This document shows positions 1-64,000 of a DNA stretch of 64,000 bases, one piece after another. This DNA is from Terriglobia bacterium (lineage in GTDB: Bacteria; Acidobacteriota; Terriglobia; Terriglobales; Acidobacteriaceae): NCBI GenBank assembly GCA_020073185.1, contig JAIQFT010000008.1:1-64000 (forward strand), in the 5' to 3' direction. Position numbers and translations under genes: made by a program. The notes beneath the pieces were generated by a model that saw only the letters and a program-made list of their open reading frames with translations, did not search any database and was not told the DNA's origin. Each line of letters starts with the position of its first letter. The stretch's first letter is position 1.

Positions 1-713
1 TTCAGCGGCGTGTCCAGCGCCACCAGCTTTCCGTGATCGACGATCGCGATGCGGTCGCACAAGCGGTCCGCTTCGTCCATGTAGTGCGTTGTAATCAGCA
101 TCGTGAGGCGTCGTTCTTCCTTGATCTTGGTCAGCATCTCCCACACCGCGACCCGCGACACCGGGTCCAGCCCCGTGGTCGGCTCGTCGAGAAAGAAGAT
201 CTTGGGGCTGTGTACCAGCCCGCGCGCGACTTCCAGCCGCCGCCTCATGCCGCCCGACAGCGTCTTGGTCTGCGCCGTCCGCCACTTGGTCAATTCCACG
301 TCGGCCAGCAGTTTGGCGATGGCGCGCTCGCGCTGCTCGCGCGGCACACCGTACAGCTTGGCGTAAATGCTGAGGTTCTCCTCCACCGTCAAATCCACGT
401 CGCTGGTCATCGCCTGCGGGATCACCCCGATCGAACGCCGCGCCGCGTCCGGTTCTTTGCTCACATCGTGCCCGGCGACGAACGCTTTCCCGGCGGTGAT
501 CTCGATCAGCGTGGTCATCATGCGGATCAGCGTGGACTTGCCCGCTCCGTTCGGTCCCAGCAGCCCGAAGATTTCCCCCTCGGCGACCGAAAACGACACG
601 CCGTCCACCGCCGTGAAGTCGCCGTATTTCTTAGTGATGCGCTCCACCGCGATCGCCGGCGGCGCCCCCGCCGCGGGCTGCGTTCCACCGTTCGGCTTGG
701 TGTTGCTGATCAT
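1..713 (-). CDS. ABC transporter ATP-binding protein (partial, C-terminus outside window)
   Basis: Reading the minus strand from the ATG at 713 gives a drug-exporter-type ATPase (DrrA/YbhF class). Visible motifs are Walker A GPNGAGKST, signature LSGGMRRRLEVARGL, Walker B IFFLDEPTTGLDP and the switch His in TTHYMDEADRL. The start overlaps the HlyD stop as ATGA (710-713), so it is translationally coupled as third gene of a tetR-hlyD-ABC operon. Its last residues and the expected ABC-2 permease lie beyond position 1. Likely role: energising efflux of a toxic or lipophilic compound; the substrate cannot be read from the sequence. Confidence 0.93.
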   Translation of the reverse strand, partial: MISNTKPNGGTQPAAGAPPAIAVERITKKYGDFTAVDGVSFSVAEGEIFGLLGPNGAGKSTLIRMMTTLIEITAGKAFVAGHDVSKEPDAARRSIGVIPQAMTSDVDLTVEENLSIYAKLYGVPREQRERAIAKLLADVELTKWRTAQTKTLSGGMRRRLEVARGLVHSPKIFFLDEPTTGLDPVSRVAVWEMLTKIKEERRLTMLITTHYMDEADRLCDRIAIVDHGKLVALDTPL

Positions 714-1801
714 TTTCCCTGGCCTGCGGCCGAGCCTTGCACGGTCGCATTCAATTTCGCCGCCGGCACCAGCACCTCGGCGGTCATGCCGGTCGCGTAC
801 TTCATCCCCTGGTTGTCAATGCGCAGCTTCAAGGCCACTGTCTTGATATCGCGCTTGCTTCGGCTCACGTCGCGCTGGGTCGCGAAATCCCCCTCGGTGC
901 TCTTGAAAATCACTTTTCCCGGGATCAGCGTTCCGCCCGGCATGCGCACCTCGAGCGTGTCGCCGAGCGCGATTCTGTCGGCGTAGGTCTCCGGCACCGC
1001 CGCCCGCACCCAGGTGTCGTTCAGGTCCATGATGGTGATGATCGGCCCCCCCGGGTTGACCACCTCGCCCTGCCGCGCCGCCCGCAGCGAAACCACGCCC
1101 GTGATCGGCGCCACGATCCGCGTGTACCCCAGCCGCGTCTCCGCCTCGGCGAGCTGGGCCTGCGCGTTCAGCACCTGGGCGCGGGTTGACGCCACCGTGC
1201 TCTCCGCCGCTCGTGTCTGGTGCAGACGCGCCTCGGCGGATGCCAAGTCGGCTTCGGCAGCCCGGACCTGGTCGCGCAGCGATTGCACATTCGCCGTGGC
1301 GGCTTTCAGCGCGGCCACGGCGCGGTCGCGGTCCTGCCGGGAAGCAACGCCTTGATCCGCCAGGGACACGGTACGCTGGCTATCGCTGGATGTCTGTTCC
1401 AGGTTGGCCTCGGCCATTACCAGCTGGCTCCTTACCGATTGCAGCCGTGCTCGCGCGTTGAGCACGTCGCTCGAGGTTGATCCCCGCGTGACCATCTCCG
1501 TCGCGCGCGTTCCCGTCACCTGCGAACGCAGCCCGGAGATCACGTTTTCCGCCGCGCGCTTTTGCGCCTCCAGTTCGGCGGAATCGAGCACCGCCACCAG
1601 GTCTCCCTCTTTCACCGGCGTACCTTCGTCGACCGTCAGCTTTTCGATCCGGCCCTGGATTTTCGAGCTCACGATTACCTGGTTCGCGTCCACCGTCCCG
1701 ATCAGCACCAGCCCCCGGTTGCGGTTCGCGGTCAGGAAGTAGTAGCCGATCGCCGCCGCCAGGATGATCAGCAGAAGAATGCCAAAGCGCCGGCCTTTCA
1801 T
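710..1801 (-). CDS. HlyD-family membrane fusion protein
   Basis: 363 residues. One N-terminal membrane anchor (about residues 7-24) is followed by a biotinyl-lipoyl-like half motif (IQGRIEKLTVDEGTPVKEGD), a long Ala/Gln-rich coiled-coil hairpin (about 75-225), and the second lipoyl half plus beta-barrel (LGYTRIVAPITGVVSLRAA). This is the periplasmic adaptor architecture of HlyD/EmrA/YbhG proteins, which link an inner-membrane ABC exporter to the outer membrane. It overlaps the upstream TetR gene (1798-1801) and the downstream ATPase gene (710-713) by four bases each, so all three are one operon. Confidence 0.93.
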   Translation of the reverse strand: MKGRRFGILLLIILAAAIGYYFLTANRNRGLVLIGTVDANQVIVSSKIQGRIEKLTVDEGTPVKEGDLVAVLDSAELEAQKRAAENVISGLRSQVTGTRATEMVTRGSTSSDVLNARARLQSVRSQLVMAEANLEQTSSDSQRTVSLADQGVASRQDRDRAVAALKAATANVQSLRDQVRAAEADLASAEARLHQTRAAESTVASTRAQVLNAQAQLAEAETRLGYTRIVAPITGVVSLRAARQGEVVNPGGPIITIMDLNDTWVRAAVPETYADRIALGDTLEVRMPGGTLIPGKVIFKSTEGDFATQRDVSRSKRDIKTVALKLRIDNQGMKYATGMTAEVLVPAAKLNATVQGSAAGQGK

Positions 1802-2469
1802 CGGCTTCCCTCCTGGGTATTGGATGTGAAAATCGCGGCCGAGATGAAGTCCAGCACCGCCGCCCGCTTCCGCGCCACCTGCTCCGGCGCCGTCGGATCC
1901 ATGCCGGGCATCAGCAGCCGCATCATCGGAATCGAGCTGAAATAAAAGATGTTGAGGGCGATCAGCGAGGGCACCACGTCCATGGGATTCAGCTCACGAA
2001 TTTCTCCGCGCGCGATTCCCTCCAGCATTACCTCGCGCAAGCGCGCAAACGTCGGCCGCAGATAGCGCTCGACAATCCGCCTGAGGTGCGGCGAACCCTT
2101 GCGCCCGCTGCGCATCATCTCCCGCTGCACCATGCGCGGGTAGGCGGGATGGCCGGCGATGAAATCGAAGTGCGCGCCCACGAACTGGCGGATCTTCTCC
2201 CGCGGCGGCAATTCGCGCGCCAGCACTTCCGCAATCCGCTTCGTCAGCCCGACGAACACCTCGTCAAGTGCCGCCCCGTAAAGCGTCTCCTTGTCCTTGA
2301 AGTAGTAGTAGAGCAGCGCCTTGTTGACCTTGGCGGCGCGCGCAATGGCGTCCGTCCGCGCCCCCGCCGCGCCCTCGTGCGCAAACTCAAGGATGGCAGC
2401 ATTGAGAATGGCGGCCCGCGTCTGCTCCGGCTGCCCGCGCGTGCCCAGCGGTTTCGATTTGCTCGGCAT
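1798..2469 (-). CDS. TetR/AcrR-family transcriptional regulator
   Basis: 223 residues. The N-terminal TetR helix-turn-helix spans about residues 15-60 (QTRAAILNAAILEFAHEGAAG, then DAIARAAKVNKALLYYYFKDKE), followed by an all-helical ligand domain. It is first in the efflux operon. A palindrome ends 16 bases upstream of its start codon (2485-2502), and a purine-rich AGAGAAG ribosome site lies between. It therefore probably represses its own operon and releases it when the exported compound binds. The ligand is unknown. Confidence 0.93.
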   Translation of the reverse strand: MPSKSKPLGTRGQPEQTRAAILNAAILEFAHEGAAGARTDAIARAAKVNKALLYYYFKDKETLYGAALDEVFVGLTKRIAEVLARELPPREKIRQFVGAHFDFIAGHPAYPRMVQREMMRSGRKGSPHLRRIVERYLRPTFARLREVMLEGIARGEIRELNPMDVVPSLIALNIFYFSSIPMMRLLMPGMDPTAPEQVARKRAAVLDFISAAIFTSNTQEGSR

Positions 2470-2484
2470 CAGGCTTCTCTTATT

Positions 2485-2502
2485 TAACTAACTGGTTAGT
2501 TA
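2485..2502. promoter_or_regulatory. TetR operator palindrome
   Basis: Perfect 8-bp inverted repeat TAACTAAC-TG-GTTAGTTA directly upstream of the tetR start (2469). The form is typical of TetR-family operators. It sits in a short A+T-rich island between the divergently transcribed efflux operon and the phosphatase gene at 2589, so it could influence both. Confidence 0.8.
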
Positions 2503-2588
2503 GCATAACAGCCCGGACGCGCCGCCGCAAGCCCTTTTGCCGGGCCCACCGGCCGCACCTTCGCCCCCCGATATCTATAATCAGCAGA

Positions 2589-3758
2589 ATGGGTTCTACC
2601 GCCACTGCCCCGCACACCCCGCCACCTCCCCCGCCGCCGCGCTTCCGGCAGCGCGCCCGGGATTTCTGGGCCCAAGTCAGCGAGGGTCTGGAACTCAACC
2701 AGCTTTGGTCGCAGTTCGTGCACGAGGCGCGCACCAGCTACGGCCTGTACTCACGCGAATTCAAACGTGGCGACGTGGAAGGTCTCCGGCGCGGCCAGCG
2801 GTACTGGGCTCTCACCAAGCAATTCTTCTGGGCCGTGGTGATGAAGCTCTCGCCCGCCCGCCGCGTAATTCTGCTGGTCGCTGTGGTGTTCCTGGTGACT
2901 CCCGTGATCGTATTCCAGGTTTCCGACAAGGGAGTCGACGTTAGCGGAGGCAGCCTGGCATTCTGGGGCGGCGCGCTGCTGCTTTTGCTGCTGGTGCTGG
3001 AGATTGCCGACCGCGTGACCATGAAACGCGACCTGGAAATCGCGCGTGAAATACAGCACTGGCTGGTCCCCGCAACGCCGCCGCAAATCGCCGGCCTGGA
3101 TGTCGCGTTTGTTTCGCGCCCCGCCAATACTGTCGCCGGCGATTATTACGATGTCCTGCCAATGGAGTCGGACGACGCCGCTCAGGAGGTTCTGCTGGCC
3201 GTCGCCGACGTAGCTGGCAAGAGCCTACCGGCGGCACTGCTGATGGCGACGTTGCAGGCCAGCCTGCGCACGCTCGCCACCACCGCGCGCTCCCTGCCCG
3301 AACTGGTACGCGGCCTCAACCGTTACGCCTGCGCGAACAGCCTCGGCGGCCAGCGCTTTACCACCGCGTTCCTGGCGCGCCTGAATCCCTCCACCGGCGA
3401 GTTGATCTATACCAACGCCGGGCACAACGCGCCCCTGTTGTGGCGCGCCTCCGGTTCGCTGGAGCGCCTCGACGTTGGCGGCATTCCCCTCGGCATTCAA
3501 AATGATCGTCCGTACGAGTGCGGCAGCACCGTGCTGCGGCGGGGCGATATGCTGGTAATCTTCACCGACGGCGTGGTCGAGGCGGTCAACGAGCGTGGTG
3601 AAGAATACGACGAAGGCCGCCTGCTTCCGCTCGTGCAGCGTTGCGCCGCCAAGAGCGCGCAAGGCCTGGTGGATTGCCTTATGCAGGAGTTGCGCACCTT
3701 CGCCGGCCAAGCCAGCCAGCACGACGACATCACCTGCATGGCCGTGCGCTTGGTTTAG
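2589..3758 (+). CDS. SpoIIE/RsbU-type PP2C phosphatase, membrane-anchored
   Basis: 389 residues. A proline run near the N-terminus precedes two membrane segments (about 96-117 and 123-143) and a cytoplasmic SpoIIE phosphatase domain. Metal-binding and core motifs are GDYYD, ADVAGKSLPAAL, TNAGHNAPL, FTDGVVEA and the terminal DDIT. The family dephosphorylates anti-sigma-factor antagonists in partner-switching pathways; no partner kinase or STAS gene is nearby, so its target is elsewhere. No sensor domain is visible beyond the membrane region. It is convergent with the PilZ gene downstream. Confidence 0.9.
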   Translation: MGSTATAPHTPPPPPPPRFRQRARDFWAQVSEGLELNQLWSQFVHEARTSYGLYSREFKRGDVEGLRRGQRYWALTKQFFWAVVMKLSPARRVILLVAVVFLVTPVIVFQVSDKGVDVSGGSLAFWGGALLLLLLVLEIADRVTMKRDLEIAREIQHWLVPATPPQIAGLDVAFVSRPANTVAGDYYDVLPMESDDAAQEVLLAVADVAGKSLPAALLMATLQASLRTLATTARSLPELVRGLNRYACANSLGGQRFTTAFLARLNPSTGELIYTNAGHNAPLLWRASGSLERLDVGGIPLGIQNDRPYECGSTVLRRGDMLVIFTDGVVEAVNERGEEYDEGRLLPLVQRCAAKSAQGLVDCLMQELRTFAGQASQHDDITCMAVRLV

Positions 3759-3806
3759 CAAAATCGACGCTGGAATCTCTTGGCCAACCTCAGCGCTGCC
3801 GTCTTG

Positions 3807-4142
3807 TTACTCAGCCGAACCAGGCGCTCCCTTGGGCAGATCGACGATTCGCTCGATTTGTGCAGCGATGCCAAACTGGCCTGCAGCTCCCTCCACGCGC
3901 ACAACCCTGCCGTGGCAGCGCACCATTCTGTTGCATTCCAGCCCGAGTTCCTTGGGGAGCATGAGGACGATTTCAACCTCGGCGCCCTCGCTGAACGGAG
4001 CGTCACTGAACAGGAACACTCCCCCTAGGCTGACGTCCTTGATCGTGGCACCAATCGTATGGCCGTCTGCGCTTAACGCCGCGGGACCAGTGACACTGAC
4101 GCGTTCGTGCTGACGACGTAGCTCGGATTCTAAGGCTGCCAA
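3807..4142 (-). CDS. PilZ-domain protein
   Basis: 111 residues when read from TTG at 4142. That start has an AGGAG five to seven bases upstream on the minus strand, and the protein then begins just before the domain; the longer frame to 4250 has an unconvincing N-terminus. The PilZ c-di-GMP signature is present as an R-rich segment (RRQHER) followed by DVSLGGVFLF. Binding would couple c-di-GMP to an unknown output. It stands alone between the phosphatase and a pseudopilin-like gene. Confidence 0.8.
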   Translation of the reverse strand: MAALESELRRQHERVSVTGPAALSADGHTIGATIKDVSLGGVFLFSDAPFSEGAEVEIVLMLPKELGLECNRMVRCHGRVVRVEGAAGQFGIAAQIERIVDLPKGAPGSAE

Positions 4143-4310
4143 GCGCCTCTCCTGCGAATGGAGCGGAAGAACAACCTGTATACACGTCCCCGTGCCGAAA
4201 TGGAATTGAGATGAATGGTATCGAGACAAACTTCTCCATCCGGCACACACGCCTGACAGCCGCCACAGGGGTTCGCGTGAGCTGAGCGTAGATGGGCTCC
4301 CTTGTTTGCT

Positions 4311-5054
4311 TCAGCGCGGGTTGCGGGGCTGTTGCGGTGAAGGGCTCGGCTGGCCGAACGACGAGGGCTGGCTGAAGGAAGAAGGTTGGCCCAAGGACGA
4401 AGGCGGGCCGAACGCGCCGGACGGCTGCTGGCCCTGAGGAGCGCCGGGAGTGCCGAGGACGCCGGCAGTTCCGAAGGTCTTGCCGGTGTAAGGACCGTTG
4501 ATCAGGCCGCCACGATCAAGGGTCGGGTCATAAACGAAGTACCATTCGTTGTAGTGGGTCTTCTCGTTAAACTGGTGCAGACCTTGCTTCTCGCTGAGGC
4601 TTGCCACCCCGATGACGACGCCGCTGCTGGGCACGGACTGGCCGGCGCTGGGCGAAGTACCGCCCAGCGAGCTCATGGCGGAGACCGGCGTACCGAAGTT
4701 AGAAGTCGTGCCGAGCTGCACGTCGCCAACGTGCAACATGCGCCACTTGCCGTCAGGAGACATCGGATCCTTGTATTCCTTGCGCAGGAAGCGGATGGTA
4801 TTGGTCTCCTTCAGTTGGTCGATGGAGCCGGGATAGCGCCCGAACTTCCTGAAGTATTTCTTGATGGCGCGGGAGTACTGCGCACCGCGGTGGATCATTT
4901 CCTCTTCCCGGTCGCGCTGGATCTGGGTCTTGACGGCGGGCGCCGTGGCCAGCAGACCGATGACCAGCAGGGCCATGAGGAACAGAATCGCCATCAAGAT
5001 GTAGCCGGACTGGGCGGCGCGGCGATGAAAACGGCCGATCTGCATGAAGATCAT
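4311..5054 (-). CDS. Type II secretion/pilin-like protein (pseudopilin-like)
   Basis: 247 residues. The N-terminus has a short basic leader followed by SGYILMAILFLMALLVIGLLA and a charged helix (QIQRDREEEMIHRG), a prepilin-like layout, then AIKKYFRKFGRYPGSIDQL, typical of GspG/TadE-type globular domains. The expected GFTLIE cleavage motif is replaced by SGYILMA, so cleavage by prepilin peptidase is uncertain. The C-terminal 60 residues are low complexity with repeats of FSQPSSFGQP type. An in-frame ATG at 5045 is an alternative start. Confidence 0.65.
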   Translation of the reverse strand: MIFMQIGRFHRRAAQSGYILMAILFLMALLVIGLLATAPAVKTQIQRDREEEMIHRGAQYSRAIKKYFRKFGRYPGSIDQLKETNTIRFLRKEYKDPMSPDGKWRMLHVGDVQLGTTSNFGTPVSAMSSLGGTSPSAGQSVPSSGVVIGVASLSEKQGLHQFNEKTHYNEWYFVYDPTLDRGGLINGPYTGKTFGTAGVLGTPGAPQGQQPSGAFGPPSSLGQPSSFSQPSSFGQPSPSPQQPRNPR

Positions 5055-5244
5055 TTTACCAGCGCTCAGGTTCTATGACGGCCAAGGAAATTAGGCCCTT
5101 GGAGCATTTCGATGCTCGCCCGGCGATCATGCGCACCCACTCTTGTCATCCTGACCGCGGAAGCTCCCGCCATCGGACGCCCGATTGGGCGTGCGGGTTG
5201 ACGCGTCCGAGCCAAGTTGCCGGGTCTTTAGTTAGGCCGCGCGC

Positions 5245-6423
5245 TCACTCGACGAACATACAGTCGCCATAGGAATAAAACCGGTACTTCCGCTCGACCG
5301 CGTGCCGATACGCCAACCGCACAAACTCCCGCCCCGCAAACGCACTCACCATCATCAGCAGCGTGGACTTCGGCAGATGAAAATTCGTCAACATCGCCCC
5401 CACTACCCGAAACTGAAATCCCGGATAGATGAACACGTCCGCCTCACCCGCGCCGGCTTGAACCTTCGGACTCCCGGTTCCTGACTTCTGACTCCTCAAT
5501 GCCGCATACTCCAACGTCCTGACCGTCGTCGTCCCGACCGCCACCACGCGTCGCCCCGCCTCCACCGCCCGATTGATCGCAGCCGCCGTCTCCTGCGGAA
5601 TCCGGTACCACTCGCGATGTAGCTTGTGCTCCTCCACGTTTTCCACATGCACCGGCTGAAACGTCCCCAGCCCGACATGCAGCGTGATCTCGGCCGCCTC
5701 AATTCCCCGCGCCCGCATGCGCTCCAGAATTTCCGGCGTGAAGTGCAGCCCCGCCGTCGGCGCCGCCACCGATCCTGGCGCGCGCGCATAAACTGTCTGA
5801 TATCGTGTGCGATCTGCCGGCTCATCTGGCCTCGCGATATACGGAGGCAACGGCACATGCCCAATCCGCTCCACCACGGCAAAGAAATCCCCTACCGGCT
5901 CGAACCGCAGCGTCCGCTCGCCAAACTCCCCGCGCCCCATCACCTCCGCCCGCAACTCATCCTTCTCGCCAAAGAACAACTTCTCCCCCACGCCGATCTT
6001 TCTACCTGGCCTCACCAGCGCACTCCAGACCAGCGGACTCTCCGCCGTCGACCATCGACCGCCGACGGTCGACCAATTTTCGTTTTCCGCCATCGACCAT
6101 CGGCCATCGGCCATCGACGGCCTGACCAGCAGCGCCTCCACCCTTCCGCGGAGGTGCTCCCTTGCCGCCGGGTTCCATTTGCCCACCGGCTGCGATCTCG
6201 CCCCGCTGCGTCGCCCATGCAAGCGCGCTGGGAATACTCGCGTGTTGTTGAACACCACCAGGTCGTTCGCCCGCAGCAGGTCAGGAAACTCGCGGAACCC
6301 GCGGTCCTCCAGCTTCCCGGTCTCTCGCACCAGGTGCAGCATGCGTGACGCCGCCCGGTCCGCCAGCGGCTCCTGCGCAATCAACTCATCCGGAAGGTGG
6401 TAATCGAAATCAGATACGAGCAC
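5245..6423 (-). CDS. queA: S-adenosylmethionine:tRNA ribosyltransferase-isomerase QueA
   Basis: 392 residues, about 40 longer than usual for the family. It makes epoxyqueuosine in tRNA from the preQ1-modified base and SAM. Family motifs: [14 protein letters not shown] at the N-terminus, [47 protein letters not shown] and ANFHLPKST-like [19 protein letters not shown]. The extra length sits in two places: about residues 102-133 (rich in W, S, G, E), and about 306-322 ([10 protein letters not shown]). Both coincide with 7-nt-period arrays in the DNA (6046-6118 and 5467-5495), so they look like repeat insertions tolerated in frame. Confidence 0.95.
5467..5495. repeat. 7-nt-period array inside queA (3' part)
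   Basis: Consecutive heptamers CGGACTC, CCGGTTC, CTGACTT, CTGACTC. The array encodes an insertion just before the conserved C-terminal FIYPGF segment of QueA. The same style of array occurs at 63391-63439 with related units (AACTCCG, GACTCCG). Confidence 0.6.
6046..6118. repeat. Two 7-nt-period arrays inside queA
   Basis: First array 6046-6073: CGTCGAC, CATCGAC, CGCCGAC, GGTCGAC. Second array 6091-6118: CATCGAC, CATCGGC, CATCGGC, CATCGAC. A T-rich spacer separates them. Translated on the minus strand they give a tryptophan- and serine-rich insert of about 30 residues that QueA proteins normally lack. Confidence 0.65.
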
Positions 6424-6445
6424 AGGTAAGTTTTAATCGAAAACC

Positions 6446-6545
6446 GGTCGATCAGTCTTTCGGTCTATCAGCCTTTCAGTCTTTCAGTCAGTCGCTCCCC
6501 GCTGCGAAAGACCGATCAACCGAAAGACTGACTGACCGATCGACC
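6446..6545. repeat. Inverted pair of 8-nt-period arrays between queA and aldolase
   Basis: The left arm 6446-6495 is built of octamers such as TCAGTCTT, TCGGTCTA, TCAGCCTT. The right arm 6505-6545 is the inverted counterpart (GAAAGACC, GATCAACC, GAAAGACT, GACTGACC). The two could fold into a long imperfect hairpin in the region between the divergent queA and aldolase genes. Confidence 0.65.
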
Positions 6546-6601
6546 CGGAGTTGCCAATCCCCAAGCGCCCGTCGTACCATGCTCGGGCCGCGCAGAGTTT
6601 G

Positions 6602-6618
6602 TATACTACATGTGTAGT
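6602..6618 (+). promoter_or_regulatory. Putative -10 box and operator at the aldolase start
   Basis: TATACT (6602-6607) fits a -10 box and would put the transcript start only a few bases before the ATG at 6621. Overlapping it is the inverted repeat ACTACA-TG-TGTAGT (6605-6618). No -35 box or Shine-Dalgarno sequence is visible, so the message may be nearly leaderless. A repressor binding the palindrome would control the microcompartment operon; its family cannot be told from the site. Confidence 0.45.
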
Positions 6619-6620
6619 TA

Positions 6621-7442
6621 ATGAAGAGCGAACGCCAAAACCGCGAAGACATTGTGCGCTTGGGCCGCATGCTCCACCAGCGCGGCTACGTCGCCGCCAC
6701 CGACGGCAATCTCTCCGTCCGCCTCGACCACGAAACTATCCTCTCCACTCCCACGGGCATGAGCAAGGGCATGTTGGAGCCCGAGGACCTGGTCGTCGTG
6801 GACATGCAAGGGAAGCGCGTCACCGGCCACCGCCAGGTATCCAGTGAGATCGGCATGCACCTGCTGATCTACTCTCACCGTCCGGACGCGCACGGGATCG
6901 TGCACGCGCATCCGCCCACGGCCACCGGATACGCCGCCGCCGGACTGCCGCTGAACCAGGCGCTGGTCTCGGAAATCGTGCTCTCGCTCGGCTGCATTCC
7001 GCTGGCGCGCTACGCCACGCCGGGCACCCCCGAACTGGTACAGGCCCTGGAGCCGCTGGTCCCGCAGTATGACGCCATCCTCATGGCCAACCACGGCGTA
7101 GTCACCTACGGCGACGACCTCACGCGCGCCTACATGAAAATGGAAACCGTCGAGCACTTCGCGCAAATCGCACTGGTCACGCACCTGCTTGGCCGCCAGC
7201 AACTCTTGACCCAGGACGAAGTCGGCAAGCTCATTGATGCCCGCGAGCGCTACGGCCTCACCGGGCCGCCGAAGGCGCCTTCGTGCCCGGTTACGGCATC
7301 ATCGCCGGGAGCGCCTACGCCCGCCAGGGGAACTGAAACGTCCAAGCCGCAGGAGGGAGGCGGCAAGATCACGGTCACGCGCGAAGAACTCGCCGCCATC
7401 GTGGAAGACGCGCTGCGCCAGACCGGCAAGCGCCGGTGGTAG
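6621..7442 (+). CDS. Class II aldolase/adducin-family protein with probable encapsulation peptide
   Basis: 273 residues. Core about 1-214 is a class II aldolase of the fuculose-1-phosphate aldolase type: ATDGNLSVRLD (substrate loop), the zinc pair HAHPPTATGYA, and the downstream metal His in MANHGVVTYGDDL. It is followed by a Pro/Ser/Gly-rich linker (about 215-248) and a predicted amphipathic helix at the C-terminus (TREELAAIVEDALRQ). That linker-helix layout is how many cargo enzymes are recruited into microcompartments, and the BMC shell genes follow directly. Likely reaction: retro-aldol cleavage of a deoxysugar phosphate giving lactaldehyde and DHAP. The substrate is inferred. Confidence 0.9.
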   Translation: MKSERQNREDIVRLGRMLHQRGYVAATDGNLSVRLDHETILSTPTGMSKGMLEPEDLVVVDMQGKRVTGHRQVSSEIGMHLLIYSHRPDAHGIVHAHPPTATGYAAAGLPLNQALVSEIVLSLGCIPLARYATPGTPELVQALEPLVPQYDAILMANHGVVTYGDDLTRAYMKMETVEHFAQIALVTHLLGRQQLLTQDEVGKLIDARERYGLTGPPKAPSCPVTASSPGAPTPARGTETSKPQEGGGKITVTREELAAIVEDALRQTGKRRW

Positions 7443-7586
7443 GAAACCCGCCATTGACTTCAGGCGGCTGACTTTTGGGGTTGGAATTTGGCGCTCAGAC
7501 GCATAACATTCCGCTTTCTTTGCCGGCCCTTGGCTAACCGCCAATGGCCACGGCACTAACTAACGATTCATACCTGGAGACCGACA

Positions 7587-7886
7587 ATGGGTGAAGCATT
7601 AGGAATGATTGAAACGCGCGGCCTGGTGGCGATGATCGAAGCCTCTGACGCCATGGTAAAGGCTGCCAAGGTCACGCTGGTGGGCTGGGAGAAGATCGGC
7701 TCCGGCTACGTCACCGCCATCGTGCGCGGCGACGTCGCTGCCGTCAAGGCCGCCACCGACGCCGGCGCCGCCGCCGCCCGCCGGGTCGGCGAACTGATTG
7801 CCGTGCACGTGATCCCGCGTCCGCATGCCAGCCTGGAAGACGTGCTACCCATCGGTCGCGTCATCACCGCCAAGGCCGGAGCATAG
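7587..7886 (+). CDS. BMC-H hexameric microcompartment shell protein
   Basis: 99 residues, a single BMC domain of the PduA/EutM/CcmK type. It begins [23 protein letters not shown], then has [23 protein letters not shown] and the C-terminal [19 protein letters not shown] occupies the position of the pore loop. A CTGGAG ribosome site precedes the ATG. It forms the hexagonal facet tile of a protein organelle. It is the only hexamer gene in the window and no tandem-domain BMC-T gene is visible. Confidence 0.95.
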
Positions 7887-7888
7887 AG

Positions 7889-7985
7889 GATTTGGCGATT
7901 AGGTGATTTAGTGATGGAGTGATTGCCGGGATCCGAAAGCCCACGCACAATCCCTCAATCACAAATCACTAAATTACCAAATTGC
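7889..7985. repeat. Inverted pair of 8-nt-period arrays after BMC-H
   Basis: Left arm 7889-7928 has units GATTTGGC, GATTAGGT, GATTTAGT. Right arm 7948-7985 has AATCCCTC, AATCACAA, ATCACTAA, ATTACCAA. The arms are inverted complements, so the 3' region of the BMC-H message can fold into a long A+T-rich hairpin. This may set relative expression of the hexamer and the pentamers downstream. Confidence 0.65.
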
Positions 7986-8019
7986 TGCGGCGCGGTTGGC
8001 CGCACCAAGGATGTCGATC

Positions 8020-8346
8020 ATGCTTCTCGCACGCGTAGTAGGCACCGTAGTCGCCACGCGCAAGGACGACCGCCTGCAGGGACGCAAGCTGCTAGTCTGC
8101 CGGCCGGTCGCGCCCGATGGCACCGTTGACGGCGGCTACGTGGTCGCCGTAGACACCGTCGGCGCCGGGGTTCAGGAAACGGTGCTGCTGGTCAGCGGCT
8201 CTTCGGCGCGGATGGCCGGCGGCAAGGATTCGCCGGTGGACAGCGCCGTGGTCGGCATCGTGGACGAGGTTCGCCTGGAAAGCGAATCGGACTCCTCGTC
8301 CAACAGCAAGCGCACCGCCGCCATGGCTGCCAAGTCGAGACACTAG
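8020..8346 (+). CDS. BMC-P vertex protein (EutN/CcmL family), first of three
   Basis: 108 residues from the ATG at 8020, preceded by AAGGA at eight-base spacing; ATG at 8011 and TTG at 7996 are upstream alternatives. EutN/CcmL core: MLLARVVGTVVATRKDDRLQ, GRKLLVCRPV, YVVAVDTVGAGVQETVLLV, the small-residue loop GSSARMA and VVGIVDEV. Pentamers of this family cap shell vertices. A Ser/Lys-rich tail of about 25 residues follows the domain. Confidence 0.93.
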   Translation: MLLARVVGTVVATRKDDRLQGRKLLVCRPVAPDGTVDGGYVVAVDTVGAGVQETVLLVSGSSARMAGGKDSPVDSAVVGIVDEVRLESESDSSSNSKRTAAMAAKSRH

Positions 8347-8431
8347 TTGAACGATGCAACGCATCCGCCAATTCGTCATGGCAGCAGCACTAACTCAGCG
8401 TTGGAGCGCGCTCGCGAGCGCGTCTCCACCA

Positions 8432-8459
8432 GAAACTGGAAACCAGAAACTGGAAACTC
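8432..8459. repeat. 7-nt-period array between BMC-P genes
   Basis: Heptamers GAAACTG, GAAACCA, GAAACTG, GAAACTC end 12 bases before the second BMC-P gene. They are preceded by a GC palindrome, GCGCTCGCGAGCGC (about 8407-8420). No inverted partner array is present here. Confidence 0.6.
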
Positions 8460-8471
8460 GCGACCACTCTC

Positions 8472-8882
8472 ATGATGTTAGCTAGAGTTATCGGCACCGT
8501 CGTTTGCACCGTCAAGTACCCAACGCTTGAGGGCCGTAAGCTCCTGCTGCTGCAACCGGTGAACAAGGACGGCGTGCCGCGCGGCAGAACCCTGGTCGGC
8601 ATTGACGCCGTCGGCGCCGGCGAGGGGGAAACCGTGTACTGGTGCCGCGGCCGCGAAGCCGCCCTCGCCTTCGATCACGAGGTGGTCAGCGACGCCAGCA
8701 TCGTTGGTATCGTGGATGAAATCACGGGCCGCTCCGATACTCCGCCGGCGTCTGCGGCCTCCGCGGCGGGTCCGGCCTGCACCGCCGTCGGTCCGGCTTC
8801 GAGCGCATCGCCTTCGACCGCAGCGCCGGCGCCCAATCGGCGCGAGCATCCTGCCCCCGCGCACAAGCGAGGCCGCCGATGA
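8472..8882 (+). CDS. BMC-P vertex protein (EutN/CcmL family), second of three
   Basis: 136 residues. The domain spans about 1-92 (MLARVIGTVVCTVKYPTLEG, GRKLLLLQPVN, VGIDAVGAGEGETVYWC, ASIVGIVDEI), followed by an Ala/Pro/Ser-rich basic tail of about 44 residues that is unusual for the family. The tail could be a tether or interaction segment, or drift. Its stop overlaps the next gene by ATGA (8879-8882). ATG at 8472 and 8475 are both possible starts. Confidence 0.93.
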   Translation: MMLARVIGTVVCTVKYPTLEGRKLLLLQPVNKDGVPRGRTLVGIDAVGAGEGETVYWCRGREAALAFDHEVVSDASIVGIVDEITGRSDTPPASAASAAGPACTAVGPASSASPSTAAPAPNRREHPAPAHKRGRR

Positions 8883-9154
8883 TCATCGGACGCGTGCTGG
8901 GCGAAGTTGTTGCCACCCGCAAGCATCGCTCTCACGAAGGCCGCAAGATCCTGCTGGTGCAACCGCTGGCGCTCGACGACTCCGCCCGTGGAGAGCCCAT
9001 CCTCGCGCTTGACACAGTCGACGCCGGCGTCGGCGACCGCGTCCTGGTGGTGCTGGAGGGCTACAGTGCCATGACCGCCGCCGGCCGTCCCAACTCGCCC
9101 ATTGACATGAGCGTCATCGGCGTCGTGGACGAGGTGGAACTACAGGAAAGTTAA
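8879..9154 (+). CDS. BMC-P vertex protein (EutN/CcmL family), third of three
   Basis: 91 residues, close to the minimal EutN/CcmL fold: MIIGRVLGEVVATRKHRSHEG, GRKILLVQPL, ILALDTVDAGVGDRVLVVLEG, VIGVVDEVEL. It is translationally coupled to the preceding gene. Three different BMC-P proteins in one locus recall the planctomycete-verrucomicrobial type of microcompartment, where a class II aldolase is also the signature enzyme. The usual aldehyde dehydrogenase and phosphotransacylase are not in this window. Confidence 0.94.
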   Translation: MIIGRVLGEVVATRKHRSHEGRKILLVQPLALDDSARGEPILALDTVDAGVGDRVLVVLEGYSAMTAAGRPNSPIDMSVIGVVDEVELQES

Positions 9155-9213
9155 CCACGGATTCCCTGCACGGATCACCTGATTAGGTTTTTCCGATCCG
9201 CGTTCATCCGTGG
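9155..9213. terminator. Inverted repeat between convergent genes
   Basis: CCACGGAT (9155-9162) pairs with ATCCGTGG (9206-9213), and an inner GGATC/GATCC pair and a TTTTT run (about 9188-9192) lie between. It sits between the last BMC-P gene and the convergent TonB-receptor gene, so a bidirectional terminator is the simplest reading. Confidence 0.5.
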
Positions 9214-9223
9214 CGATCCGCCT

Positions 9224-11422
9224 TCACTCCCCACCGACGCGAAACCTCATTCCCGCACGAAAGTTCATGCGCAACGCCGGAAATCCCGCCGCTTCCTCGT
9301 AGTGCCGGTTGAGCGCGTTCTCGACATTCACATACGCGGTCACGCGGCTGCTGATCGCGTGCCACACACCGAAGTCTGCGCGCGCGTATCCCGCCGAGTG
9401 CGTCACCGGGGGCAGCAGCCCGAGGAAATCAGAATCGGCGCGACGTCCAAGCGCCGTCACGCCCAGGTCGCCACCCCAGCGGAGCGACGTGTACGCCGCC
9501 AGCAGCGATCCCGCGTGCTTGGGACGGCGCAGCAGTGGAGCGCCTGCGCTCAACAGCCGATCGAACGCCAGCGGCGCGCTCAGAATCTGGGTGGATGTGT
9601 AAGTGTAGGAAGCATCGATGGTGACCCGCGACCATGGCCGCGCCCGAAACTCCACCTCCGACCCGTGCGCCAGCGCGCGGTTGATGTTCTGATACTGGCT
9701 GACGAAGGTCGCCGGATCGAAGTTGAATTCGATCTGGTTGGTGAAGCGGTTGTTGAAGTAGGTCGCGCCCAGCCAGTACTTGCCGCCGACAAAGCTCTGC
9801 TGCACGCCTGCCTCCAGCGAGCGGTTCTCCTCGGCCGTGAGCTTGGGATTGGGAATGATCCCAAATCCGCCGACGCCGAACGATTCCTCCAGCCGCGGCT
9901 CCTTGATTCCCGTGCCGTAGGCGAAGCGCAGCCGCGTGCCGGAGAAAATCTCTCCGCCTTTCAGCGCCAGCACGCTCACCGCAATTCGCGGCAGGCCGCG
10001 ATTGCCGAAGCTTTCGTTGTGCTCGAAGCGCGCGCCCGCAATCACCGATACGCGATTCCAGCGGAAGACCTCCTGCCCGAAGACCGCGTGGTTGCGCCGC
10101 AGGCCGTGGCCGAGCGGCGGCAAGGTCAGATCGCCGACCCAGCCGTTCTCGTCCTCGAAGTGATAGCCGACCGTGGTCCGAGCCCAGCTTCGCGCCTCGT
10201 AATCGCCCTGGTAGTCGAAGCCAGCGCGGTTGAGATTGGCGAAATCGGAGAACGGGAAATCGAAGTTGCCGAACGCCGGCGAAACGCGTCCCGGGTCGAT
10301 GAAGGTGTCCACCACCGAGCGCCGGTGATGGTACTCGAAGCCGCTGAAGCGGTGCTGCCAGCGCGATGGGCCGGCGAGCGTCAACTGCGCGCTTGCCAGG
10401 AAGTTGTTCTGCCGCGCGCGCGCGTCAGTGTCGGGCGGCACCAGCGGCTGGCCGTTGAAGTTCCAGAAACCCTGCACGCCACTGCGGTCGGTGAAATGCC
10501 GCGTGCGCATCCGCAACGCCGCGCGCGGCGCGATCTGCACGCCGACATTCGCGCCTTGCAGCGAACTCGAATACTGGTCGTTGATTCCCTGTCCCTGCGT
10601 GTTGAACTGCTCGCCGAACAGGTTGTAGTCGAAGCGTCCGCGCGCGCCTGCCAACGACGCGTATCCGCGTGCCGTCTGAAACGTTCCGCCTTCGGCTCCG
10701 AAGCGCAACTCCGGCACGCGCGTAGTTCCCGTCGCAGTCCAGGTCTGGATCACGCTGGTCATGGCGTCGGAACCGTACAGCGTGCTTTCCGCGCCGCGCA
10801 CGAATTCCAGCCTGTCCACCTGATACATGGGAACGACGCCGAAGTCGAACGTTCCTCCGGGATCGTTCACCGCGACGCCATCAACAATCACCTTGTTGTA
10901 GCGCGAGTCGCCGCCGCGCACGAACAGCGATGACAATCCTCCTCGGCGACCGTTGGCGGAGATGATCGCTCCGGGCAGAAAGCGCAGCGTGTCAATCGCG
11001 CTCACCGGCTGCATGGACTTCAGCGCGTCGGGACCGAGTAACGATGTGTCGGAACCTATGTCCGCACTGGGCAGCGGCGTCCGTTCGGCGCTGACCACCA
11101 CGGTTTCCGCCGCTTTCGGCAGCGACAGCTTCACCGTCATTTCCACTTCCTGCATGACCGAAGCAGTTGCCGTGGCAGGCGCAAATCCGGGCGCGAGCAC
11201 CTCCACGCGATACGCGCTCGCGCTCAGACCGCTGAATGCGCACGTTCCTTCGGCGTTCGTGGTGCGCACCGCGACCGCAGTCGAACTGTTTGGGGAGTAG
11301 AGCGTGACCCGCGCACCCGCGACCACCGCGGATTGCGGATCAGTGACCCTGATTTTCAGCTCGGAGGCAGAGCCGCTGGCGACCAGCAGCAACAGGGGAA
11401 GTACAAAACGGAGACAGCGCAT
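9224..11422 (-). CDS. TonB-dependent outer-membrane receptor (probable cobalamin uptake)
   Basis: 732 residues. A signal peptide (about 1-19) is followed by a carboxypeptidase-regulatory-like beta domain (about 20-105), a TonB-box-like ETVVVSAER, the plug (DTLRFLPGAIISANGRRGG, SLFVRGGDSRYNKVIVDGV, VEFVRGAEST-like RLEFVRGAESTLYGS) and a 22-strand-type barrel ending in an aromatic-rich FRAGMRFRVGG. AAAGGAG precedes the start. A cobalamin riboswitch lies immediately upstream, so the transported ligand is most likely vitamin B12 or a corrinoid (BtuB role). The extra N-terminal domain is common in Acidobacteria and Bacteroidetes receptors. Confidence 0.9.
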   Translation of the reverse strand: MRCLRFVLPLLLLVASGSASELKIRVTDPQSAVVAGARVTLYSPNSSTAVAVRTTNAEGTCAFSGLSASAYRVEVLAPGFAPATATASVMQEVEMTVKLSLPKAAETVVVSAERTPLPSADIGSDTSLLGPDALKSMQPVSAIDTLRFLPGAIISANGRRGGLSSLFVRGGDSRYNKVIVDGVAVNDPGGTFDFGVVPMYQVDRLEFVRGAESTLYGSDAMTSVIQTWTATGTTRVPELRFGAEGGTFQTARGYASLAGARGRFDYNLFGEQFNTQGQGINDQYSSSLQGANVGVQIAPRAALRMRTRHFTDRSGVQGFWNFNGQPLVPPDTDARARQNNFLASAQLTLAGPSRWQHRFSGFEYHHRRSVVDTFIDPGRVSPAFGNFDFPFSDFANLNRAGFDYQGDYEARSWARTTVGYHFEDENGWVGDLTLPPLGHGLRRNHAVFGQEVFRWNRVSVIAGARFEHNESFGNRGLPRIAVSVLALKGGEIFSGTRLRFAYGTGIKEPRLEESFGVGGFGIIPNPKLTAEENRSLEAGVQQSFVGGKYWLGATYFNNRFTNQIEFNFDPATFVSQYQNINRALAHGSEVEFRARPWSRVTIDASYTYTSTQILSAPLAFDRLLSAGAPLLRRPKHAGSLLAAYTSLRWGGDLGVTALGRRADSDFLGLLPPVTHSAGYARADFGVWHAISSRVTAYVNVENALNRHYEEAAGFPALRMNFRAGMRFRVGGE

Positions 11423-11454
11423 AGACCATGCTCCTTTTCACGCGAAAGGGGTCA

Positions 11455-11680
11455 GTGGTTGCAGTTCGCGCCGGTCTCCTGGCTTGCGACAAAACAGTTT
11501 CAGTTTCAGTTTCTGTTTCAGTTGTCTCGGCTGAAACTGAAACGGAAACTTGAAACTCCGGGCCGCCTTCCCATCGCTGGTGCGACAGTGGCAGCGCCGA
11601 CCAACAGCGTCGCTTACAGTTGCGCGGCAGCGCGGGTTTTTCACCCGCTTCCCGTGCACGCGAACCAAGGTTGTCAAAGA
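11455..11680 (-). promoter_or_regulatory. Cobalamin riboswitch
   Basis: On the minus strand, in order: a GGGAAGCGGGTGAAAAACCCGC core stretch, GCGCAACTGTAAGCGACG, GCCACTGTC, GATGGGAAGGC, and the B12 box AGCCAGGAGACCGGCGC at 11468-11484. TTCGCG near 11665 pairs with CGCGAA near 11468 as a closing stem. It lies about 40 bases before the TonB-receptor ATG, so corrinoid binding should shut the receptor off. The variable arm before the B12 box (11495-11557) is a hairpin built of 6-nt repeats. Confidence 0.93.
11495..11557. repeat. 6-nt-period inverted arrays forming a riboswitch arm
   Basis: Left array 11495-11523 repeats CAGTTT (with one CTGTTT). Right array 11531-11557 repeats CTGAAA/CGGAAA. Together they form a long hairpin inside the cobalamin riboswitch between the GGGAAGGC element and the B12 box. 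Confidence 0.7.
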
Positions 11681-11746
11681 ACGTCACGCGAGAGCGTGAG
11701 GGGTAAGACTCTATGGTCGATTTTAGGTTATGTCAATGTCTGCCGC

Positions 11747-12013
11747 TTATCGAGCTGCGTCATTCGCGCGGTGCTTCTCGATCTGCTGGACTACTCTATC
11801 GAGATCGGGATAGCCGGCGCCAAAGCGCCGTGTGAACCAATTCCCACCGCGCTCGGCAATCCTCTCGCCGTCAGCGATCACCTCGAACTGACCGGTCTTG
11901 CCAGGCGTAGTCACGGCTTCAATGTTGAAGCGCTGCTTGATGAGGGACACGAGCCTCGCGACCATGACATTGTTGTTCTGTCACGTCGGGCAGTGAACGA
12001 TCTCGATCTTCAT
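11747..12013 (-). CDS. SelW/Rdx-family selenoprotein with in-frame TGA (Sec11)
   Basis: Read from ATG at 12013, the frame runs 88 residues to the stop at 11747 if the TGA at 11981-11983 is selenocysteine. The start reads MKIEIVHCPTU, so the TGA is the second position of the CxxC/CxxU redox motif of the Rdx (SelW/SelT/SelH) family; the rest fits that fold (GQFEVIADGERIAERGG, then GYPDLDRVVQQIE). A GGAAAG ribosome site precedes the ATG, while the next ATG (11965) lies after the motif and would destroy the protein. A SECIS-like hairpin follows at 11945-11963. Likely role: thioredoxin-like thiol/selenol redox reactions. It needs selenocysteine machinery elsewhere in the genome. Confidence 0.85.
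11945..11963 (-). promoter_or_regulatory. Candidate bacterial SECIS hairpin
   Basis: Minus-strand RNA GGUCGCGA-GGC-UCGUGUCC forms a stem with one U-U mismatch and one G-U pair and a three-base loop starting with G. The loop lies about 25 bases after the UGA. Bacterial SECIS elements place a G-led apical loop roughly 16-37 bases downstream of the Sec codon, so position and loop both fit. Confidence 0.65.
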
Positions 12014-12239
12014 TTCTTTCCGATCGCTGGTGGTTAGACGAAGCCGCGTGGCTCAGTCGAGCTTGGGGAATTGTAAACCAGAATCCCCCTGCGGATTGAA
12101 CAGCGCTTAGGAAGCTCCGATCAAGCCCGTTGGCAGTCTCGCAGCGACTAAAGCCGTACACATTCTGCGGCATTTACGGACGGCCGGAAGACCGTCCCCT
12201 TCAAGGAATCGGAGTTGATAAGACCCTCCTTAGCACGCG

Positions 12240-12941
12240 TTACACACCTGCGCTGTTCTGTGCGAAAGCGGTTTCGGCGGACTCGCGTACCCTGTCGAGG
12301 GCCACCTGCATTTCCTGGTGGTAGGCGTCGAGGCCGGCGCCGTCGGCCTCCGGCGGCACGTTCAGCGCGCGGCTGAAACGAACCATGACGCGGGAGAACG
12401 GCTGGGGAATCATGAAGCGGTCCCAGGAATTCAGCACCCAGGCGCGCTCGACGGCGCAGTGGAAGGCGAGGATGGGCACGCGGGTGTTGCGCGCCAGCAG
12501 CACCGGCCCGGGCTTAGCGACGTAGCGCGGCCCCAGCGGGCCGTCGATGGTAAAGGCCACGGAGCGTCCGGCTTCGATCTCGGTGTGCATGCCGAGCAGG
12601 GCGCGCATGCCTCCGCGGGTGGAGGAGCCGCGCACCGCGCGGAAGCCGAATCTTTCGATGATGCGCGCGATGTATTCGCCGTCGAAGCTGCTGCTGGTCA
12701 TAACGACAATTTCGCGCCCCCGGTAGCGATAGAGCGCGGGGATGACGCAGCGGTGCCAGAAAACATAAATCGCGGGTTGCATCCACTCCGTCGCGCCTTC
12801 CTCCAGGGAGACGGTGTAGCGCAGCGTAGGACCAATGAGTCGTACCAGGAGCGAGCCGGCGGCAGTAACGAACGCGAGGGCGAGGCGTTGCGCAAATGTA
12901 AAGTGCGTTGCGGATTCCGGCGACGTGGCGGAAGAGAGCAT
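12240..12941 (-). CDS. DUF374 lysophospholipid acyltransferase-family protein
   Basis: 233 residues. An N-terminal hydrophobic segment (about 19-40) is followed by the DUF374/LPLAT core: IYVFWHRCVIPALYRYRG (HX4-type variant near the active His), VVMTSSSFDGEYIARIIERFG, RGSSTRGGMRALLGM and AFTIDGPLGPRYVAKPG. The family is related to KDO-lipid A acyltransferases and probably transfers an acyl chain to an envelope lipid. A 7-nt-period repeat touches its start codon at 12941, leaving no recognisable ribosome site, so translation may depend on the repeat region or the start may be misread. Confidence 0.88.
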   Translation of the reverse strand: MLSSATSPESATHFTFAQRLALAFVTAAGSLLVRLIGPTLRYTVSLEEGATEWMQPAIYVFWHRCVIPALYRYRGREIVVMTSSSFDGEYIARIIERFGFRAVRGSSTRGGMRALLGMHTEIEAGRSVAFTIDGPLGPRYVAKPGPVLLARNTRVPILAFHCAVERAWVLNSWDRFMIPQPFSRVMVRFSRALNVPPEADGAGLDAYHQEMQVALDRVRESAETAFAQNSAGV

Positions 12942-13047
12942 TTGTAATCTGCAATTTGTAATTTGTAATTTTCCGCCCGCGCACGGATGACCGCGTCATC
13001 GGCAATTCCGATGAAATTGCAAATTACAAATTACCCATTACAAATTG
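12941..13047. repeat. Inverted pair of A+T-rich 7-nt-period arrays
   Basis: Left array 12941-12968: TTTGTAA, TCTGCAA, TTTGTAA, TTTGTAA. Right array 13015-13047: AATTGCA, AATTACA, AATTACC, CATTACA, AATTG. The arms are complementary, separated by about 45 bases of G+C-rich DNA. The array starts at the first base of the acyltransferase start codon and ends two bases from the permease stop, so it fills the whole spacer between the two genes. Confidence 0.8.
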
Positions 13048-13049
13048 TC

Positions 13050-14318
13050 TCACGCGTAGCGTACCCACTTCACGATTTCCGGCAGCGTGGGCTTCTTGCC
13101 GTACATGAGGATGCCAACGCGGTAGATGCGAGAGCACAGTGCCACCACACCCCACAGCGTCAGCAGCAGCAGCGCGATGCACACGCCGATCTGCCACAGC
13201 GGTGGCGTCTGCACCACCACGCGGATGTACATCAGGATGGGCGCGAAGAAGGGCACGAGCGACATCCACAGGGAGAGCGGGGCGTTGGGCTGGCGGATGA
13301 CGTAGGTCATCATCATGACAGGAATGATGATCGGCATGATGACCAGGAATTGCCACTGCTGCGCCTCCTGCTCGGAGTTGACCATGGCGCCCAGCGCCGC
13401 GTAGAGCGCGCTATACAGCAGGAAGCCGAGGACGAAGAAGACGGCGAAGGCGGGCAGCGCGGCGGGCGAGAGATTGATCTCGGCAAGCTGGCTGCGGGCG
13501 GCGAGCAGTCCCGGCGTGGTGGCGGCCAGGCCCAGGATCACCCACACCGCGATCTGGGTGAGGCCGACTGCCCCAACGCCGAGAATTTTTCCGGCCATCA
13601 GTTCTTTTGCCGTCGCCGAGGAAAGCACGACCTCCATGACACGCGAAGTCTTCTCCTCCAGCACCGAGCGCATCACGGCGACGCCGTAGAGGATGAGCGT
13701 CACGTAGAGCATCATGACCAGCACGATGGCGCTGACGAACTGCAGTGGGCCACCGGCGTGTTTTTCCTGCCCGCCCTTGATGGTGACCGCGTCCAGGTCC
13801 ACACCGCGCATGAGCTTATCGGCGTCTCCGGCGGTAACGCCGCGGGAGCGCAGTTCCTGGCGGAAGAGCGCAGTCTTGAGGACGCTCTGCAAGGTCGCGA
13901 CTTCAATGAAGTCGCTGGTGTCGCGCGCGACGTAGGAAATCTTGCGCGAGGCGAGCGCGTCGTCGCTGAGCCAGAGATAGGCGTCGAGGGTGCCGGCGCT
14001 GATGCGGTCCTTGAGCGCAGCGCGCGCCGCTTCATCGGGGGTGGAGACGATTTCGACCTGGTAGCGCGGAGAAGAATCGAGCTGGTCGCTGTCTCGTTTC
14101 TTGGCTTCCAGTTGCGACTGGACGGCGCGGGCGAAGTCGGTGTTGGCACAGACGACGGCGAGGCGCTTGGTGCCCGAGGCCTTGAGCATCGCCAGCTTGC
14201 TGGGCAGGACCATGAGGGCGATCATCACCGCCGGGAGCAGCAGGGTGGAGACGATGAACGACTTGGTGCGCACGCGCTCCAGGTACTCGCGCCGGAGAAT
14301 GAGCCAGGTGTTACGCAT
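13050..14318 (-). CDS. ABC-2-type transporter permease (NatB-like)
   Basis: 422 residues. One N-terminal membrane helix (about 20-40) is followed by a large extracytoplasmic domain (about 41-190) and five or six C-terminal helices, including the ABC-2 signature region EEKTSRVMEVVLSSATAKELMAGKILGVGAVGL. This is the NatB/YhaP layout. The start overlaps the ATPase gene by eight bases (14311-14318), showing one operon. Substrate unknown; NatAB-type pumps export Na+ or other toxic solutes. Confidence 0.9.
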   Translation of the reverse strand: MRNTWLILRREYLERVRTKSFIVSTLLLPAVMIALMVLPSKLAMLKASGTKRLAVVCANTDFARAVQSQLEAKKRDSDQLDSSPRYQVEIVSTPDEAARAALKDRISAGTLDAYLWLSDDALASRKISYVARDTSDFIEVATLQSVLKTALFRQELRSRGVTAGDADKLMRGVDLDAVTIKGGQEKHAGGPLQFVSAIVLVMMLYVTLILYGVAVMRSVLEEKTSRVMEVVLSSATAKELMAGKILGVGAVGLTQIAVWVILGLAATTPGLLAARSQLAEINLSPAALPAFAVFFVLGFLLYSALYAALGAMVNSEQEAQQWQFLVIMPIIIPVMMMTYVIRQPNAPLSLWMSLVPFFAPILMYIRVVVQTPPLWQIGVCIALLLLTLWGVVALCSRIYRVGILMYGKKPTLPEIVKWVRYA

Positions 14319-15216
14319 CGCGCCTCCCCACGACTTCCAGAAAGATTGCTTCCAGCGAGGGCTCCATCAGTTCGAACTTGTTGACCCGCGCGCGCGCGGC
14401 CGCCATGCGCAGCAGGTCCTGCGGGTCGGCGCCGGGCTTGAGACGCACTTCGACGTAGTTGCCGTAGTTGTTGAAGGACTGCACCAGCGCGGCGTTGCCG
14501 AGAAAGTTATCCTCGCCCTCGTATTCCAGTTGCACGTCGTGGCGGCCAAATGTCCCCTTGATCTGCTTGAGGTCGCCCTGGAGCACGGCCTTACCGTGGT
14601 CAATCAGGCAGATGGAATCGCACAGGCGCTCGACCTGGTCCATGCGGTGGGTGGAGAAGAGGATGGTCTTGCCGGCCTGCTTCTGCTCCAGCAGCACGTC
14701 CTTGAGGGCGACGGCGTTGGCGGGATCGAGGCCGGCGAAAGGCTCGTCCAGGATGAGCAGTTCAGGATCGTGCAGCAGGGTGGCGATGAACTGCACCTTT
14801 TGCTGCATGCCCTTGGAGAGCTCTTCGATCTTTTTTCCCATCCAGGGGCCGAGTTCGAAGCGCTCGCACCACCAAGTGGCTTTGCGCGCCGCGTCGGCCG
14901 CGGACACGCCCTTGAGCTCGGCAAGAAAGACGAGGTGTTCGAGGAGCTTCATGCGCTTGTACAGCCCGCGTTCTTCCGGCAGGTAGCCGACGCGCGCGAG
15001 GTGGGCGCGGCTGAACGGTTCGCCGAAGAGGCAAATGGCGCCGGAGTCAGGCACGGTGATGCCGATCATCATGCGGATCGTGCTGGTCTTGCCGGCGCCG
15101 TTGGGACCAAGCAGGCCATAGACGCTGCCGGCGCGGATTTCGAGGGAGAGCGCGTCCACGGCCACGAAGTGGTCATAGGACTTGCCGACGTTTTCCAGTT
15201 GAACCGTGTTGGGCAT
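14311..15216 (-). CDS. ABC transporter ATP-binding protein (NatA-like)
   Basis: 301 residues. Walker A GLLGPNGAGKTSTIRMMIG, signature ELSKGMQQKVQFIATLLHDP, Walker B LLILDEPFAGLDPAN and H-loop FSTHRMDQVERL. A C-terminal domain of about 80 residues follows, as in NatA/CcmA-like exporters. It is coupled to the permease gene downstream and begins nine bases after the PilZ gene, so PilZ-natA-natB probably form one transcript. Confidence 0.92.
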   Translation of the reverse strand: MPNTVQLENVGKSYDHFVAVDALSLEIRAGSVYGLLGPNGAGKTSTIRMMIGITVPDSGAICLFGEPFSRAHLARVGYLPEERGLYKRMKLLEHLVFLAELKGVSAADAARKATWWCERFELGPWMGKKIEELSKGMQQKVQFIATLLHDPELLILDEPFAGLDPANAVALKDVLLEQKQAGKTILFSTHRMDQVERLCDSICLIDHGKAVLQGDLKQIKGTFGRHDVQLEYEGEDNFLGNAALVQSFNNYGNYVEVRLKPGADPQDLLRMAAARARVNKFELMEPSLEAIFLEVVGRRDA

Positions 15217-15225
15217 GGGAAAGGA

Positions 15226-15921
15226 TCAATCCTCGCCGAGGTAATCTTCAATCCACTGGCGCAATTGGGCGCGGCGCGGGTCGCCGGGCTCGAAGCGCAG
15301 GCCGGCGAGTTCCTCCTCGCGGCGCATCCAGCACACCACCGCGCTCAGCGACAGTTCGCCGGCGCCGGGAAGCTGCATGTTCACCTCCACGGACTGCGGC
15401 ACCCCGAGGCGGGCCTGGGTGTGCAGGCACAAGCCGCCGGAGCTGATCTCGACGGTGCTGGCGGAAACCTTCTCGGTGCCGGTCTCAACCATCACGCCGG
15501 AGACGAGCGGGACGCGCACGTAGCGTCGCAGTTCATGCAGCACCATGAGGTGGGTGGTGCGGATGACGCGCAGGGCCGCGTCGCGCTCCACGGGGTACAG
15601 GAAGAGGGCATTGATCCCGTAGGCGGAGAAGCGAATGGCTTCCGGCAAACTGCCGCAGATGGCGTAGATGACTGAGTGCGTGTTGTCCGGCGACTGGCGG
15701 ACGGTGGCCAGCACCTGCGCGGCGCGATCGTCGAGGGGAAGCACGCAGGCGTCGAAGCGCTCGTGTGCCAACCGGGGGGTGTCCTGGGCGGCGATGGCGA
15801 CGGTGTCGATACCAAACTGGCGGAAGCATTCGTGAAGGACACCCGCGGAAACGGCGTCCACGCCGGCCAGCGCGGCTACGGCAGAGGTCTGCTTCGGGGA
15901 GACACCCGCGGCATTTTCCAT
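15226..15921 (-). CDS. PilZ-domain protein with N-terminal receiver-like region
   Basis: 231 residues. The N-terminal half (about 10-125) has the alternating hydrophobic pattern of a degenerate receiver or sensor domain without a clear phospho-Asp. The C-terminal half is PilZ: ELRRYVRVPLV (RxxxR-type) and TVEISSGGLCLHT (the [DN]xSxxG position carries Glu). Located just upstream of the NatAB exporter genes; c-di-GMP may be linked to that operon but there is no direct evidence. Confidence 0.75.
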   Translation of the reverse strand: MENAAGVSPKQTSAVAALAGVDAVSAGVLHECFRQFGIDTVAIAAQDTPRLAHERFDACVLPLDDRAAQVLATVRQSPDNTHSVIYAICGSLPEAIRFSAYGINALFLYPVERDAALRVIRTTHLMVLHELRRYVRVPLVSGVMVETGTEKVSASTVEISSGGLCLHTQARLGVPQSVEVNMQLPGAGELSLSAVVCWMRREEELAGLRFEPGDPRRAQLRQWIEDYLGED

Positions 15922-16112
15922 TTCGGGGATTCCTCAGCCCTCAAAAGATGAAGCGGTATTCTGGCGTGTGGTGGCGTATTTGGCAACCCGTTTTGCGTAA
16001 TGTACTCCGGCCGAGCCGGCTCGGCGGCTCGTAACCGCGGACAGTGCTGGAGCATCTATTCGGACGTAGGTATCCTTGTGCCCGTGTCGTTAGAAACGTT
16101 AAGGAGAGGACT

Positions 16113-16454
16113 ATGAAGAAACTGTCAGTGCTGCTGGCGATGGTCTTGGCGTTCACCCTGACCACCATGGCTCAGTACGACCCATCCGCGGTGTACGATC
16201 CAAGGTCGGACGAATCCAGCCAGGCAAAGTCGAAGAAGGAAGCGACCATGACGGGCTGCCTGAGCGCGCAACCAGATGCCAGCGGCAGCTACACCCTTAC
16301 CAGCAACAAGAAGGTTATAAAGGTCGGGCCCGCGGACAAGGTGAAGGCCCATGCCGGACATACCGTGGAACTGACTGGCAAGTGGTCGGGAAGCGGGAAA
16401 GACAAGAGCCTCGAAGTCACCAACCTGAAACACATCGACACTACCTGCAAGTAA
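16113..16454 (+). CDS. Small exported DUF5818-like protein
   Basis: 113 residues from ATG at 16113, chosen because AAGGAGAGGA (16101-16110) lies at ideal spacing and a signal peptide follows (MKKLSVLLAMVLAFTLTTMAQ). The mature part has TGCLSAQPDASGSYTLTSN, VKAHAGHTVELTGKWSG and a final Cys, the pattern of the small acidobacterial DUF5818 family. Two cysteines (in GCL and TTCK) could form a disulfide. Function unknown; monocistronic with its own terminator. Confidence 0.8.
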   Translation: MKKLSVLLAMVLAFTLTTMAQYDPSAVYDPRSDESSQAKSKKEATMTGCLSAQPDASGSYTLTSNKKVIKVGPADKVKAHAGHTVELTGKWSGSGKDKSLEVTNLKHIDTTCK

Positions 16455-16503
16455 GTGCCGGCGGCGGCGCCATGTCTTCGTCCGCGTCACAGTAGAAAAA
16501 TTG

Positions 16504-16536
16504 CGCGCAGCTCGCATGGGCTGCGCGTTTTTCTTT
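16504..16536 (+). terminator. Rho-independent terminator
   Basis: Perfect 8-bp stem CGCGCAGC / GCTGCGCG with an 8-base loop followed by TTTTTCTTT. It ends the DUF5818-like gene. Confidence 0.88.
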
Positions 16537-16629
16537 GGCGGAGGCTCAAGGCACGAGCCACCAGGGGCACGTGTGCTCCAGACTGACGACCTGATGCTGT
16601 AAGGTATACGGCCTGCAGGAGTCACGAGC

Positions 16630-17127
16630 ATGGAGAAGCGCCAACGTCCGACGTTTGTGCTGTGCCCGCCTCGTCCCGGCGAGATGGGGTGGGTTGTCTC
16701 TCGCCATGGCGCGCTGTACGCGGAAGAAGAGGGTTACAACGACCAGTTCGAGGGCGTGGTGGCGCAGGTGGTGGCGGATTTTCTACGCTGCCACGACCCG
16801 GCCAAAGAGCGCTGCTGGATTGCGGAGACGAACGGCGCGCCGGTGGGGTCGGTGATGTTGGTAAGGAAATCACCGCGCGTGGCCAAGCTGCGGTTGCTGC
16901 TGGTGGAGCCTTCGGCCAGGGGCTTGGGCATTGGGTCGGCGCTGATTCGGGAGTGCATTGCGTTCGCGCGCCAGGCGGGGTACGGGAAGATGACGTTGTG
17001 GACGCACACAAACCTGCGCGCGGCACGGCGACTCTACCAGCAGGCCGGATTCCGGCTGGTGTCGGCGCAGCGCAATCCCAGTTTCGGCAGGAAGCTGGTG
17101 GATGAGACTTGGGAGTTGGAGCTGTGA
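16630..17127 (+). CDS. GNAT-family N-acetyltransferase
   Basis: 165 residues. GNAT fold: GSVMLVRKSPRVAKLRLLLVEPSARGLGIGSALIRECIAFARQ, in which RGLGIGSAL is the acetyl-CoA pyrophosphate loop (R/QxxGxG/A), then LWTHTNLRAARRLYQQAGFRLV. AGGAG lies about seven bases before the ATG. A few residues at the N-terminus (RPGEMGWVVSRHGALYAEEEG) match acetyltransferases that are often fused to MarR regulators; here the regulator part is absent. Substrate unknown. Confidence 0.9.
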   Translation: MEKRQRPTFVLCPPRPGEMGWVVSRHGALYAEEEGYNDQFEGVVAQVVADFLRCHDPAKERCWIAETNGAPVGSVMLVRKSPRVAKLRLLLVEPSARGLGIGSALIRECIAFARQAGYGKMTLWTHTNLRAARRLYQQAGFRLVSAQRNPSFGRKLVDETWELEL

Positions 17128-17130
17128 AGG

Positions 17131-18372
17131 CTAATCGGTCCAGCGGCGGAAGACGAGGCAGCCGTTGGTGCCGCCGAAGCCGAAGGAATTCGAGACGGCG
17201 AATTCGAAATTGGCCTGGCGCGCGTGCAGCGGGATGTAGTCGAGGTCGCAACCCTCGTCGGGATCTTCCAGATTGATGGTCGGCGGGAGCATCTGATCGC
17301 GCAGGGCGAGCACCGTGATGCCGGCTTCCAGTCCGCCGGCCCCGCCCAGAAGATGGCCGGTGCTCGACTTGGTGGAGCTGACGGCGAGCTTGTAGGCGTG
17401 GTCGCCGAAGGCACGCTTGATGGCCAGGGTTTCGAGGCGGTCGCCCATGTCGGTGGAAGTGCCGTGGGCGTTGATGTAGCCGACCTGCTCGGGACGGATC
17501 CTGGCGTCGTTGAGCGCGTTCACCATTACGCGATAGCCGCCCTCGCCCTCGGGCGCCGGCTGGGTGATGTGGTTGGCGTCGGCGCTCATGCCATAGCCGA
17601 CAATTTCCGCCAGAATCCTCGCGCCGCGATTGCGGGCGTGCTCCAGCTCTTCCAGGATCAGGATGCCGGCGCCTTCTCCGATGACGAAGCCGTCGCGTCC
17701 CTTGTCCCAGGGACGGCTGGCCTTTTCCGGATCGTCATTGCGGGTGGAGAGGGCGCGCATGGCAGCAAAGCCGCCGACGCCCATGGGAGTAATAGCAGCC
17801 TCGGCGCCGCCCGCAATCATGACGTCGGCGTCGCAGCGGGCGATGATCTTGAAGGCGTCGCCGATGGAGTGCGCGCTGGAAGTGCAGGCGGTGGAGGTGC
17901 ACTCGTTCGGCCCCCTGGCGTTGTAGCGGATGCTGACGTGTCCCGCAGCGAGGTTGGCGATGGCGCCCGGAATGAAGAAGGGCGAGATCTTGCGCGGGCC
18001 GCCCTCGAGCAGGTTCCTGTGTTCGCGCTCGATGACGTCGAATCCGCCGATGCCGCTGCCGATGTGGACGCCGACGCGGTTCGCGTTTTCCTGCGAGATC
18101 TGCAAGCCCGAGCTCTTGATGGCCTCATCCGACACGGCGATGGCGAAGTGGATGAAGCGCCCCATTTTCTTGACTTGTTTTTTCTCGATGAACTGCAGCG
18201 GGTCGAAGTTGCGGACTTCGCCGGCAATCTGGGAGGCAAACTGCGAGGCGTCGAACTGCTGGATTTTCTCCACGCCGCTCTTGCCGGCCAGCAGGTTGCG
18301 CCAGACTTCCTCGGTGGTGTTGCCGGTCCCGCAGAGAAGACCGATGCCGGTGACTACGACCCTGCGCCCCAA
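17131..18372 (-). CDS. fabF: Beta-ketoacyl-ACP synthase II FabF
   Basis: 413 residues, normal length. Elongates acyl-ACP in type II fatty-acid synthesis. Catalytic residues are visible: nucleophile Cys in STACTSSAHS, His in NAHGTSTDMGD and His in KSSTGHLLGGAGG, with the C-terminal NSFGFGGTNG loop. The start is TTG at 18372 with GGGGAG eight bases upstream. It follows acpP by about 140 bases in the same direction, the common acpP-fabF order. Confidence 0.97.
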   Translation of the reverse strand: MGRRVVVTGIGLLCGTGNTTEEVWRNLLAGKSGVEKIQQFDASQFASQIAGEVRNFDPLQFIEKKQVKKMGRFIHFAIAVSDEAIKSSGLQISQENANRVGVHIGSGIGGFDVIEREHRNLLEGGPRKISPFFIPGAIANLAAGHVSIRYNARGPNECTSTACTSSAHSIGDAFKIIARCDADVMIAGGAEAAITPMGVGGFAAMRALSTRNDDPEKASRPWDKGRDGFVIGEGAGILILEELEHARNRGARILAEIVGYGMSADANHITQPAPEGEGGYRVMVNALNDARIRPEQVGYINAHGTSTDMGDRLETLAIKRAFGDHAYKLAVSSTKSSTGHLLGGAGGLEAGITVLALRDQMLPPTINLEDPDEGCDLDYIPLHARQANFEFAVSNSFGFGGTNGCLVFRRWTD

Positions 18373-18516
18373 ATTACGTGCTCCCCGCGATCAGGTGAGA
18401 GTTGATGGAATATTCATTCTTCAAGGCTCGCCGGCCTATCGGTCTGTCGAACAGCAACGGCCAGAGACCGACAAACGCCTAGACCTAGCGCACGAACATC
18501 GCAGCTTGCAGGCGTG

Positions 18517-18765
18517 CTACTGCTTGCTGACCTTGGCGTTCTTGCCGATGTAGTCCACGGCGTCCTGCACGGTGCGGATCTTTTCCGCGTCCTCGTCAGG
18601 GATCTCGATGTCGAACGCCTCTTCAAACGCCATTACCAGCTCTACGGTGTCGAGCGAATCGGCGCCGAGGTCGTCCACGAAGGAAGCGTTGGAGGTGACT
18701 TCGGCCTCGTCCACACCGAGCTGTTCCACAATGATCTGTTTGACCTTCTCTTCTACCTGCGCCAT
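18517..18765 (-). CDS. acpP: Acyl carrier protein
   Basis: 82 residues from ATG at 18765, preceded by GGAGGG at seven-base spacing (a longer frame reaches 18792 but lacks such a site). The phosphopantetheine serine lies in [21 protein letters not shown], the canonical DSL motif. Strongly acidic, as expected. Carries acyl chains for FabF, encoded next. Confidence 0.96.
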
Positions 18766-18920
18766 CTGGCGGCCCTCCATCTGCTCAATCAACCATCTAG
18801 TTTACAAACTCCTAAGTCTACTGGTGACGATTCTGCCTGTAAAGCAAGTGGGGATGGTACATGGCGGGGTGAGGAGCGTCAATGCGCGCTCCAGGCTCCA
18901 ATTCGAGCTGTTGCTGACCG

Positions 18921-19805
18921 TCAGTTGGTGCCGCTGCCGGCGCCGGCGGAACCGGAGGCGCCGCTTTCCGATTGCACCTGGGCCATGCTCTTGGCTTCGT
19001 AGCGTTCGTGGTAGACGTCCACCACGGCGCGTCCGAGCAGGCGAGTCTGGGCCACCGAATGGACGTGAGTGGGCAGGCTGAAAGGGCCGAAGTCGGCGTA
19101 GTCTTGCACGAATTCGATTTTCTTCACGAACAACGAGGGAGCCTTGACCATCGCGCCTTCGGCACGGCGCAGGCGTCCGGTGGCGGCGTCAATCAGGATG
19201 CGCCCTTTGAACAGCCCCATGCGCTTGTGCCGCGGCTTGACCTGGTAGGTGTACATGAGGTGGCCGTCGAGAACCTCTACGCCCTTGAAGCTGTACTTGT
19301 AATTGTCGGCGGTGATGGCGGTCAGCGCGCCTTCGCCCTTCTGCACGCGCTCCACTTCGGACTGCAGCAGGCGGGCGATGATGTTGGTCTTCACGAAGCC
19401 GTCGCCGGCGAAGTGCATGGCGGCAAAGGCCAGCGTCCGCGGCGCCTGGTAGCTGCGGCGCAGTTCGAACTTGCCGTGCTGCGCCGAGCTAGGCAGGTCG
19501 GCCTCGATGATGGTGGCGTCGGAGTAGGCGCCGAGATCCTTGAGCTGCTGCTGGGCGAAACCAAGATATGCGGTCAGCGCCAGGTCGGGCGACATGCGCG
19601 GCAACCTCGGCGCCAGGTTGTTGTCCAGAGCAGGCGAGAGCTCGGACAGGCTACGGTCCTCCAAGGCGGGAGCGTCGCCGTACGGCGCATGCGTGCTGGC
19701 TGCGCGCACGAGGTAAAAATCTCGGGCAGTGGAATCCTGCGCCGGCGCTCCCGCGGCGGCGATGAAAAGCAAAATTCCCCCGATGATTGCGCTACACCGT
19801 TTCAT
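18921..19805 (-). CDS. Exported protein of unknown function (LolA/RseB-like character)
   Basis: 294 residues from ATG at 19805, chosen because it starts a clear signal peptide (MKRCSAIIGGILLFIAAAGAPA); the frame extends upstream without a plausible N-terminus. The mature part is beta-rich with LRRSYQAPRTLAFAAMHFAGDGF, YKYSFKGVEVLDGHLMYTYQVKP and KGRILIDAATGRLRRAEG, which recalls the outer-membrane lipoprotein-sorting (LolA/RseB) fold. The C-terminus is Ser/Gly/Ala-rich. The assignment is tentative. Confidence 0.7.
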   Translation of the reverse strand: MKRCSAIIGGILLFIAAAGAPAQDSTARDFYLVRAASTHAPYGDAPALEDRSLSELSPALDNNLAPRLPRMSPDLALTAYLGFAQQQLKDLGAYSDATIIEADLPSSAQHGKFELRRSYQAPRTLAFAAMHFAGDGFVKTNIIARLLQSEVERVQKGEGALTAITADNYKYSFKGVEVLDGHLMYTYQVKPRHKRMGLFKGRILIDAATGRLRRAEGAMVKAPSLFVKKIEFVQDYADFGPFSLPTHVHSVAQTRLLGRAVVDVYHERYEAKSMAQVQSESGASGSAGAGSGTN

Positions 19806-20023
19806 TGGAATGAACAACACCCTGTAAGAAGACCGCAACAGAGTACCGCATTTTCGGCGACTCGTGAAGTTCCGAAGGTAACCGGCTTCACGCCCTCCCT
19901 TCAATCGGAATATTAGATTCCCCGCATTCGTTTTGGTTTCAGGCCGACATCGGAAATGCATTGGCGGTGTGATGTTCAGATCCGTGTTGCGCCTCGCGCC
20001 TGACCCTGCGATGATGCCGCCGC

Positions 20024-21610
20024 ATGTCCGAAGAAAATAATTTGCCACCGCCGCCGAGCCGGGCTGGAGCAAGTCCGGCGATCGAGGTTTATGCCGTGTA
20101 CGGCGCCGAGCCCGAGGTCCAGGCCTATGCCATGGCGAAGTATTCGCGCTCGGCGCTCTCGATGAAGGAGTCGCTGCGCGAGATCAACGAACAGAAAGCG
20201 GAAAAATTCCTCAACACTTTCTATTTTCAGTACGGCCACCGCTCGATTGCCGACCTGGCGCACATCGCGATCGCGGTGGAGAAGCTGTCGATCCTGGCGG
20301 CGGTGGCGCTGGTGGATGAGCAGCGCTGGGATGGGCAGGAGCGCTCCACCCGTTACCAGGACTTCAAGCGCGGCGGATGCTTCGCCCCCGATTTCACCGG
20401 CCTGGAAATGTGTGAACTGCGCTATCGCGACACCATCGCCATGCTGATGACGGAATACGAGGCTTTGTCGGAGAGCATGTGGCGATACCTTGCGTCAAAG
20501 ACACCCAGGCCCGCAGACATGAAGCAGGAAGCGTACGAGCGGACCCTGCGCGCGCGCGCCTTCGACATTTCGCGCTACCTGCTGCCGCTGGCAACCAACA
20601 CGTCGGTGGGACAGATCGTGAATGCGCGCACGCTGGAAACACAGATCGCGCGCCTGTTGTCGCACACGCACCCGGAAGTTCGGCATTTGGGCGAGTTACT
20701 GAAGCAGGCGGCGAAGGAGCCGGCGTACAACGTCAACGAAGTGCGCTATCGCGAGTTGATCGAGGACGCCAAGGCGTACGACGAGATATGGGCCAAGCAG
20801 CTTCGGGAGGACATTCTCAAGCCGGTGCGTGTCGCGCCGACACTGGTGAAGTACGCGGAAGCGAATCCGTACGAGACAGAAACGCGGAAGGAACTACGCC
20901 AGGCGGCCGTGGAGTTAATGGCAGCCGCGGACATCGCGCAGGCACCGGCAGTGGACCTACTGGACGACGAGCCGCTGGAAACCGAGCTCGCGACCACGCT
21001 GCTGTATGAGCACTGCCATTTTCCGTACCGGCAGATTCGCGAGCGGGTGGAGGCGCTGGAGGAGAAGCGTCGGCAGGAAATCATTGACCTTGGCGTGAAG
21101 CATCGCGGGGAACACGATGAGATGCTGCGGGCGTTTCATGCGGGGCAGAAATTCCGCTTCGACATCCTGATGGACATCGGCGGCTTCCGCGACATGCACC
21201 GGCACCGTCGCTGCACGCAAATCGGACAGGAGTTCACCGCCGTGCACGGCTTCGACATGCCGGACGATGTGCGCGCCGCGGGAGTGGAGGAGCGCTACAC
21301 GGAGGCCATGCAGCGGGCGGCGGCAACGGTGGAGCACGTCCGCGGTGAGTTGCAGCGCGCCGGCCGCGACGATGCCGGAGCCAGTTCGCAATACCTGATT
21401 CCGCTCGGCTACCGCAAGCGCACGCTGTTCAAGATGGATTTTGCCGAGGCAGTGTACATCGCCGAGCTGCGCACCGGCCCGGGCGGGCATTTTTCCTATC
21501 GCCGCGTGGCCTACCAGATGTATGAGTCGGTAGCTCGCAGGCACCCGGCGCTGGGCGCTCTGATCCGCGTGCACGACGTGAGCCAGCCAGTGGATTTGCT
21601 GCAAAGGTAG
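20024..21610 (+). CDS. Double-length ThyX-like protein (FAD-dependent thymidylate synthase family)
   Basis: 528 residues, about twice the usual 220-250 of ThyX. The N-terminal half has FQYGHRSIADLAHIAIAVEK and ERSTRYQDF, aligning with the SxRY end of the ThyX motif RHRx7S, but the RHR position reads DEQ (about 98-100; Ser at about 108). The C-terminal half has DMHRHRRCTQIGQEFTAV, with RHR at about 393-395 but Glu where Ser is expected. So each half keeps a different part of the active-site motif. It may be a tandem fusion in which the two halves form composite sites, or a relative with another function. No thyA is visible nearby. Confidence 0.75.
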   Translation: MSEENNLPPPPSRAGASPAIEVYAVYGAEPEVQAYAMAKYSRSALSMKESLREINEQKAEKFLNTFYFQYGHRSIADLAHIAIAVEKLSILAAVALVDEQRWDGQERSTRYQDFKRGGCFAPDFTGLEMCELRYRDTIAMLMTEYEALSESMWRYLASKTPRPADMKQEAYERTLRARAFDISRYLLPLATNTSVGQIVNARTLETQIARLLSHTHPEVRHLGELLKQAAKEPAYNVNEVRYRELIEDAKAYDEIWAKQLREDILKPVRVAPTLVKYAEANPYETETRKELRQAAVELMAAADIAQAPAVDLLDDEPLETELATTLLYEHCHFPYRQIRERVEALEEKRRQEIIDLGVKHRGEHDEMLRAFHAGQKFRFDILMDIGGFRDMHRHRRCTQIGQEFTAVHGFDMPDDVRAAGVEERYTEAMQRAAATVEHVRGELQRAGRDDAGASSQYLIPLGYRKRTLFKMDFAEAVYIAELRTGPGGHFSYRRVAYQMYESVARRHPALGALIRVHDVSQPVDLLQR

Positions 21611-21615
21611 GGGTC

Positions 21616-21876
21616 ATGAGTAAGGAGGATCGGGAACGCGACCTGCAGGACGTTTTGCGCGAAGAGCGCAGCCGCGGGAGGAAACGGCACGTTGACATCG
21701 AGGCGGAGAGGCAACAAAAGCAAGAGAAGGATGCTGTGCGCGAGGTGTTCCGCCACGGCACAGAACAGCAGTTCCGGGATTTGATGCGTTTGTTAGAGTT
21801 TTCTGAAGAGGAGATCGGCGAAAAGGTTAAGGCCTTTCGCGCCGCGCGCGCCGAACGCTGGCCGCCAAGTTCATGA
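21616..21876 (+). CDS. Small charged hypothetical protein
   Basis: 86 residues, begins six bases after the ThyX-like gene, so probably co-transcribed. Composition is dominated by Arg, Glu and Lys with a helical pattern (RERDLQDVLREERSRG, QFRDLMRLLEFSEEEIGEKVKAFR). No family recognised. Its last 50 bases overlap the convergent small gene at 21827-22009. Confidence 0.5.
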   Translation: MSKEDRERDLQDVLREERSRGRKRHVDIEAERQQKQEKDAVREVFRHGTEQQFRDLMRLLEFSEEEIGEKVKAFRAARAERWPPSS

Positions 21877-22009
21877 TCTTCTTGTGCCGCTCAGCTCTTT
21901 CTTCTGGGGGCAGCTTGGCGAGGCGCTTCTGACCCTCCCTTGCGATTTCCGCCGCAAGGCGATCAATGCTCCCGGTGGCAGATGTTGGTCTCTTGGGAAC
22001 CGTCGCCAT
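21827..22009 (-). CDS. Small basic hypothetical protein
   Basis: 60 residues from ATG at 22009 (a GTG at 22033 is possible). Helical and Ala/Arg/Glu-rich: SIDRLAAEIAREGQKRLAKL, PPEERAERHKKIMNLAASVRRA. No clear ribosome site. Converges with and overlaps the gene at 21616-21876; one of the two may be spurious. Confidence 0.4.
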   Translation of the reverse strand: MATVPKRPTSATGSIDRLAAEIAREGQKRLAKLPPEERAERHKKIMNLAASVRRARRERP

Positions 22010-22091
22010 AGGTACATGATAAATCGTCCGCACGATTAATCAATACGGTATCGCATGTCTTGCAGGTTGAAGATCGCCTGTGACGCATGAA

Positions 22092-22676
22092 TCACTGGTG
22101 CCGCTCAACGATTTCCCACCACAGCAATTTCTGCCATTCCAGAAAAACATTCTTCACGATCGTGCGCTCCGTCCACCAGTGCGGCACCGACAGCAGCCCG
22201 TTGTCGGCAGCAGCGGCGGTCCAGGTGTAGCGCGGATAGCACTTGCGGGCGACAGAAAGCGCGCGGCGGGTGTGGAAGTCGGAGGTCACGATCATCAGCG
22301 TGCGCGCGGAGCCCGGCTGAAAGCAGGTGATTGCCGACTGCAATTCCAGGCGCGTCGAGTCGCCGGTGGTGGGGCAAACCTTGACCGCGAGACCTTCGGC
22401 GGTGCGGCTCACGAATTCCGTGGCCATCTGCGCCGGAGTGCGGCCATAAGCAATAGCGTTGCTGCGCGCATCGAGCAGCATGCCGGGCGCGTAGCCGGCG
22501 CGCAACAGCTCGATGCCTTTCCAGTAGCGGAGGTCGTCGGTGTCGCCGGCGAGGACGATGATGAGGTCGGAGCGCTGCGGAGCGTTGATCACCAGCGCCG
22601 GGCCCGCGTAGCGTAAGCCCAGCAGCAGCAGTGCGATGACGCAGATCGCCAGCCCGGCCTTGAAAAGAAAGCGCAT
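22092..22676 (-). CDS. YdcF/DUF218-family membrane-anchored protein
   Basis: 194 residues from ATG at 22676, where a membrane segment begins (FLFKAGLAICVIALLLLGL); the longer frame to 22748 adds a Cys/Arg-rich stretch unlikely to be real. DUF218 features: DLIIVLAGDTDDLRYWKGIELLRAGYAPGMLL, ELQSAITCFQPGSARTLMIVTSDFHTRRAL. YdcF-like proteins are linked to envelope polysaccharide metabolism, but the reaction is undefined. Divergent from recA. Confidence 0.82.
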   Translation of the reverse strand: MRFLFKAGLAICVIALLLLGLRYAGPALVINAPQRSDLIIVLAGDTDDLRYWKGIELLRAGYAPGMLLDARSNAIAYGRTPAQMATEFVSRTAEGLAVKVCPTTGDSTRLELQSAITCFQPGSARTLMIVTSDFHTRRALSVARKCYPRYTWTAAAADNGLLSVPHWWTERTIVKNVFLEWQKLLWWEIVERHQ

Positions 22677-22756
22677 CTTGCGGCGGCAGCAACAATATAC
22701 ACGGAGTCTGCGGGCGACCGGCGTGCTCAGATGTTCCACGTGGAGCAAATGTGGAG

Positions 22757-22798
22757 ATTCGCTTTTTGTTCGCTAACACGGAAGATCGGCAGTATAAT
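22757..22798 (+). promoter_or_regulatory. recA promoter with possible LexA-type direct repeat
   Basis: TATAAT at 22793-22798 is a strong -10 box. Upstream is ATTCGCT-TTTT-GTTCGCT (22757-22774), which matches the GTTC-N7-GTTC LexA site style of alphaproteobacteria with one mismatch, and its second copy overlaps the -35 position. SOS control of recA is usual; this exact site is inferred. Confidence 0.45.
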
Positions 22799-22926
22799 CG
22801 GCCAGCCTTAGAACGGGAATGTGGCCAGCGGGCGGCAACAATTTCAGGGCTGCGGAGCGGCTTTCTGCGTTAACCTGCGGAGTCCTCATTATTCCCCATC
22901 AATTGGCGTCAATACGGAGCGGACTT

Positions 22927-24021
<1,095 letters not shown>

Positions 24022-24038
24022 AGGAAGGCGCGGCTTTT

Positions 24039-24116
24039 CTCGTGCAGGCAATCGAAGAAGCAGACGAGGTCGTACTGGCGGTCCTCGAGATCCTTGGCTT
24101 CGCGTAGCTTTTCCGT
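24039..24116 (-). pseudogene. Fragment of a SAM-dependent methyltransferase gene
   Basis: On the minus strand a short stretch reads KLREAKDLEDRQYDLVCFFD then CLHE, matching the motif-III area (YDLVxFFDCLHDMGDP) of a class I methyltransferase family often fused to helix-turn-helix domains. Nothing before or after it in the frame belongs to that family, and the rest of 24022-24340 between recA and coaD holds no other gene. It appears to be a decayed remnant. Confidence 0.4.
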
Positions 24117-24340
24117 TCCTTCCACCGCGCTGTGGACGGCTACTTGCGTGCCACGCTGCACAGGCGAGGGGCGCGTGTGCCACACTTTCCAGTTTGGGAC
24201 CCCATCGTATTGCGCTCCCGGCGGCGCGCTTTTGATTGCTCCGGAGATGCGTGGAGGCTTAGAATTTTGGCTCGAATAATCAGCCACCTTTTGCATCGCG
24301 AAGCGTAGGCATTCATGTACATCTTGTTCACCGAGGCCAA

Positions 24341-24910
24341 TTGAAGCACGTCATCGCCATTTACCCGGGCACGTTTGATCCTCCGACCAACGGGCATCTC
24401 GACCTCATCCAACGCGGCAGCAAGATTTTTGACGAGCTCATCGTCGCCCTCCTGCACAACCCGGAGAAAGAGCCGGCGCTGTTTTCGCTGGCCGAGCGTC
24501 GCGCCATGCTGGAGTCGTTGACCAAGCAATTTGATAACGTGCGCGTGGACACCTTCGGCGGATTGCTGGTGGACTACGCCATGCGCGTGGGTGCGCGGGC
24601 CCTGCTGCGCGGCATTCGCGCCATCAGCGACTACGAGTACGAGCTGCAGATGGCGCTGATGAACCGCAAGCTTGACCCCAGACTGGAAACCGTGTTCATG
24701 ATGCCGGCGGAAACCTATTCCTACGTCAGCTCGCGGCTGGTGAAGGAGATCGTGCAGTTGGGCGGCTCGGTGCACGGGCTTATCCCCGATTTGGTGGAAA
24801 CGAGACTGCACGAGAAAGTCAACGGCGGCAACCCTGGTCTTCGGTCTTCCGTCGTCAGTCATCAGGAAAGCAAAACCCCAAAACGCCCAAGGCGAGGAAG
24901 GAGGAAGTAA
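24341..24910 (+). CDS. coaD: Phosphopantetheine adenylyltransferase CoaD
   Basis: 189 residues, TTG start, CGAGG a few bases upstream. Catalyses the fourth step of CoA synthesis. Motifs: YPGTFDPPTNGHLDLIQRG (nucleotidyltransferase HxGH-type), LLRGIRAISDYEYELQMALMNRKL, TVFMMPAETYSYVSSRLVKEIVQLGG. The usual protein ends near LVPxxV; here about 30 extra basic residues follow (ending RPRRGRRK), encoded partly by a 7-nt-period array at 24836-24863. Its stop overlaps the next start by one base. Confidence 0.95.
   Translation: MKHVIAIYPGTFDPPTNGHLDLIQRGSKIFDELIVALLHNPEKEPALFSLAERRAMLESLTKQFDNVRVDTFGGLLVDYAMRVGARALLRGIRAISDYEYELQMALMNRKLDPRLETVFMMPAETYSYVSSRLVKEIVQLGGSVHGLIPDLVETRLHEKVNGGNPGLRSSVVSHQESKTPKRPRRGRRK
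24836..24863. repeat. 7-nt-period array in the coaD 3' end
   Basis: Heptamers GGTCTTC, GGTCTTC, CGTCGTC, AGTCATC. It encodes part of the non-conserved C-terminal extension of CoaD. Confidence 0.6.
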
Positions 24911-26081
24911 TGTCAGCGGTGACGCAGGTGAAACCGTCGCTTACCGAGCGCATTAATCGCATCGAAATTTCCGCCACGCTGGCGGTGGTGAATGAAGCCG
25001 ACCGCATGCGCCAGGCAGGCGCCGACCTGGTAGATTTTGGCGCGGGCGAGCCGCATTTCCACACGCCGCAGCACATCAAGGATGCCGCCATCGCCGCCAT
25101 CAACGCCAACTTCACCCGGTACACGCCGGTGGGCGGCACGGCCGAGCTGCGCGACGCCATCGTCAAGCGGCACGCCCAGGATTTCGGCTCCGCGTACAAG
25201 CGCGAGGAGTGTATCGCCTCGACTGGCGGCAAGCACGCGCTGTTCAACGCCATCCAGGTACTGGTGGAACATCGCGACGAGGTGATCGTGCCGGTGCCGG
25301 CGTGGGTGTCGTTCAAGGACATCATTCGCTACGCGGGCGGTGAGCCGGTGTTCGTGGAAACTGATGAGAACAAGGGGTTCTCGGTCACGCCGGCCATGAT
25401 CGAAAGCGCGGTCACGCCGCGGACCAAGGCCCGACGGGCGCGGTGCTGCCGCAGGAGGATTTCCAGGCCATCGTGCGCATGGCCAGCGAGCGCGGCATCT
25501 GGGTGATTGCCGACGAGTGCTATGTCTACCTCGATTACAGCGGGCGGCGCTTTTCCGCGGGCGCGGTGACCGAGGCGAAAGAGCGCATGGTCATTATCGG
25601 GTCGCTGTCAAAGACGTACGCCATGACCGGATGGCGGCTGGGTTACGCGCTCGCCCCCAAGGACGTGGTGTCGGCGATGCAGAAGCTGCAGAGCCAGTCC
25701 ACTTCAAACGCGACTTCGATCGTGCAGAAGGCGGCAGTGGCGGCACTGAATGGCCCGCAGCAGTGCATCAAGGAGATGGTCGAGGAGTACATCCGGCTGC
25801 GCGACCGCATGGTGGAAGGGCTGCGCGCCATTCCCGGCATCCAGTGCAACGTGCCCAACGGAGCCTTCTACGCGTATCCCAACGTGGCGGCGTTCTTGGG
25901 ACGCAAGGGGATCAACTCAGCCAGCGAGGTTGCGGCGCGTCTGCTGCGCGAGGCCGAGGTGGTCACCGTGCCAGGGGAGGCCTTCGGGACGACGCAGCAC
26001 ATCCGCATTTCCTATCCGACCTCGCCGGGCGAAATCGACCGCGGCCTGGAGCGCATGCGGAAGTTCTTTGGGGCGCTGTGA
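24910..26081 (+). pseudogene. Class I/II aminotransferase with internal frameshift and deletion
   Basis: Two frames together make an aspartate-aminotransferase-like protein. 24910-25440: SLTERINRIEISATLAVVNE, GAGEPHFHTP, CIASTGGKHALFNAIQ. From about 25441: PQEDFQAIVRMASERGIWVIADECY, the PLP-lysine motif IIGSLSKTYAMTGWRLG and RISYPTSPGEIDRG. At the join, DNA runs from TPRTKA straight to the T-G of NPTG, so about 25 bases including the conserved SPSNPTG segment are missing and the frame shifts by one. Either a true recent inactivation or a sequencing or assembly deletion. Both remaining parts look under normal coding constraint. Confidence 0.85.
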
Positions 26082-26094
26082 AGTTTAACTCTGA

Positions 26095-26358
26095 ATTCGT
26101 CGCCGTGGGTCCGAAGCGGAAGTCGTCATTCCCGCGACGATTCGGCGGAAACTCGGCATGAAGCCAGGCACAGATTTGATGATCCGGGAGGACCATGGCC
26201 GGATCATCATTGTGAAGTGTGGCACTGACGCCTACATTGACGGGCTGCGCGGCGTGTTCGGTGATACCACTCCGCTTATCGAGCCACTTCGCAGAGATCA
26301 CGAACGGGAAGACAAGCGCCGCGAACGCCTGTGGAAACGGCAAGGATTTATAGAATAG
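26095..26358 (+). pseudogene. AbrB/MazE-type antitoxin, N-terminally degraded
   Basis: In one frame the DNA reads EVVIPATIRRKLGMKPGTDL, the swapped-hairpin signature of AbrB/MazE domains, then YIDGLRGVFGD and a charged tail (HEREDKRRERLWKRQGFIE) like VapB-type partners of PIN toxins. A stop lies just upstream (26092-26094) and no proper start precedes the domain. The first ATG (26158) would remove half of it. No toxin gene follows. Confidence 0.6.
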
Positions 26359-26370
26359 ACAAGTAAGTAT

Positions 26371-26432
26371 CCTCCGGCAGAGCCGGAGGCTTTACGGGTC
26401 GCGGGCCCCTCAAAGGGGCCTGATCGCGACCC
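26371..26432. repeat. Pair of strong intergenic hairpins
   Basis: Hairpin 1 (26371-26389): CCTCCGGC-aga-GCCGGAGG. Hairpin 2 (26396-26432): GGGTCGCG, GGCCCC, loop TCAAA, GGGGCC, CGCGACCC. REP-like in form. No T-run follows, so a palindromic repeat element or RNA-stabilising structure is as likely as a terminator. The remaining bases to 26592 hold only an A+T-rich possible promoter (TTACAATAGTTATAGT near 26562-26577). Confidence 0.6.
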
Positions 26433-26592
26433 AAAGTCAAAACCGCTCGCTCCAGGCAGTACGGGTGAAAGCTGTGCGCTTGCAAAACCGCCACGCACAC
26501 GCGCTGGGATTTGGTCGCACCGGCGACTCGCGGTTCCTCAGTTCACCTCTAATCACTGCGATTACAATAGTTATAGTAGCTGCTTGCCACGC

Positions 26593-27630
26593 ATGTCCGA
26601 GCTTTATCCATTACTGTTGAAGCCGGAATTTCGCGAGCGCATCTGGGGCACGCGCGATTTATCGCCGCTGTTCGGCCAAGCGCCGGGCGTGTCGCCGATC
26701 GGAGAAGTCTGGCTCACTGGCGACGAATGCCGGGTGGCGAACGGCGCGCTGACGGGAGCGTCGCTCGGCGAATTGTGCCGGCGCTACGGGCGCGACCTGG
26801 TGGGCGAAACGGCGCGCGAGACCGAGCGCTTTCCGCTGCTGGTAAAATTCATCTTCCCGCGCGACAAGTTGTCGGTGCAGGTGCATCCCGACGACGAGGA
26901 TGCGCGGCGCGTGGGATTGCCGTGCGGCAAAACCGAGTGCTGGTATGTGCTGCAGGCGGCGCCGGGCGCGAAGGTCGGCCTGGGGTTGATACCGGGCACT
27001 ACGCGCGAGCAGTTTGCGCGCGCCATCGAAGAAGTGCGGGCCGAGCAGTTGCTGAATTGGATTGAAGTACACAGCGGCGAAATGATTTACGTCGACGCAG
27101 GCACTGTCCACGCCATCGGGCCGGGCGTGATCTTGTTGGAGACACAGCAAAACTCGGACACCACGTACCGCCTGTATGATTACGGGCGCCCGCGCGAGCT
27201 GCACGTCCAGCAAGGGCTGGCGGCGCTGAAGGAAACCACGAGGGCGGGCAAGGTTGAACCGCAGGGAGATGAAGACTGTCCCCTCCTAGTCGATTCGCCT
27301 TATTTCATGGTTGACAGGTACCGGTTGCGCAATGACGTGAAAAGTGCCAGCGGTTGCCAACTTGCAGGTTCAAACAACGAAAAATGGTCGTGGCGCACCG
27401 TCGAGATACTCGTAGGACTCGACGGCTGCGGCGTAGTCGAAGCGCAGGGTTGTCAGCCGGTAACGTTCGGGCGCGGAGATGTCGTCGTCATTCCGGCTGC
27501 CACCGACTATTATGAGATTCGCGCCCACTGGGAGCTGGAGATGTTGGCCATGGTACTCCCGCCCAAGGACAGTCAAATTCAGCCTCGAATTTACACCAAC
27601 GTCTCAGCCGATCAGAGTGGACTCGTGTAA
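26593..27630 (+). CDS. manA: Mannose-6-phosphate isomerase, class I
   Basis: 345 residues from ATG at 26593 (TTG at 26584 possible). Interconverts fructose-6-phosphate and mannose-6-phosphate. Zinc and active-site motifs: LSVQVHPDDEDARR, KTECWYVLQAAPGA, VDAGTVHAIGPGVILLETQQNSDTTYRLYDYGR. The C-terminal cupin half is divergent. Its stop shares one base with the manC start (TAATG), so the pair is coupled and supplies GDP-mannose. Confidence 0.95.
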   Translation: MSELYPLLLKPEFRERIWGTRDLSPLFGQAPGVSPIGEVWLTGDECRVANGALTGASLGELCRRYGRDLVGETARETERFPLLVKFIFPRDKLSVQVHPDDEDARRVGLPCGKTECWYVLQAAPGAKVGLGLIPGTTREQFARAIEEVRAEQLLNWIEVHSGEMIYVDAGTVHAIGPGVILLETQQNSDTTYRLYDYGRPRELHVQQGLAALKETTRAGKVEPQGDEDCPLLVDSPYFMVDRYRLRNDVKSASGCQLAGSNNEKWSWRTVEILVGLDGCGVVEAQGCQPVTFGRGDVVVIPAATDYYEIRAHWELEMLAMVLPPKDSQIQPRIYTNVSADQSGLV

Positions 27631-28736
27631 TGGCTGCGAAAACAAATTTTTGTCCCGTAATTGTTGCCGGCGGCCGCGGCACCAGGTTCTGGCCGCTCAG
27701 CCGCAAGCGCCGCTCCAAGCAGATGCTCGCCCTCAACAGCCAGCGCACCATGATCCAGGAGACGTTGGACCGGCTCCGGCCGCTGGCGCCGGAGTCGTCC
27801 TTCTGGATCATTACCAACGAGGACTTGCGCGCAGGCATTGCCCGCCAACTGGCCGAGCTCAATAAGGCACAGATCCTCGCCGAGCCCGTCGGCCGCAACA
27901 CGGCGCCCGCCATCGGGTTGGCGGCGTTTGTTCTGCTGCGGCGCGACCCGGACGCGGTGATCGGCATGTTCCCTTCCGACCACGTGATCACCAACGAGTC
28001 CAGGTTTCACAAGAACATTAATAGCGCGGTCCGCCTGGCGCGCGAAGACGGGCACATCGTCGTGCTGGGCATCCCGCCCACCCATCCGGAGACCGGATAC
28101 GGCTACATCGAGGTCGGCGAGAAGCTTCCGGGAGAAATCCGGCGCGTGCGCCGCTTCACCGAAAAGCCCAACCTGGATCGCGCCGAGGAGTTTGTCGCCG
28201 CGGGAAATTATTTCTGGAACAGCGGCATGTTCGTGTGGAGCGCGCGCACGCTGGCCAACGCGCTGCGCGAGCACTTGTCGGAGACCGCGCCCTACCTGGA
28301 GAAAATCGCCGCCGCGTACGGGACCAGGAGATTCGACAGCACCTTCCGTGCGCTGTATCCGAAATGCGAGAACATCAGCGTGGATTATGCGGTGCTGGAA
28401 CCACGGTCGGCCAAGGGCGAGCACGCGTCGAACCTGTACTGCGTTCCGGCGAGCTTCGGGTGGAATGACCTGGGCTCGTGGGCGGCGCTCTACGAACATC
28501 ATATCGCCGATGGCAAGCGCGGCGACAACGTGATCAGAGCGCAGAAGAATTTCACCCTCAATGCCAGCGGCAACTACATCCACGCGCCGAACAAGTTCGT
28601 TGCCGCCGTGGGCGTGAAAAGCCTGGTGATCGTCGAGACCGGGGACGCGCTGCTGGTGACCACGCGCGAACACGCGCAGGACGTGGGCAAGGTGGTGCAG
28701 TACCTGGACGAGAAGAAGCTGTCGAAGCTGGTTTGA
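27630..28736 (+). CDS. manC: Mannose-1-phosphate guanylyltransferase
   Basis: 368 residues, nucleotidyltransferase part only, without the fused isomerase domain of longer ManC proteins; that activity comes from manA upstream. Motifs: VIVAGGRGTRFWPLSRKRRSKQ (GTP binding), LAEPVGRNTAPAIGLAA, FPSDHVI, FTEKPNLDRAEEFV, WNSGMFVW, NLYCVPASFGWNDLGSW. Makes GDP-mannose for surface polysaccharides or glycoproteins. Confidence 0.96.
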   Translation: MAAKTNFCPVIVAGGRGTRFWPLSRKRRSKQMLALNSQRTMIQETLDRLRPLAPESSFWIITNEDLRAGIARQLAELNKAQILAEPVGRNTAPAIGLAAFVLLRRDPDAVIGMFPSDHVITNESRFHKNINSAVRLAREDGHIVVLGIPPTHPETGYGYIEVGEKLPGEIRRVRRFTEKPNLDRAEEFVAAGNYFWNSGMFVWSARTLANALREHLSETAPYLEKIAAAYGTRRFDSTFRALYPKCENISVDYAVLEPRSAKGEHASNLYCVPASFGWNDLGSWAALYEHHIADGKRGDNVIRAQKNFTLNASGNYIHAPNKFVAAVGVKSLVIVETGDALLVTTREHAQDVGKVVQYLDEKKLSKLV

Positions 28737-28741
28737 TACAG

Positions 28742-28887
28742 TTGTCGGTTTGCGGTTCTCGGTTTTCGGTCCAGCGGCGCGTGGGATTCCGCTTTTGACC
28801 GTCCGATTGCCACGTAGCGCGTCAATTTACAAGTGGTCGTACTCCGTGACCAGGAACCGAAAACCGATAACCGGCAACCGATAACCC
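28742..28887. repeat. Inverted pair of 7-nt-period arrays before the phosphohexomutase
   Basis: Left array 28742-28769: TTGTCGG, TTTGCGG, TTCTCGG, TTTTCGG. Right array 28854-28887: GAACCGA, AAACCGA, TAACCGG, CAACCGA, TAACCC, ending at the base before the ATG at 28888. The arms are complementary. No ribosome site remains between array and start codon. Confidence 0.8.
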
Positions 28888-30327
28888 ATGTCTGAAATCA
28901 AGTTCGGCACCGATGGCTGGCGCGGCGTGATCGCCGACGATTACACATATGAGAACGTGCGCCGCGCCGCCGGCGCCACCGCCTCCTACATCCTCAAGAA
29001 GGAAGATCCGCGCAAGGGCGTGGTGGTCGGCTACGACACGCGCTTCGGCTCGCGCAGCTTTGCGCAGGCGGCGGCGGAAGTGCTCGCCGGCGCCGGCATT
29101 CCAGTCCGCTTTTCCAACGACTACGTCCCCACGCCGGCAATCTCCTACATGGCCAAGGCGCTGGACGCCTCCGGCGGCGTCATGATCACCTCCAGCCACA
29201 ATCCCTGGAACTGGAACGGCTTCAAGTTCAAGGAAAAATTCGGCGGCTCGGCGCGCCCGGCGATCATCCGCGAGATCGAGTCGGAACTAGACGCCGGCGC
29301 CATGCCGAAAGGCACGCGCGCCCCGATCGAGGAAGTGGACTTCAAGAAGCCGTACGTGGCGGCGATCACCAGGTTTGCCGATCTCGACCTGATCGGCCGC
29401 GCCGGATTCAAAATCGCAATTGATTACATGTACGGCGCCGGCCGCTACGTCCTCGGCAATATCCTGCGCCAGCACGGCGCCGAGGTGGTGGAGATCCGCA
29501 GCGAGATCAACCCGCTGTTCCCCGGCATCAATCCCGAGCCCATTGAGCCCCACGTGCGCATGCTGCAGGACACCGTCGTGCGCCAGCGCTGCCACGCCGG
29601 CTTCGCCAACGATGGCGATGCCGACCGCATCGGCGCGGTCACCGAGGATGGCACCTTCGTGGACGCGCACAAGTGCTACGCCATCCTGCTGTGGTGGCTG
29701 CTGGAATTCAAAGGGTGGCCGGGCGCGGTGACGCGCGCCTTTAACACCACGCGCATGCTCGACCGCATCGCGCGCAAGCACGGGCGCGAACTGATTGAAC
29801 ACGGCATCGGCTTCAAGTACGTCTGCGACGTGGTGCTCTCGGGCAAGGAAGTGCTCATCGGCGGCGAGGAATCCGGCGGCATCGGCATTCCGCGCCATCT
29901 GCCGGAGCGCGACGGCGTGCTCAACGCGCTGTTGCTCGCCAACGCCATGGCAGAATCGCGCATGACGCTCGGCCAGATCGTCGCCCACCTGCAGCAGGAA
30001 TTCGGTCCACATTACTACGGCCGCCGTGACCTGCGCATTGACGAAGAGATCAAGCACTCAGCGATCCGCCGCGCCGATTCCGGCGCAGTGCGCCGGCTCG
30101 GACCGTACCAAATCTTGCGCAAAGAGAATTTGGACGGAGTAAAGTTTTTCCTCGACGCGCCCACCAACGGCAACGGCGCCGAAGCCTGGGTGCTGATGCG
30201 CGCCTCCGGCACCGAGCCGCTCATGCGCATCTACTGTGAGGCTGCGTCGCCGGAGCTGGTCACCGAGATCCTGGATGCTTCGGTCGCCTTCGTCGAGGAA
30301 GCAGCGGTCGCAGGGGCCAGGCTCTAG
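28888..30327 (+). CDS. Phosphoglucomutase/phosphomannomutase family protein
   Basis: 479 residues, four-domain alpha-D-phosphohexomutase. Motifs: FGTDGWRGVIADDYT, catalytic serine loop MITSSHNPWNWNG, metal loop ANDGDADRIGAV, sugar loop IGGEESGGIG and phosphate loop MRASGTEPLMRIY. With manA and manC it completes conversion to GDP-mannose, the mutase supplying mannose-1-phosphate. Glucose-1-phosphate activity cannot be excluded from sequence alone. Confidence 0.94.
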   Translation: MSEIKFGTDGWRGVIADDYTYENVRRAAGATASYILKKEDPRKGVVVGYDTRFGSRSFAQAAAEVLAGAGIPVRFSNDYVPTPAISYMAKALDASGGVMITSSHNPWNWNGFKFKEKFGGSARPAIIREIESELDAGAMPKGTRAPIEEVDFKKPYVAAITRFADLDLIGRAGFKIAIDYMYGAGRYVLGNILRQHGAEVVEIRSEINPLFPGINPEPIEPHVRMLQDTVVRQRCHAGFANDGDADRIGAVTEDGTFVDAHKCYAILLWWLLEFKGWPGAVTRAFNTTRMLDRIARKHGRELIEHGIGFKYVCDVVLSGKEVLIGGEESGGIGIPRHLPERDGVLNALLLANAMAESRMTLGQIVAHLQQEFGPHYYGRRDLRIDEEIKHSAIRRADSGAVRRLGPYQILRKENLDGVKFFLDAPTNGNGAEAWVLMRASGTEPLMRIYCEAASPELVTEILDASVAFVEEAAVAGARL

Positions 30328-30401
30328 GCGCCAAGCTTCGGGCAGAGGCGACAACCGACCGGCGAACGCGCGCGCTCGCCGTTTTAAGATTCGCAGCAAT
30401 C

Positions 30402-31589
30402 ATGACCATGGCCGCCACCACGTCTGAGCAGCTTCCCGACACGCCCGAGGCGCGCCAGTACAACCGCATTCGCCGCCACCTCAGCATCCTGGATTTCCTG
30501 CTCGGGTTGGCGTTCCTGCTGGCCTTGTTGTTCGCCGTCACGCCGCGCGGCGCGCGCTGGAGCGAGGTGCTGCGCGACTGGGCGTGGCTGGGCGCGCGCC
30601 AGCACTACACCCTCGCCGTGCTCCTCTATGTCGCCATGCTGTTGCTGATCGGCAAACTGCTCGGCCTGGGCCTCGACTTCTACAGCTTCCGCCTCGAGCA
30701 CCGCTACAACCTCTCCAACCAGAAGTTGCGTTCCTGGATCTGGGACCAAGTTAAGGGATGGTTGGTCGGCTTGGTGTTGGGCGGAATCGTGGCCGAGTTG
30801 ATTTACTGGACCATCCGCCAGGCGCCGCAGCACTGGTGGCTGATCGCGTGGGCGGTGTTCATCGCGCTCTCCGTTTTCCTCGCGCAGATCGCGCCCGTGG
30901 TGCTCTTTCCGCTGTTCTACAAATTCCAGCCGCTGGAGAACGACGACCTCCGCGAACGCCTGCTGCGGCTCAGCCAGCGCGCCGGCACGCGCGTTCGCGG
31001 CATCTACGAGTGGAAGCTGTCGGAAAAGAGCAAGAAGGCCAACGCCGCGCTCACCGGCCTGGGACGCACGCGCCGCATCATCCTGGCGGACACGCTGCTG
31101 GAGAATTATTCGCCCGAGGAAATCGAATCCATCCTCGCCCACGAACTCGGCCACCACGTGCACCGCCACATTGTGAAGGGCATCCTGGTGCAGGTGGTGA
31201 TCACCTTTTTCGGCTTCTGGGCGACGGCTGCCGTCCTGCGCTACGCCGTCGAGCAGCGCCACCTGTTTGAAACCCTCTCCGACTTCGCCAACCTTCCGCT
31301 GCTGGCGCTGGTCTCCACCGTGATGTCGTTATTGCTCATGCCGGCGCTGAACGCCTACTCGCGCTACAACGAGCGCCAGGCGGATCTCTACTGCTTTCAG
31401 TCCATTCCCGACGTCGCGCCCTTCATTTCATCGATGGAGAAGCTGGCGCAGCAGAATCTGGCGGAGCGCCGGCCTTCGCGCTTCGTAGAATGGCTGTTCC
31501 ATTCGCACCCTGCCGTCTGGAGGAGAATTCGGGCGGCCGAACTCTTCCGCCGGCAACCGCCGAGCGTCAACCCTGTCGAACTGCCATGA
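30402..31589 (+). CDS. M48-family (Ste24/HtpX-like) membrane zinc metallopeptidase
   Basis: 395 residues. Several membrane helices in the first 170 residues, then the zinc motif ILAHELGHHVHRHI (about residue 245) and the third-ligand region SRYNERQADLYCFQ. The long multi-helix N-terminus matches the CAAX-prenyl-protease-1 (Ste24) branch, which acts in membrane protein quality control in bacteria. An in-frame ATG at 30408 is an alternative start. Converges on kdsB with five bases between stops. Confidence 0.92.
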   Translation: MTMAATTSEQLPDTPEARQYNRIRRHLSILDFLLGLAFLLALLFAVTPRGARWSEVLRDWAWLGARQHYTLAVLLYVAMLLLIGKLLGLGLDFYSFRLEHRYNLSNQKLRSWIWDQVKGWLVGLVLGGIVAELIYWTIRQAPQHWWLIAWAVFIALSVFLAQIAPVVLFPLFYKFQPLENDDLRERLLRLSQRAGTRVRGIYEWKLSEKSKKANAALTGLGRTRRIILADTLLENYSPEEIESILAHELGHHVHRHIVKGILVQVVITFFGFWATAAVLRYAVEQRHLFETLSDFANLPLLALVSTVMSLLLMPALNAYSRYNERQADLYCFQSIPDVAPFISSMEKLAQQNLAERRPSRFVEWLFHSHPAVWRRIRAAELFRRQPPSVNPVELP

Positions 31590-31594
31590 TTGGA

Positions 31595-32323
31595 TTAGCG
31601 CGCCAGCAGTATTCTCTCGGCGCGGCGCAGATCGTCCTCCGTGTCCACTCCGATCGTGTCGAACGGGGTTTCGCCGACGTGGATGTCGACGCCATTTTCC
31701 AGGAAGCGAAGCTGCTCCAGCCGCTCGCTGCGCTCCAGCGGCGATTCCGGCCAGCCGCAAAATTTCGCCAGCGCCTCGGGCCGGTAGGCGTAAAAGCCCA
31801 GGTGCTTGAAGTACCGCCCCTCCCCGGTACCATCACGGTCGTAGGGAATGGCCGCCCGCGAGAAATACAGGGCGCGCCCCGCGAGGTCGGTAGTGACTTT
31901 CACCGCGTTCGGGTTGTTGACATCTTCGGGAGTGGCGGGAGTCTTCAGCGTGCCCACCTGTACACTCGCATCGCGCATCACCTCCAGCAGCGCGGCGACG
32001 TGCTCCGGGCGCGTCAGTGGCTCATCGCCCTGTATGTTCAGATAAACGTCGGCGGGTATGGCGCGCCCGACCTCGCAAATGCGCTCGGTGCCGCTCCGGT
32101 GTTGCGCCGAAGTCAGCCGGACGTTCCATCCGCGCTCGCGGCCCAGCGACACGATCTCGTCCGAGTCGGTTGCTATCAGCACGTCGTCTGCACCCAGCAG
32201 TGGCGAGCGTCGCGCCGCTTCGTAGACGTAAGCGAGCATGGGGCGACCGGCGATTTCCCGCAGCGGCTTGCGCGCCAACCGCGTGGAGGCCAGCCGTGCT
32301 GGAATCACCGCCAGTACGCGCAT
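31595..32323 (-). CDS. kdsB: 3-deoxy-manno-octulosonate cytidylyltransferase
   Basis: 242 residues. Activates Kdo as CMP-Kdo for lipopolysaccharide. Motifs: VIPARLASTRLARKPLREI, VLIATDSDEIV, LTSAQHRSGTERICEVG, YLNIQGDEPL, YFKHLGFYAYRPEAL. Its presence implies a Kdo-containing outer membrane. A 7-nt-period array begins seven bases upstream of its start codon. Confidence 0.97.
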   Translation of the reverse strand: MRVLAVIPARLASTRLARKPLREIAGRPMLAYVYEAARRSPLLGADDVLIATDSDEIVSLGRERGWNVRLTSAQHRSGTERICEVGRAIPADVYLNIQGDEPLTRPEHVAALLEVMRDASVQVGTLKTPATPEDVNNPNAVKVTTDLAGRALYFSRAAIPYDRDGTGEGRYFKHLGFYAYRPEALAKFCGWPESPLERSERLEQLRFLENGVDIHVGETPFDTIGVDTEDDLRRAERILLAR

Positions 32324-32329
32324 GGCCCA

Positions 32330-32363
32330 GTTTCAAGTTTCCAGTTTCCAGTTTCAAGTTGAA
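32330..32363. repeat. 7-nt-period array upstream of kdsB
   Basis: Heptamers GTTTCAA, GTTTCCA, GTTTCCA, GTTTCAA, then GTTGAA. It lies in the leader of kdsB. Confidence 0.75.
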
Positions 32364-32420
32364 TCGAGCGAGGGAGCAGTCTCGGAGTCAACCAGAGCGG
32401 CGGATGTAGTGGTTAGGCGC

Positions 32421-32448
32421 CGATCACTGACCGCTGACCACTGTCCTG
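32421..32448. repeat. 7-nt-period array at the end of the receiver-like gene
   Basis: Heptamers CGATCAC, TGACCGC, TGACCAC, TGTCCTG, ending two bases before the stop codon of the gene at 32451-32831. Confidence 0.65.
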
Positions 32449-32450
32449 CA

Positions 32451-32831
32451 TCAGCTCGCCGCGGCGGCGGTGTTGCCGCGCGTGACGTACGCTGCGACTT
32501 GCGAGAGCAAGTGCTCGGGGCCGCGCAACCCGTCCACGAAACCGTCGGCCAGCGAGCGCTGCGGCCGGATGAGGCCGCCGACATGGACCACGACGACCGG
32601 CACACGCTGCTTCAGTCGCCTGATTTCGCGCACCGCGGCTTCCAGTTCGTTGGGCGGGACAGAGTGGCAGGCAAGCACGAGGTTAACCGCCCGGCTGCGC
32701 AGGATGCGCAACGCAGCGCTCCGTGTCTCGGCGATGACGACCTCGTAGCCGGCGTCTTCCAGCACGCGGGCGCGAGCATCCGTCAGCAGGGCATCAATCC
32801 CGAAATGCAACAGCAACCGGCCCGTGACCAT
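32451..32831 (-). CDS. Degenerate response-regulator receiver-like protein
   Basis: 126 residues from ATG at 32831 (the frame reaches 32912, but that would overlap the divergent gene's start). Alternating beta-alpha pattern of a receiver: GIDALLTDARARVLEDAGYEVVIAET, AVNLVLACHSVPPNELEAAV, VPVVVVHVGG. The phospho-acceptor Asp expected at VNLVLxD is Ala/Cys. Probably a pseudo-receiver that binds a partner without phosphorylation. Divergent from the HTH gene. Confidence 0.6.
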   Translation of the reverse strand: MVTGRLLLHFGIDALLTDARARVLEDAGYEVVIAETRSAALRILRSRAVNLVLACHSVPPNELEAAVREIRRLKQRVPVVVVHVGGLIRPQRSLADGFVDGLRGPEHLLSQVAAYVTRGNTAAAAS

Positions 32832-32910
32832 AAAGCGTGCGTTAGTCCTTGCACTCAATAGAGTGAGATGCGGTACGATATACAAGTTCGCTGCCGGCAG
32901 GTGCGCCAAC

Positions 32911-33327
32911 ATGCGTCAACCCTCGGAGCCATTCGCCAAAGCTGCGGTTTTGAATTCGTGGAAGGAAATCGCCGTCTATCTTGATCGCGGCGTACGCACC
33001 GTGCAGCGCTGGGAGCACGACCTCAAGCTCCCCGTGCATCGTCCCAAGGGCAAAGATCGCAGCGCCGTGTTGGCGTTTCCCGTCGAACTCGACGGATGGC
33101 TCATGAACACGCCCATCCGCAACGGCGGCTGCGTTGCCGTGCGCGCCCCCGCCCCCGAACTGACGCAGCGCGCGCGCGACCTCCGCATGCGCTCCCGCCT
33201 GCTGGTGGGGAATGTCCACAAGAGCGCCGAAAGCCAGCGGGCGAAGACAGAAAAGCTGGCGATAACCCTGCAAGGGGTGATGACCCGCATGCAAAACGCG
33301 CGCCGCAATGGCCGGCAGGCCGTCTAA
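32911..33327 (+). CDS. Helix-turn-helix DNA-binding protein
   Basis: 138 residues from ATG at 32911. The N-terminal motif SWKEIAVYLDRGVRTVQRWEHDLKLPVHR is an excisionase/MerR-like winged helix seen repeatedly in Acidobacteria, sometimes fused to TPR or kinase domains. The C-terminal part is basic and helical without a known domain. Divergent from the receiver-like gene with about 80 bases between; they may be co-regulated. Confidence 0.75.
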   Translation: MRQPSEPFAKAAVLNSWKEIAVYLDRGVRTVQRWEHDLKLPVHRPKGKDRSAVLAFPVELDGWLMNTPIRNGGCVAVRAPAPELTQRARDLRMRSRLLVGNVHKSAESQRAKTEKLAITLQGVMTRMQNARRNGRQAV

Positions 33328-33332
33328 CCCAC

Positions 33333-35348
33333 CTAGCGTTTCCCTCTCGGAGATTTCTTGTTGGACGGCCCGGACTTCCGGTTCGCCGCGGCTCCGGCTT
33401 TCTTCTTGGTTTGCGCCTTGCCGTGGCTTCTGGCCGCGGGCGCGGCATTCAAAGGCTCAAATACGATCAGCACGCCATCGATTCCCGAATCGCCGCGGGA
33501 TACGGGCGTGAGATGAATATCAAACTGCTGTCTGCTTCCTGGTTTCACTACCTGCTTGCTGAGCACGGCCGCGCGATGGCTTTCCAGCACCGACTCGCAC
33601 TGCCGCACGAGCGCACCGAGCAGCTTGCCGCTTACCGGCAGTTGCCTGACCTCTACTCCTGGCTCGGTGGTGCTGCTCACGCCCAGCAGCTTCTGCGCCG
33701 CCGCGTTCCACAGTTGGATCTTTTCGCTACCATCCACCAGCATCACCGGGAACGGCATGCTGTGCAGCGTTTCCGCGTAGCGCTGCGTGTGAGTGTTCAG
33801 TTCCCGCGTGCGGTGCTCGAGCTCCTGGTTCATGTTCTCGAGCTCTTCGTTCAGCGTTTGCAGTTCCTCGTTGGCGGTTTCCAGCTCTTCGTTGGTGGAC
33901 TGCAGCTCTTCGTTGGTGGTTTCCAGCTCTTCGTTGGTGGACTGCAACTCCTCGTTGGTCGTTTCCAACTCCTCGTTGGTGGACTGGAGCTCTTCGTTCG
34001 CCGTTTCCAGTTCCTCGTTGGACGACTGCAGTTCCTCACTGGTGGATTCGAGCTGTTCCACCGTGGCGCGCAGTCTCTCCTGGGGAGTCACGTCCTCGCA
34101 ATGGAGCAGCGTACCGGTACGGCGGCCGTCTTCCCGCAGAATGGGTTTCAGGGTCACGGAAATCAGGCGCTGGTCGCCGTCACTCGGCGCCTTGAGCCAG
34201 CATCGGAAATTCGCTTGCACCGGCGCGCGGTGGTTGCCCTCGAGGCGGGCGGCCAATTCGGGACAGCGGTCGGCGATCTCGGTCTTCTGAATTTTCTGCC
34301 CAGTGATTGGGGTTGATTCGATGCCCAAGATGCGCATGGCGGCATCGTTGTGCGTGGTTACCGTGTCGGAGCCGTCGAGCAGGATCACTCCCGATTTCAG
34401 GCTGTCCAGGATGTGGCGCTGCTCCAACTTCTTCCGGTGCAGCTCCTCCTCGGCTGCGTGCTTACTGGCTGGATCGGCCATTCCGGCCTCCCTGACGTCG
34501 AGACGGCCCGGGCCGTCCGTCGGCGCCAATTTTTGAAATATACGCCACCGCGGGCTGACTGCGCGGAAAACTTGCGACTCGCTCAGCTTGGATTCCGCTT
34601 TTCCTAAGAAGAGAATCCCGTTGGGTTCCAGCGCGTAGTGTAACCGTTTGAAGATCTGCTGCTGCGATGCGCCGTCGAAATAGATCAGCAGGTTGCGGCA
34701 GATGACCAGGTTGCAATGCGAGATCGGGGCGTCTGCCAGGATGTTGCTGCGCCCGAAGATCACCAGACGCCGCAGTTCGCGGATGAGATGCAACGTGGTG
34801 CCGTTGCCCTGGAAGTATTTTTCTCGCCATTGCGGGCGCACTCGCCGCAACCGCTCCCGTGGATACTCGGCGCGCCGCGCGATGTTGAGCGCTTCTTCAT
34901 CGTTGTCGGTGGCATAGATCTTGATGTCCCGCTCCGGCAGCCTCTCGCCGAAGTAATCCGCCAGCAGCATGGCCAGCGAGTACGGCTCTTCGCCCGAGGC
35001 GCAGCCCGCGCACCACGCCCGGAACACATCGCCGCTGCCCATTCCGCCGAGCAGTTCCGGAAACACGCTGGTGCGCAGCACTTCCCAGGCCGGCGGATCG
35101 CGAAAAAATTCCGTCACGTTGATGAGCACGGCGTGGAGGAGCTCGTTGACCTCGGTGGGATCTTCCTGAATGCGCCGCAAGTAGTCGGCATGGCTGGCGA
35201 TGTTCAGTTGGCGCATGCGCTTGCTCATGCGCCGTTGCAGCGTCCCGAGCTTGTAGCCGCGCAGATCAAGCCGACGCTGGGCTGCCAGTTGGTTCACCAG
35301 CTCGGTCAGTGACAGGTCTTGTTCCGGGGCGCGGCGCGCGTCAGACAT
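33333..35348 (-). CDS. CheR methyltransferase fused to PAS and long coiled coil
   Basis: 671 residues. CheR N-terminal domain (about 10-65), SAM-binding CheR domain (about 75-275: VTEFFRDPPAWEVL, FRAWCAGCASGEEPYSLAM, IYATDNDEEALNIAR, LVICRNLLIYF), PAS domain (about 300-420), heptad coiled coil made of repeated NEELQSTNEELETT units (about 430-510), a second PAS domain (about 515-620), and a basic tail. Together with the CheB gene upstream it is the split form of the CheB-CheR-PAS proteins found outside classical chemotaxis. Overlaps cheB by eight bases. Confidence 0.92.
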   Translation of the reverse strand: MSDARRAPEQDLSLTELVNQLAAQRRLDLRGYKLGTLQRRMSKRMRQLNIASHADYLRRIQEDPTEVNELLHAVLINVTEFFRDPPAWEVLRTSVFPELLGGMGSGDVFRAWCAGCASGEEPYSLAMLLADYFGERLPERDIKIYATDNDEEALNIARRAEYPRERLRRVRPQWREKYFQGNGTTLHLIRELRRLVIFGRSNILADAPISHCNLVICRNLLIYFDGASQQQIFKRLHYALEPNGILFLGKAESKLSESQVFRAVSPRWRIFQKLAPTDGPGRLDVREAGMADPASKHAAEEELHRKKLEQRHILDSLKSGVILLDGSDTVTTHNDAAMRILGIESTPITGQKIQKTEIADRCPELAARLEGNHRAPVQANFRCWLKAPSDGDQRLISVTLKPILREDGRRTGTLLHCEDVTPQERLRATVEQLESTSEELQSSNEELETANEELQSTNEELETTNEELQSTNEELETTNEELQSTNEELETANEELQTLNEELENMNQELEHRTRELNTHTQRYAETLHSMPFPVMLVDGSEKIQLWNAAAQKLLGVSSTTEPGVEVRQLPVSGKLLGALVRQCESVLESHRAAVLSKQVVKPGSRQQFDIHLTPVSRGDSGIDGVLIVFEPLNAAPAARSHGKAQTKKKAGAAANRKSGPSNKKSPRGKR
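33851..34040. repeat. In-frame tandem 42-bp repeats in the cheR-PAS gene
   Basis: Nearly identical 42-bp (two 21-bp halves) units encode the 14-residue coiled-coil repeat NEELQSTNEELETT. Because the unit is a multiple of three, slippage would lengthen or shorten the coiled coil without a frameshift. Confidence 0.85.
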
Positions 35349-35970
35349 GTTTGGCGTTGAACAAATCTATCAAACTGTTGGCGAGTTTGGACAGCGGTAG
35401 CACGATTTCCACGCAGCCGGTGGCGACCGCCGCGTAGGGCATGGCGCTGAACTCGGCCTTGCTCGGGTCTTCGGCCATGGTGACGCCGCCCGCCGCCTTG
35501 ATGGCGCGCACGCCGGAGGCGCCGTCGCGCCCCGTCCCGCTTAGGATCACGCCCACGGAACGATCACCGAAGTTCACCGCCACCGAATCGAACAGCAGGT
35601 CAATGGAAGGCCGCAAGAAGTGCACCGCCGGGCTGCCCAGAAGACGCACGCGTCCCGGTTCGGCCAGCAGGTGCAGATTGGGCGGAGCCACGTACACCGT
35701 ACCGGCAATCATGCATTCGCCGTCCGCGGCCTGGCGCACATTCATTTTCAGCTTGCGCTGCAGAACTTCGGCTAGGTGGCTGGGATGTTCGGGACTGAGG
35801 TGCTGCACAACCAGGATACTGGACGGAAATGCCGGTGGCAGCGGGCCCAAAAAATGGAAAAGGGAATTCAGCCCGCCGGCGGAAGCGCCGATGGCGACAA
35901 TGTCATATTTGCCGCGCGGCTGCGCGACATCATGCGCCGTGCTGGTGGCGGTACTTTTTCGCTCGGACAT
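35341..35970 (-). CDS. CheB-type protein-glutamate methylesterase
   Basis: 209 residues, catalytic domain only, without a receiver. Ser-His-Asp triad visible: Ser in AIGASAGGLNSL, His in LVVQHLSPEHPSHLAE, Asp in ILSGTGRDGASGVRAIK. The end of its frame overlaps the CheR gene (ATGTCTGA at 35341-35348), so they are co-translated. Without a receiver its activity is not set by CheA-type phosphorylation; control may come through the PAS domains of the partner. Confidence 0.93.
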   Translation of the reverse strand: MSERKSTATSTAHDVAQPRGKYDIVAIGASAGGLNSLFHFLGPLPPAFPSSILVVQHLSPEHPSHLAEVLQRKLKMNVRQAADGECMIAGTVYVAPPNLHLLAEPGRVRLLGSPAVHFLRPSIDLLFDSVAVNFGDRSVGVILSGTGRDGASGVRAIKAAGGVTMAEDPSKAEFSAMPYAAVATGCVEIVLPLSKLANSLIDLFNAKHV

Positions 35971-36197
35971 GCGCCTCCGCGCGAACGAGCACTTTGGTCA
36001 GCCCGTTCCGTGAGAGCTCCGATAAACCTATCGTAATCCTGCTCCGCTCCCGCGCGGCCACTTAATTTGTGCTTCCGCATTTGTGCTTCCGCGCACATCG
36101 ACACTTGACGCAGGTCACAGCGGGCGCCGTACCTTGGGACTAGGCTGGTGATGGTCCGTGATTGAGGCTCCGAGGGACCAGAAGGCAGGCATCATAC

Positions 36198-36560
36198 ATG
36201 CGTAAGACAGCTCTTTGGGTGGGTATTGTCATACTTATCATCGGCGCCGCGGCGATGGCCGCGAACCAGTACGGAATCGCCGACAAGCGGCAGGTCACCT
36301 TCTACAACGCGGTTCGGGTGGGAGATACACTGCTGCCCGCAGGTGACTACGTGGTGTCGCACCAGATGCAGGGCGACGAGCACATCATGGTGTTCACCAA
36401 GACGGGCAAGAAAGTGGTCGAAGCCCGCGTGAAATGTACGCTGACGCCGTTGAGCGCGCCGGCGGTGAAGACGCAAATTGAGTACAAGATGACGGCGGCG
36501 AACGAACAGGTATTGACGCGCATGGTGTTCCAAGGAGACCGCGCGGAACACAGGTTTTAG
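36198..36560 (+). CDS. Small exported protein of unknown function
   Basis: 120 residues from ATG at 36198. A signal peptide or anchor (ALWVGIVILIIGAAAMA) is followed by a beta-rich domain with TLLPAGDYVVSHQMQGDEHIMVF, a pattern frequent in acidobacterial secreted proteins (LPAGxYxV). Ends with a charged HRF tail. No partner genes suggest its role. Confidence 0.75.
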   Translation: MRKTALWVGIVILIIGAAAMAANQYGIADKRQVTFYNAVRVGDTLLPAGDYVVSHQMQGDEHIMVFTKTGKKVVEARVKCTLTPLSAPAVKTQIEYKMTAANEQVLTRMVFQGDRAEHRF

Positions 36561-36953
36561 GCGTCGGAGAGCAGAAAGTTTTCGGTCGCGAGTCCGCGAG
36601 CTGGCAGCTTGGGACTCGCGATATATGTACTATGTGTGTATTAATGCGTAGCTAAATGTCGCTATCCCACTCCGTTATTGAAACCAACGATTTAGATCCC
36701 GATAACCTGCAGGTAGCCTGGGCGCTCCGAATAGGGGTCGAGGAGAGTGAGAGGGTCGCTGGTTAATCAGAAGGATAACATGTCTTCGGTTGTCAGTTAT
36801 CGGTTATCGGTCTTGAAATCCCACATCTACCACACCGGGCAGATGTAGGGCACCGTCGACCGACACGCGTTCGAAGGCGAACTCGCTCCAGCCTTCCACG
36901 GCGGTCAAGGAAGCGCTTCTACCACTTGGCAGCGTTCTCAGTCCCCGTTTGGT
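36561..36953. other. Intergenic region with one 7-nt-period array
   Basis: No gene recognised. Contains an array at 36784-36811 (CTTCGGT, TGTCAGT, TATCGGT, TATCGGT), and two copies of a phrase like CGTTCGAAGGCGAACTCGCTCCAGC (about 36869-36893, with a relative at 37214-37238, CGTTCGAGGGCGAACGCGCTCCAGC) about 345 bases apart, flanking the small frame at 36954-37097. Confidence 0.5.
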
Positions 36954-37097
36954 TTAGGTGGTAAATGCATTCCAGCGCCTCAGCAGCTTCCCGGCGGCGT
37001 TCATCCACGACCTTCCCTGCTTCTTGCCCTCTTCGTGGGAGAGTCGCTTTAGCTTTGGCGGCTGGTAGGGTTTCTTGCGTTTGAGATCGGTGAACAT
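36954..37097 (-). CDS. Possible 47-residue basic protein
   Basis: Minus-strand frame starting MFTDLKRKKPYQPPKLKRLS, followed by HEEGKKQGRSWMNAAGKLL and RRWNAFTT. Strongly basic with a C-terminal helix. It lies between two direct copies of a 25-bp sequence. No obvious ribosome site. It could be a real small protein, or the remnant of something larger. Confidence 0.3.
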   Translation of the reverse strand: MFTDLKRKKPYQPPKLKRLSHEEGKKQGRSWMNAAGKLLRRWNAFTT

Positions 37098-37243
37098 GGG
37101 CGCACTTTACTGCGGAACGGCTCCGCTCCCACCATGTCCGATGTTTTTGTTACGAAACCGGAACAACTAGAACCGATCTACCTATCTCACAAATAGCGAA
37201 CCAGGCGATACCGCGTTCGAGGGCGAACGCGCTCCAGCGTCCC

Positions 37244-40200
37244 TTACCGCGGGATGGTGACGGTGACCGAGGACGTATGTTGCAGCGTCCCGGAGGTACC
37301 GGTCACGGTTACGGTGACGGTCTTTGCGCCCGGCGTAGTCGGGGAGGACGATCCCTGGCTCATACCACCACCACCGCAGCCGACGTGCATCGCCACCAAG
37401 AGCAGCAGCAGCATGAGCAGCACGGCCATCTGCAGCTTCCCGCGGCGGCTGGCGGCGACGAAGACGATGCCGAACAGCGGCAAGGTTCCCAGCCAGAGGG
37501 CGAGCTGGCGAGGCATGGTACGGCGGTGCACGCGGGCCACGCTGCTGCCGGCGGTAACGGTGAGGGTCGCCGTGGCGCCGCTGGCTCCCGGCGTAATGCT
37601 CGCGGTAGAGAAAGAGCAGGTCACATCCGGCGCACTGGGTGCACAGGACAGGCTGACCGGGGCGGCGAACGCGCCGTACTGCGGCGTCGAGGTGATGGTG
37701 ACGGCAGTGGACTGGCCGCGGTTCAGCGTAATGGAAGCGGAGGGTGCGCTCAACTGGAAGTCGGCGACCGCGATGTTGACGGAAACCGCGGGCGAGTCGG
37801 CCTCTCCGTCGTTGACAACGAGCGAGACCTTGGAGACGCCGAGCGGCAGCGAGATGGAGGGATTGACTCCGGTCACAACTCCGCCGCCTTCGGGGAAAGG
37901 ACCCGACCAGCGGTAGGTGAGCGCATCGTCGTCAGCGTCCACGGACGCGGCGCCGTCGAGGGTGACGCGAGCACCGGCAGCCATAACGCCCGGCACGGCG
38001 CGGTCAGCGCCGGCGTTGGCCACCGGGATAATATCGAGCGGCTCCAGCAGGGCGAAGGGTGAGAGCGAGAGCACGCGCCCGCTAATGGCGCCGGAGGCGG
38101 CGTCGAGGCCGGCGGTGCGATCCACCCAGGCGCCAGCTTCGTAGTGGAAGAGGCGGACCAGCGCCGGATGGCGGAAGTTGGAGGGCACGAAGTGAATGGT
38201 GAGAGCGATGGCGCCGGTGAATTCCGCGTTGGAGCTGATGTCAAAGATCGTCGGCTGGCGTCCGGTGCGGAAACCGGGCGGCAGTCCGGCGGCCGACAGC
38301 GGATTCATGGTGGTGCTGCCGGTGCGGGTCACGTTGCTGAAGGTGACCGAGGCGATGAGGCCATCGGCAGTATCGGTGGCCAGGACGGCGACGTTGCTTC
38401 CGACCGGGGTATTGAAGCTGTCGAGCGGCGGTCCGACACGGAAGGCGTTGTTGGTGAGAATGGGATCGGGTTGGAAGGCAAAGACGGAGAAGATGTTCGC
38501 GGCCCAGGCTTGCTTGGGCGCAGTGACCACGATTGTGACGACGGCGCTGGCGCCGTTGGCGAGATTGCCGATGGAGCAGGTCACGTTGGGGGCGGTGAAG
38601 TTGCACGAGCCTTGGGTTGAGGTAGCGGAGACGAAGCCGTAGTGGTCGAGCAAGTCGGTGAGCACGACGCCGGTGGCAACGGCCGGACCGTTGTTCATCA
38701 CGGTGGCGGTGAAAGCGGGCAGGCCGCCGACAGAGATGGGCGCGCTGCCGGCGGTAACGGATATGTCGGCGGCGATGACGGAATTTTGCACGCTGGCGAA
38801 GTTGTTCTCGGGGACGGTATCCACGTCGTTGCCGGATACGCTGGCGGTGTTAGTGAGCGTGCCCTGGGCGGTCGGCGTGACCACGATGATGAAGATTGCG
38901 GTTTGTCCGACGCCAAGCGCGGGACCGGCGCAGGTCACGGTGGTATCGGCAGCGGTGCAACCGATGGAGGAGGGGGTGCTGAGGAAGGTGGCGCCCGCCG
39001 GGAGCGTGTCGGTAACGGTAAAGCCAGTGGAAGGTGAGGGGCCGTTATTCATCACGGTGATGGCGTAGGTGAGGTTGGTATTGGGCGCCAGCGTGCCGGC
39101 CGGAGAGGTGGTCATGGAGGTAACAGCAAGATCGGTGGCCACCACGTCGGCGGCGTCGGTGGCGACGTTGTTGGCGGTGTCGGGATCGTAGGCGCCGCCA
39201 TCGATGTAGCCGGTCACACTGACGTTGCCGACAGTGGTGGTTTGGAAGACCATGTTGCCGCTGAGGAACTGCGGCGGTGGACCGAGGTCAGGACCGTTGC
39301 CAGAGAAGGCGCACAGCAACTGGGTTGCGTTAAGGGTGCAACTCACAAAGGGCGAATTGGCAAAGGTGGAGGAGACGGGAATCAGCGATTTATCAAAGTT
39401 GATCAGGAAGCCGCTGTCACCGGAACCCTGGGATGACATGCCGCTGAACGGGCCGTAGTTGGTGAGGGTGACGTCAAAGGCGACATTGCTGCCCAGTTGC
39501 ACGGGATTGGTCGAGTGAGTGATGGCAATGGCCACATCCTCGACGGTGGTGTCGAGGCGCTTGGGGCTGATGGAGAGGGAGCTCGGTCCCTGAGCCGTGC
39601 CAATGACGGTCACCAGCATGGCGGGATCGCCCTGAACGCCGGAAAGCAGCTTGGCATTATCAATAACCGCGACTGAGTCGTCCTCACGGTTGGAGGCGTA
39701 GAGCAGCGATTCGTCGGGAGTGACGGCCATACCGGCGATGTAGCCGTTCGCCGGCGGCGCACTTCCCGGCACAACGAAGTAGTTGACGAAGGTGGCGATT
39801 TCGTTAGCACGATTGAAATTGAAGGCCTCGACGATACGTTGGACCGAATCGTAGGCATAGAGGTGATTGCCCACCAGCGCGAGGCTGTCGAAAAACATGC
39901 CAGCCGTGCCGGGCGGAACGAAGGGGTTGATGGTGGTCAGCAGCGCCGGCGATAGCGGGTTGGCGGAGATATCGAACGCCTTCACGCTGGAGTTGCCGGC
40001 GATGTCGATGAGCAGCAGGGTTTGCCCGTCGGAGGAGACCAGAGCGCGGTTGAAGAGCAGGTTCCCCAAAGTTCCGGCCGGAATGATGGTGGCGCTGCGC
40101 GCCGCGACGTCGAAGATCACAAGGCGACCGTCGGCAAGGATTTGATACACGTATCGGCCATCGGACCTGACCGCCAAACCTCCCGCAACCACCGAGCTGC

Positions 40201-43200
40201 CTAGATGCGCCGGAATCGTGTACAGGATGGAATTGACGGCGGGCGAGAACGGGTCAGCGTCAATGACGTTGAGCTGAACGTCAGGGGAAGAAGCGGTGCT
40301 GGGCACTTGCGAGGAAACAAAGACAGCCGGCTTGCCGGTGTCGGGGTTGGCGGCAGTAGCGATGCCTTCGATCTGTCCGGGTTGACCTGACAGCTTGATC
40401 TGAGAGTTTTGCGGGAACTGCACGTTCTGGCAGCACTGCGTCGAGCCGGTAACGACGGAGGCGGTAGAAGGACTTTCCGCGTAGAACTGGCTACCGTCGG
40501 GCGAGAAAGCAGTTCCCAGCGGATCCGTGCCGACGAAGATCTGGCTGCCGTTGCCGCCGGATCGGCTCAGGAAATCTATGGCGCCGGCGCCGAAGTCGCT
40601 AACCACCGCCTGGAACTTGGGCTGGTAGGCAATGGGGCTGATGATCTCGAGTTCACCATTATCCGCACCACCCTTCAAGAACCCGCTCAGCAACTGGCCG
40701 GTGAGGCTGGCGGAGACGTTGGGGTTGGTGACGATAATGTCCCGGGCATGGGCGGGAGCACCAGCGGGAATGGTGACCTGGAGTTCGTTGCTGGAGACAA
40801 CGGTGACCTGGAGTTCGTTGCCGGAGGCAACGGCGCCCCCTTGGCCGGCCATCTTGCCGAAGCGGACACGCGCGTCGGGCGGGAAGCCGGAGCCGGAGAT
40901 GGTGATGGTAGTGGGAGTGTCGTTAAACACGAGGATTGGAGTGACACCGGAAATGACGGGTGCACCAGCGATGGGAAGCGTGTCCACGTAGCCGGCGGCC
41001 ACAGCCCGGAGGGTCGCGGGACAATTGTTGGTGGAGATGCAGCTTCCCCCGAAACGCCCCTGGAAAACAACCGAGGCGGAGTCGCTGAGTAGGGCGCCAG
41101 TGTCCACCACCGCCGCATTGTTCAGGGAGCTGGAAGAAGTAGTGATGGCATACAACTGGCTGCCGTCGGGGGAAACCGCGAGATCGGTTGCCGCGAAGCT
41201 CAAGGAATCCGTGAAGCCCACGATCTGGCCAAAGTTGGGTGAGGACGGGGTCAGGTCAAGCACATTAATCACATTGGCGCCGAAATACCCGTAGGTACCC
41301 AGCGGGGCGGAAGTCCTGGCGCCGACGGCGATCTTGGTATTGGGCAAGACAGCAGTGCTGGAAACCGTCTGGACGACGCTGTTGGTGGCGGTGCTGATGA
41401 GCTGCAGCGAGTTCGGACTTTGACGAACGGCAACAACGTAGAGCCCGTCCGGGGTGGCAGCCATGGTGCTGTTGCCAGCGAATAAGATCACGGTTCCAGT
41501 CACGCCGGACACGTTGGCAGCGGCAAACGTGTTCGTGTCCACCACCGCGATGCCGCTACTGGAAGCGGCCGCGACATAGGCCTGATGCCCAGTGACCGCT
41601 AATCCGATCAGGCTGGGCGCGCCGGGCGCCAGATCCGAGAACTGCGGTGTCAGATCCACGAAGTTCAGAAGCTGGAAGGTGACGGCGTCGATGATGAGCA
41701 GCTTGGGAGCGTTCGCCAGTATAGCCACCACGCGCGAGCCGTCGGGCGTGAGGGCAAGGTTGCGCACGCCGGCGTCGCCAAATCGAATGCGGTAAATCTC
41801 CTGCTGGATGGAGAGGTCAACAACGGAGATGTAGGTCGCGTTCAGGTTGGCGACGAAGGCAATGTGGCGGTTGGGGGAGATGGCAATGGCGTCCGGATTG
41901 ACGCCGGCAGGCACCGTCTGGCCAATGGGAGTGTTGGTGGCGGAATCGAGGATGGTGATCCGCCCGGTGGCGCGATCGGCTACCAGCCAGCGTTGCAGCG
42001 GCGTGGCGGGATTGGTCAAAGGCAGATCGAGGGTGAAAAAGTTGTTGCCAGCGTTGGGATCGGCCGCCGTGGTGGAGGCGACGCCGGTAATCTGCACAGT
42101 CGGCGAAGAAGGGTTGGCAAGGAAGGCGGTGAACGTGGTCGTCGCAGTGATGGTAGCGCTGGCGCCCGCGGCAAGGTCGCCGAGCGAACAGGTGCCAAAG
42201 GTGGTGCACGTTCCCTGACTGGCCGAATAGACCGGAGGCGAGACGAAGGCGAAAAACAGAGAGCCGCTCACGGCGGTGGCCACGGCAGGTCCATTGTTGG
42301 TGACAGTGGCAGTGAGGGTCACGGGTTGGCCCACGGCGACAGGATTGGGCGAGGCGCTGACGGTGACGGAAACATCGGCGGTGACCGGCACGGAGACATC
42401 CAGGCTGGCGGCGTTGCTGGCCGGGATGGGATCGAGTTCATTGCCCGCGACGGTGTTGATAAAAGTGTAAGAGCCCAGGGCGGTAGCGGAAACGTTGACA
42501 TCCACGCTGACGAAGTCGCCTACGTGCCAGTTATCGACCGGGCACAGGACCTGGGTCGTCGAGACGCTGCAGATGAACGATGCGAGGCCCTCGATGATCA
42601 CCGCCGAATTCACAACTATGCCGGCAGGAATGTCCAACGTCATGGTCACGCCGGTGGCGGCGGCGGGACCGTTATTCTGCACGCCGATGATGACATCAAA
42701 AGGCTGGTTGACACCGGCGATGGCGGGACCACCTTCGGTGACGTGAGGCGCCAAGGTAGAGATGGTAGCGAACAGGTCGGCGCTGGCATTACCACGCGGA
42801 CTGATGGCCAGGTTGGAGGGATTGACGGGCGTCCGCATCTTGGTGATTAGGGGATTGCCAGTGCCCGCAAAGGACAGCGGCCCGCTAGGAAGTCCGGAGG
42901 CGATGGCCTGCGCGTCGAGGACCGCGACCGCGTCTTCATTCTCCAGGAGGGCATAGATCAGCGTTCCTTCGGGCGTGACCGCCATGGCGGAGCCGGCGAA
43001 GGCGCCAGGGACGCTGGGAATGGTGTAGGAGCCGAGAGACGCAAAATTGGGCGTGGTGCGGTCGAAGTTGAAAATCTGAATGTACCGCTGATCGCTGGCG
43101 TAGGCGTAGAGGCGGGGTGAAGCCGTCCCCACGACCTGGAACCAATAGAGCAGCGGTGGGTTGGTAGTGGGAGCGCCGGAACCGGTAATGGTGGTGACCA

Positions 43201-46200
43201 GGACGGGTGCAAGCGCGTTCGTGCCCTGAATGTCGTAGACCTTGATGCTGGGGCTGCTGGCGCCACCGGTCAACAGGAGGGACTGGCCATCGGGTGTGAC
43301 CTGCATGTGCGCCTGGTATGGGTCGGCGCCGAGGGTGGTGATGTCGGGGATGACGGTGGACGTTGCATTGAGCACGTCGAAGATCACCAGGCGCGTGCCG
43401 CCGTTCGTGGAATTCACATCAGCCGAGTAGACAAATCGGCCGTCGGGAGTGACGGCGAGCGCCAGGGCGGAATTGAAATCAGTCGGGGCAGCCTGGATGG
43501 TGCGCAGCAAGGTATTGTGCGTGGTGGTGGAGGCAGGATCGACATCCACGATGTACAAAGTATCGGAAACCTGGTTGACGGTGTCGGCGCTGACGAAGTA
43601 GGCGACTTTCTTGCCGCTGTTTTTCGGGTCGGGTGCAATGGCGATGCCATCGCCGTCGGGACCGAAGCCAGAACCTGGGTAGATCGAGGTGACTTGGCGT
43701 ATCTGGTTATCGAGATTGGTGACGGTGAATTCCCAGAGTCCGGTGTAGGCGAACAGGCCGTCGGACGAAATGGCTAGCGAGTACGTCTCAGGCGCGGCGG
43801 GAATGAGAGTGGAGTCGCGGAAGAGGAGGGCGAGATTGTCGGTGCTGAAGCTGGACACCGCCACGGGATGCGACGGAGCAAAAGCCGGCGGCGGGCCGAT
43901 GCGCAGCACGACGCCGTTGTTGGGACCGCCTCCGCTGACGTTGGCCGCCAACGGGCCGGCAGCCGAGTTGGGCAGGGTGACAACGATGTTGGCGACCTGC
44001 ACTGCGGCCGCCGCAGGAACGGTAACGTTGATCTGTTGCCGAGAAACGAACGCGGAGGACAGCGGATCGAGGTTGCCGAGGCGGACTAAGGCGCCAGGGG
44101 CGAAGTTGTCGCCAAAGATGGTCACGGTCTTGGCGGCCTCGTTGGTGATCTCGGCGGGAACGACATCGAAGACCTGCGGCGCGCCGGCCAACGGGCTGTT
44201 CTGAACGTAGCCGATGGCAATACCGCGCGTGGAGATAGCCCCCGCGATGGTAACCGTCGAGACGAGCGCGGTTGACGGAGAGGAGAGGAAGGAATTGGCG
44301 TTCAAGGTGTACAGGCGGCTGGAACCGGTGAGGCCTTGTACCGGGCCACTGATCACCTGCAGGGTACTGCCGTCTGGCGTCAAAGCCATGTCGGTAATCG
44401 CGGTGGGAAGCGTCACGGTTGCGCCGGGCAACAGTTGCCCGTAGGTTTCAGAGCCGGTGCGCAGATCGAGCGTATTGATCACGGCACCCTGCGCTAGGAA
44501 GACGAGTACCCCGGTGGCGGCATTGGCAGTGGGGGTGATGGCAACGGCGCGCGCACCAGCAAAGGTGGTGGACACGGTGGTAGCAGTGTCAGTCGAGGTT
44601 GTGATCAGGTATACGACTGCATTGCCACCCGCTGTGGGAACACCGAAGACGAGCACGGTACTGCCATCAGGAGTCGCGGCGACATGGTGGCCGGCGACGG
44701 GGAGGGCATTTAGCGCGGCGGTGTTGGCGACGGTGGAGATGGTGGCCGGACTGGGCAAGGTGGTGAAGTCGACCACAATCACCGGACCGAACTGGTTGGC
44801 GATGTAGGCGCGCCAGCCCACCACGGTTAGCGCGAAAGGATGGATGTCGTTTACGCCGGCCGCATCTCCGACCTGGCCGTCGAGGCTGATCCTGGTAACG
44901 GCGAAGGTGGCAACATCAATGATGTCCAGTTCGTCGCGGGTCTGGCCGACCACAGCCAGCTTCGTGCCGTCGGAGGTGAGGGCAAGGCTCCAGGCCCGCA
45001 CGTCACGGATGCGGGTGATCTCGGCCTGGATGGTCAGGTCGATAACCGAGATGTAGCTGCCATTGATATTGGCCACGAAGGCCAGCCGGCCGTTGGGGGC
45101 AATCACGATGTTGTCGGGGCTGGCGCCGACCAGAGCCGGCGCCGCACAGCACACCTGAGAGGGAAAGGGAAAACCGCTGTAGGCCCGGAGCGTGCTGGTC
45201 TCAAAGTCGGTGAGCAGCGTGGTGACGGAGGAATTCAGCGTTCCCGTAAACGTCACCTGCGTGCTGGCGCTGTTGTTGGCCGAGTTGGTGTCGGTTCCGG
45301 AGAAGCTGACTGACGAGGTTGCGGAGTAGTTGGCTTGCAGTACCGCGGTGGCAAAGATGGTAGCGGTGATGCTTGTGTTGGGGGCTAGGTCGGGCAGCGA
45401 ACAGAACACCGTGCCCTCGACTCCGCAACTCACTCCAGAATTCGGCGAAGAAAAGCTCACGTACGACATGCCGGCGGGCAGGTTGACTTGGAACTGCGGG
45501 AAGGTGGCGGTATCGGTCGTGCTGTTGTTGTGAATGGTGAGCGCGAGGGCGGCGCTGCCGCTTACCGGCACGGTCAACGACGCCGGAGCGGTGATGACAA
45601 GATCGATATTGGCGTTGACGTTGGTTATTGAGGTGACGCTGTTGTTCGCGCCAAGGCCGCCGCCGGGACCGTCGTCCACCACCTGCGAACTGGAAACCGT
45701 AAAGGTGCTGCTCAACGGCCCCACCACGCTCGGGGTAACCTTGATTACGATGACCGTACTGGAAAAGGGCGTGAGATTCACGACCGGACAAGTGACCGTG
45801 CCGGTAGAGAGAGCGCAGCCCGCGCTTGAGCTGGCCGCATTGAATGTGACATTGGCCGGCAAGGGGTAGCTGACAATGATGGCCGTGGCGGTGCTGAGGC
45901 CATTGTTGGCAGCGGTAACGGAATAGTTAAACGCAGTGCCATTGGCGACGGAAGCGGGCCCGCTGAGATTGGTAATCGCCAAATCCGCTTGCCGCTGCAC
46001 CGTAACCTGCAATGAGGCCACGTTATTCGTCGGCACGGGATCGTCGTCGGCAGTGGAGACTCGGGCTATGACGGTAAGCGTCGGCCCGACCGGTGGCGTT
46101 GCCAGGGTGTTAGCGGTGACGTTTACTGTGACGGTCACGCCTGCTCCACCGAACGCTACCGTACCTAAGCTGCAGGTAAATGTCTGCAGCCCGGAACAGG

Positions 46201-49200
46201 TGCCCTGGCCGGGGATGACGCTGTTCACGGCGAGGTTGGTTGGCATGGTGCCGGACACGACCACGGAAGGCGCACCCGCCGCATTCGGACCGTGGTCGGT
46301 CGCCACGATGCTGTAGGAATACGTCGTTCCCTCGGCCACCGCGGTTCCCGCCCCAGATGACATGCTGAGGGACATATCGGAAGCGTTGCCGGTGCTCTGG
46401 AGCTTATAGACGAAGGCGTCTCCCGAACTTGCCACCGTGCTGCTGGCGGACTGAACCGCGTTGGCGGTGGTGGGAAAGTTCGTGGAGTAGATTGGCCCGA
46501 CAATCCAGGGGGCTCCCAGCGAATCGAGAGCGAGCCAATAGACGAATTCGTCGCCGGTTCCGCCGAGATAAGTGGAATAAAGCAGCGAGGGCGCACCGCT
46601 CTGGGACGGATCAAAGCGGGTGAAGAAAGTGTCGTAGCCGCCGGCCAGGAATGCCTGAATCGGGTTGACTGTCGGCAGGTCATTGGAATTGGAGTCGCCG
46701 GCGACGCTGACGAGCGGTGAGGTTGCGGACAAAACGGCCTGAGCGGTGGCGTTCGTGCCGCCGCCACCAGAAAAAGCGACGGCGGGCGGCTGCACATAGC
46801 CGCTGCCGCCGGCGCCGGGCGGCACTGTAACCCCGGTCACTTGGCCGCTGGCGGCGGAAAAAGTGGCGGTAGCGGTGGCGCCCGAACCACCGCCGCCCGA
46901 GAAGGTGACCGTCGGTGCGGACGTATATCCGCTTCCGCCGTTGGTCAGGGTGACGGAAGCGACGCTTGCGACCGGTACTACACCGACGCCGATTCCTTCA
47001 TCCCATCCGGTTCCGCCAAAGTAGGTGGAGTAGAGCAGGGAGGTGCCGCTGGGATCGATCTGGGAGAGGAAAGCGTCGGCATTAGTGTTGGCTGGTCCGT
47101 TCAGGTCCCTTTGATACGCAGTGGCGGCAGTCACCGGGAAGTTGGCCGAGGTGGTGTAGCCGGTGGCGTAGAGGTTGCCGCTTTGGTCCCGAGCAAGGCC
47201 GAAAATCTGCTCATCAAAGGTACCGCCCAAATAGCGGTCCCAAACCACGGCAGGTGTGCCTACCGTCGAAATCTTGGCGATAAAACCATCGGTATTGCCG
47301 CCAAAAGCCTGACCGACCAAAGGGGTAGGCATGGCGGCCGAACTGGTGTCACCGGCAATGAACATGTTTTGCGAAGTGGGATCATCCACCGCGATGGCAA
47401 AGGCCTGAGTGGAGCCGGATGCGCCGCCGAAATACCCCAGCATGGTGGGTGTGCCGCCGGAGTTGAACTTGGCCACGAACGTCATCAGGTTGATCATGCC
47501 GGCGTACAGGTTGCTGGTAGTGGCAGGATCAATCGCGATGCACTCAACGCTGTTGGCGGTCAGGCCGGCATTGATAGCGGTCCAGGTGGCGCCGCCATCG
47601 GCGCTGCGATAAAGGCCGACGCGCCCGCCCGCATAGACGATGGAGGGCGACGCCGGATCCACGGCTACGGCGCGCAGATTCAGCGTGCCCAGCGCGGTAC
47701 CGCCGCTGCCGTTCAGGGTTGCCCATGCGCCGGCACTCAGCTTGAATAAGCCGCCGCCGAAGGATGCGGCATAGACGTTGGAGCTGGAATCAATCGACAG
47801 CCCGAGTACAGGGAGCGCGGTTGGGCCGCCCGCAACCGTGGTCCAACTGGTTCCTCCGGGAGCCAACTGGTACACGCCAGCATTAGTGCCGGCGTAGACG
47901 ATGTCAGTGGCGGGATCGATGGCGAGGGCGTTGACCGTCAGGTCGCCCAAGCCGGTGGTCGTCACTTGCCCCCAAGTTGGAGTCGCAAGGCCAACGTTCT
48001 GACTTACCCATACGCCGCTGCCGCCGGTGCCGGCGTACAGAATGCCGTTGTTGGTTGGGTCCAACGCCAGCGAGAGGATAGTGCTAGGGGTCAGGCCGCT
48101 ATTGATAAAGGTGCTGCCGGTTCCACCGCCGGTGATCTTGCGTACGCCATTGAAGTGGCTTCCCTCATAGAGAATGGCGGAATCGGCGGTGGTAGCAGGG
48201 TCCAATATCAGGGCGTGCGTGAAGCTGGGAGTAGCAACCGTGGCCGTCCATGTAGCGCCGAAATCCGTGCTCTTATAAACCCCGCCGCCGGCCTGGCCTG
48301 CGTACAGGGTACCGGGCGTGTTGCGGTCCACCGCGATGGCGTCCACTTGCAGCGAAATGAGTCCGGCGCCCGGGGAGAACGAAGCGCCGCTGCTACGGCT
48401 GGCGTAGATGGTCGGAGGTGGCGCGGAGAGCGGCGTGAGGCTGGCGAAGTCGTTCGAGTATGCACGCCCGGTGACGTAGATATTGCCGCCGGCATCCTGG
48501 GTAATGGCATTGCCCCAGTCGCGCGCGTGACCGCCGAGATAGGTGGAGTACAGCAGGGTGTTGCCCGCCGAGCCGATCTTGGAGACAAACGCGTTGCCGT
48601 GATTGCTGAGGAGAGTTGACTGGTACGGAGCCGGCGAAGTGGACAGTGGGAAATCGCTCGACTGGGTGAATCCGGTGACGTAAGCGTTGCCCAAGCTGTC
48701 CACGGAAACGGCATAGCCTTCGTCATCGCCATTGCCGCCGAGATAGGTGGAATACACCAGCGCGGTGCCAGCGACGCCGCCGGTGCCGCTGGGATTGATC
48801 TTGGTCACGAACACATCGTCAAAGGCGCCGCTGCATCCGGCGGGCGTCACCGCGGCGCATCCGGTGGTGCTGATTTGCGTTTTGATGGGGAACCCGTTGG
48901 CTGCAGTGGAGGAGGTAGTTCCGACTACGTAGGCATTACCGGCCGAGTCGGTGGCAACTGCACCGCCCCAATCCTCGCTCGTGCCGCCGAGATAGGTCGA
49001 ATAAGCGAGCGTGGGGTCAATGATGAGCGTCTGCGTGCGGTCGTAGTTGCCAACGCGGATACTGACCTCTTGCTTCTTGCTGAGGACAAACCCGCCGGCG
49101 ATTTCGCGCTTGCCTTGCGGCGCCTGCTGGTAGATCAGCGGCTTGTGCAGGCGCAGTTCGCCATCGGCAACGTGCAGCACCAAGTCGCCGGAGGCGGCAA

Positions 49201-49843
49201 TCTCTACGCGCCTGGCGCCATCAAACGCCAGGCGGATCTTGCGCGGGTCGGCGCCGGGCGACACTTCGAAGTCGTGTTCCAGCAAACGCTGGTTGCCGTA
49301 ATAAACGACGTCGATGCCGGGATACACGCTGCGATAACGTACGCGGGCGTAGTTGGCTACGTTGGTGCGCCACTGAGAGCGATCGTTGCCAATCAGATAA
49401 TTGCTCTTGCCGGGCAGCAGATCTTCAGGCGCGGCTTGCGCCGAAACATTCGCCCCGAGCAGGCGCAGTTGCAGCGCGATCGGCGGCGTGGTGGGCGCAA
49501 GGGCACCTGCTTCCTTTTCCCTGCGGTCGCGGCGTCCCGCCGGACGAGGACGATGCAGCGACAGAACAGTGGCGTCGCGATTCAGCGACAACGAGTAACC
49601 CAGGCCGCGTGCGACGAAGCCGGTATCGCGATTCCTTTGTCCATGGGCCGGCTCAAAGCTGAGCGGCAATCTCACATAGGCCGAGATGGCGGACTGCTGC
49701 TCCGGCCGCACGACGGATCGGGTTCCCGCTGCGGCAGCTTTCGCGGTGACCGTTTGCGGTTCACCGGACGGTGTTTGCGCAACTGCAAACACGCTGAGAC
49801 AAGCCAGGAGAAACCCCAGGGCACACTTCACCTTGGTCAACAT
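37244..49843 (-). CDS. Giant exported repeat protein (SBBP/YncE propellers, DUF11, TIG, PKD/Ig-like domains)
   Basis: 4199 residues from ATG at 49843 (GTGGAG lies just upstream). Order: signal peptide (LTKVKCALGFLLACLSVFAVAQ); DUF7948-like domain (to about 290: SNYLIGNDRSQWRTNVANY, VYPGIDVVYYG); SBBP propeller repeats of YSTYLGGxxxDxG type, interrupted by BNR/sortilin-like repeats (YAGQAGGGVYKSTDFGATWT); Gly-rich pair (NGGSGYTSAPTVTFSGGGG); DUF11 repeats; then YncE-like propellers, TIG domains and DUF11 domains twice; a PKD-type domain (ANAGADRAVPGV); an Ig-like domain; a membrane stretch with VGCGGGG; and a final beta strand set. Probably cell-surface adhesion or sensing. Codon use is like the neighbours. 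Confidence 0.9.
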   Translation of the reverse strand: MLTKVKCALGFLLACLSVFAVAQTPSGEPQTVTAKAAAAGTRSVVRPEQQSAISAYVRLPLSFEPAHGQRNRDTGFVARGLGYSLSLNRDATVLSLHRPRPAGRRDRREKEAGALAPTTPPIALQLRLLGANVSAQAAPEDLLPGKSNYLIGNDRSQWRTNVANYARVRYRSVYPGIDVVYYGNQRLLEHDFEVSPGADPRKIRLAFDGARRVEIAASGDLVLHVADGELRLHKPLIYQQAPQGKREIAGGFVLSKKQEVSIRVGNYDRTQTLIIDPTLAYSTYLGGTSEDWGGAVATDSAGNAYVVGTTSSTAANGFPIKTQISTTGCAAVTPAGCSGAFDDVFVTKINPSGTGGVAGTALVYSTYLGGNGDDEGYAVSVDSLGNAYVTGFTQSSDFPLSTSPAPYQSTLLSNHGNAFVSKIGSAGNTLLYSTYLGGHARDWGNAITQDAGGNIYVTGRAYSNDFASLTPLSAPPPTIYASRSSGASFSPGAGLISLQVDAIAVDRNTPGTLYAGQAGGGVYKSTDFGATWTATVATPSFTHALILDPATTADSAILYEGSHFNGVRKITGGGTGSTFINSGLTPSTILSLALDPTNNGILYAGTGGSGVWVSQNVGLATPTWGQVTTTGLGDLTVNALAIDPATDIVYAGTNAGVYQLAPGGTSWTTVAGGPTALPVLGLSIDSSSNVYAASFGGGLFKLSAGAWATLNGSGGTALGTLNLRAVAVDPASPSIVYAGGRVGLYRSADGGATWTAINAGLTANSVECIAIDPATTSNLYAGMINLMTFVAKFNSGGTPTMLGYFGGASGSTQAFAIAVDDPTSQNMFIAGDTSSAAMPTPLVGQAFGGNTDGFIAKISTVGTPAVVWDRYLGGTFDEQIFGLARDQSGNLYATGYTTSANFPVTAATAYQRDLNGPANTNADAFLSQIDPSGTSLLYSTYFGGTGWDEGIGVGVVPVASVASVTLTNGGSGYTSAPTVTFSGGGGSGATATATFSAASGQVTGVTVPPGAGGSGYVQPPAVAFSGGGGTNATAQAVLSATSPLVSVAGDSNSNDLPTVNPIQAFLAGGYDTFFTRFDPSQSGAPSLLYSTYLGGTGDEFVYWLALDSLGAPWIVGPIYSTNFPTTANAVQSASSTVASSGDAFVYKLQSTGNASDMSLSMSSGAGTAVAEGTTYSYSIVATDHGPNAAGAPSVVVSGTMPTNLAVNSVIPGQGTCSGLQTFTCSLGTVAFGGAGVTVTVNVTANTLATPPVGPTLTVIARVSTADDDPVPTNNVASLQVTVQRQADLAITNLSGPASVANGTAFNYSVTAANNGLSTATAIIVSYPLPANVTFNAASSSAGCALSTGTVTCPVVNLTPFSSTVIVIKVTPSVVGPLSSTFTVSSSQVVDDGPGGGLGANNSVTSITNVNANIDLVITAPASLTVPVSGSAALALTIHNNSTTDTATFPQFQVNLPAGMSYVSFSSPNSGVSCGVEGTVFCSLPDLAPNTSITATIFATAVLQANYSATSSVSFSGTDTNSANNSASTQVTFTGTLNSSVTTLLTDFETSTLRAYSGFPFPSQVCCAAPALVGASPDNIVIAPNGRLAFVANINGSYISVIDLTIQAEITRIRDVRAWSLALTSDGTKLAVVGQTRDELDIIDVATFAVTRISLDGQVGDAAGVNDIHPFALTVVGWRAYIANQFGPVIVVDFTTLPSPATISTVANTAALNALPVAGHHVAATPDGSTVLVFGVPTAGGNAVVYLITTSTDTATTVSTTFAGARAVAITPTANAATGVLVFLAQGAVINTLDLRTGSETYGQLLPGATVTLPTAITDMALTPDGSTLQVISGPVQGLTGSSRLYTLNANSFLSSPSTALVSTVTIAGAISTRGIAIGYVQNSPLAGAPQVFDVVPAEITNEAAKTVTIFGDNFAPGALVRLGNLDPLSSAFVSRQQINVTVPAAAAVQVANIVVTLPNSAAGPLAANVSGGGPNNGVVLRIGPPPAFAPSHPVAVSSFSTDNLALLFRDSTLIPAAPETYSLAISSDGLFAYTGLWEFTVTNLDNQIRQVTSIYPGSGFGPDGDGIAIAPDPKNSGKKVAYFVSADTVNQVSDTLYIVDVDPASTTTHNTLLRTIQAAPTDFNSALALAVTPDGRFVYSADVNSTNGGTRLVIFDVLNATSTVIPDITTLGADPYQAHMQVTPDGQSLLLTGGASSPSIKVYDIQGTNALAPVLVTTITGSGAPTTNPPLLYWFQVVGTASPRLYAYASDQRYIQIFNFDRTTPNFASLGSYTIPSVPGAFAGSAMAVTPEGTLIYALLENEDAVAVLDAQAIASGLPSGPLSFAGTGNPLITKMRTPVNPSNLAISPRGNASADLFATISTLAPHVTEGGPAIAGVNQPFDVIIGVQNNGPAAATGVTMTLDIPAGIVVNSAVIIEGLASFICSVSTTQVLCPVDNWHVGDFVSVDVNVSATALGSYTFINTVAGNELDPIPASNAASLDVSVPVTADVSVTVSASPNPVAVGQPVTLTATVTNNGPAVATAVSGSLFFAFVSPPVYSASQGTCTTFGTCSLGDLAAGASATITATTTFTAFLANPSSPTVQITGVASTTAADPNAGNNFFTLDLPLTNPATPLQRWLVADRATGRITILDSATNTPIGQTVPAGVNPDAIAISPNRHIAFVANLNATYISVVDLSIQQEIYRIRFGDAGVRNLALTPDGSRVVAILANAPKLLIIDAVTFQLLNFVDLTPQFSDLAPGAPSLIGLAVTGHQAYVAAASSSGIAVVDTNTFAAANVSGVTGTVILFAGNSTMAATPDGLYVVAVRQSPNSLQLISTATNSVVQTVSSTAVLPNTKIAVGARTSAPLGTYGYFGANVINVLDLTPSSPNFGQIVGFTDSLSFAATDLAVSPDGSQLYAITTSSSSLNNAAVVDTGALLSDSASVVFQGRFGGSCISTNNCPATLRAVAAGYVDTLPIAGAPVISGVTPILVFNDTPTTITISGSGFPPDARVRFGKMAGQGGAVASGNELQVTVVSSNELQVTIPAGAPAHARDIIVTNPNVSASLTGQLLSGFLKGGADNGELEIISPIAYQPKFQAVVSDFGAGAIDFLSRSGGNGSQIFVGTDPLGTAFSPDGSQFYAESPSTASVVTGSTQCCQNVQFPQNSQIKLSGQPGQIEGIATAANPDTGKPAVFVSSQVPSTASSPDVQLNVIDADPFSPAVNSILYTIPAHLGSSVVAGGLAVRSDGRYVYQILADGRLVIFDVAARSATIIPAGTLGNLLFNRALVSSDGQTLLLIDIAGNSSVKAFDISANPLSPALLTTINPFVPPGTAGMFFDSLALVGNHLYAYDSVQRIVEAFNFNRANEIATFVNYFVVPGSAPPANGYIAGMAVTPDESLLYASNREDDSVAVIDNAKLLSGVQGDPAMLVTVIGTAQGPSSLSISPKRLDTTVEDVAIAITHSTNPVQLGSNVAFDVTLTNYGPFSGMSSQGSGDSGFLINFDKSLIPVSSTFANSPFVSCTLNATQLLCAFSGNGPDLGPPPQFLSGNMVFQTTTVGNVSVTGYIDGGAYDPDTANNVATDAADVVATDLAVTSMTTSPAGTLAPNTNLTYAITVMNNGPSPSTGFTVTDTLPAGATFLSTPSSIGCTAADTTVTCAGPALGVGQTAIFIIVVTPTAQGTLTNTASVSGNDVDTVPENNFASVQNSVIAADISVTAGSAPISVGGLPAFTATVMNNGPAVATGVVLTDLLDHYGFVSATSTQGSCNFTAPNVTCSIGNLANGASAVVTIVVTAPKQAWAANIFSVFAFQPDPILTNNAFRVGPPLDSFNTPVGSNVAVLATDTADGLIASVTFSNVTRTGSTTMNPLSAAGLPPGFRTGRQPTIFDISSNAEFTGAIALTIHFVPSNFRHPALVRLFHYEAGAWVDRTAGLDAASGAISGRVLSLSPFALLEPLDIIPVANAGADRAVPGVMAAGARVTLDGAASVDADDDALTYRWSGPFPEGGGVVTGVNPSISLPLGVSKVSLVVNDGEADSPAVSVNIAVADFQLSAPSASITLNRGQSTAVTITSTPQYGAFAAPVSLSCAPSAPDVTCSFSTASITPGASGATATLTVTAGSSVARVHRRTMPRQLALWLGTLPLFGIVFVAASRRGKLQMAVLLMLLLLLVAMHVGCGGGGMSQGSSSPTTPGAKTVTVTVTGTSGTLQHTSSVTVTIPR
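40785..40845. repeat. 30-bp tandem duplication within the giant gene
   Basis: The phrase GACAACGGTGACCTGGAG occurs twice 30 bases apart and is translated as two copies of SNELQVT-type sequence (GNELQVTVVSSNELQVTIPAG). It is a recent in-frame duplication next to a TIG domain. Confidence 0.7.
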
Positions 49844-50359
49844 TTGACACTCCACAGGCTCGCCGTCTCACCTGACACGGCGGTTGCCGCTCTGCTTAAG
49901 GCCATTGCAGGCTACGGTCTATGTATTAAAGGGGGGAGACCCGAAATCTTAACCCGCTTTGCAGGAGTGTCAACAGGAAATCTGGGCGGAAGTCTGGCCC
50001 AAGAGTAACAGTCTCGGGTCGCAAGAGTAATGGAGGACTCCCGCACAAAAAGCTCGTGAAAAAAAGACCGAGAGGGCGGCGTGCGCGAGATGCTGCCTAG
50101 CGGGCAGCGTCGTCAAAAAACACCGTTCATCCCGGCCAGAACGCCGTTCATCCCCGCCTAAGTACTTGTAGTAGAGAAGGTTAGCCCGGGAGAGTTTCTG
50201 ACTCTTGAGCGCTTGGCAGGACCTGCGTAACGTCGGCCAGCACTTACAACTCTCTGGCTTGGATCCTGAACGCGCTAGCGCAGTTCGACAGACTTGACCT
50301 CAGTTTGCCAGTGGGCGTCTTGCTGTAGATCTCGTCAGGGTTTTCGAGGGAGTACACAC
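49844..50359. promoter_or_regulatory. Divergent control region with hairpin and direct repeats
   Basis: Lies between the giant gene (minus) and the heme-porin gene (plus). Holds a hairpin GCTGCC-TAGCG-GGCAGC (50092-50108) and two direct copies of CCGTTCATCCC (50123-50133 and 50144-50154), 21 bases apart, i.e. on the same face of the helix. That spacing suits a dimeric activator. No open reading frame of interest. Confidence 0.45.
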
Positions 50360-51763
50360 ATGCGAATTCCCCTAATCAAGAGTCTCTGCCTGGGGCTGAC
50401 CATCCTGGCAGCAATGGCCGCAGCAACCCCGCGAGCATTTGCCATCCCTGCGTTCGCACGCAAGTATGGTCTGCCGTGCTCGGCCTGCCATGAGGCCTGG
50501 CCCAAGCTGAACAATTTCGGGCAGGTGTTCCGCGACAACGGCTACCAGCTCGGCAACGATCGTGACGCTGCCATCTATCAGGCGCCGTCGTATTGGCCGT
50601 CCACCATCCGGATCACGCCGCAATGGCATCGCGAGACGACGAATCGAGCCGCGGTGGACACGGTTGCCGGCGACCCGAACTCCGGGACCACCGAAGCGCG
50701 CCTCAAAGCGTCGGGATTCGATCTTTCCGGCATGGACTTGATCACCGCCGGGACGCTGGCCAAGAACATCTCGTTCCTGGTCCTGCCCGCGTCGGATGAG
50801 ACCGGAGCCTTCCACTTCGAAGCCGCGTGGGTACGTTTCGATAACCTGCTGGGCTCGCACTGGCTGAATCTGAAATTCGGCAAACACGAGCTTGACTTGC
50901 CGATTTCGGAGCATCGCTCCCTGACGTTGAGCGAGAACGGCGGCTATCAGACCTATCACTTTGCGCCTGCCAACCCGTTGCTTCCCCTCGTGCCCGGCGG
51001 CCAAGTCAACTCTTTCGGCGGTATCGGCGACAACCAGTTGGGAATGGAACTGGCCGGCCATTCGAAGAACAGCTACACGCGCTACGCATTTTCCGTGTTG
51101 AGCAACAATGCCGGCAACGTCGCGCTTCCGTCCAGCGGCGGCTACGACTACTACGCACACTTTAGCCAAGCGTTCGAGCTGCCGCGCCTGGGGCTGCAGA
51201 GGGTGGGTGCGTACGCCTATTTTGGCCAGGCACCGACGTATTACTTGACCAGCGGCGGCGAGGCGATTCCTGGAGCCGGCAAAGGTGACAGATCATTCTA
51301 CCGTGCCGGCGTTTACGGGCAGTGGTACGTGGGCAAGTTTGACCTGGCCACGCTGTACATGCATGGCCGCGACAGCGCTTTCCTGGGCACGGGCACGCCC
51401 GCCAACCAGCCGTTCATCTTGCCGGCAGGCGCGCGCAGCCCGAACTGGAATGGCGGTTTCGTCGAACTGCACTACAACCCCAACCCGCAGATGGTGTTTC
51501 TGGGCCGCTACGAGTTGATCCGCATGTCGCAGCAGGCCTTCCCCATCGGCACGTTGCTTACCAACGGCCAGCCGTTAACGCACAACTTCGGCAACACCGA
51601 CGCCTATGTTGCCGGCTATCGCTGGTATCCCCTGATGATCAGCCGCGGCGGCCTGGCCTGGCACCAGGAGTACTCCTGGGTGCGCAACATCGGCGCTGCT
51701 CCGATGAGCGGTCTTAACGTGTCCAGCAGCAGCTTTCTAATGGGCCTGGACTTTGCCTTTTGA
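50360..51763 (+). CDS. Cyc2-like monoheme cytochrome-porin fusion
   Basis: 467 residues from ATG at 50360 (GAGGGAG just upstream). Signal peptide (about 1-28), then a short heme domain with one CxxCH in FARKYGLPCSACHEAWPKLN and FGQVFRDNGYQLG, followed by about 400 residues of alternating aromatic/polar strands ending in SSFLMGLDFAF, an outer-membrane barrel terminus. The N-terminal pattern (FAR..G..C..CH...P.LN.FG..F...GY) is that of Cyc2, the fused heme-porin of Fe(II)-oxidising bacteria, although related heme-porins of unknown role exist. It heads a cluster of exported redox proteins. Electron passage across the outer membrane is the inferred role. Confidence 0.75.
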   Translation: MRIPLIKSLCLGLTILAAMAAATPRAFAIPAFARKYGLPCSACHEAWPKLNNFGQVFRDNGYQLGNDRDAAIYQAPSYWPSTIRITPQWHRETTNRAAVDTVAGDPNSGTTEARLKASGFDLSGMDLITAGTLAKNISFLVLPASDETGAFHFEAAWVRFDNLLGSHWLNLKFGKHELDLPISEHRSLTLSENGGYQTYHFAPANPLLPLVPGGQVNSFGGIGDNQLGMELAGHSKNSYTRYAFSVLSNNAGNVALPSSGGYDYYAHFSQAFELPRLGLQRVGAYAYFGQAPTYYLTSGGEAIPGAGKGDRSFYRAGVYGQWYVGKFDLATLYMHGRDSAFLGTGTPANQPFILPAGARSPNWNGGFVELHYNPNPQMVFLGRYELIRMSQQAFPIGTLLTNGQPLTHNFGNTDAYVAGYRWYPLMISRGGLAWHQEYSWVRNIGAAPMSGLNVSSSSFLMGLDFAF

Positions 51764-51773
51764 GGAACGGCAT

Positions 51774-52574
51774 ATGCAACGAATCGCAATAGCTTCGACC
51801 ATGCTTATCCTGGCCCTCGCGGTTACGGCCGCGGGTCAGGAAACACGAATCGGGAACCTGGCCGGCGATGCCCATCGTGGCAAGCAGCTTTATCGCCGCT
51901 ACTGCGTCGGCTGTCACGGCGCACGCGGCGACGGCTTGGGCGACAACGCTCCCTGGATGGATCCCAAGCCGCGCGACTTTACCGTCGCCACCTTCAAGTG
52001 CCGGTCCACTCCCACGGGAACCCTCCCGACGGACGAGGACCTGTACGACACACTCAGTCGCGGGTTGCACGCCTCCGGCATGCCCTCGTGGAACGCCCTG
52101 ACTCGCCAGGAGCGTGTCGACCTGGTCGCTTACGTCAAAGGATTCTCCGCCCGTTTCCACGAGGAGAAGCCGGGAACCACGTTGGCGATCCCGCCGGAGA
52201 CGCCGAACACAGTAGCCAGCGTTGAACGTGGCCAGGCGCTATTCGAGAAGATGAACTGTTGGAGCTGCCACGGTAAGCAAGGCCGGGGCAATGGGCCATC
52301 CGTGGTCGGCTTGACCGACAGCAAGGGGTTCCCCATCACGCCGTATGACTTTACCGGAGCTAACCGGTTCAAGTGCGGCGAGACCGACCAGGATATGTAC
52401 CGGGTACTGGTGACCGGTCTGGATGGCACGCCCATGCCGTCGTTCTCCGATGCCCTGGACGCCAATCAGCTCTGGGACGTTGTGCACTACGTTCAAACCT
52501 TCCGCGGAAAGAAAGCGGTGCCGGTGCAGCGCACGAGCGGCCCACAGGCAGGAGAGAGCGTAGGCAACCAATAG
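51774..52574 (+). CDS. Periplasmic diheme c-type cytochrome
   Basis: 266 residues from ATG at 51774; GAGG next to the stop of the preceding gene serves as ribosome site. Signal peptide (about 1-20), then two class I cytochrome c domains with CVGCHGARGDGLGD and CWSCHGKQGRGNG and distal methionines in ASGMPSW and GTPMPSF. Ten bases after the heme-porin gene, so probably co-transcribed and its periplasmic electron partner. Confidence 0.93.
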   Translation: MQRIAIASTMLILALAVTAAGQETRIGNLAGDAHRGKQLYRRYCVGCHGARGDGLGDNAPWMDPKPRDFTVATFKCRSTPTGTLPTDEDLYDTLSRGLHASGMPSWNALTRQERVDLVAYVKGFSARFHEEKPGTTLAIPPETPNTVASVERGQALFEKMNCWSCHGKQGRGNGPSVVGLTDSKGFPITPYDFTGANRFKCGETDQDMYRVLVTGLDGTPMPSFSDALDANQLWDVVHYVQTFRGKKAVPVQRTSGPQAGESVGNQ

Positions 52575-52739
52575 TTGGGCGAATTTGCGGCGGCGGTTGA
52601 AGCCGACGCTGGATGCAGAATCCGTCCTGTTGGCAACTCAGGTGAGAACCAAGCAGGAGTCCAGCGTCAGAACCGGTCAATGCAAGTGAACTGGGACCAA
52701 GGCCCACACCAGCAGGCTGTGTGGTGAAAGGGGGCCAAC

Positions 52740-53399
52740 GTGAAATGCGTGGTAGGAGTCTTTACATCGCGGCTGGCAGCCGAGGGCGCGATTGGAACGC
52801 TCCGCTCGTCGGGAATCTCCGAGCGACGACTCAGTTTGCTCACGCCCGATGCCACGGAAACGACGGCAGTGCCGACCACCGACACGGAAGGAAGCGGCGT
52901 CGGGACGGCGATTGGAGCCGTGGTTGGGGGCGCAATGGGTCTGGCGGGAGGAGTCTGGCTCGGGGCTTTGGCCGGAAGTGCGCTTGTGCCGTCAATTGAT
53001 CCTCTGTCCGTAGGTCTCGCGAGCGGGTTGTTGCTCGGGATGGGCGGGGCGCTGGGCGGCTTTGCTGCGGGTGGTGCATGGGAGGAGTTTGGCTCGGAAG
53101 GGTTGCCTCGAGACGAGCTGCTCCTCTACGAAGATGCGCTCAGACAGGGCCGGTCGGTGGTGATAGCCGCCGCCAAAGGAAGTGCCGAAGCCAATTTCTT
53201 TCGGTGGCTGCTGGCAGGCAACGGCGCCGAGAGCGTTGACCTCGCCAGGCACACGTGGTGGGTTGGATTGCGGGATTGGGGATATGCGGGCGGCGGAATG
53301 GACGCGGGGCGCAAACGCGTAACTGGGCATGACGAATTCGAGATTGCTCTGGATTTGCTGAAGGCGCCCCCGAATTCGGGGCCGCGGAAGGCATCGTGA
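52740..53399 (+). CDS. Glycine-zipper protein of unknown function
   Basis: 219 residues. The N-terminal CVVGVFTSRLAAEGAIGTLRSSGI resembles general-stress-protein 17M-like domains. Two long Gly/Ala membrane-like zippers follow (GTAIGAVVGGAMGLAGGVWLG, and GLLLGMGGALGGFAAGG), then a soluble part (LLLYEDALRQGRSVVIAAAK). Likely a membrane-associated stress protein. Preceded by about 165 bases without a gene. Confidence 0.75.
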   Translation: MKCVVGVFTSRLAAEGAIGTLRSSGISERRLSLLTPDATETTAVPTTDTEGSGVGTAIGAVVGGAMGLAGGVWLGALAGSALVPSIDPLSVGLASGLLLGMGGALGGFAAGGAWEEFGSEGLPRDELLLYEDALRQGRSVVIAAAKGSAEANFFRWLLAGNGAESVDLARHTWWVGLRDWGYAGGGMDAGRKRVTGHDEFEIALDLLKAPPNSGPRKAS

Positions 53400-53485
53400 T
53401 GTGCCCCGATGCTTTCCGGGCTTGCCGCACCTGCCACATTTGATGGGCTGCGATTTGGTTGAGACGACGGGAGTGTTTTATCTGC

Positions 53486-54340
53486 ATGGATCATGATGGC
53501 AAGCAGCCGGCGCGAAAATTCCGGCGTGGCGTGGCAACGCTGGTAGCGTTCATGGCATTGGTAACGGCGGGCGCGCTCGGCCGCGGACACGAGTCCCAAA
53601 CCTTGACCATCGTCCTCCCCGCGCCGTACGACGACGTTCTGAAGGCTGCCGGCGAGGTGGCCGCCGATGGCATGGTGCGGGGCGCGGCGGAGTACGCCAA
53701 GGAAACCTCCCTTCCCGGCGCGCAAGCGGGCGATCCCGGCCACTTGTTTGGCACCTGGAATGGACCCGGGCAGGCCTTGTACAAAACGCGCGCCGGGGTG
53801 GTCTCGCCTTCGCATTTCGTCGCCAGCAACGATTCCGGCACAGTGACGGTGCGCTATCTGGTACAGGCCGTGGATGCCGGTTCTACGCGGATCACGATTG
53901 ACGCGGTCTTCGTCGAGAGCTCGCGGCATCGCCGCCACGCCTCCGACGGCGCGGTTGAGGTCACGGAACTGGGGGAGATTCAGCAGCAGCTCCGGACGCA
54001 CCAGAAGCAGAAGCTGGCCGATAGGCAGCGCGAAGAGGCACAAGAACTGGCGCGCCTGCAACAAACTGCCGAGGCGGAGAAGCGGGAACTTGATCCAGTA
54101 CTCGCCGACATTGCCGCCCTCGAGCAACGCGCGCAGGCGTTGCGCCTCAAAGTGCTGGCGCGCATCAAGTCTGCCACCCCACTCCAAGACGCACCGTTCG
54201 TCCACGCCCGTTCACAGCGGGCGCTGCCCGAGGGCGAAACGGTATCGGTGCTGATCTCGACCGCGCACTGGTGCTACGTGCGCGATATGCAAGGGAGAGA
54301 GGGCTGGGTCGGGCACTCTTCCTTGGAGAAGGCGCCATGA
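53486..54340 (+). CDS. Exported coiled-coil protein with C-terminal SH3-like domain
   Basis: 284 residues from ATG at 53486. N-terminal membrane segment (about 18-32), a beta domain with TLTIVLPAPYDDVLKAAGEV, an Arg/Glu/Gln coiled coil (about 170-225), and a bacterial SH3-like domain at the end (TVSVLISTAHWCYVRDMQG, then EGWVGHSSL). Such domains usually bind peptidoglycan or surface ligands. Overlaps the next gene by ATGA (54337-54340). Confidence 0.8.
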   Translation: MDHDGKQPARKFRRGVATLVAFMALVTAGALGRGHESQTLTIVLPAPYDDVLKAAGEVAADGMVRGAAEYAKETSLPGAQAGDPGHLFGTWNGPGQALYKTRAGVVSPSHFVASNDSGTVTVRYLVQAVDAGSTRITIDAVFVESSRHRRHASDGAVEVTELGEIQQQLRTHQKQKLADRQREEAQELARLQQTAEAEKRELDPVLADIAALEQRAQALRLKVLARIKSATPLQDAPFVHARSQRALPEGETVSVLISTAHWCYVRDMQGREGWVGHSSLEKAP

Positions 54341-55494
54341 ACAGGGCGAGGCGACGGCTCGCAGTGATGTCGGTGATGGCCCTGGCTCTGCCGGTTCTGT
54401 CGCTGGCGCAAGCGCTACCGGTCGAGCAGAGTTTTTCTTACGCGCTGGACGTGGTCAACCAGGCGCTGGACCGCCTGGGCCCGGCCGAAGGACGTCTGCC
54501 CACGCTGGACGGCTTTGTTTCCGCCGACTCGGCGCAGCTCTCGCGCTACAGCCAGCCCTATTATCAATTGCAAAGTGAGGTCAGACCGGACGCCAATGGT
54601 GGGACTGCGGTTCGCGTGAGCGCACGGATCAGCGCCTTGTACAGCAACCCCGATAATCATCGTTCCGAGTATCGGACCCTGGTATCGAACGGCAGGCTGG
54701 AAGCGGACGTACTGGCGCGGCTGGCGCGGGAGCTACAAGAGCAGAGCAGCCAGCCGAAGCTGGACCGCAAGGCGCTGGAAAGCTCGCTCGCCGATCTTCG
54801 CTCCCAGCGCGCGGCCGCCGAAGAGCGGCGCACGGCGCTTGCCAAGCAGATTCACGAACTCGAATCCCTCGCGGGGACTTCTCCCCTCCCGCGGCTGGTT
54901 GCGGTGGACCGCGCCGGGGCTGCCGTTCTCGCCAGCCCGGCGCCCGGCGCGTCCACCCTGTTCCGGGCGCAGTCGCATGATGAATTTGAAGTAACCGAAG
55001 AGCGGGACGGTTGGGTGCACGTGCAACTCGGGGGCGACAGCAGCGGCTGGATCCGCCGATCCCAAGTGCATGAGACCGAGACAGCTTCCGGCTTTACCGT
55101 GGCACGCCGTGCCTTCCAAGTGGTCCGCGAAAACGTGACCACCTTCACCGGCAATTGGGCAGAGCTCAAAGGCAAGCCTACGCTATTTCTCTGGGTTCGG
55201 CCCGAGGCAAACACGGCGCAAGACCACTGGAGCTACGCACAACAGATGTTCGAAGAGCGCGCCGAGACCGCGGGGCCGGTGGAGGGGATTGTCGTAGTCT
55301 TCCTCGGTGACCCAGGAGTAGCCGCGGCGACGGTCCGCGACATCCGACGTTGGGCGAGCGGCACACTCTCCGATGCCAACTTCCGCGCCCGTTGCTCGCT
55401 CGATCCGCCGCGGGCATTCACTTCCGCAAAGAACTCTGCAACCCGATTGGCGCGAGCCGATCAACGATCCGTTAACAGGAGACCCTTACCATGA
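54337..55494 (+). CDS. Exported SH3-like domain protein
   Basis: 385 residues from ATG at 54337. Signal peptide (VMSVMALALPVLSLAQA), a beta domain, a coiled coil (LERKALESSLADLRSQRAA-like, about 145-190), an SH3-like domain (DEFEVTEERDGWVHVQLGG, then SSGWIRRSQVHE), and a C-terminal mixed region (about 255-385). Architecture parallels the gene before it; the two are probably paralogous in part and function together. Overlaps both neighbours by ATGA. Confidence 0.8.
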   Translation: MNRARRRLAVMSVMALALPVLSLAQALPVEQSFSYALDVVNQALDRLGPAEGRLPTLDGFVSADSAQLSRYSQPYYQLQSEVRPDANGGTAVRVSARISALYSNPDNHRSEYRTLVSNGRLEADVLARLARELQEQSSQPKLDRKALESSLADLRSQRAAAEERRTALAKQIHELESLAGTSPLPRLVAVDRAGAAVLASPAPGASTLFRAQSHDEFEVTEERDGWVHVQLGGDSSGWIRRSQVHETETASGFTVARRAFQVVRENVTTFTGNWAELKGKPTLFLWVRPEANTAQDHWSYAQQMFEERAETAGPVEGIVVVFLGDPGVAAATVRDIRRWASGTLSDANFRARCSLDPPRAFTSAKNSATRLARADQRSVNRRPLP

Positions 55495-56240
55495 ATCGAC
55501 AGCCCCACACCGCCATTACAGCAATAGGGATTTTGGCCCTCGCCGGCTACTTCGCGCTAACGGCTGCCGCCGCAGGCAGCGGCCCCGTGGACACGCACGG
55601 GGCGGCCTCGGTATCAGGTACCGTGCGACTCGATGGCCTGGCGCCGAAGCCGGCGCACATCGTCATGGCGGCCGATCAGAACTGCACCAAGTTGCGCCCG
55701 TCCGGCGCCAGTAGCGAAGACGAAGTCGTCGGACCGAATGGTGCGCTCAGCAACGTGGTTGTGTATGTTTCCGACGGCCTCGCCGCTGCTAATTTCGATC
55801 CGCCGGCGACCCCGGTGAAGCTGGAACAAAAAGGCTGCATGTACGAGCCCCACGTGGTGGCGATTCAGGCCCGCCAGAAGCTCCTCGTCGTGAATGAAGA
55901 CGGCACCACCCACAACATTCACCCGATTCCGCAGAACAACCGCGAGTGGAACAAATCACAGCCGCCGGGCATGCAGCCGCTGGAAGAAACCTTCCCGCGC
56001 GAAGAAATCGCCATTCCCATCAAGTGCAACATTCATCCGTGGATGAAAAGCTATCTCGCCGTCTTTAAGCACCCCTACTTCGCGGTGACCTCGAAGGACG
56101 GCAGCTTCGACATCCGCAACCTGCCCCCCGGCAGTTACACGCTGATGGCTTGGCATGAAAAGCTCGGCACGCAGATTAAGAAGATCACCGTCGGCTCGGC
56201 TGGCGCCAGCAACGTGGACTTCACCTTCAAAGCGCGCTGA
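55491..56240 (+). CDS. Exported cupredoxin-like protein with carboxypeptidase-regulatory-like fold
   Basis: 249 residues. Signal peptide (about 1-30). The sequence SGTVRLDGLAPKPAHIVM starts a beta domain; GTTHNIHPIPQNN plus IKCNIHPWMKSYLAVF supplies His, Cys, His and Met in the spacing expected of a type 1 copper site (as in plastocyanin-like proteins). The end, GSFDIRNLPPGSYTLMAWHEKLG, is a carboxypeptidase-regulatory-like strand set. It is the last gene of the three-gene coupled unit and could carry electrons alongside the cytochromes upstream. Confidence 0.82.
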   Translation: MNRQPHTAITAIGILALAGYFALTAAAAGSGPVDTHGAASVSGTVRLDGLAPKPAHIVMAADQNCTKLRPSGASSEDEVVGPNGALSNVVVYVSDGLAAANFDPPATPVKLEQKGCMYEPHVVAIQARQKLLVVNEDGTTHNIHPIPQNNREWNKSQPPGMQPLEETFPREEIAIPIKCNIHPWMKSYLAVFKHPYFAVTSKDGSFDIRNLPPGSYTLMAWHEKLGTQIKKITVGSAGASNVDFTFKAR

Positions 56241-56273
56241 GCAAACTGCTCGGGAACAGCGGATCACAACCGA

Positions 56274-56320
56274 GGTGCAGAGGATTCCAGGTGACACACA
56301 CACTGGCGATTCTCTGCACC
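56274..56320. terminator. Strong hairpin between convergent genes
   Basis: GGTGCAGAG (56274-56282) pairs with CTCTGCACC (56312-56320), with an inner CCAG/CTGG pair. It lies between the end of the redox cluster (plus) and the PPIase gene (minus). There is no T-run, so it may act with Rho or as an RNA-stabilising end. The rest of 56241-56550 holds nothing recognisable. Confidence 0.55.
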
Positions 56321-56550
56321 AACCCGAAACGGCACGCAATGGCCCGAAGAGAGCCGCAGAGGCATATTGCCGTATACCTACTCGTTTCCCTGAAAACCTC
56401 ACCTAACTCGGGCAGACCCGGCCACCGCAGCGGCACAAGAGAACTGGCGCTTACGCCGCTCCCTACGTCGTCGTCTCCGTAGTTAAAGCTGAAACCGTCG
56501 AAATCCTGCATACCTATCACGGTGCGCAAGACTGGCGCTGATCTTAACGA

Positions 56551-57618
56551 TTATCGCCCGCCCGGGCGAGTGCCAAGACTCTTAGCTGCGGGAGCACCGG
56601 GTGACGAAGTCGGGAAGTAAGCTTCATTGAGTTCGATCTTGGCGGATTGTTCAATCTTCTGCATGACTACGGTGAATTTCTGCTGCGCCAGGCTAGCTTT
56701 AATCTCGGATTGCGCCTGGGCGAGCGATTTCGCGCCCGTCGACATGACTTTGAAGATGTAGTAACCGGAGGAGTCTTCGATCAGGTCCGAGACCTCGCCC
56801 GGCTTGACGGACATGGCAGAGCGTTGGCCCGGCGGCAGGTCGCTTGCCGTCAGCTTTCCCATGTAGACGGGAGGCCGAGTCCCCACGATGCCGGCAGCTT
56901 CGTAAGCATCATTTTGTAATTTGATGAAGTTCTCGCCGGCGGCCGCTCGGGCTTGAAGCGCATGAGCTTCTTGGTTCATCGCGTCATGGTCGGATTCTGC
57001 CCTGCTCTCTTTTCCGTCCGCCTGCCTCTTTTGCTTGGGGACATAAATGCGCTCCAGTTCCGATGTCTGGTAAGCGGAGGCATGGTCTTTGTAGTATTCC
57101 TCGATCTCTGCTTGAGGCAGGTTGCCTGCCTCTTCCTTCAGCTTCTTCGCCATCTCCTCCGCTTCCGAGCGCAGCTTAGTAAAGGCCAGCGCCCTTCTAA
57201 CCCTTGGATCTTTCCCCAAGTCACGTTTACTGAACTCGCGCTGCATCAGAAGCAGCTTGGGGTAGAAGGTGGCGAGTTGGCGCTTTGCACCCGCATCCAT
57301 GTCCGGCCGGATGGCATCGGCCAATTCGTCGAACTGCGCGCGCGTGATAACCGTCTGGCAAGCCGCGGTGCTTTTGGCCCTGGAAGCGACTGCCGCAGTC
57401 TTAGGTCGCGGCGGCGGAGTTTCACAGAAACCATTCATGATGATCACTGGAGTGTCCGGGCTGATGGCCGAACCGTGGGAAGGGCTCAGCCGGGAGGCAG
57501 GCCCGGTGGTGGTGGAGACCGCCGCCCGCCCAGTCACTGGCCTGGTGAAACCCCCTGGAGTTACCTGCCCGAGCACAAAAGGGGCAAGCAGCAGAATGGG
57601 CAGACACGAAATTCGCAT
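56551..57618 (-). CDS. PpiC-type peptidyl-prolyl isomerase, exported
   Basis: 355 residues. Signal peptide (ISCLPILLLAPFVLGQ), a poorly conserved segment rich in Pro/Ser, a SurA-like N-terminal helix region (FDELADAIRPDMDAGAKRQLATFY), and a parvulin domain near about 240-330 (QSAMSVKPGEVSDLIEDSSGY-like, YIFKVMSTGAKSL). Likely folds secreted or outer-membrane proteins. It is the last gene of the regulator-secretin-PPIase group. Confidence 0.85.
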   Translation of the reverse strand: MRISCLPILLLAPFVLGQVTPGGFTRPVTGRAAVSTTTGPASRLSPSHGSAISPDTPVIIMNGFCETPPPRPKTAAVASRAKSTAACQTVITRAQFDELADAIRPDMDAGAKRQLATFYPKLLLMQREFSKRDLGKDPRVRRALAFTKLRSEAEEMAKKLKEEAGNLPQAEIEEYYKDHASAYQTSELERIYVPKQKRQADGKESRAESDHDAMNQEAHALQARAAAGENFIKLQNDAYEAAGIVGTRPPVYMGKLTASDLPPGQRSAMSVKPGEVSDLIEDSSGYYIFKVMSTGAKSLAQAQSEIKASLAQQKFTVVMQKIEQSAKIELNEAYFPTSSPGAPAAKSLGTRPGGR

Positions 57619-57671
57619 GAGTTGACTCTCCTGAAAGCGTGGAACATCGGTGCGACGGTTGCGCCTCGCGC

Positions 57672-60176
57672 CTAGCGCGGCACGGCGCCTCGGTTTCCGG
57701 CCGCCGGCTTGGCGGCCGTCGACCGTGCGGGCTTCATCCCGACTGCAGGTTGCGCGCTCGAGTTGTCCACAGGCGCGGCGCTCTGATGTTTATCCTGATC
57801 CGATACGGAAGGTGGCGTGGAAGGGTTGTTCCTTTCCTCGTTCTTGGGGGGCTCATTGCTGGTGACGGTAACCAGCAGGTCGCCGCCCGTCGCCGAGGCC
57901 GCCTGCATGCCTGGATCCAACACCGAAGCTCCCGCGATGTCCATCACGGACTCCCCCACCGACTTGGCCGACAAGGTAACCACGAATACAGTCCCCGAAC
58001 CAGACACGCCGCCCGAGTTAGGCGGGCGTGTGCCCGTGATCTGCAACGTGCCTTTCGCCGTGTCCGCACGATACACGAGTGCGACCGGCTGCCGATCCTG
58101 ATTGAGGAATCCGCCGTTGGCAACGTCGACGACCTGCAAAAGTTGAGGGTCGTAGTTGATCTGCAGCGGGATCGAAAACACGTTCTGCGCCCCGCTGATG
58201 CTGACGTACACCTTGAAGGTGCCGCCTACAGGCTGTGAAATGGTAGTGGGCTCAAAGCTCAGGGTCGTATTGCCGGCCGACACCGCGGCCGGCGCCGCGG
58301 GGGTGGCCGCGTGATTCTGGATCGCGCTCGCGGGCAGTTTTGCGCCTGGCGGCGCGCCCGCCTCCGGTGCCGGCCTTGGTTGTGTTGCCCCAACCTTTCC
58401 CGACTGCGTCGACGACGGTTGTGGCGGCTGCCCCGGAGCCGGTTGTTGGGGCGCGGAAGGGGCTGGCGTGGCGGGCCGCGTCGCGGGCTTGGGCGGATTG
58501 CTGAAACGCAACTCGACCGTGCCGGGCGTGCCGACATCGATGGCGCGCAAGTTACGCGCCGTCACGTCCTGCGCGCGCATGATGTGCGGAGTAATCGCAA
58601 ACACAATTTCGCGCTCGGTATGATTGGTGTTGTTCTGGCCGAAGAGATAGCGCAGGAGAGGAATCTTGGAAAGCCACGGATAGCCCGAGAAAGCATCGGA
58701 TACCGAGTCTTCCAAAATCCCGCCCAGCAGATTCACTTCGCCTTCGCGCAGGCGGGTCTCATGTTCGATACGCCGCTGGCCGATGACAGGCTGCGTAACG
58801 CCGCCGATATTCTGTGTTCCCGTTACGGACGAAACTTCCACCGCAATCTTCAGAGTCACATCCTGCCGCGAATGGATACGCGGGGTGATATCGATGTTGA
58901 CTCCGACGTCCAGGTACTGGAATTGGGTGTTCACCAGCGCGTTGATGCCGCCACCGCCGACGCCCGGCGAGAACGAGCCGGTTGCGACGGGCACGCGATC
59001 GCCGATCTTCATGGTTGCTTTTTGGTTATCCAGCACCCGCATCTGCGGGTTCTGAATGATCTTGGTGTTGCTGTCGCTCATCAGCGCCGTGAAGGAGGCG
59101 CCCGGAATGGATACCAAGAAATCGGCCGAGTTCAGATTTCCCAGGCCTTGCAGGGTCAGGGGGGTCTTCCCGATCGACGCGCTGGCGGTTGTGGGGGGAG
59201 TCGTCCCCAGGGTGCGCAAGCGATCGCGCGTGACCTCCAGAATCGCAACATCGATCATGACTTCGCCTTTGGCTTTGTCGATGTCCGACAGCAACTTTTG
59301 GGCGAGCACCAATTGGTCCGGGGTAGCGCGGACGAGCAACGCGTTTTGCGCCTGGATAGGAAGCACGCGGGTAACGTCGAGAATGGAACGGAGGGCGTTG
59401 GCGGCCTCCGTCAAGTCCGCCGGCGTACTCACGTTGGACAGATAAAACGTCTTCATCACGCTTTGTTCGACTTCTTTGTGCTTCGCCGCCGATTCGGCCG
59501 CGACATAGATGGTGTTCGCCGTGACGGGACGCCAGAATGTCTTGGAGGCCAGTGCCACGATTTCCAGCGCATCGTTCAGCGCCACGCCGTTCAACTCAAT
59601 GGTGATTTTCCGCGGCGTGTACTCGGGATCGAAAATGACATTGATGCCTACCAGGCTGCCGATGGTCTTGTAGATGGCTTTGGTGTTTTCCGTCATCCGC
59701 AAGGTGATGGGAGTATTGGCGACGGGCTGCAACTGCACCGGCCCCTCGGCACGGTCGGCCAAGTCCGCCAGGGGGTCCTCCGGAGAGACGACCTGGCCTT
59801 GCGCCGCTGCGGCTTTAATCATTTCTCGAGTACGCCGGACCTCTTGCTTCGCCATCGCACTCGAGGTGTCGATTTCCGCGGCGCGGACAAACTCGGCAAG
59901 TGCCAGCGACAAGTTGCCCGCCTCCAGCAGCAGCTCACCCTTGTGGACATGCTCGGCGGCGGCGCGGAAACGCAGGCGCGTATAAGCAGCCAGGTATCTT
60001 GGGTCCCTGGGCTTGAGCTGGTAGGCGCGCTCGTAGGCTTCGTAGGCCGCATCAGTCCGATCGCGGGTTTCGGCTTCGATGCCCGCTTTATACGCACTAT
60101 GTGCCTTGTCAGCAAGCGCCGGCGTGGTGAGGGCCAAGATCAGCAGCAACGCCGAAACAGCTCGCACCCGTCTCAT
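57672..60176 (-). CDS. Secretin (GspD/PilQ-like) with C-terminal cohesin-type domain
   Basis: 834 residues from ATG at 60176, where a signal peptide starts (RRVRAVSALLLILALTTPALA). Order: TPR-like helical part (about 25-110), STN/N-domains (ITLRMTENTKAIYKTIGSL, ITIELNGVALNDALEIV), N-domain with VLPIQAQNALLVRATPDQL, secretin core (about 310-510: VPVATGSFSPG, LLGGILEDSVSDAFSGYPWLSKIPLLRYLFG), a Pro/Ala linker (about 540-610), a cohesin-like domain (about 610-760: FEPTTISQPVGGTFKVYVSI, IPLQINYDPQLLQVVDV) and a disordered tail. The cohesin-like part would face the outside or periplasm, a rare addition to a secretin. Confidence 0.93.
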   Translation of the reverse strand: MRRVRAVSALLLILALTTPALADKAHSAYKAGIEAETRDRTDAAYEAYERAYQLKPRDPRYLAAYTRLRFRAAAEHVHKGELLLEAGNLSLALAEFVRAAEIDTSSAMAKQEVRRTREMIKAAAAQGQVVSPEDPLADLADRAEGPVQLQPVANTPITLRMTENTKAIYKTIGSLVGINVIFDPEYTPRKITIELNGVALNDALEIVALASKTFWRPVTANTIYVAAESAAKHKEVEQSVMKTFYLSNVSTPADLTEAANALRSILDVTRVLPIQAQNALLVRATPDQLVLAQKLLSDIDKAKGEVMIDVAILEVTRDRLRTLGTTPPTTASASIGKTPLTLQGLGNLNSADFLVSIPGASFTALMSDSNTKIIQNPQMRVLDNQKATMKIGDRVPVATGSFSPGVGGGGINALVNTQFQYLDVGVNIDITPRIHSRQDVTLKIAVEVSSVTGTQNIGGVTQPVIGQRRIEHETRLREGEVNLLGGILEDSVSDAFSGYPWLSKIPLLRYLFGQNNTNHTEREIVFAITPHIMRAQDVTARNLRAIDVGTPGTVELRFSNPPKPATRPATPAPSAPQQPAPGQPPQPSSTQSGKVGATQPRPAPEAGAPPGAKLPASAIQNHAATPAAPAAVSAGNTTLSFEPTTISQPVGGTFKVYVSISGAQNVFSIPLQINYDPQLLQVVDVANGGFLNQDRQPVALVYRADTAKGTLQITGTRPPNSGGVSGSGTVFVVTLSAKSVGESVMDIAGASVLDPGMQAASATGGDLLVTVTSNEPPKNEERNNPSTPPSVSDQDKHQSAAPVDNSSAQPAVGMKPARSTAAKPAAGNRGAVPR

Positions 60177-60257
60177 CGTCCCGGACTGGCGAAAGGAAGA
60201 AAGGTTTTGTGGTGGGGTTGTATTTCGACTGCAGAAGTTTCCCATGACTCCTTTGCC

Positions 60258-61109
60258 CTAGTTACCATACTGGGGATTTCTCGAATCTCGCGGGCGACGG
60301 ACGGTCGCGCCTCCGAAATCGACATTCAACGCCTTGCGATAGCTTGGCGGTCTCGATTCAACCGGAGGCGCTGGAGCCTCAATCCTGGTGGCGGTGCACT
60401 GCTCGCACCAGACAGGGGCGCCCGGTGGTTGCGTGCAGCCGTGGTTAATCGCATACAGAACAAGTTCCGCACGGTTGGAGACTCCCAGCTTGTCAAAGGT
60501 GCGAAAAATGTAATTCTTGACGGTATGCTCGCTGAGCGTCAGGTGCGACGCGATCTCCTTATTGGTCATGCCCTCGGAGACGCAGCGGACCACATCCAAC
60601 TCGCGCTTGGAAAGCAAGGAGCGACCTTGACTGTCCACGATGGTTTCCGGCACCCAGCGACGCGAGAAGACCTCGAGCAGGAATCCCAACTGGGCGCTGT
60701 TGGCCCAGATCTGCCCCCCGTGCACGGCATGGATGCATTTGCGCAGGGCATCGAGGCCATCATCCCGGCAGATGACCCCGCGAGCACCAGCCCGGAAAGC
60801 ATTCACCACCAAATCGTGGGTGGAGGCCTCGAGCAGCATAACAGCGTGGATATTGGCTCCACGAAGCTGCTTGCGCCAGAGCAGATCAAAGTCTGCGCGA
60901 GCGTTTCCGTTGGCGCGCACGCCGATAACCACGACGTTTGGCTTGAACTCGGAAACGTGCGTAGCGATCTCGGCAGGAGCCGCAAGCACTCCCACAGCGG
61001 TGAAACGATTGTCTTGGCGCAAGGCCTCCAGTATTAACTGAGTGCCCATACGCGTACTGTCGGCAACCAAAACACGAATTGCCGCCCCGTTGGCAAATCC
61101 ACTCCCCAT
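60258..61109 (-). CDS. LuxR-type regulator with degenerate receiver
   Basis: 283 residues from ATG at 61109. Receiver-like N-terminus (IRVLVADSTRMGTQLILEAL) and C-terminal LuxR helix-turn-helix (LSKRELDVVRCVSEGMTNKEIASHL, TLSEHTVKNYIFRTFDKLGVSNRAEL). The phospho-acceptor position reads VVVIG instead of VVLMD and the usual Lys is Arg (GVICRDDG), so phosphorylation is unlikely. A 50-residue tail with Cys and Pro follows the HTH. It precedes the secretin gene by 81 bases and may regulate it. Confidence 0.9.
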   Translation of the reverse strand: MGSGFANGAAIRVLVADSTRMGTQLILEALRQDNRFTAVGVLAAPAEIATHVSEFKPNVVVIGVRANGNARADFDLLWRKQLRGANIHAVMLLEASTHDLVVNAFRAGARGVICRDDGLDALRKCIHAVHGGQIWANSAQLGFLLEVFSRRWVPETIVDSQGRSLLSKRELDVVRCVSEGMTNKEIASHLTLSEHTVKNYIFRTFDKLGVSNRAELVLYAINHGCTQPPGAPVWCEQCTATRIEAPAPPVESRPPSYRKALNVDFGGATVRRPRDSRNPQYGN

Positions 61110-61879
61110 GCAATCACCTGCCTGAGAAAAAATTGCAAAGTATTTGTGATCGGCGGAGCCCCCGGCGAGTGCCGTTTCCCGCCCGGACAGGCTGTTGGAA
61201 GCGGCTCTTGGATCAATGGTCCCCCACTCCAACCGCTACCGTCATGAAACCTTCGGTGCCCTACACCCTGTTATGAGTCCCCCACACTTACCCTTACCCC
61301 AATTCCCTATTGTGGGATGAGTTGAGCAAGTCTTGTGCCAATTCTCCAGCGACCAGTGCGCCAAGTTGCGCTTCTCGGGCAGCGTCATCCTTCGCCTCGC
61401 GGGCTTGGCGAGGAAGCCGGCTGCGTCGCTCATCCCTTTAAAATACACCAATGATCCCGAGTATGGGATTAACGTTCGGGCCATGAATGGCGACTGAGAT
61501 ACTTCACTTTTTCCACAGAATGAAGCAGCAGATGCTCAAGAACGTCTTCCAATATGTGCGAACTTTTGCACATCCGAGGGAAAACCAGTTCCATCTTTGA
61601 AGCCTTTGAAACCGGTTGGATCATCACTTTAACGCCAGTAGTATGAGCCAATCATTAACTCTTCAAGTAGGGTGCTACGAAGTGTTGCCATCGCAGGTTT
61701 CGAAGACCGGGGGGGACGGTACGGCGAAAATACGAAGCAGCACGACAATAGATTTTCTGTCGACTAGGCCGGATTCAGAAATTCTGCGGGTGTCGTCTCA
61801 TGTACCTCAATGGCTAACGCCGGAATCATTTGCGCAGGCGAGGGCGCGTCATGGCCACAAACGGAGCCGCTGCTTCGCG
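61110..61879. other. Long intergenic region without a recognised gene
   Basis: 770 bases between the LuxR-type gene and pyrC. Short frames of up to about 80 codons exist but show no protein-like composition or ribosome site. A weak hairpin, CTTCGCC / GGCGAGGAAG, lies near 61389-61415. The upstream promoter of the LuxR-type gene should lie near its 5' end (61110-61250). Nothing else seen. Confidence 0.5.
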
Positions 61880-63226
61880 CTACTTGCTTCTATACACAAA
61901 ATTGCCGCTCACGATGGTGGCCATCACTTTGCCGGTGAAGGTCCAGCCGTCGAAGGGGGTGTTGCGCGATTTAGAGAGGGACTGGGAGGCGTTGTAGGTC
62001 CAGCGCATCTTGGGATCAAAGATAACGACGTCGGCGTGTGCTCCGGGGGCGAGGGTGCCGCGGCCGCGCAGGTTCATGATGCGTGCCGGATTGGCGGAGA
62101 GCAGTTCGATGAGGCGCCGCAGAGGAATATTTTTCTCGCGATGCAGGCGCGTGATGGTCAATGCCAGCGCGGTTTCCAGCCCGATGATGCCAAAGGGAGC
62201 GCGGTCGAACTCGACCTGCTTTTCATGCTCGGCGTGGGGGGCGTGGTCGGTGGCGATGGCGTCCATGGTGCCGTCCGCCAGGGCGGCGAGCAGAGCCTCG
62301 CGGTCGGCGGCGGAGCGCAGCGGCGGGTTCATCTTGTAATTGGGGTCGTACTCACCGACGTTCTCATCGAGCAGCGTGAAATGGTGCGGCGTGACCTCGC
62401 AGGTGACGTGGACGCGGTCGCGCTTGCCGCGGCGCACGGCTTTGAGGGCAGCGGCGGTGGAGAGATGCGCGACGTGCAGATGTCCCTGGGTGGCGCGCGC
62501 CAGCTCGATATCTCGCTCCACGATACGTGATTCGGCTTCGACGGGCATGCCGCGCAGGCCGAGCCGGAAGGCCGTGGGGCCGTCGTTCATGCTGGCGCCC
62601 GCAGTCATGCGCGTGTCCTCGGCGTGTTGAATGATCGGGATCTTAAGGCGCGCGCCCAGGCTCAGCGCCTCGCGCATGAGCTTGTCGTCGAGGATGGGAC
62701 GGCCATCGTCGGAGAAAGCGACGGCGCCGGCGCGCTGCAGAGCGTAGAAGTCGGAGAGTTGTTCGCCGTTGCTGCCGATGGTGGCGGCGGCGATGGGGAA
62801 AACGTTGACCACCGCGCCGCGCGCCGCCTGCTGCATCCAGGCGACGGTCTCGACCGAATCGTTGACCGGCGAGGTGTTGGGCATCGGGCAGACGGAGGTA
62901 AATCCGCCCGCGGCGGCGGCGGCGGCGCCGCTGGCGATGGATTCCTTGTGCGACTGGCCGGGTTCGCGCAGGTGAACGTGGAGGTCAATGAAACCGGGCG
63001 CGACGATGAGGCCGCGGGCATCGAGCGTCTCGGCGGCGTGGCCGATGAGCTCGGAGCGCGGGGCGAGTTCGGCGACGCTGCCATCGCGGAGAAGGAGGTC
63101 AAGTTCGGCGTCGGTGTTGGTCGCCGGGTCAATAATGCGTCCGCCGCGGATGAGCAGGGAGTTGGGCAGAGCCTTCTCGCCTGGTGAGGGTTCGCGGCGT
63201 GCCGCGGGTTGTGAGTTCTTGGCCAT
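61880..63226 (-). CDS. pyrC: Dihydroorotase
   Basis: 448 residues, class I amidohydrolase. Closes the pyrimidine ring precursor (carbamoyl aspartate to dihydroorotate). Metal motif PGFIDLHVHLREPGQSHKES, then GGFTSVCPMPNTSPV, DDGRPILDDKLM, HAEDTRM, HVAHLSTAAAL, CEVTPHHFTLLDE, and DAIATDHAPHAEHEK. The start at 63226 has no clear ribosome site; a repeat array lies just upstream. Follows pyrB in the same direction, as in the usual pyrBC unit. Confidence 0.96.
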   Translation of the reverse strand: MAKNSQPAARREPSPGEKALPNSLLIRGGRIIDPATNTDAELDLLLRDGSVAELAPRSELIGHAAETLDARGLIVAPGFIDLHVHLREPGQSHKESIASGAAAAAAGGFTSVCPMPNTSPVNDSVETVAWMQQAARGAVVNVFPIAAATIGSNGEQLSDFYALQRAGAVAFSDDGRPILDDKLMREALSLGARLKIPIIQHAEDTRMTAGASMNDGPTAFRLGLRGMPVEAESRIVERDIELARATQGHLHVAHLSTAAALKAVRRGKRDRVHVTCEVTPHHFTLLDENVGEYDPNYKMNPPLRSAADREALLAALADGTMDAIATDHAPHAEHEKQVEFDRAPFGIIGLETALALTITRLHREKNIPLRRLIELLSANPARIMNLRGRGTLAPGAHADVVIFDPKMRWTYNASQSLSKSRNTPFDGWTFTGKVMATIVSGNFVYRSK

Positions 63227-63236
63227 CAGTGCGGAG

Positions 63237-63264
63237 GTTTCACGTTTCGCGTTTCAAGTTTTGC
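63237..63264. repeat. 7-nt-period array upstream of pyrC
   Basis: Heptamers GTTTCAC, GTTTCGC, GTTTCAA, GTTTTGC, ten bases before the pyrC start codon, using nearly the same unit as the array before kdsB. Confidence 0.7.
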
Positions 63265-63390
63265 ATTGTTCTGCTGTCATCGGCGGCGATTCGCGAACGA
63301 GCAGAGGTCCTTCGACTCGGACGCGCAAAAGCGGCGCGTTCTCGTTCAGGATGACATCCATCAAAATTGCATGCCAATAACGTCCTTCTA

Positions 63391-63439
63391 AACTCCGAAC
63401 TCCGAATCCCGGACTCCGAAAACCGGGAACCGAAAACCT
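63391..63439. repeat. 7-nt-period array touching the pyrB stop codon
   Basis: Seven heptamers: AACTCCG, AACTCCG, AATCCCG, GACTCCG, AAAACCG, GGAACCG, AAAACCT. The last base is shared with the stop codon of pyrB (63439-63441). Confidence 0.75.
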
Positions 63440-64000
63440 CATACCCTGATCTCCAGCGCCCTTGCCAAGATCGCCATGCGCACAGGGACGCCGTTGGCCA
63501 CCTGCTGCAGCACCACCGACTGCCGGGCATCGGCGAGTTCGCCGGTCAGTTCCATGCCGCGAATGATGGGACCAGGGTGCATGAGGATGGCGTCTCTCTT
63601 GGCGAATTTGAGGCGCTCCGGCGTCACTTGATATTGCGCGATGTACTGTTCCACGCCGATCTGCCTTCCTGCCAGACGTTCCTTCTGAATGCGCAAAACC
63701 ATGACCACGTCGGCGCCGCGGAGGGCCTCACCGACATTGCGCGTTACCTGCACGCCGGGCGCAAGCGTGGCGGCGGAGTCGGGCGCGAGTTCGGGTGGAC
63801 CGCAAAGCATGACTTTGGCGCCGAAGCGGCTGAGCAGGTAGACCTCGGAACGCGCGACGCGGCTGTGGTAGATGTCGCCGACGATGGCCACGCGCAGCCC
63901 GTGCAAAGTTTTCTTGTGTTGCAGGATGGTGAAAGCGTCGAGCAGCGCCTGCGAGGGGTGCTCGTGCATGCCGTCGCCGGCATTGATGACCGGAACGTCC
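63439..64000 (-). CDS. pyrB: Aspartate carbamoyltransferase catalytic chain (N-terminus outside window)
   Basis: The visible C-terminal 186 residues begin VPVINAGDGMHEHPSQALLD, the carbamoyltransferase motif, then GLRVAIVGDIYHSRVARSEVYLLSRFGAKV and MHPGPIIRGMELTGELADARQSVV. Catalyses the first committed pyrimidine step. With pyrC it forms the pyrBC unit; any PyrR/attenuator control would lie upstream, outside the window. Confidence 0.96.
   Translation of the reverse strand, partial: DVPVINAGDGMHEHPSQALLDAFTILQHKKTLHGLRVAIVGDIYHSRVARSEVYLLSRFGAKVMLCGPPELAPDSAATLAPGVQVTRNVGEALRGADVVMVLRIQKERLAGRQIGVEQYIAQYQVTPERLKFAKRDAILMHPGPIIRGMELTGELADARQSVVLQQVANGVPVRMAILARALEIRV

Follow-up and report, generated by a model that had tools for sequence, protein, structure and literature searches.

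The minus strand of the window, by which we mean the whole 64,000-nucleotide stretch of DNA analysed here, carries a short reading frame that passes through a single in-frame UGA and holds, shortly after that codon, a stem-loop of the bacterial SECIS type (Table 1). Translation of the frame gives MKIEIVHCPTUQNNNVMVARLVSLIKQRFNIEAVTTPGKTGQFEVIADGERIAERGGNWFTRRFGAGYPDLDRVVQQIEKHRANDAAR before the stop codon, in agreement with a preliminary description that had proposed one frame of 88 codons interrupted by TGA alone and had left the strand unstated. The same description placed the TGA at the second Cys of the CxxC motif of the family, where it indeed falls, and cited two downstream motifs, GQFEVIADGERIAERGG and GYPDLDRVVQQI, in favour of an Rdx fold, both of which occur in frame. 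Its forecast that an automatic caller would start the gene beyond the redox centre is borne out by the mechanical ORF list. A purine-rich stretch upstream of the ATG may serve as a weak ribosome-binding site. The rows of alignment A1, from which the family profile used below was built, were trimmed to begin at the ATG column of the window, and the start that they share is therefore no independent proof of the start codon; in one member (L027) this column holds a TTG directly after a stop codon.

Table 1. Positions in the window of the selW gene, its elements and the neighbouring features discussed in the text.
Feature	Position	Strand	Remarks
SelW-like (Rdx family) gene, very probably encoding a selenoprotein	11747..12013	minus	88 codons, then TAA; motif CPTU with residue 11 as probable Sec
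In-frame UGA, probable selenocysteine codon	11981..11983	minus	codon 11, at the U of the CxxU motif
Start codon ATG	12011..12013	minus	from sequence
ORF of 72 aa, product of callers that stop at the TGA	11747..11965	minus	redox centre missing
Bacterial SECIS stem-loop	11945..11963	minus	17 nt past the UGA; 7/8 pairs, one U-U mismatch, loop GGC
Candidate weak ribosome-binding site	12021..12016		GGAAAG
Cobalamin riboswitch	11452..11678	minus	82.8 bits
TonB-dependent receptor gene	9224..11422
BMC shell protein gene and three EutN/CcmL-like genes	6621..9154	plus	adjoining a class II aldolase gene

With the TGA read as Cys, the protein scores 28.6 bits against the Pfam Rdx model (PF10262), above its cut-off of 22.6 bits, which supports the SelW/Rdx identity proposed at the outset. 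Its score against the NCBIfam model TIGR02174 (SelT/SelW/SelH) is 21.5 bits, below the cut-off of 34.2 bits, and a raw six-frame search of the genome with Pfam Rdx did not report the gene. An AlphaFold2 model based on a 24-row alignment (pLDDT 82.6, pTM 0.69) consists of a strand, a helix, three strands and two helices, in this sequence along the chain, with the first strand at residues 3-7, the first helix at residues 12-29 and the C8-P-T-U11 motif between them. Foldseek returned 21 matches at E <= 1e-3, all of them chains of six entries (2p0g, 2fa8, 2obk, 2ojl, 2oka and 3dex) with TM scores (query) of 0.66-0.72, followed by thioredoxins and MIEN1. The titles of 2p0g and 2fa8 describe them as selenoprotein W-related; in all, three of the six bear SelW- or selenoprotein-related names, and the other three are Rdx proteins. 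A profile search of solved sequences included the same six entries among the 17 matches listed (E 1.5e-4 to 0.028), its top being taken by MIEN1 (2ljk, E 4.9e-5) and five of the six, with 2ojl lower (E 0.028) after unrelated chains; selenoprotein W 2npb, of the mouse type, appeared at E 0.88 only. The SelW-related structures 2p0g, 2fa8 and 2obk thus share the predicted fold (TM 0.66-0.71; profile E 8e-4 to 5e-3) at 22-27% identity to the window protein, whose modelled structure is a thioredoxin-like Rdx fold.

Conservation of the UGA and coding constraint around it

Reading the available copies of the subfamily to which the gene belongs, we found that all 26 (25 of them distinct sequences) encode Cys at codon 8 and have TGA as codon 11, and the searches made gave no Cys form of this subfamily. 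The position is conserved in the homologue alignment that the preliminary description had recommended. A scan of genome contigs with short patterns of the window's protein located 11 loci, ten of them orthologues with 56-85% identity and TGA at codon 11 in every case; these ten come from records titled Acidobacteria, Acidobacteriaceae, Terriglobia, Bryobacteraceae, Acidobacteriota or Thermoanaerobaculia. The eleventh, from Verrucomicrobia (L030), was excluded as a weak match (41% over residues 19-55). A protein search of 396 genomes of the phylum produced 24 places in 22 genomes, the window's own included, with TGA in 23; the place without it (L049) is a partial match to residues 26-72 that we judged to be due to chance. 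No copies of the gene were found on plasmids.

Some loci need comment as to how they were counted. L031 denotes the window's own locus, and over the gene the sequences of L119 and L020 do not differ. Six loci (L043, L045, L047, L050, L052 and L054) were handled as classical SelW, with L045 and L052 absent from the tree described below, and two weak matches (L046 and L048) were kept out of either class. In one subfamily member, L039, codon 33 of the selW frame is a further stop, TAG, which means that the copy is broken or its assembly faulty; this member was excluded from alignments A1 and A2 and is included among the 26 copies.

Comparison of 14 sequences gave dN/dS values of 0.14 upstream of the UGA (codons 2-10) and 0.175 downstream of it (codons 25-79), low values on either side which argue that both parts of the frame are read as protein. 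In the hairpin codons 18-24 of the same sequences synonymous change is suppressed (pS 0.18, versus 0.53 in codons 25-79), and the stem region is thus constrained beyond the protein that it encodes. The branch leading to the window's copy is comparatively long (0.10, versus 0.022 for the nearest relative), and given that the gene is missing from a congener, the copy could be under relaxed constraint. These last two observations would also suit a true stop at the UGA, the upstream part belonging to a pseudogene or reflecting a sequencing or assembly error and the 72-aa ORF, which does exist, being the one product translated, if anything is. However, the identical UGA codon occurs in 25 distinct sequences, purifying selection acts upstream of it, a covarying hairpin follows it and the genome holds complete Sec machinery, and a 72-aa product would be devoid of both the redox motif and the first strand. 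We therefore consider termination at this codon very improbable and retain the reading of the UGA as selenocysteine.

A covarying hairpin downstream of the UGA

The G-led loop announced about 25 bases past the UGA is present, the GGC starting at 25 nt. The evidence for the hairpin comes from its conservation across the subfamily. In 22 aligned sequences an eight-pair stem that begins 17 nt past the UGA has standard pairs in 172 of 176 cells, 22 of which are changed on both sides; none of 500 shuffles reached the number of paired cells, the number of double-changed cells or the covariation score, and versions of the stem slid along the alignment were 31-55% paired. Two further measures were less striking, namely the number of pairs with change on both sides (three, matched by 163/500 shuffles) and the number of further pair types (ten, matched by 16/500). 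We also compared the stem with synonymous recodings under two null models, for each of which 0/2000 recodings reached 172 paired cells (means 131.8 and 119.1). Covariation and the synonymous-codon null together rule out a chance hairpin. The spacer of L041 and L042 is shorter by one codon, for which reason alignment A2 leaves them out.

Taken singly, the hairpin of the window is unremarkable, and comparison across sequences is the convincing part. With a U-U mismatch at pair 3 and an energy of -7.5 kcal/mol it is the weakest of the 24 that were folded, and 411 of 1000 synonymous versions are equally stable (z -0.22). Over the 24 genes the mean folding z is -1.02, versus -0.04 for a control stretch. 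When the UGA is included in a 48-nt stretch, 27/200 dinucleotide shuffles fold as well as the native sequence (z -0.93), and in the best fold the UGA itself is paired within a small second hairpin. Published criteria for bacterial SECIS elements are an apical loop of 3-9 nt, a stem of 4-16 bp, a G in the first two loop positions, 16-37 nt between UGA and loop, and a minimum free energy of <= -7.5 kcal/mol (PMC13188914). The window's element, with its GGC loop at 25 nt, 7 bp and -7.5 kcal/mol, lies exactly at the energy limit. All 26 copies pass the criteria as coded, with a G-led loop 22-25 nt past the UGA, but so do 506/1000 synonymous versions and 20 of 25 control stretches, a poor specificity; neither folding energy nor the generic criteria were used as proof of the hairpin.

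The same features raise the question of whether the SECIS is decaying in the window's lineage, the gene still encoding a selenoprotein with decoding that is weak or being lost. The mismatch and the low stability relative to the rest of the set are in keeping with decay, as are several amino-acid differences from relatives that fall in the spacer and stem and the congener in which nothing recognisable as this gene lies between the flanking ones. Against it, seven of eight pairs, including the five proximal to the loop, and the G-led loop are retained, the remainder of the protein is intact (Cys8, GQF and GAGYP among its features), and bacterial SECIS elements tolerate mismatches and bulges. On balance we think decay unlikely, if a more serious contender than termination at the UGA.

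A covariance model of the hairpin, R1, gives the window 59.5 bits, a score that follows by construction from its being a training row. Elsewhere in the window's genome no SECIS of the same type was seen among the 150 of 3337 candidates scored (best 17.9 bits, E ~1), and over 22 sources R1 found no match up to E 10 in the SelD gene (L018). R1 would thus be specific to the SelW type of the window and no general finder of selenoproteins.

Selenocysteine machinery and probable decoding of the UGA

The source genome (4.66 Mb in 121 contigs, completeness rated 100%) encodes the apparatus that reading UGA as selenocysteine would call for. A search for selA, selB, selC and selD had been advised, with absence of selB or selC named as evidence against a selenoprotein, and all four genes are present: tRNA-Sec scores 66.8 bits and is identified by ARAGORN as tRNA-SeC with anticodon TCA, SelA scores 555 bits, SelD 365 bits and SelB 366 bits, the last with GTPase, beta-barrel, SelB-wing_2 and SelB-wing_3 domains. 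The SelD gene (L018; G000:C65, minus strand, from 2466) has an in-frame TGA of its own at codon 18 (KAAGUASKLS), by which SelD would probably be a second selenoprotein of this genome.

Across the phylum, strong SelA matches accompany UGA-containing Rdx genes in 101 of 108 genomes, versus 150 of the 288 others (Fisher p 1.7e-16, kinship ignored). This tally counts 251 genomes as having strong SelA, 249 by the cut-off of the tool, and places among the others four genomes (G092, G137, G257 and G359) with a TGA-containing match to profile A1 alone, all four of which have SelA. The seven UGA-Rdx genomes without strong SelA (G046, G057, G080, G127, G136, G140 and G193) have completeness values of 64-75% in four cases and 91-100% in three.

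Decoding of the UGA as some other residue, by general readthrough or in a code with UGA reassigned, would fit the sequence to the extent that readthrough by a near-cognate tRNA is compatible with it. Against this stand the tRNA-Sec with its TCA anticodon and SelA, SelB and SelD in the same genome, the covariation of the hairpin, and the location of the UGA at the known Sec position of a family whose SelW-like members are of the CxxU type, as described in PMC2398784. We regard such decoding as the least probable of all the explanations considered. The interpretation that we favour, with a probability of roughly 0.96, is that the product of the gene is a small oxidoreductase with a thioredoxin fold, belonging to the SelW-like (Rdx) family and containing Sec at residue 11, decoded by way of SelB and the hairpin; very probably, then, this is a true gene for a SelW-like selenoprotein and a new member of a known family.

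Under this interpretation SelD would supply selenophosphate, with which SelA would make Sec-tRNA(Sec), and SelB carrying Sec-tRNA(Sec) would bind the hairpin downstream of the UGA, with the result that selenocysteine is inserted at residue 11 and termination is avoided. Cys8 and Sec11 would then form a redox pair between the first strand and the first helix, taking the form of a selenenylsulfide when oxidised. We infer Sec incorporation, the redox reaction and the existence of a redox partner from sequence, and the redox chemistry specifically from the motif.

SelW-like CxxU selenoproteins of bacteria (PF10262) have been in print since 2005, as PMC1088965, PMC2398784 and PMC13188914 indicate, and the last, a 2026 review, grades the family as "predicted with high confidence". 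They resemble the window gene in being small, with Cys-x-x-Sec near the N-terminus and a UGA followed by a bacterial SECIS, and PMC1794560 and PMC2398784 attribute few Cys homologues to them, which is also a likeness to the window's subfamily. An experimental parallel is SelW of Campylobacter jejuni, like the present gene a short bacterial gene with UGA as Sec and, according to PMC11955535, previously unannotated. For the C. jejuni gene PMC11955535 reports full-length translation past the UGA on the basis of ribosome profiling and proteomics, whereas the window gene is known from its sequence. The present locus offers a clean example of a probable selenoprotein that routine annotation would miss.

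A divergent subfamily and its genomic setting

The gene belongs to a divergent subfamily, seen solely in Sec form, that is distinct from the classical branch of bacterial SelW-like proteins. Over the 396 genomes, profile A1 (24 members) had matches in at least 107, with up to 13 candidates scored per genome; at least 15 places in at least 14 genomes scored 87 bits or more and the next-best place 55 bits, a gap that arises partly by construction, since 14 of the 24 rows are the window and members of those same genomes. In a maximum-likelihood tree of 58 rows, unrooted and built from a short alignment with some long branches, a branch with support 100/99 separates the 24 divergent rows from the classical Sec-SelW of the phylum (L063-L084). 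Both groups have UGA at the same motif position and differ around it: CP(T/S)U followed by xNN in the window's clade versus mostly CxxUNYxP in the classical rows, with the FSKxxxGRFP region of the latter corresponding to RGGN(W/F)xTRx(F/L)GAGYP in the former. Deeper members of the subfamily have other motifs (CDTUATT, CVSUGYR and CTTUGRS).

Pfam Rdx, run over the same 396 genomes, had matches in 115, the window's genome not among them. One TGA occurs in 114 of its 126 places; the other 12 comprise eight Cys-type copies (L055-L062), three that start past the motif and one short piece (G215). The Cys-type copies, with CTQC, stand beside classical Sec rows in the tree and away from the divergent rows, a placement compatible, in an unrooted tree, with a change from Sec to Cys.

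A classical form occurs as well, at a separate place, in 11 of the 14 genomes that hold the divergent one, each such classical copy having one TGA; five of these partners (L068, L072, L073, L080 and L081) are in the tree and the other six were classed by Pfam score alone. The three genomes without a classical copy are that of the window, its congener G112 and G071. We lean slightly towards the view that the divergent genes constitute a second, paralogous SelW-type subfamily, in Sec form only and so far confined to Acidobacteriota, which accompanies classical Sec-SelW in most of its holders and, as part of the same view, has escaped notice through truncation by gene callers and through being missed or scored too low by family models derived from classical SelW. 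The occurrence of the divergent subfamily in Sec form alone is the single point here that goes beyond routine interest. A Sec-only subfamily beside classical Sec-SelW would be a good place to ask why Cys does not replace Sec, and profile A1 and covariance model R1 could find more members.

Acidobacteriota are common in soil and, to our knowledge, selenium use among them has been little studied. In the deep-Sep report (PMC12013277) three known selenoprotein genes are listed for one acidobacterium, and a term count of the main text of PMC5029168 returned neither Acidobacteria nor SelW. We did not find a divergent acidobacterial SelW subfamily in the open-licence literature, outside which most subscription journals lie, with searches that had no name of the subfamily to aim at, and claim no novelty for it.

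The order DUF374 gene, selW, cobalamin riboswitch and TonB receptor is common to the window and its close relatives L020 and L032. When 14 ORFs of the window, selW included, were compared by tblastn with 17 loci (L020-L029 and L032-L038), the DUF374 and TonB neighbours were found in L020 and L032 only, and the remaining loci gave weak matches (26-29%) to an ABC ATPase or a PilZ protein only. No conserved operon or partner gene was seen within the flanks compared, which are short (<=1.5 kb for L032-L038, some contigs ending nearby). Among four genomes of the genus, SelA is present in all and the gene in three. The genome lacking it is G397 (98% complete), where about 60 bases separate the DUF374 gene from the riboswitch and TonB receptor and where nothing recognisable as selW was found in the interval searched (L123, G397:C91:15500-21500; best tblastn E 2.0), although selA is kept. 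The riboswitch thus stays with the receptor in a genome that lacks selW, and the gene is probably a stand-alone, dispensable unit.

In the window the riboswitch lies between selW and the TonB-dependent receptor gene, and the two together are perhaps a B12 uptake locus. An Acido-Lenti-1 RNA is located between riboswitch and TonB gene in L020 (5951-5996) and L032 (1010-1057), whereas neither the window nor L123 gave a score exceeding the threshold. On the plus strand of the window, a bacterial microcompartment (BMC) shell protein gene is grouped with three EutN/CcmL-like genes, one assigned by a Pfam match and the other two by similarity.
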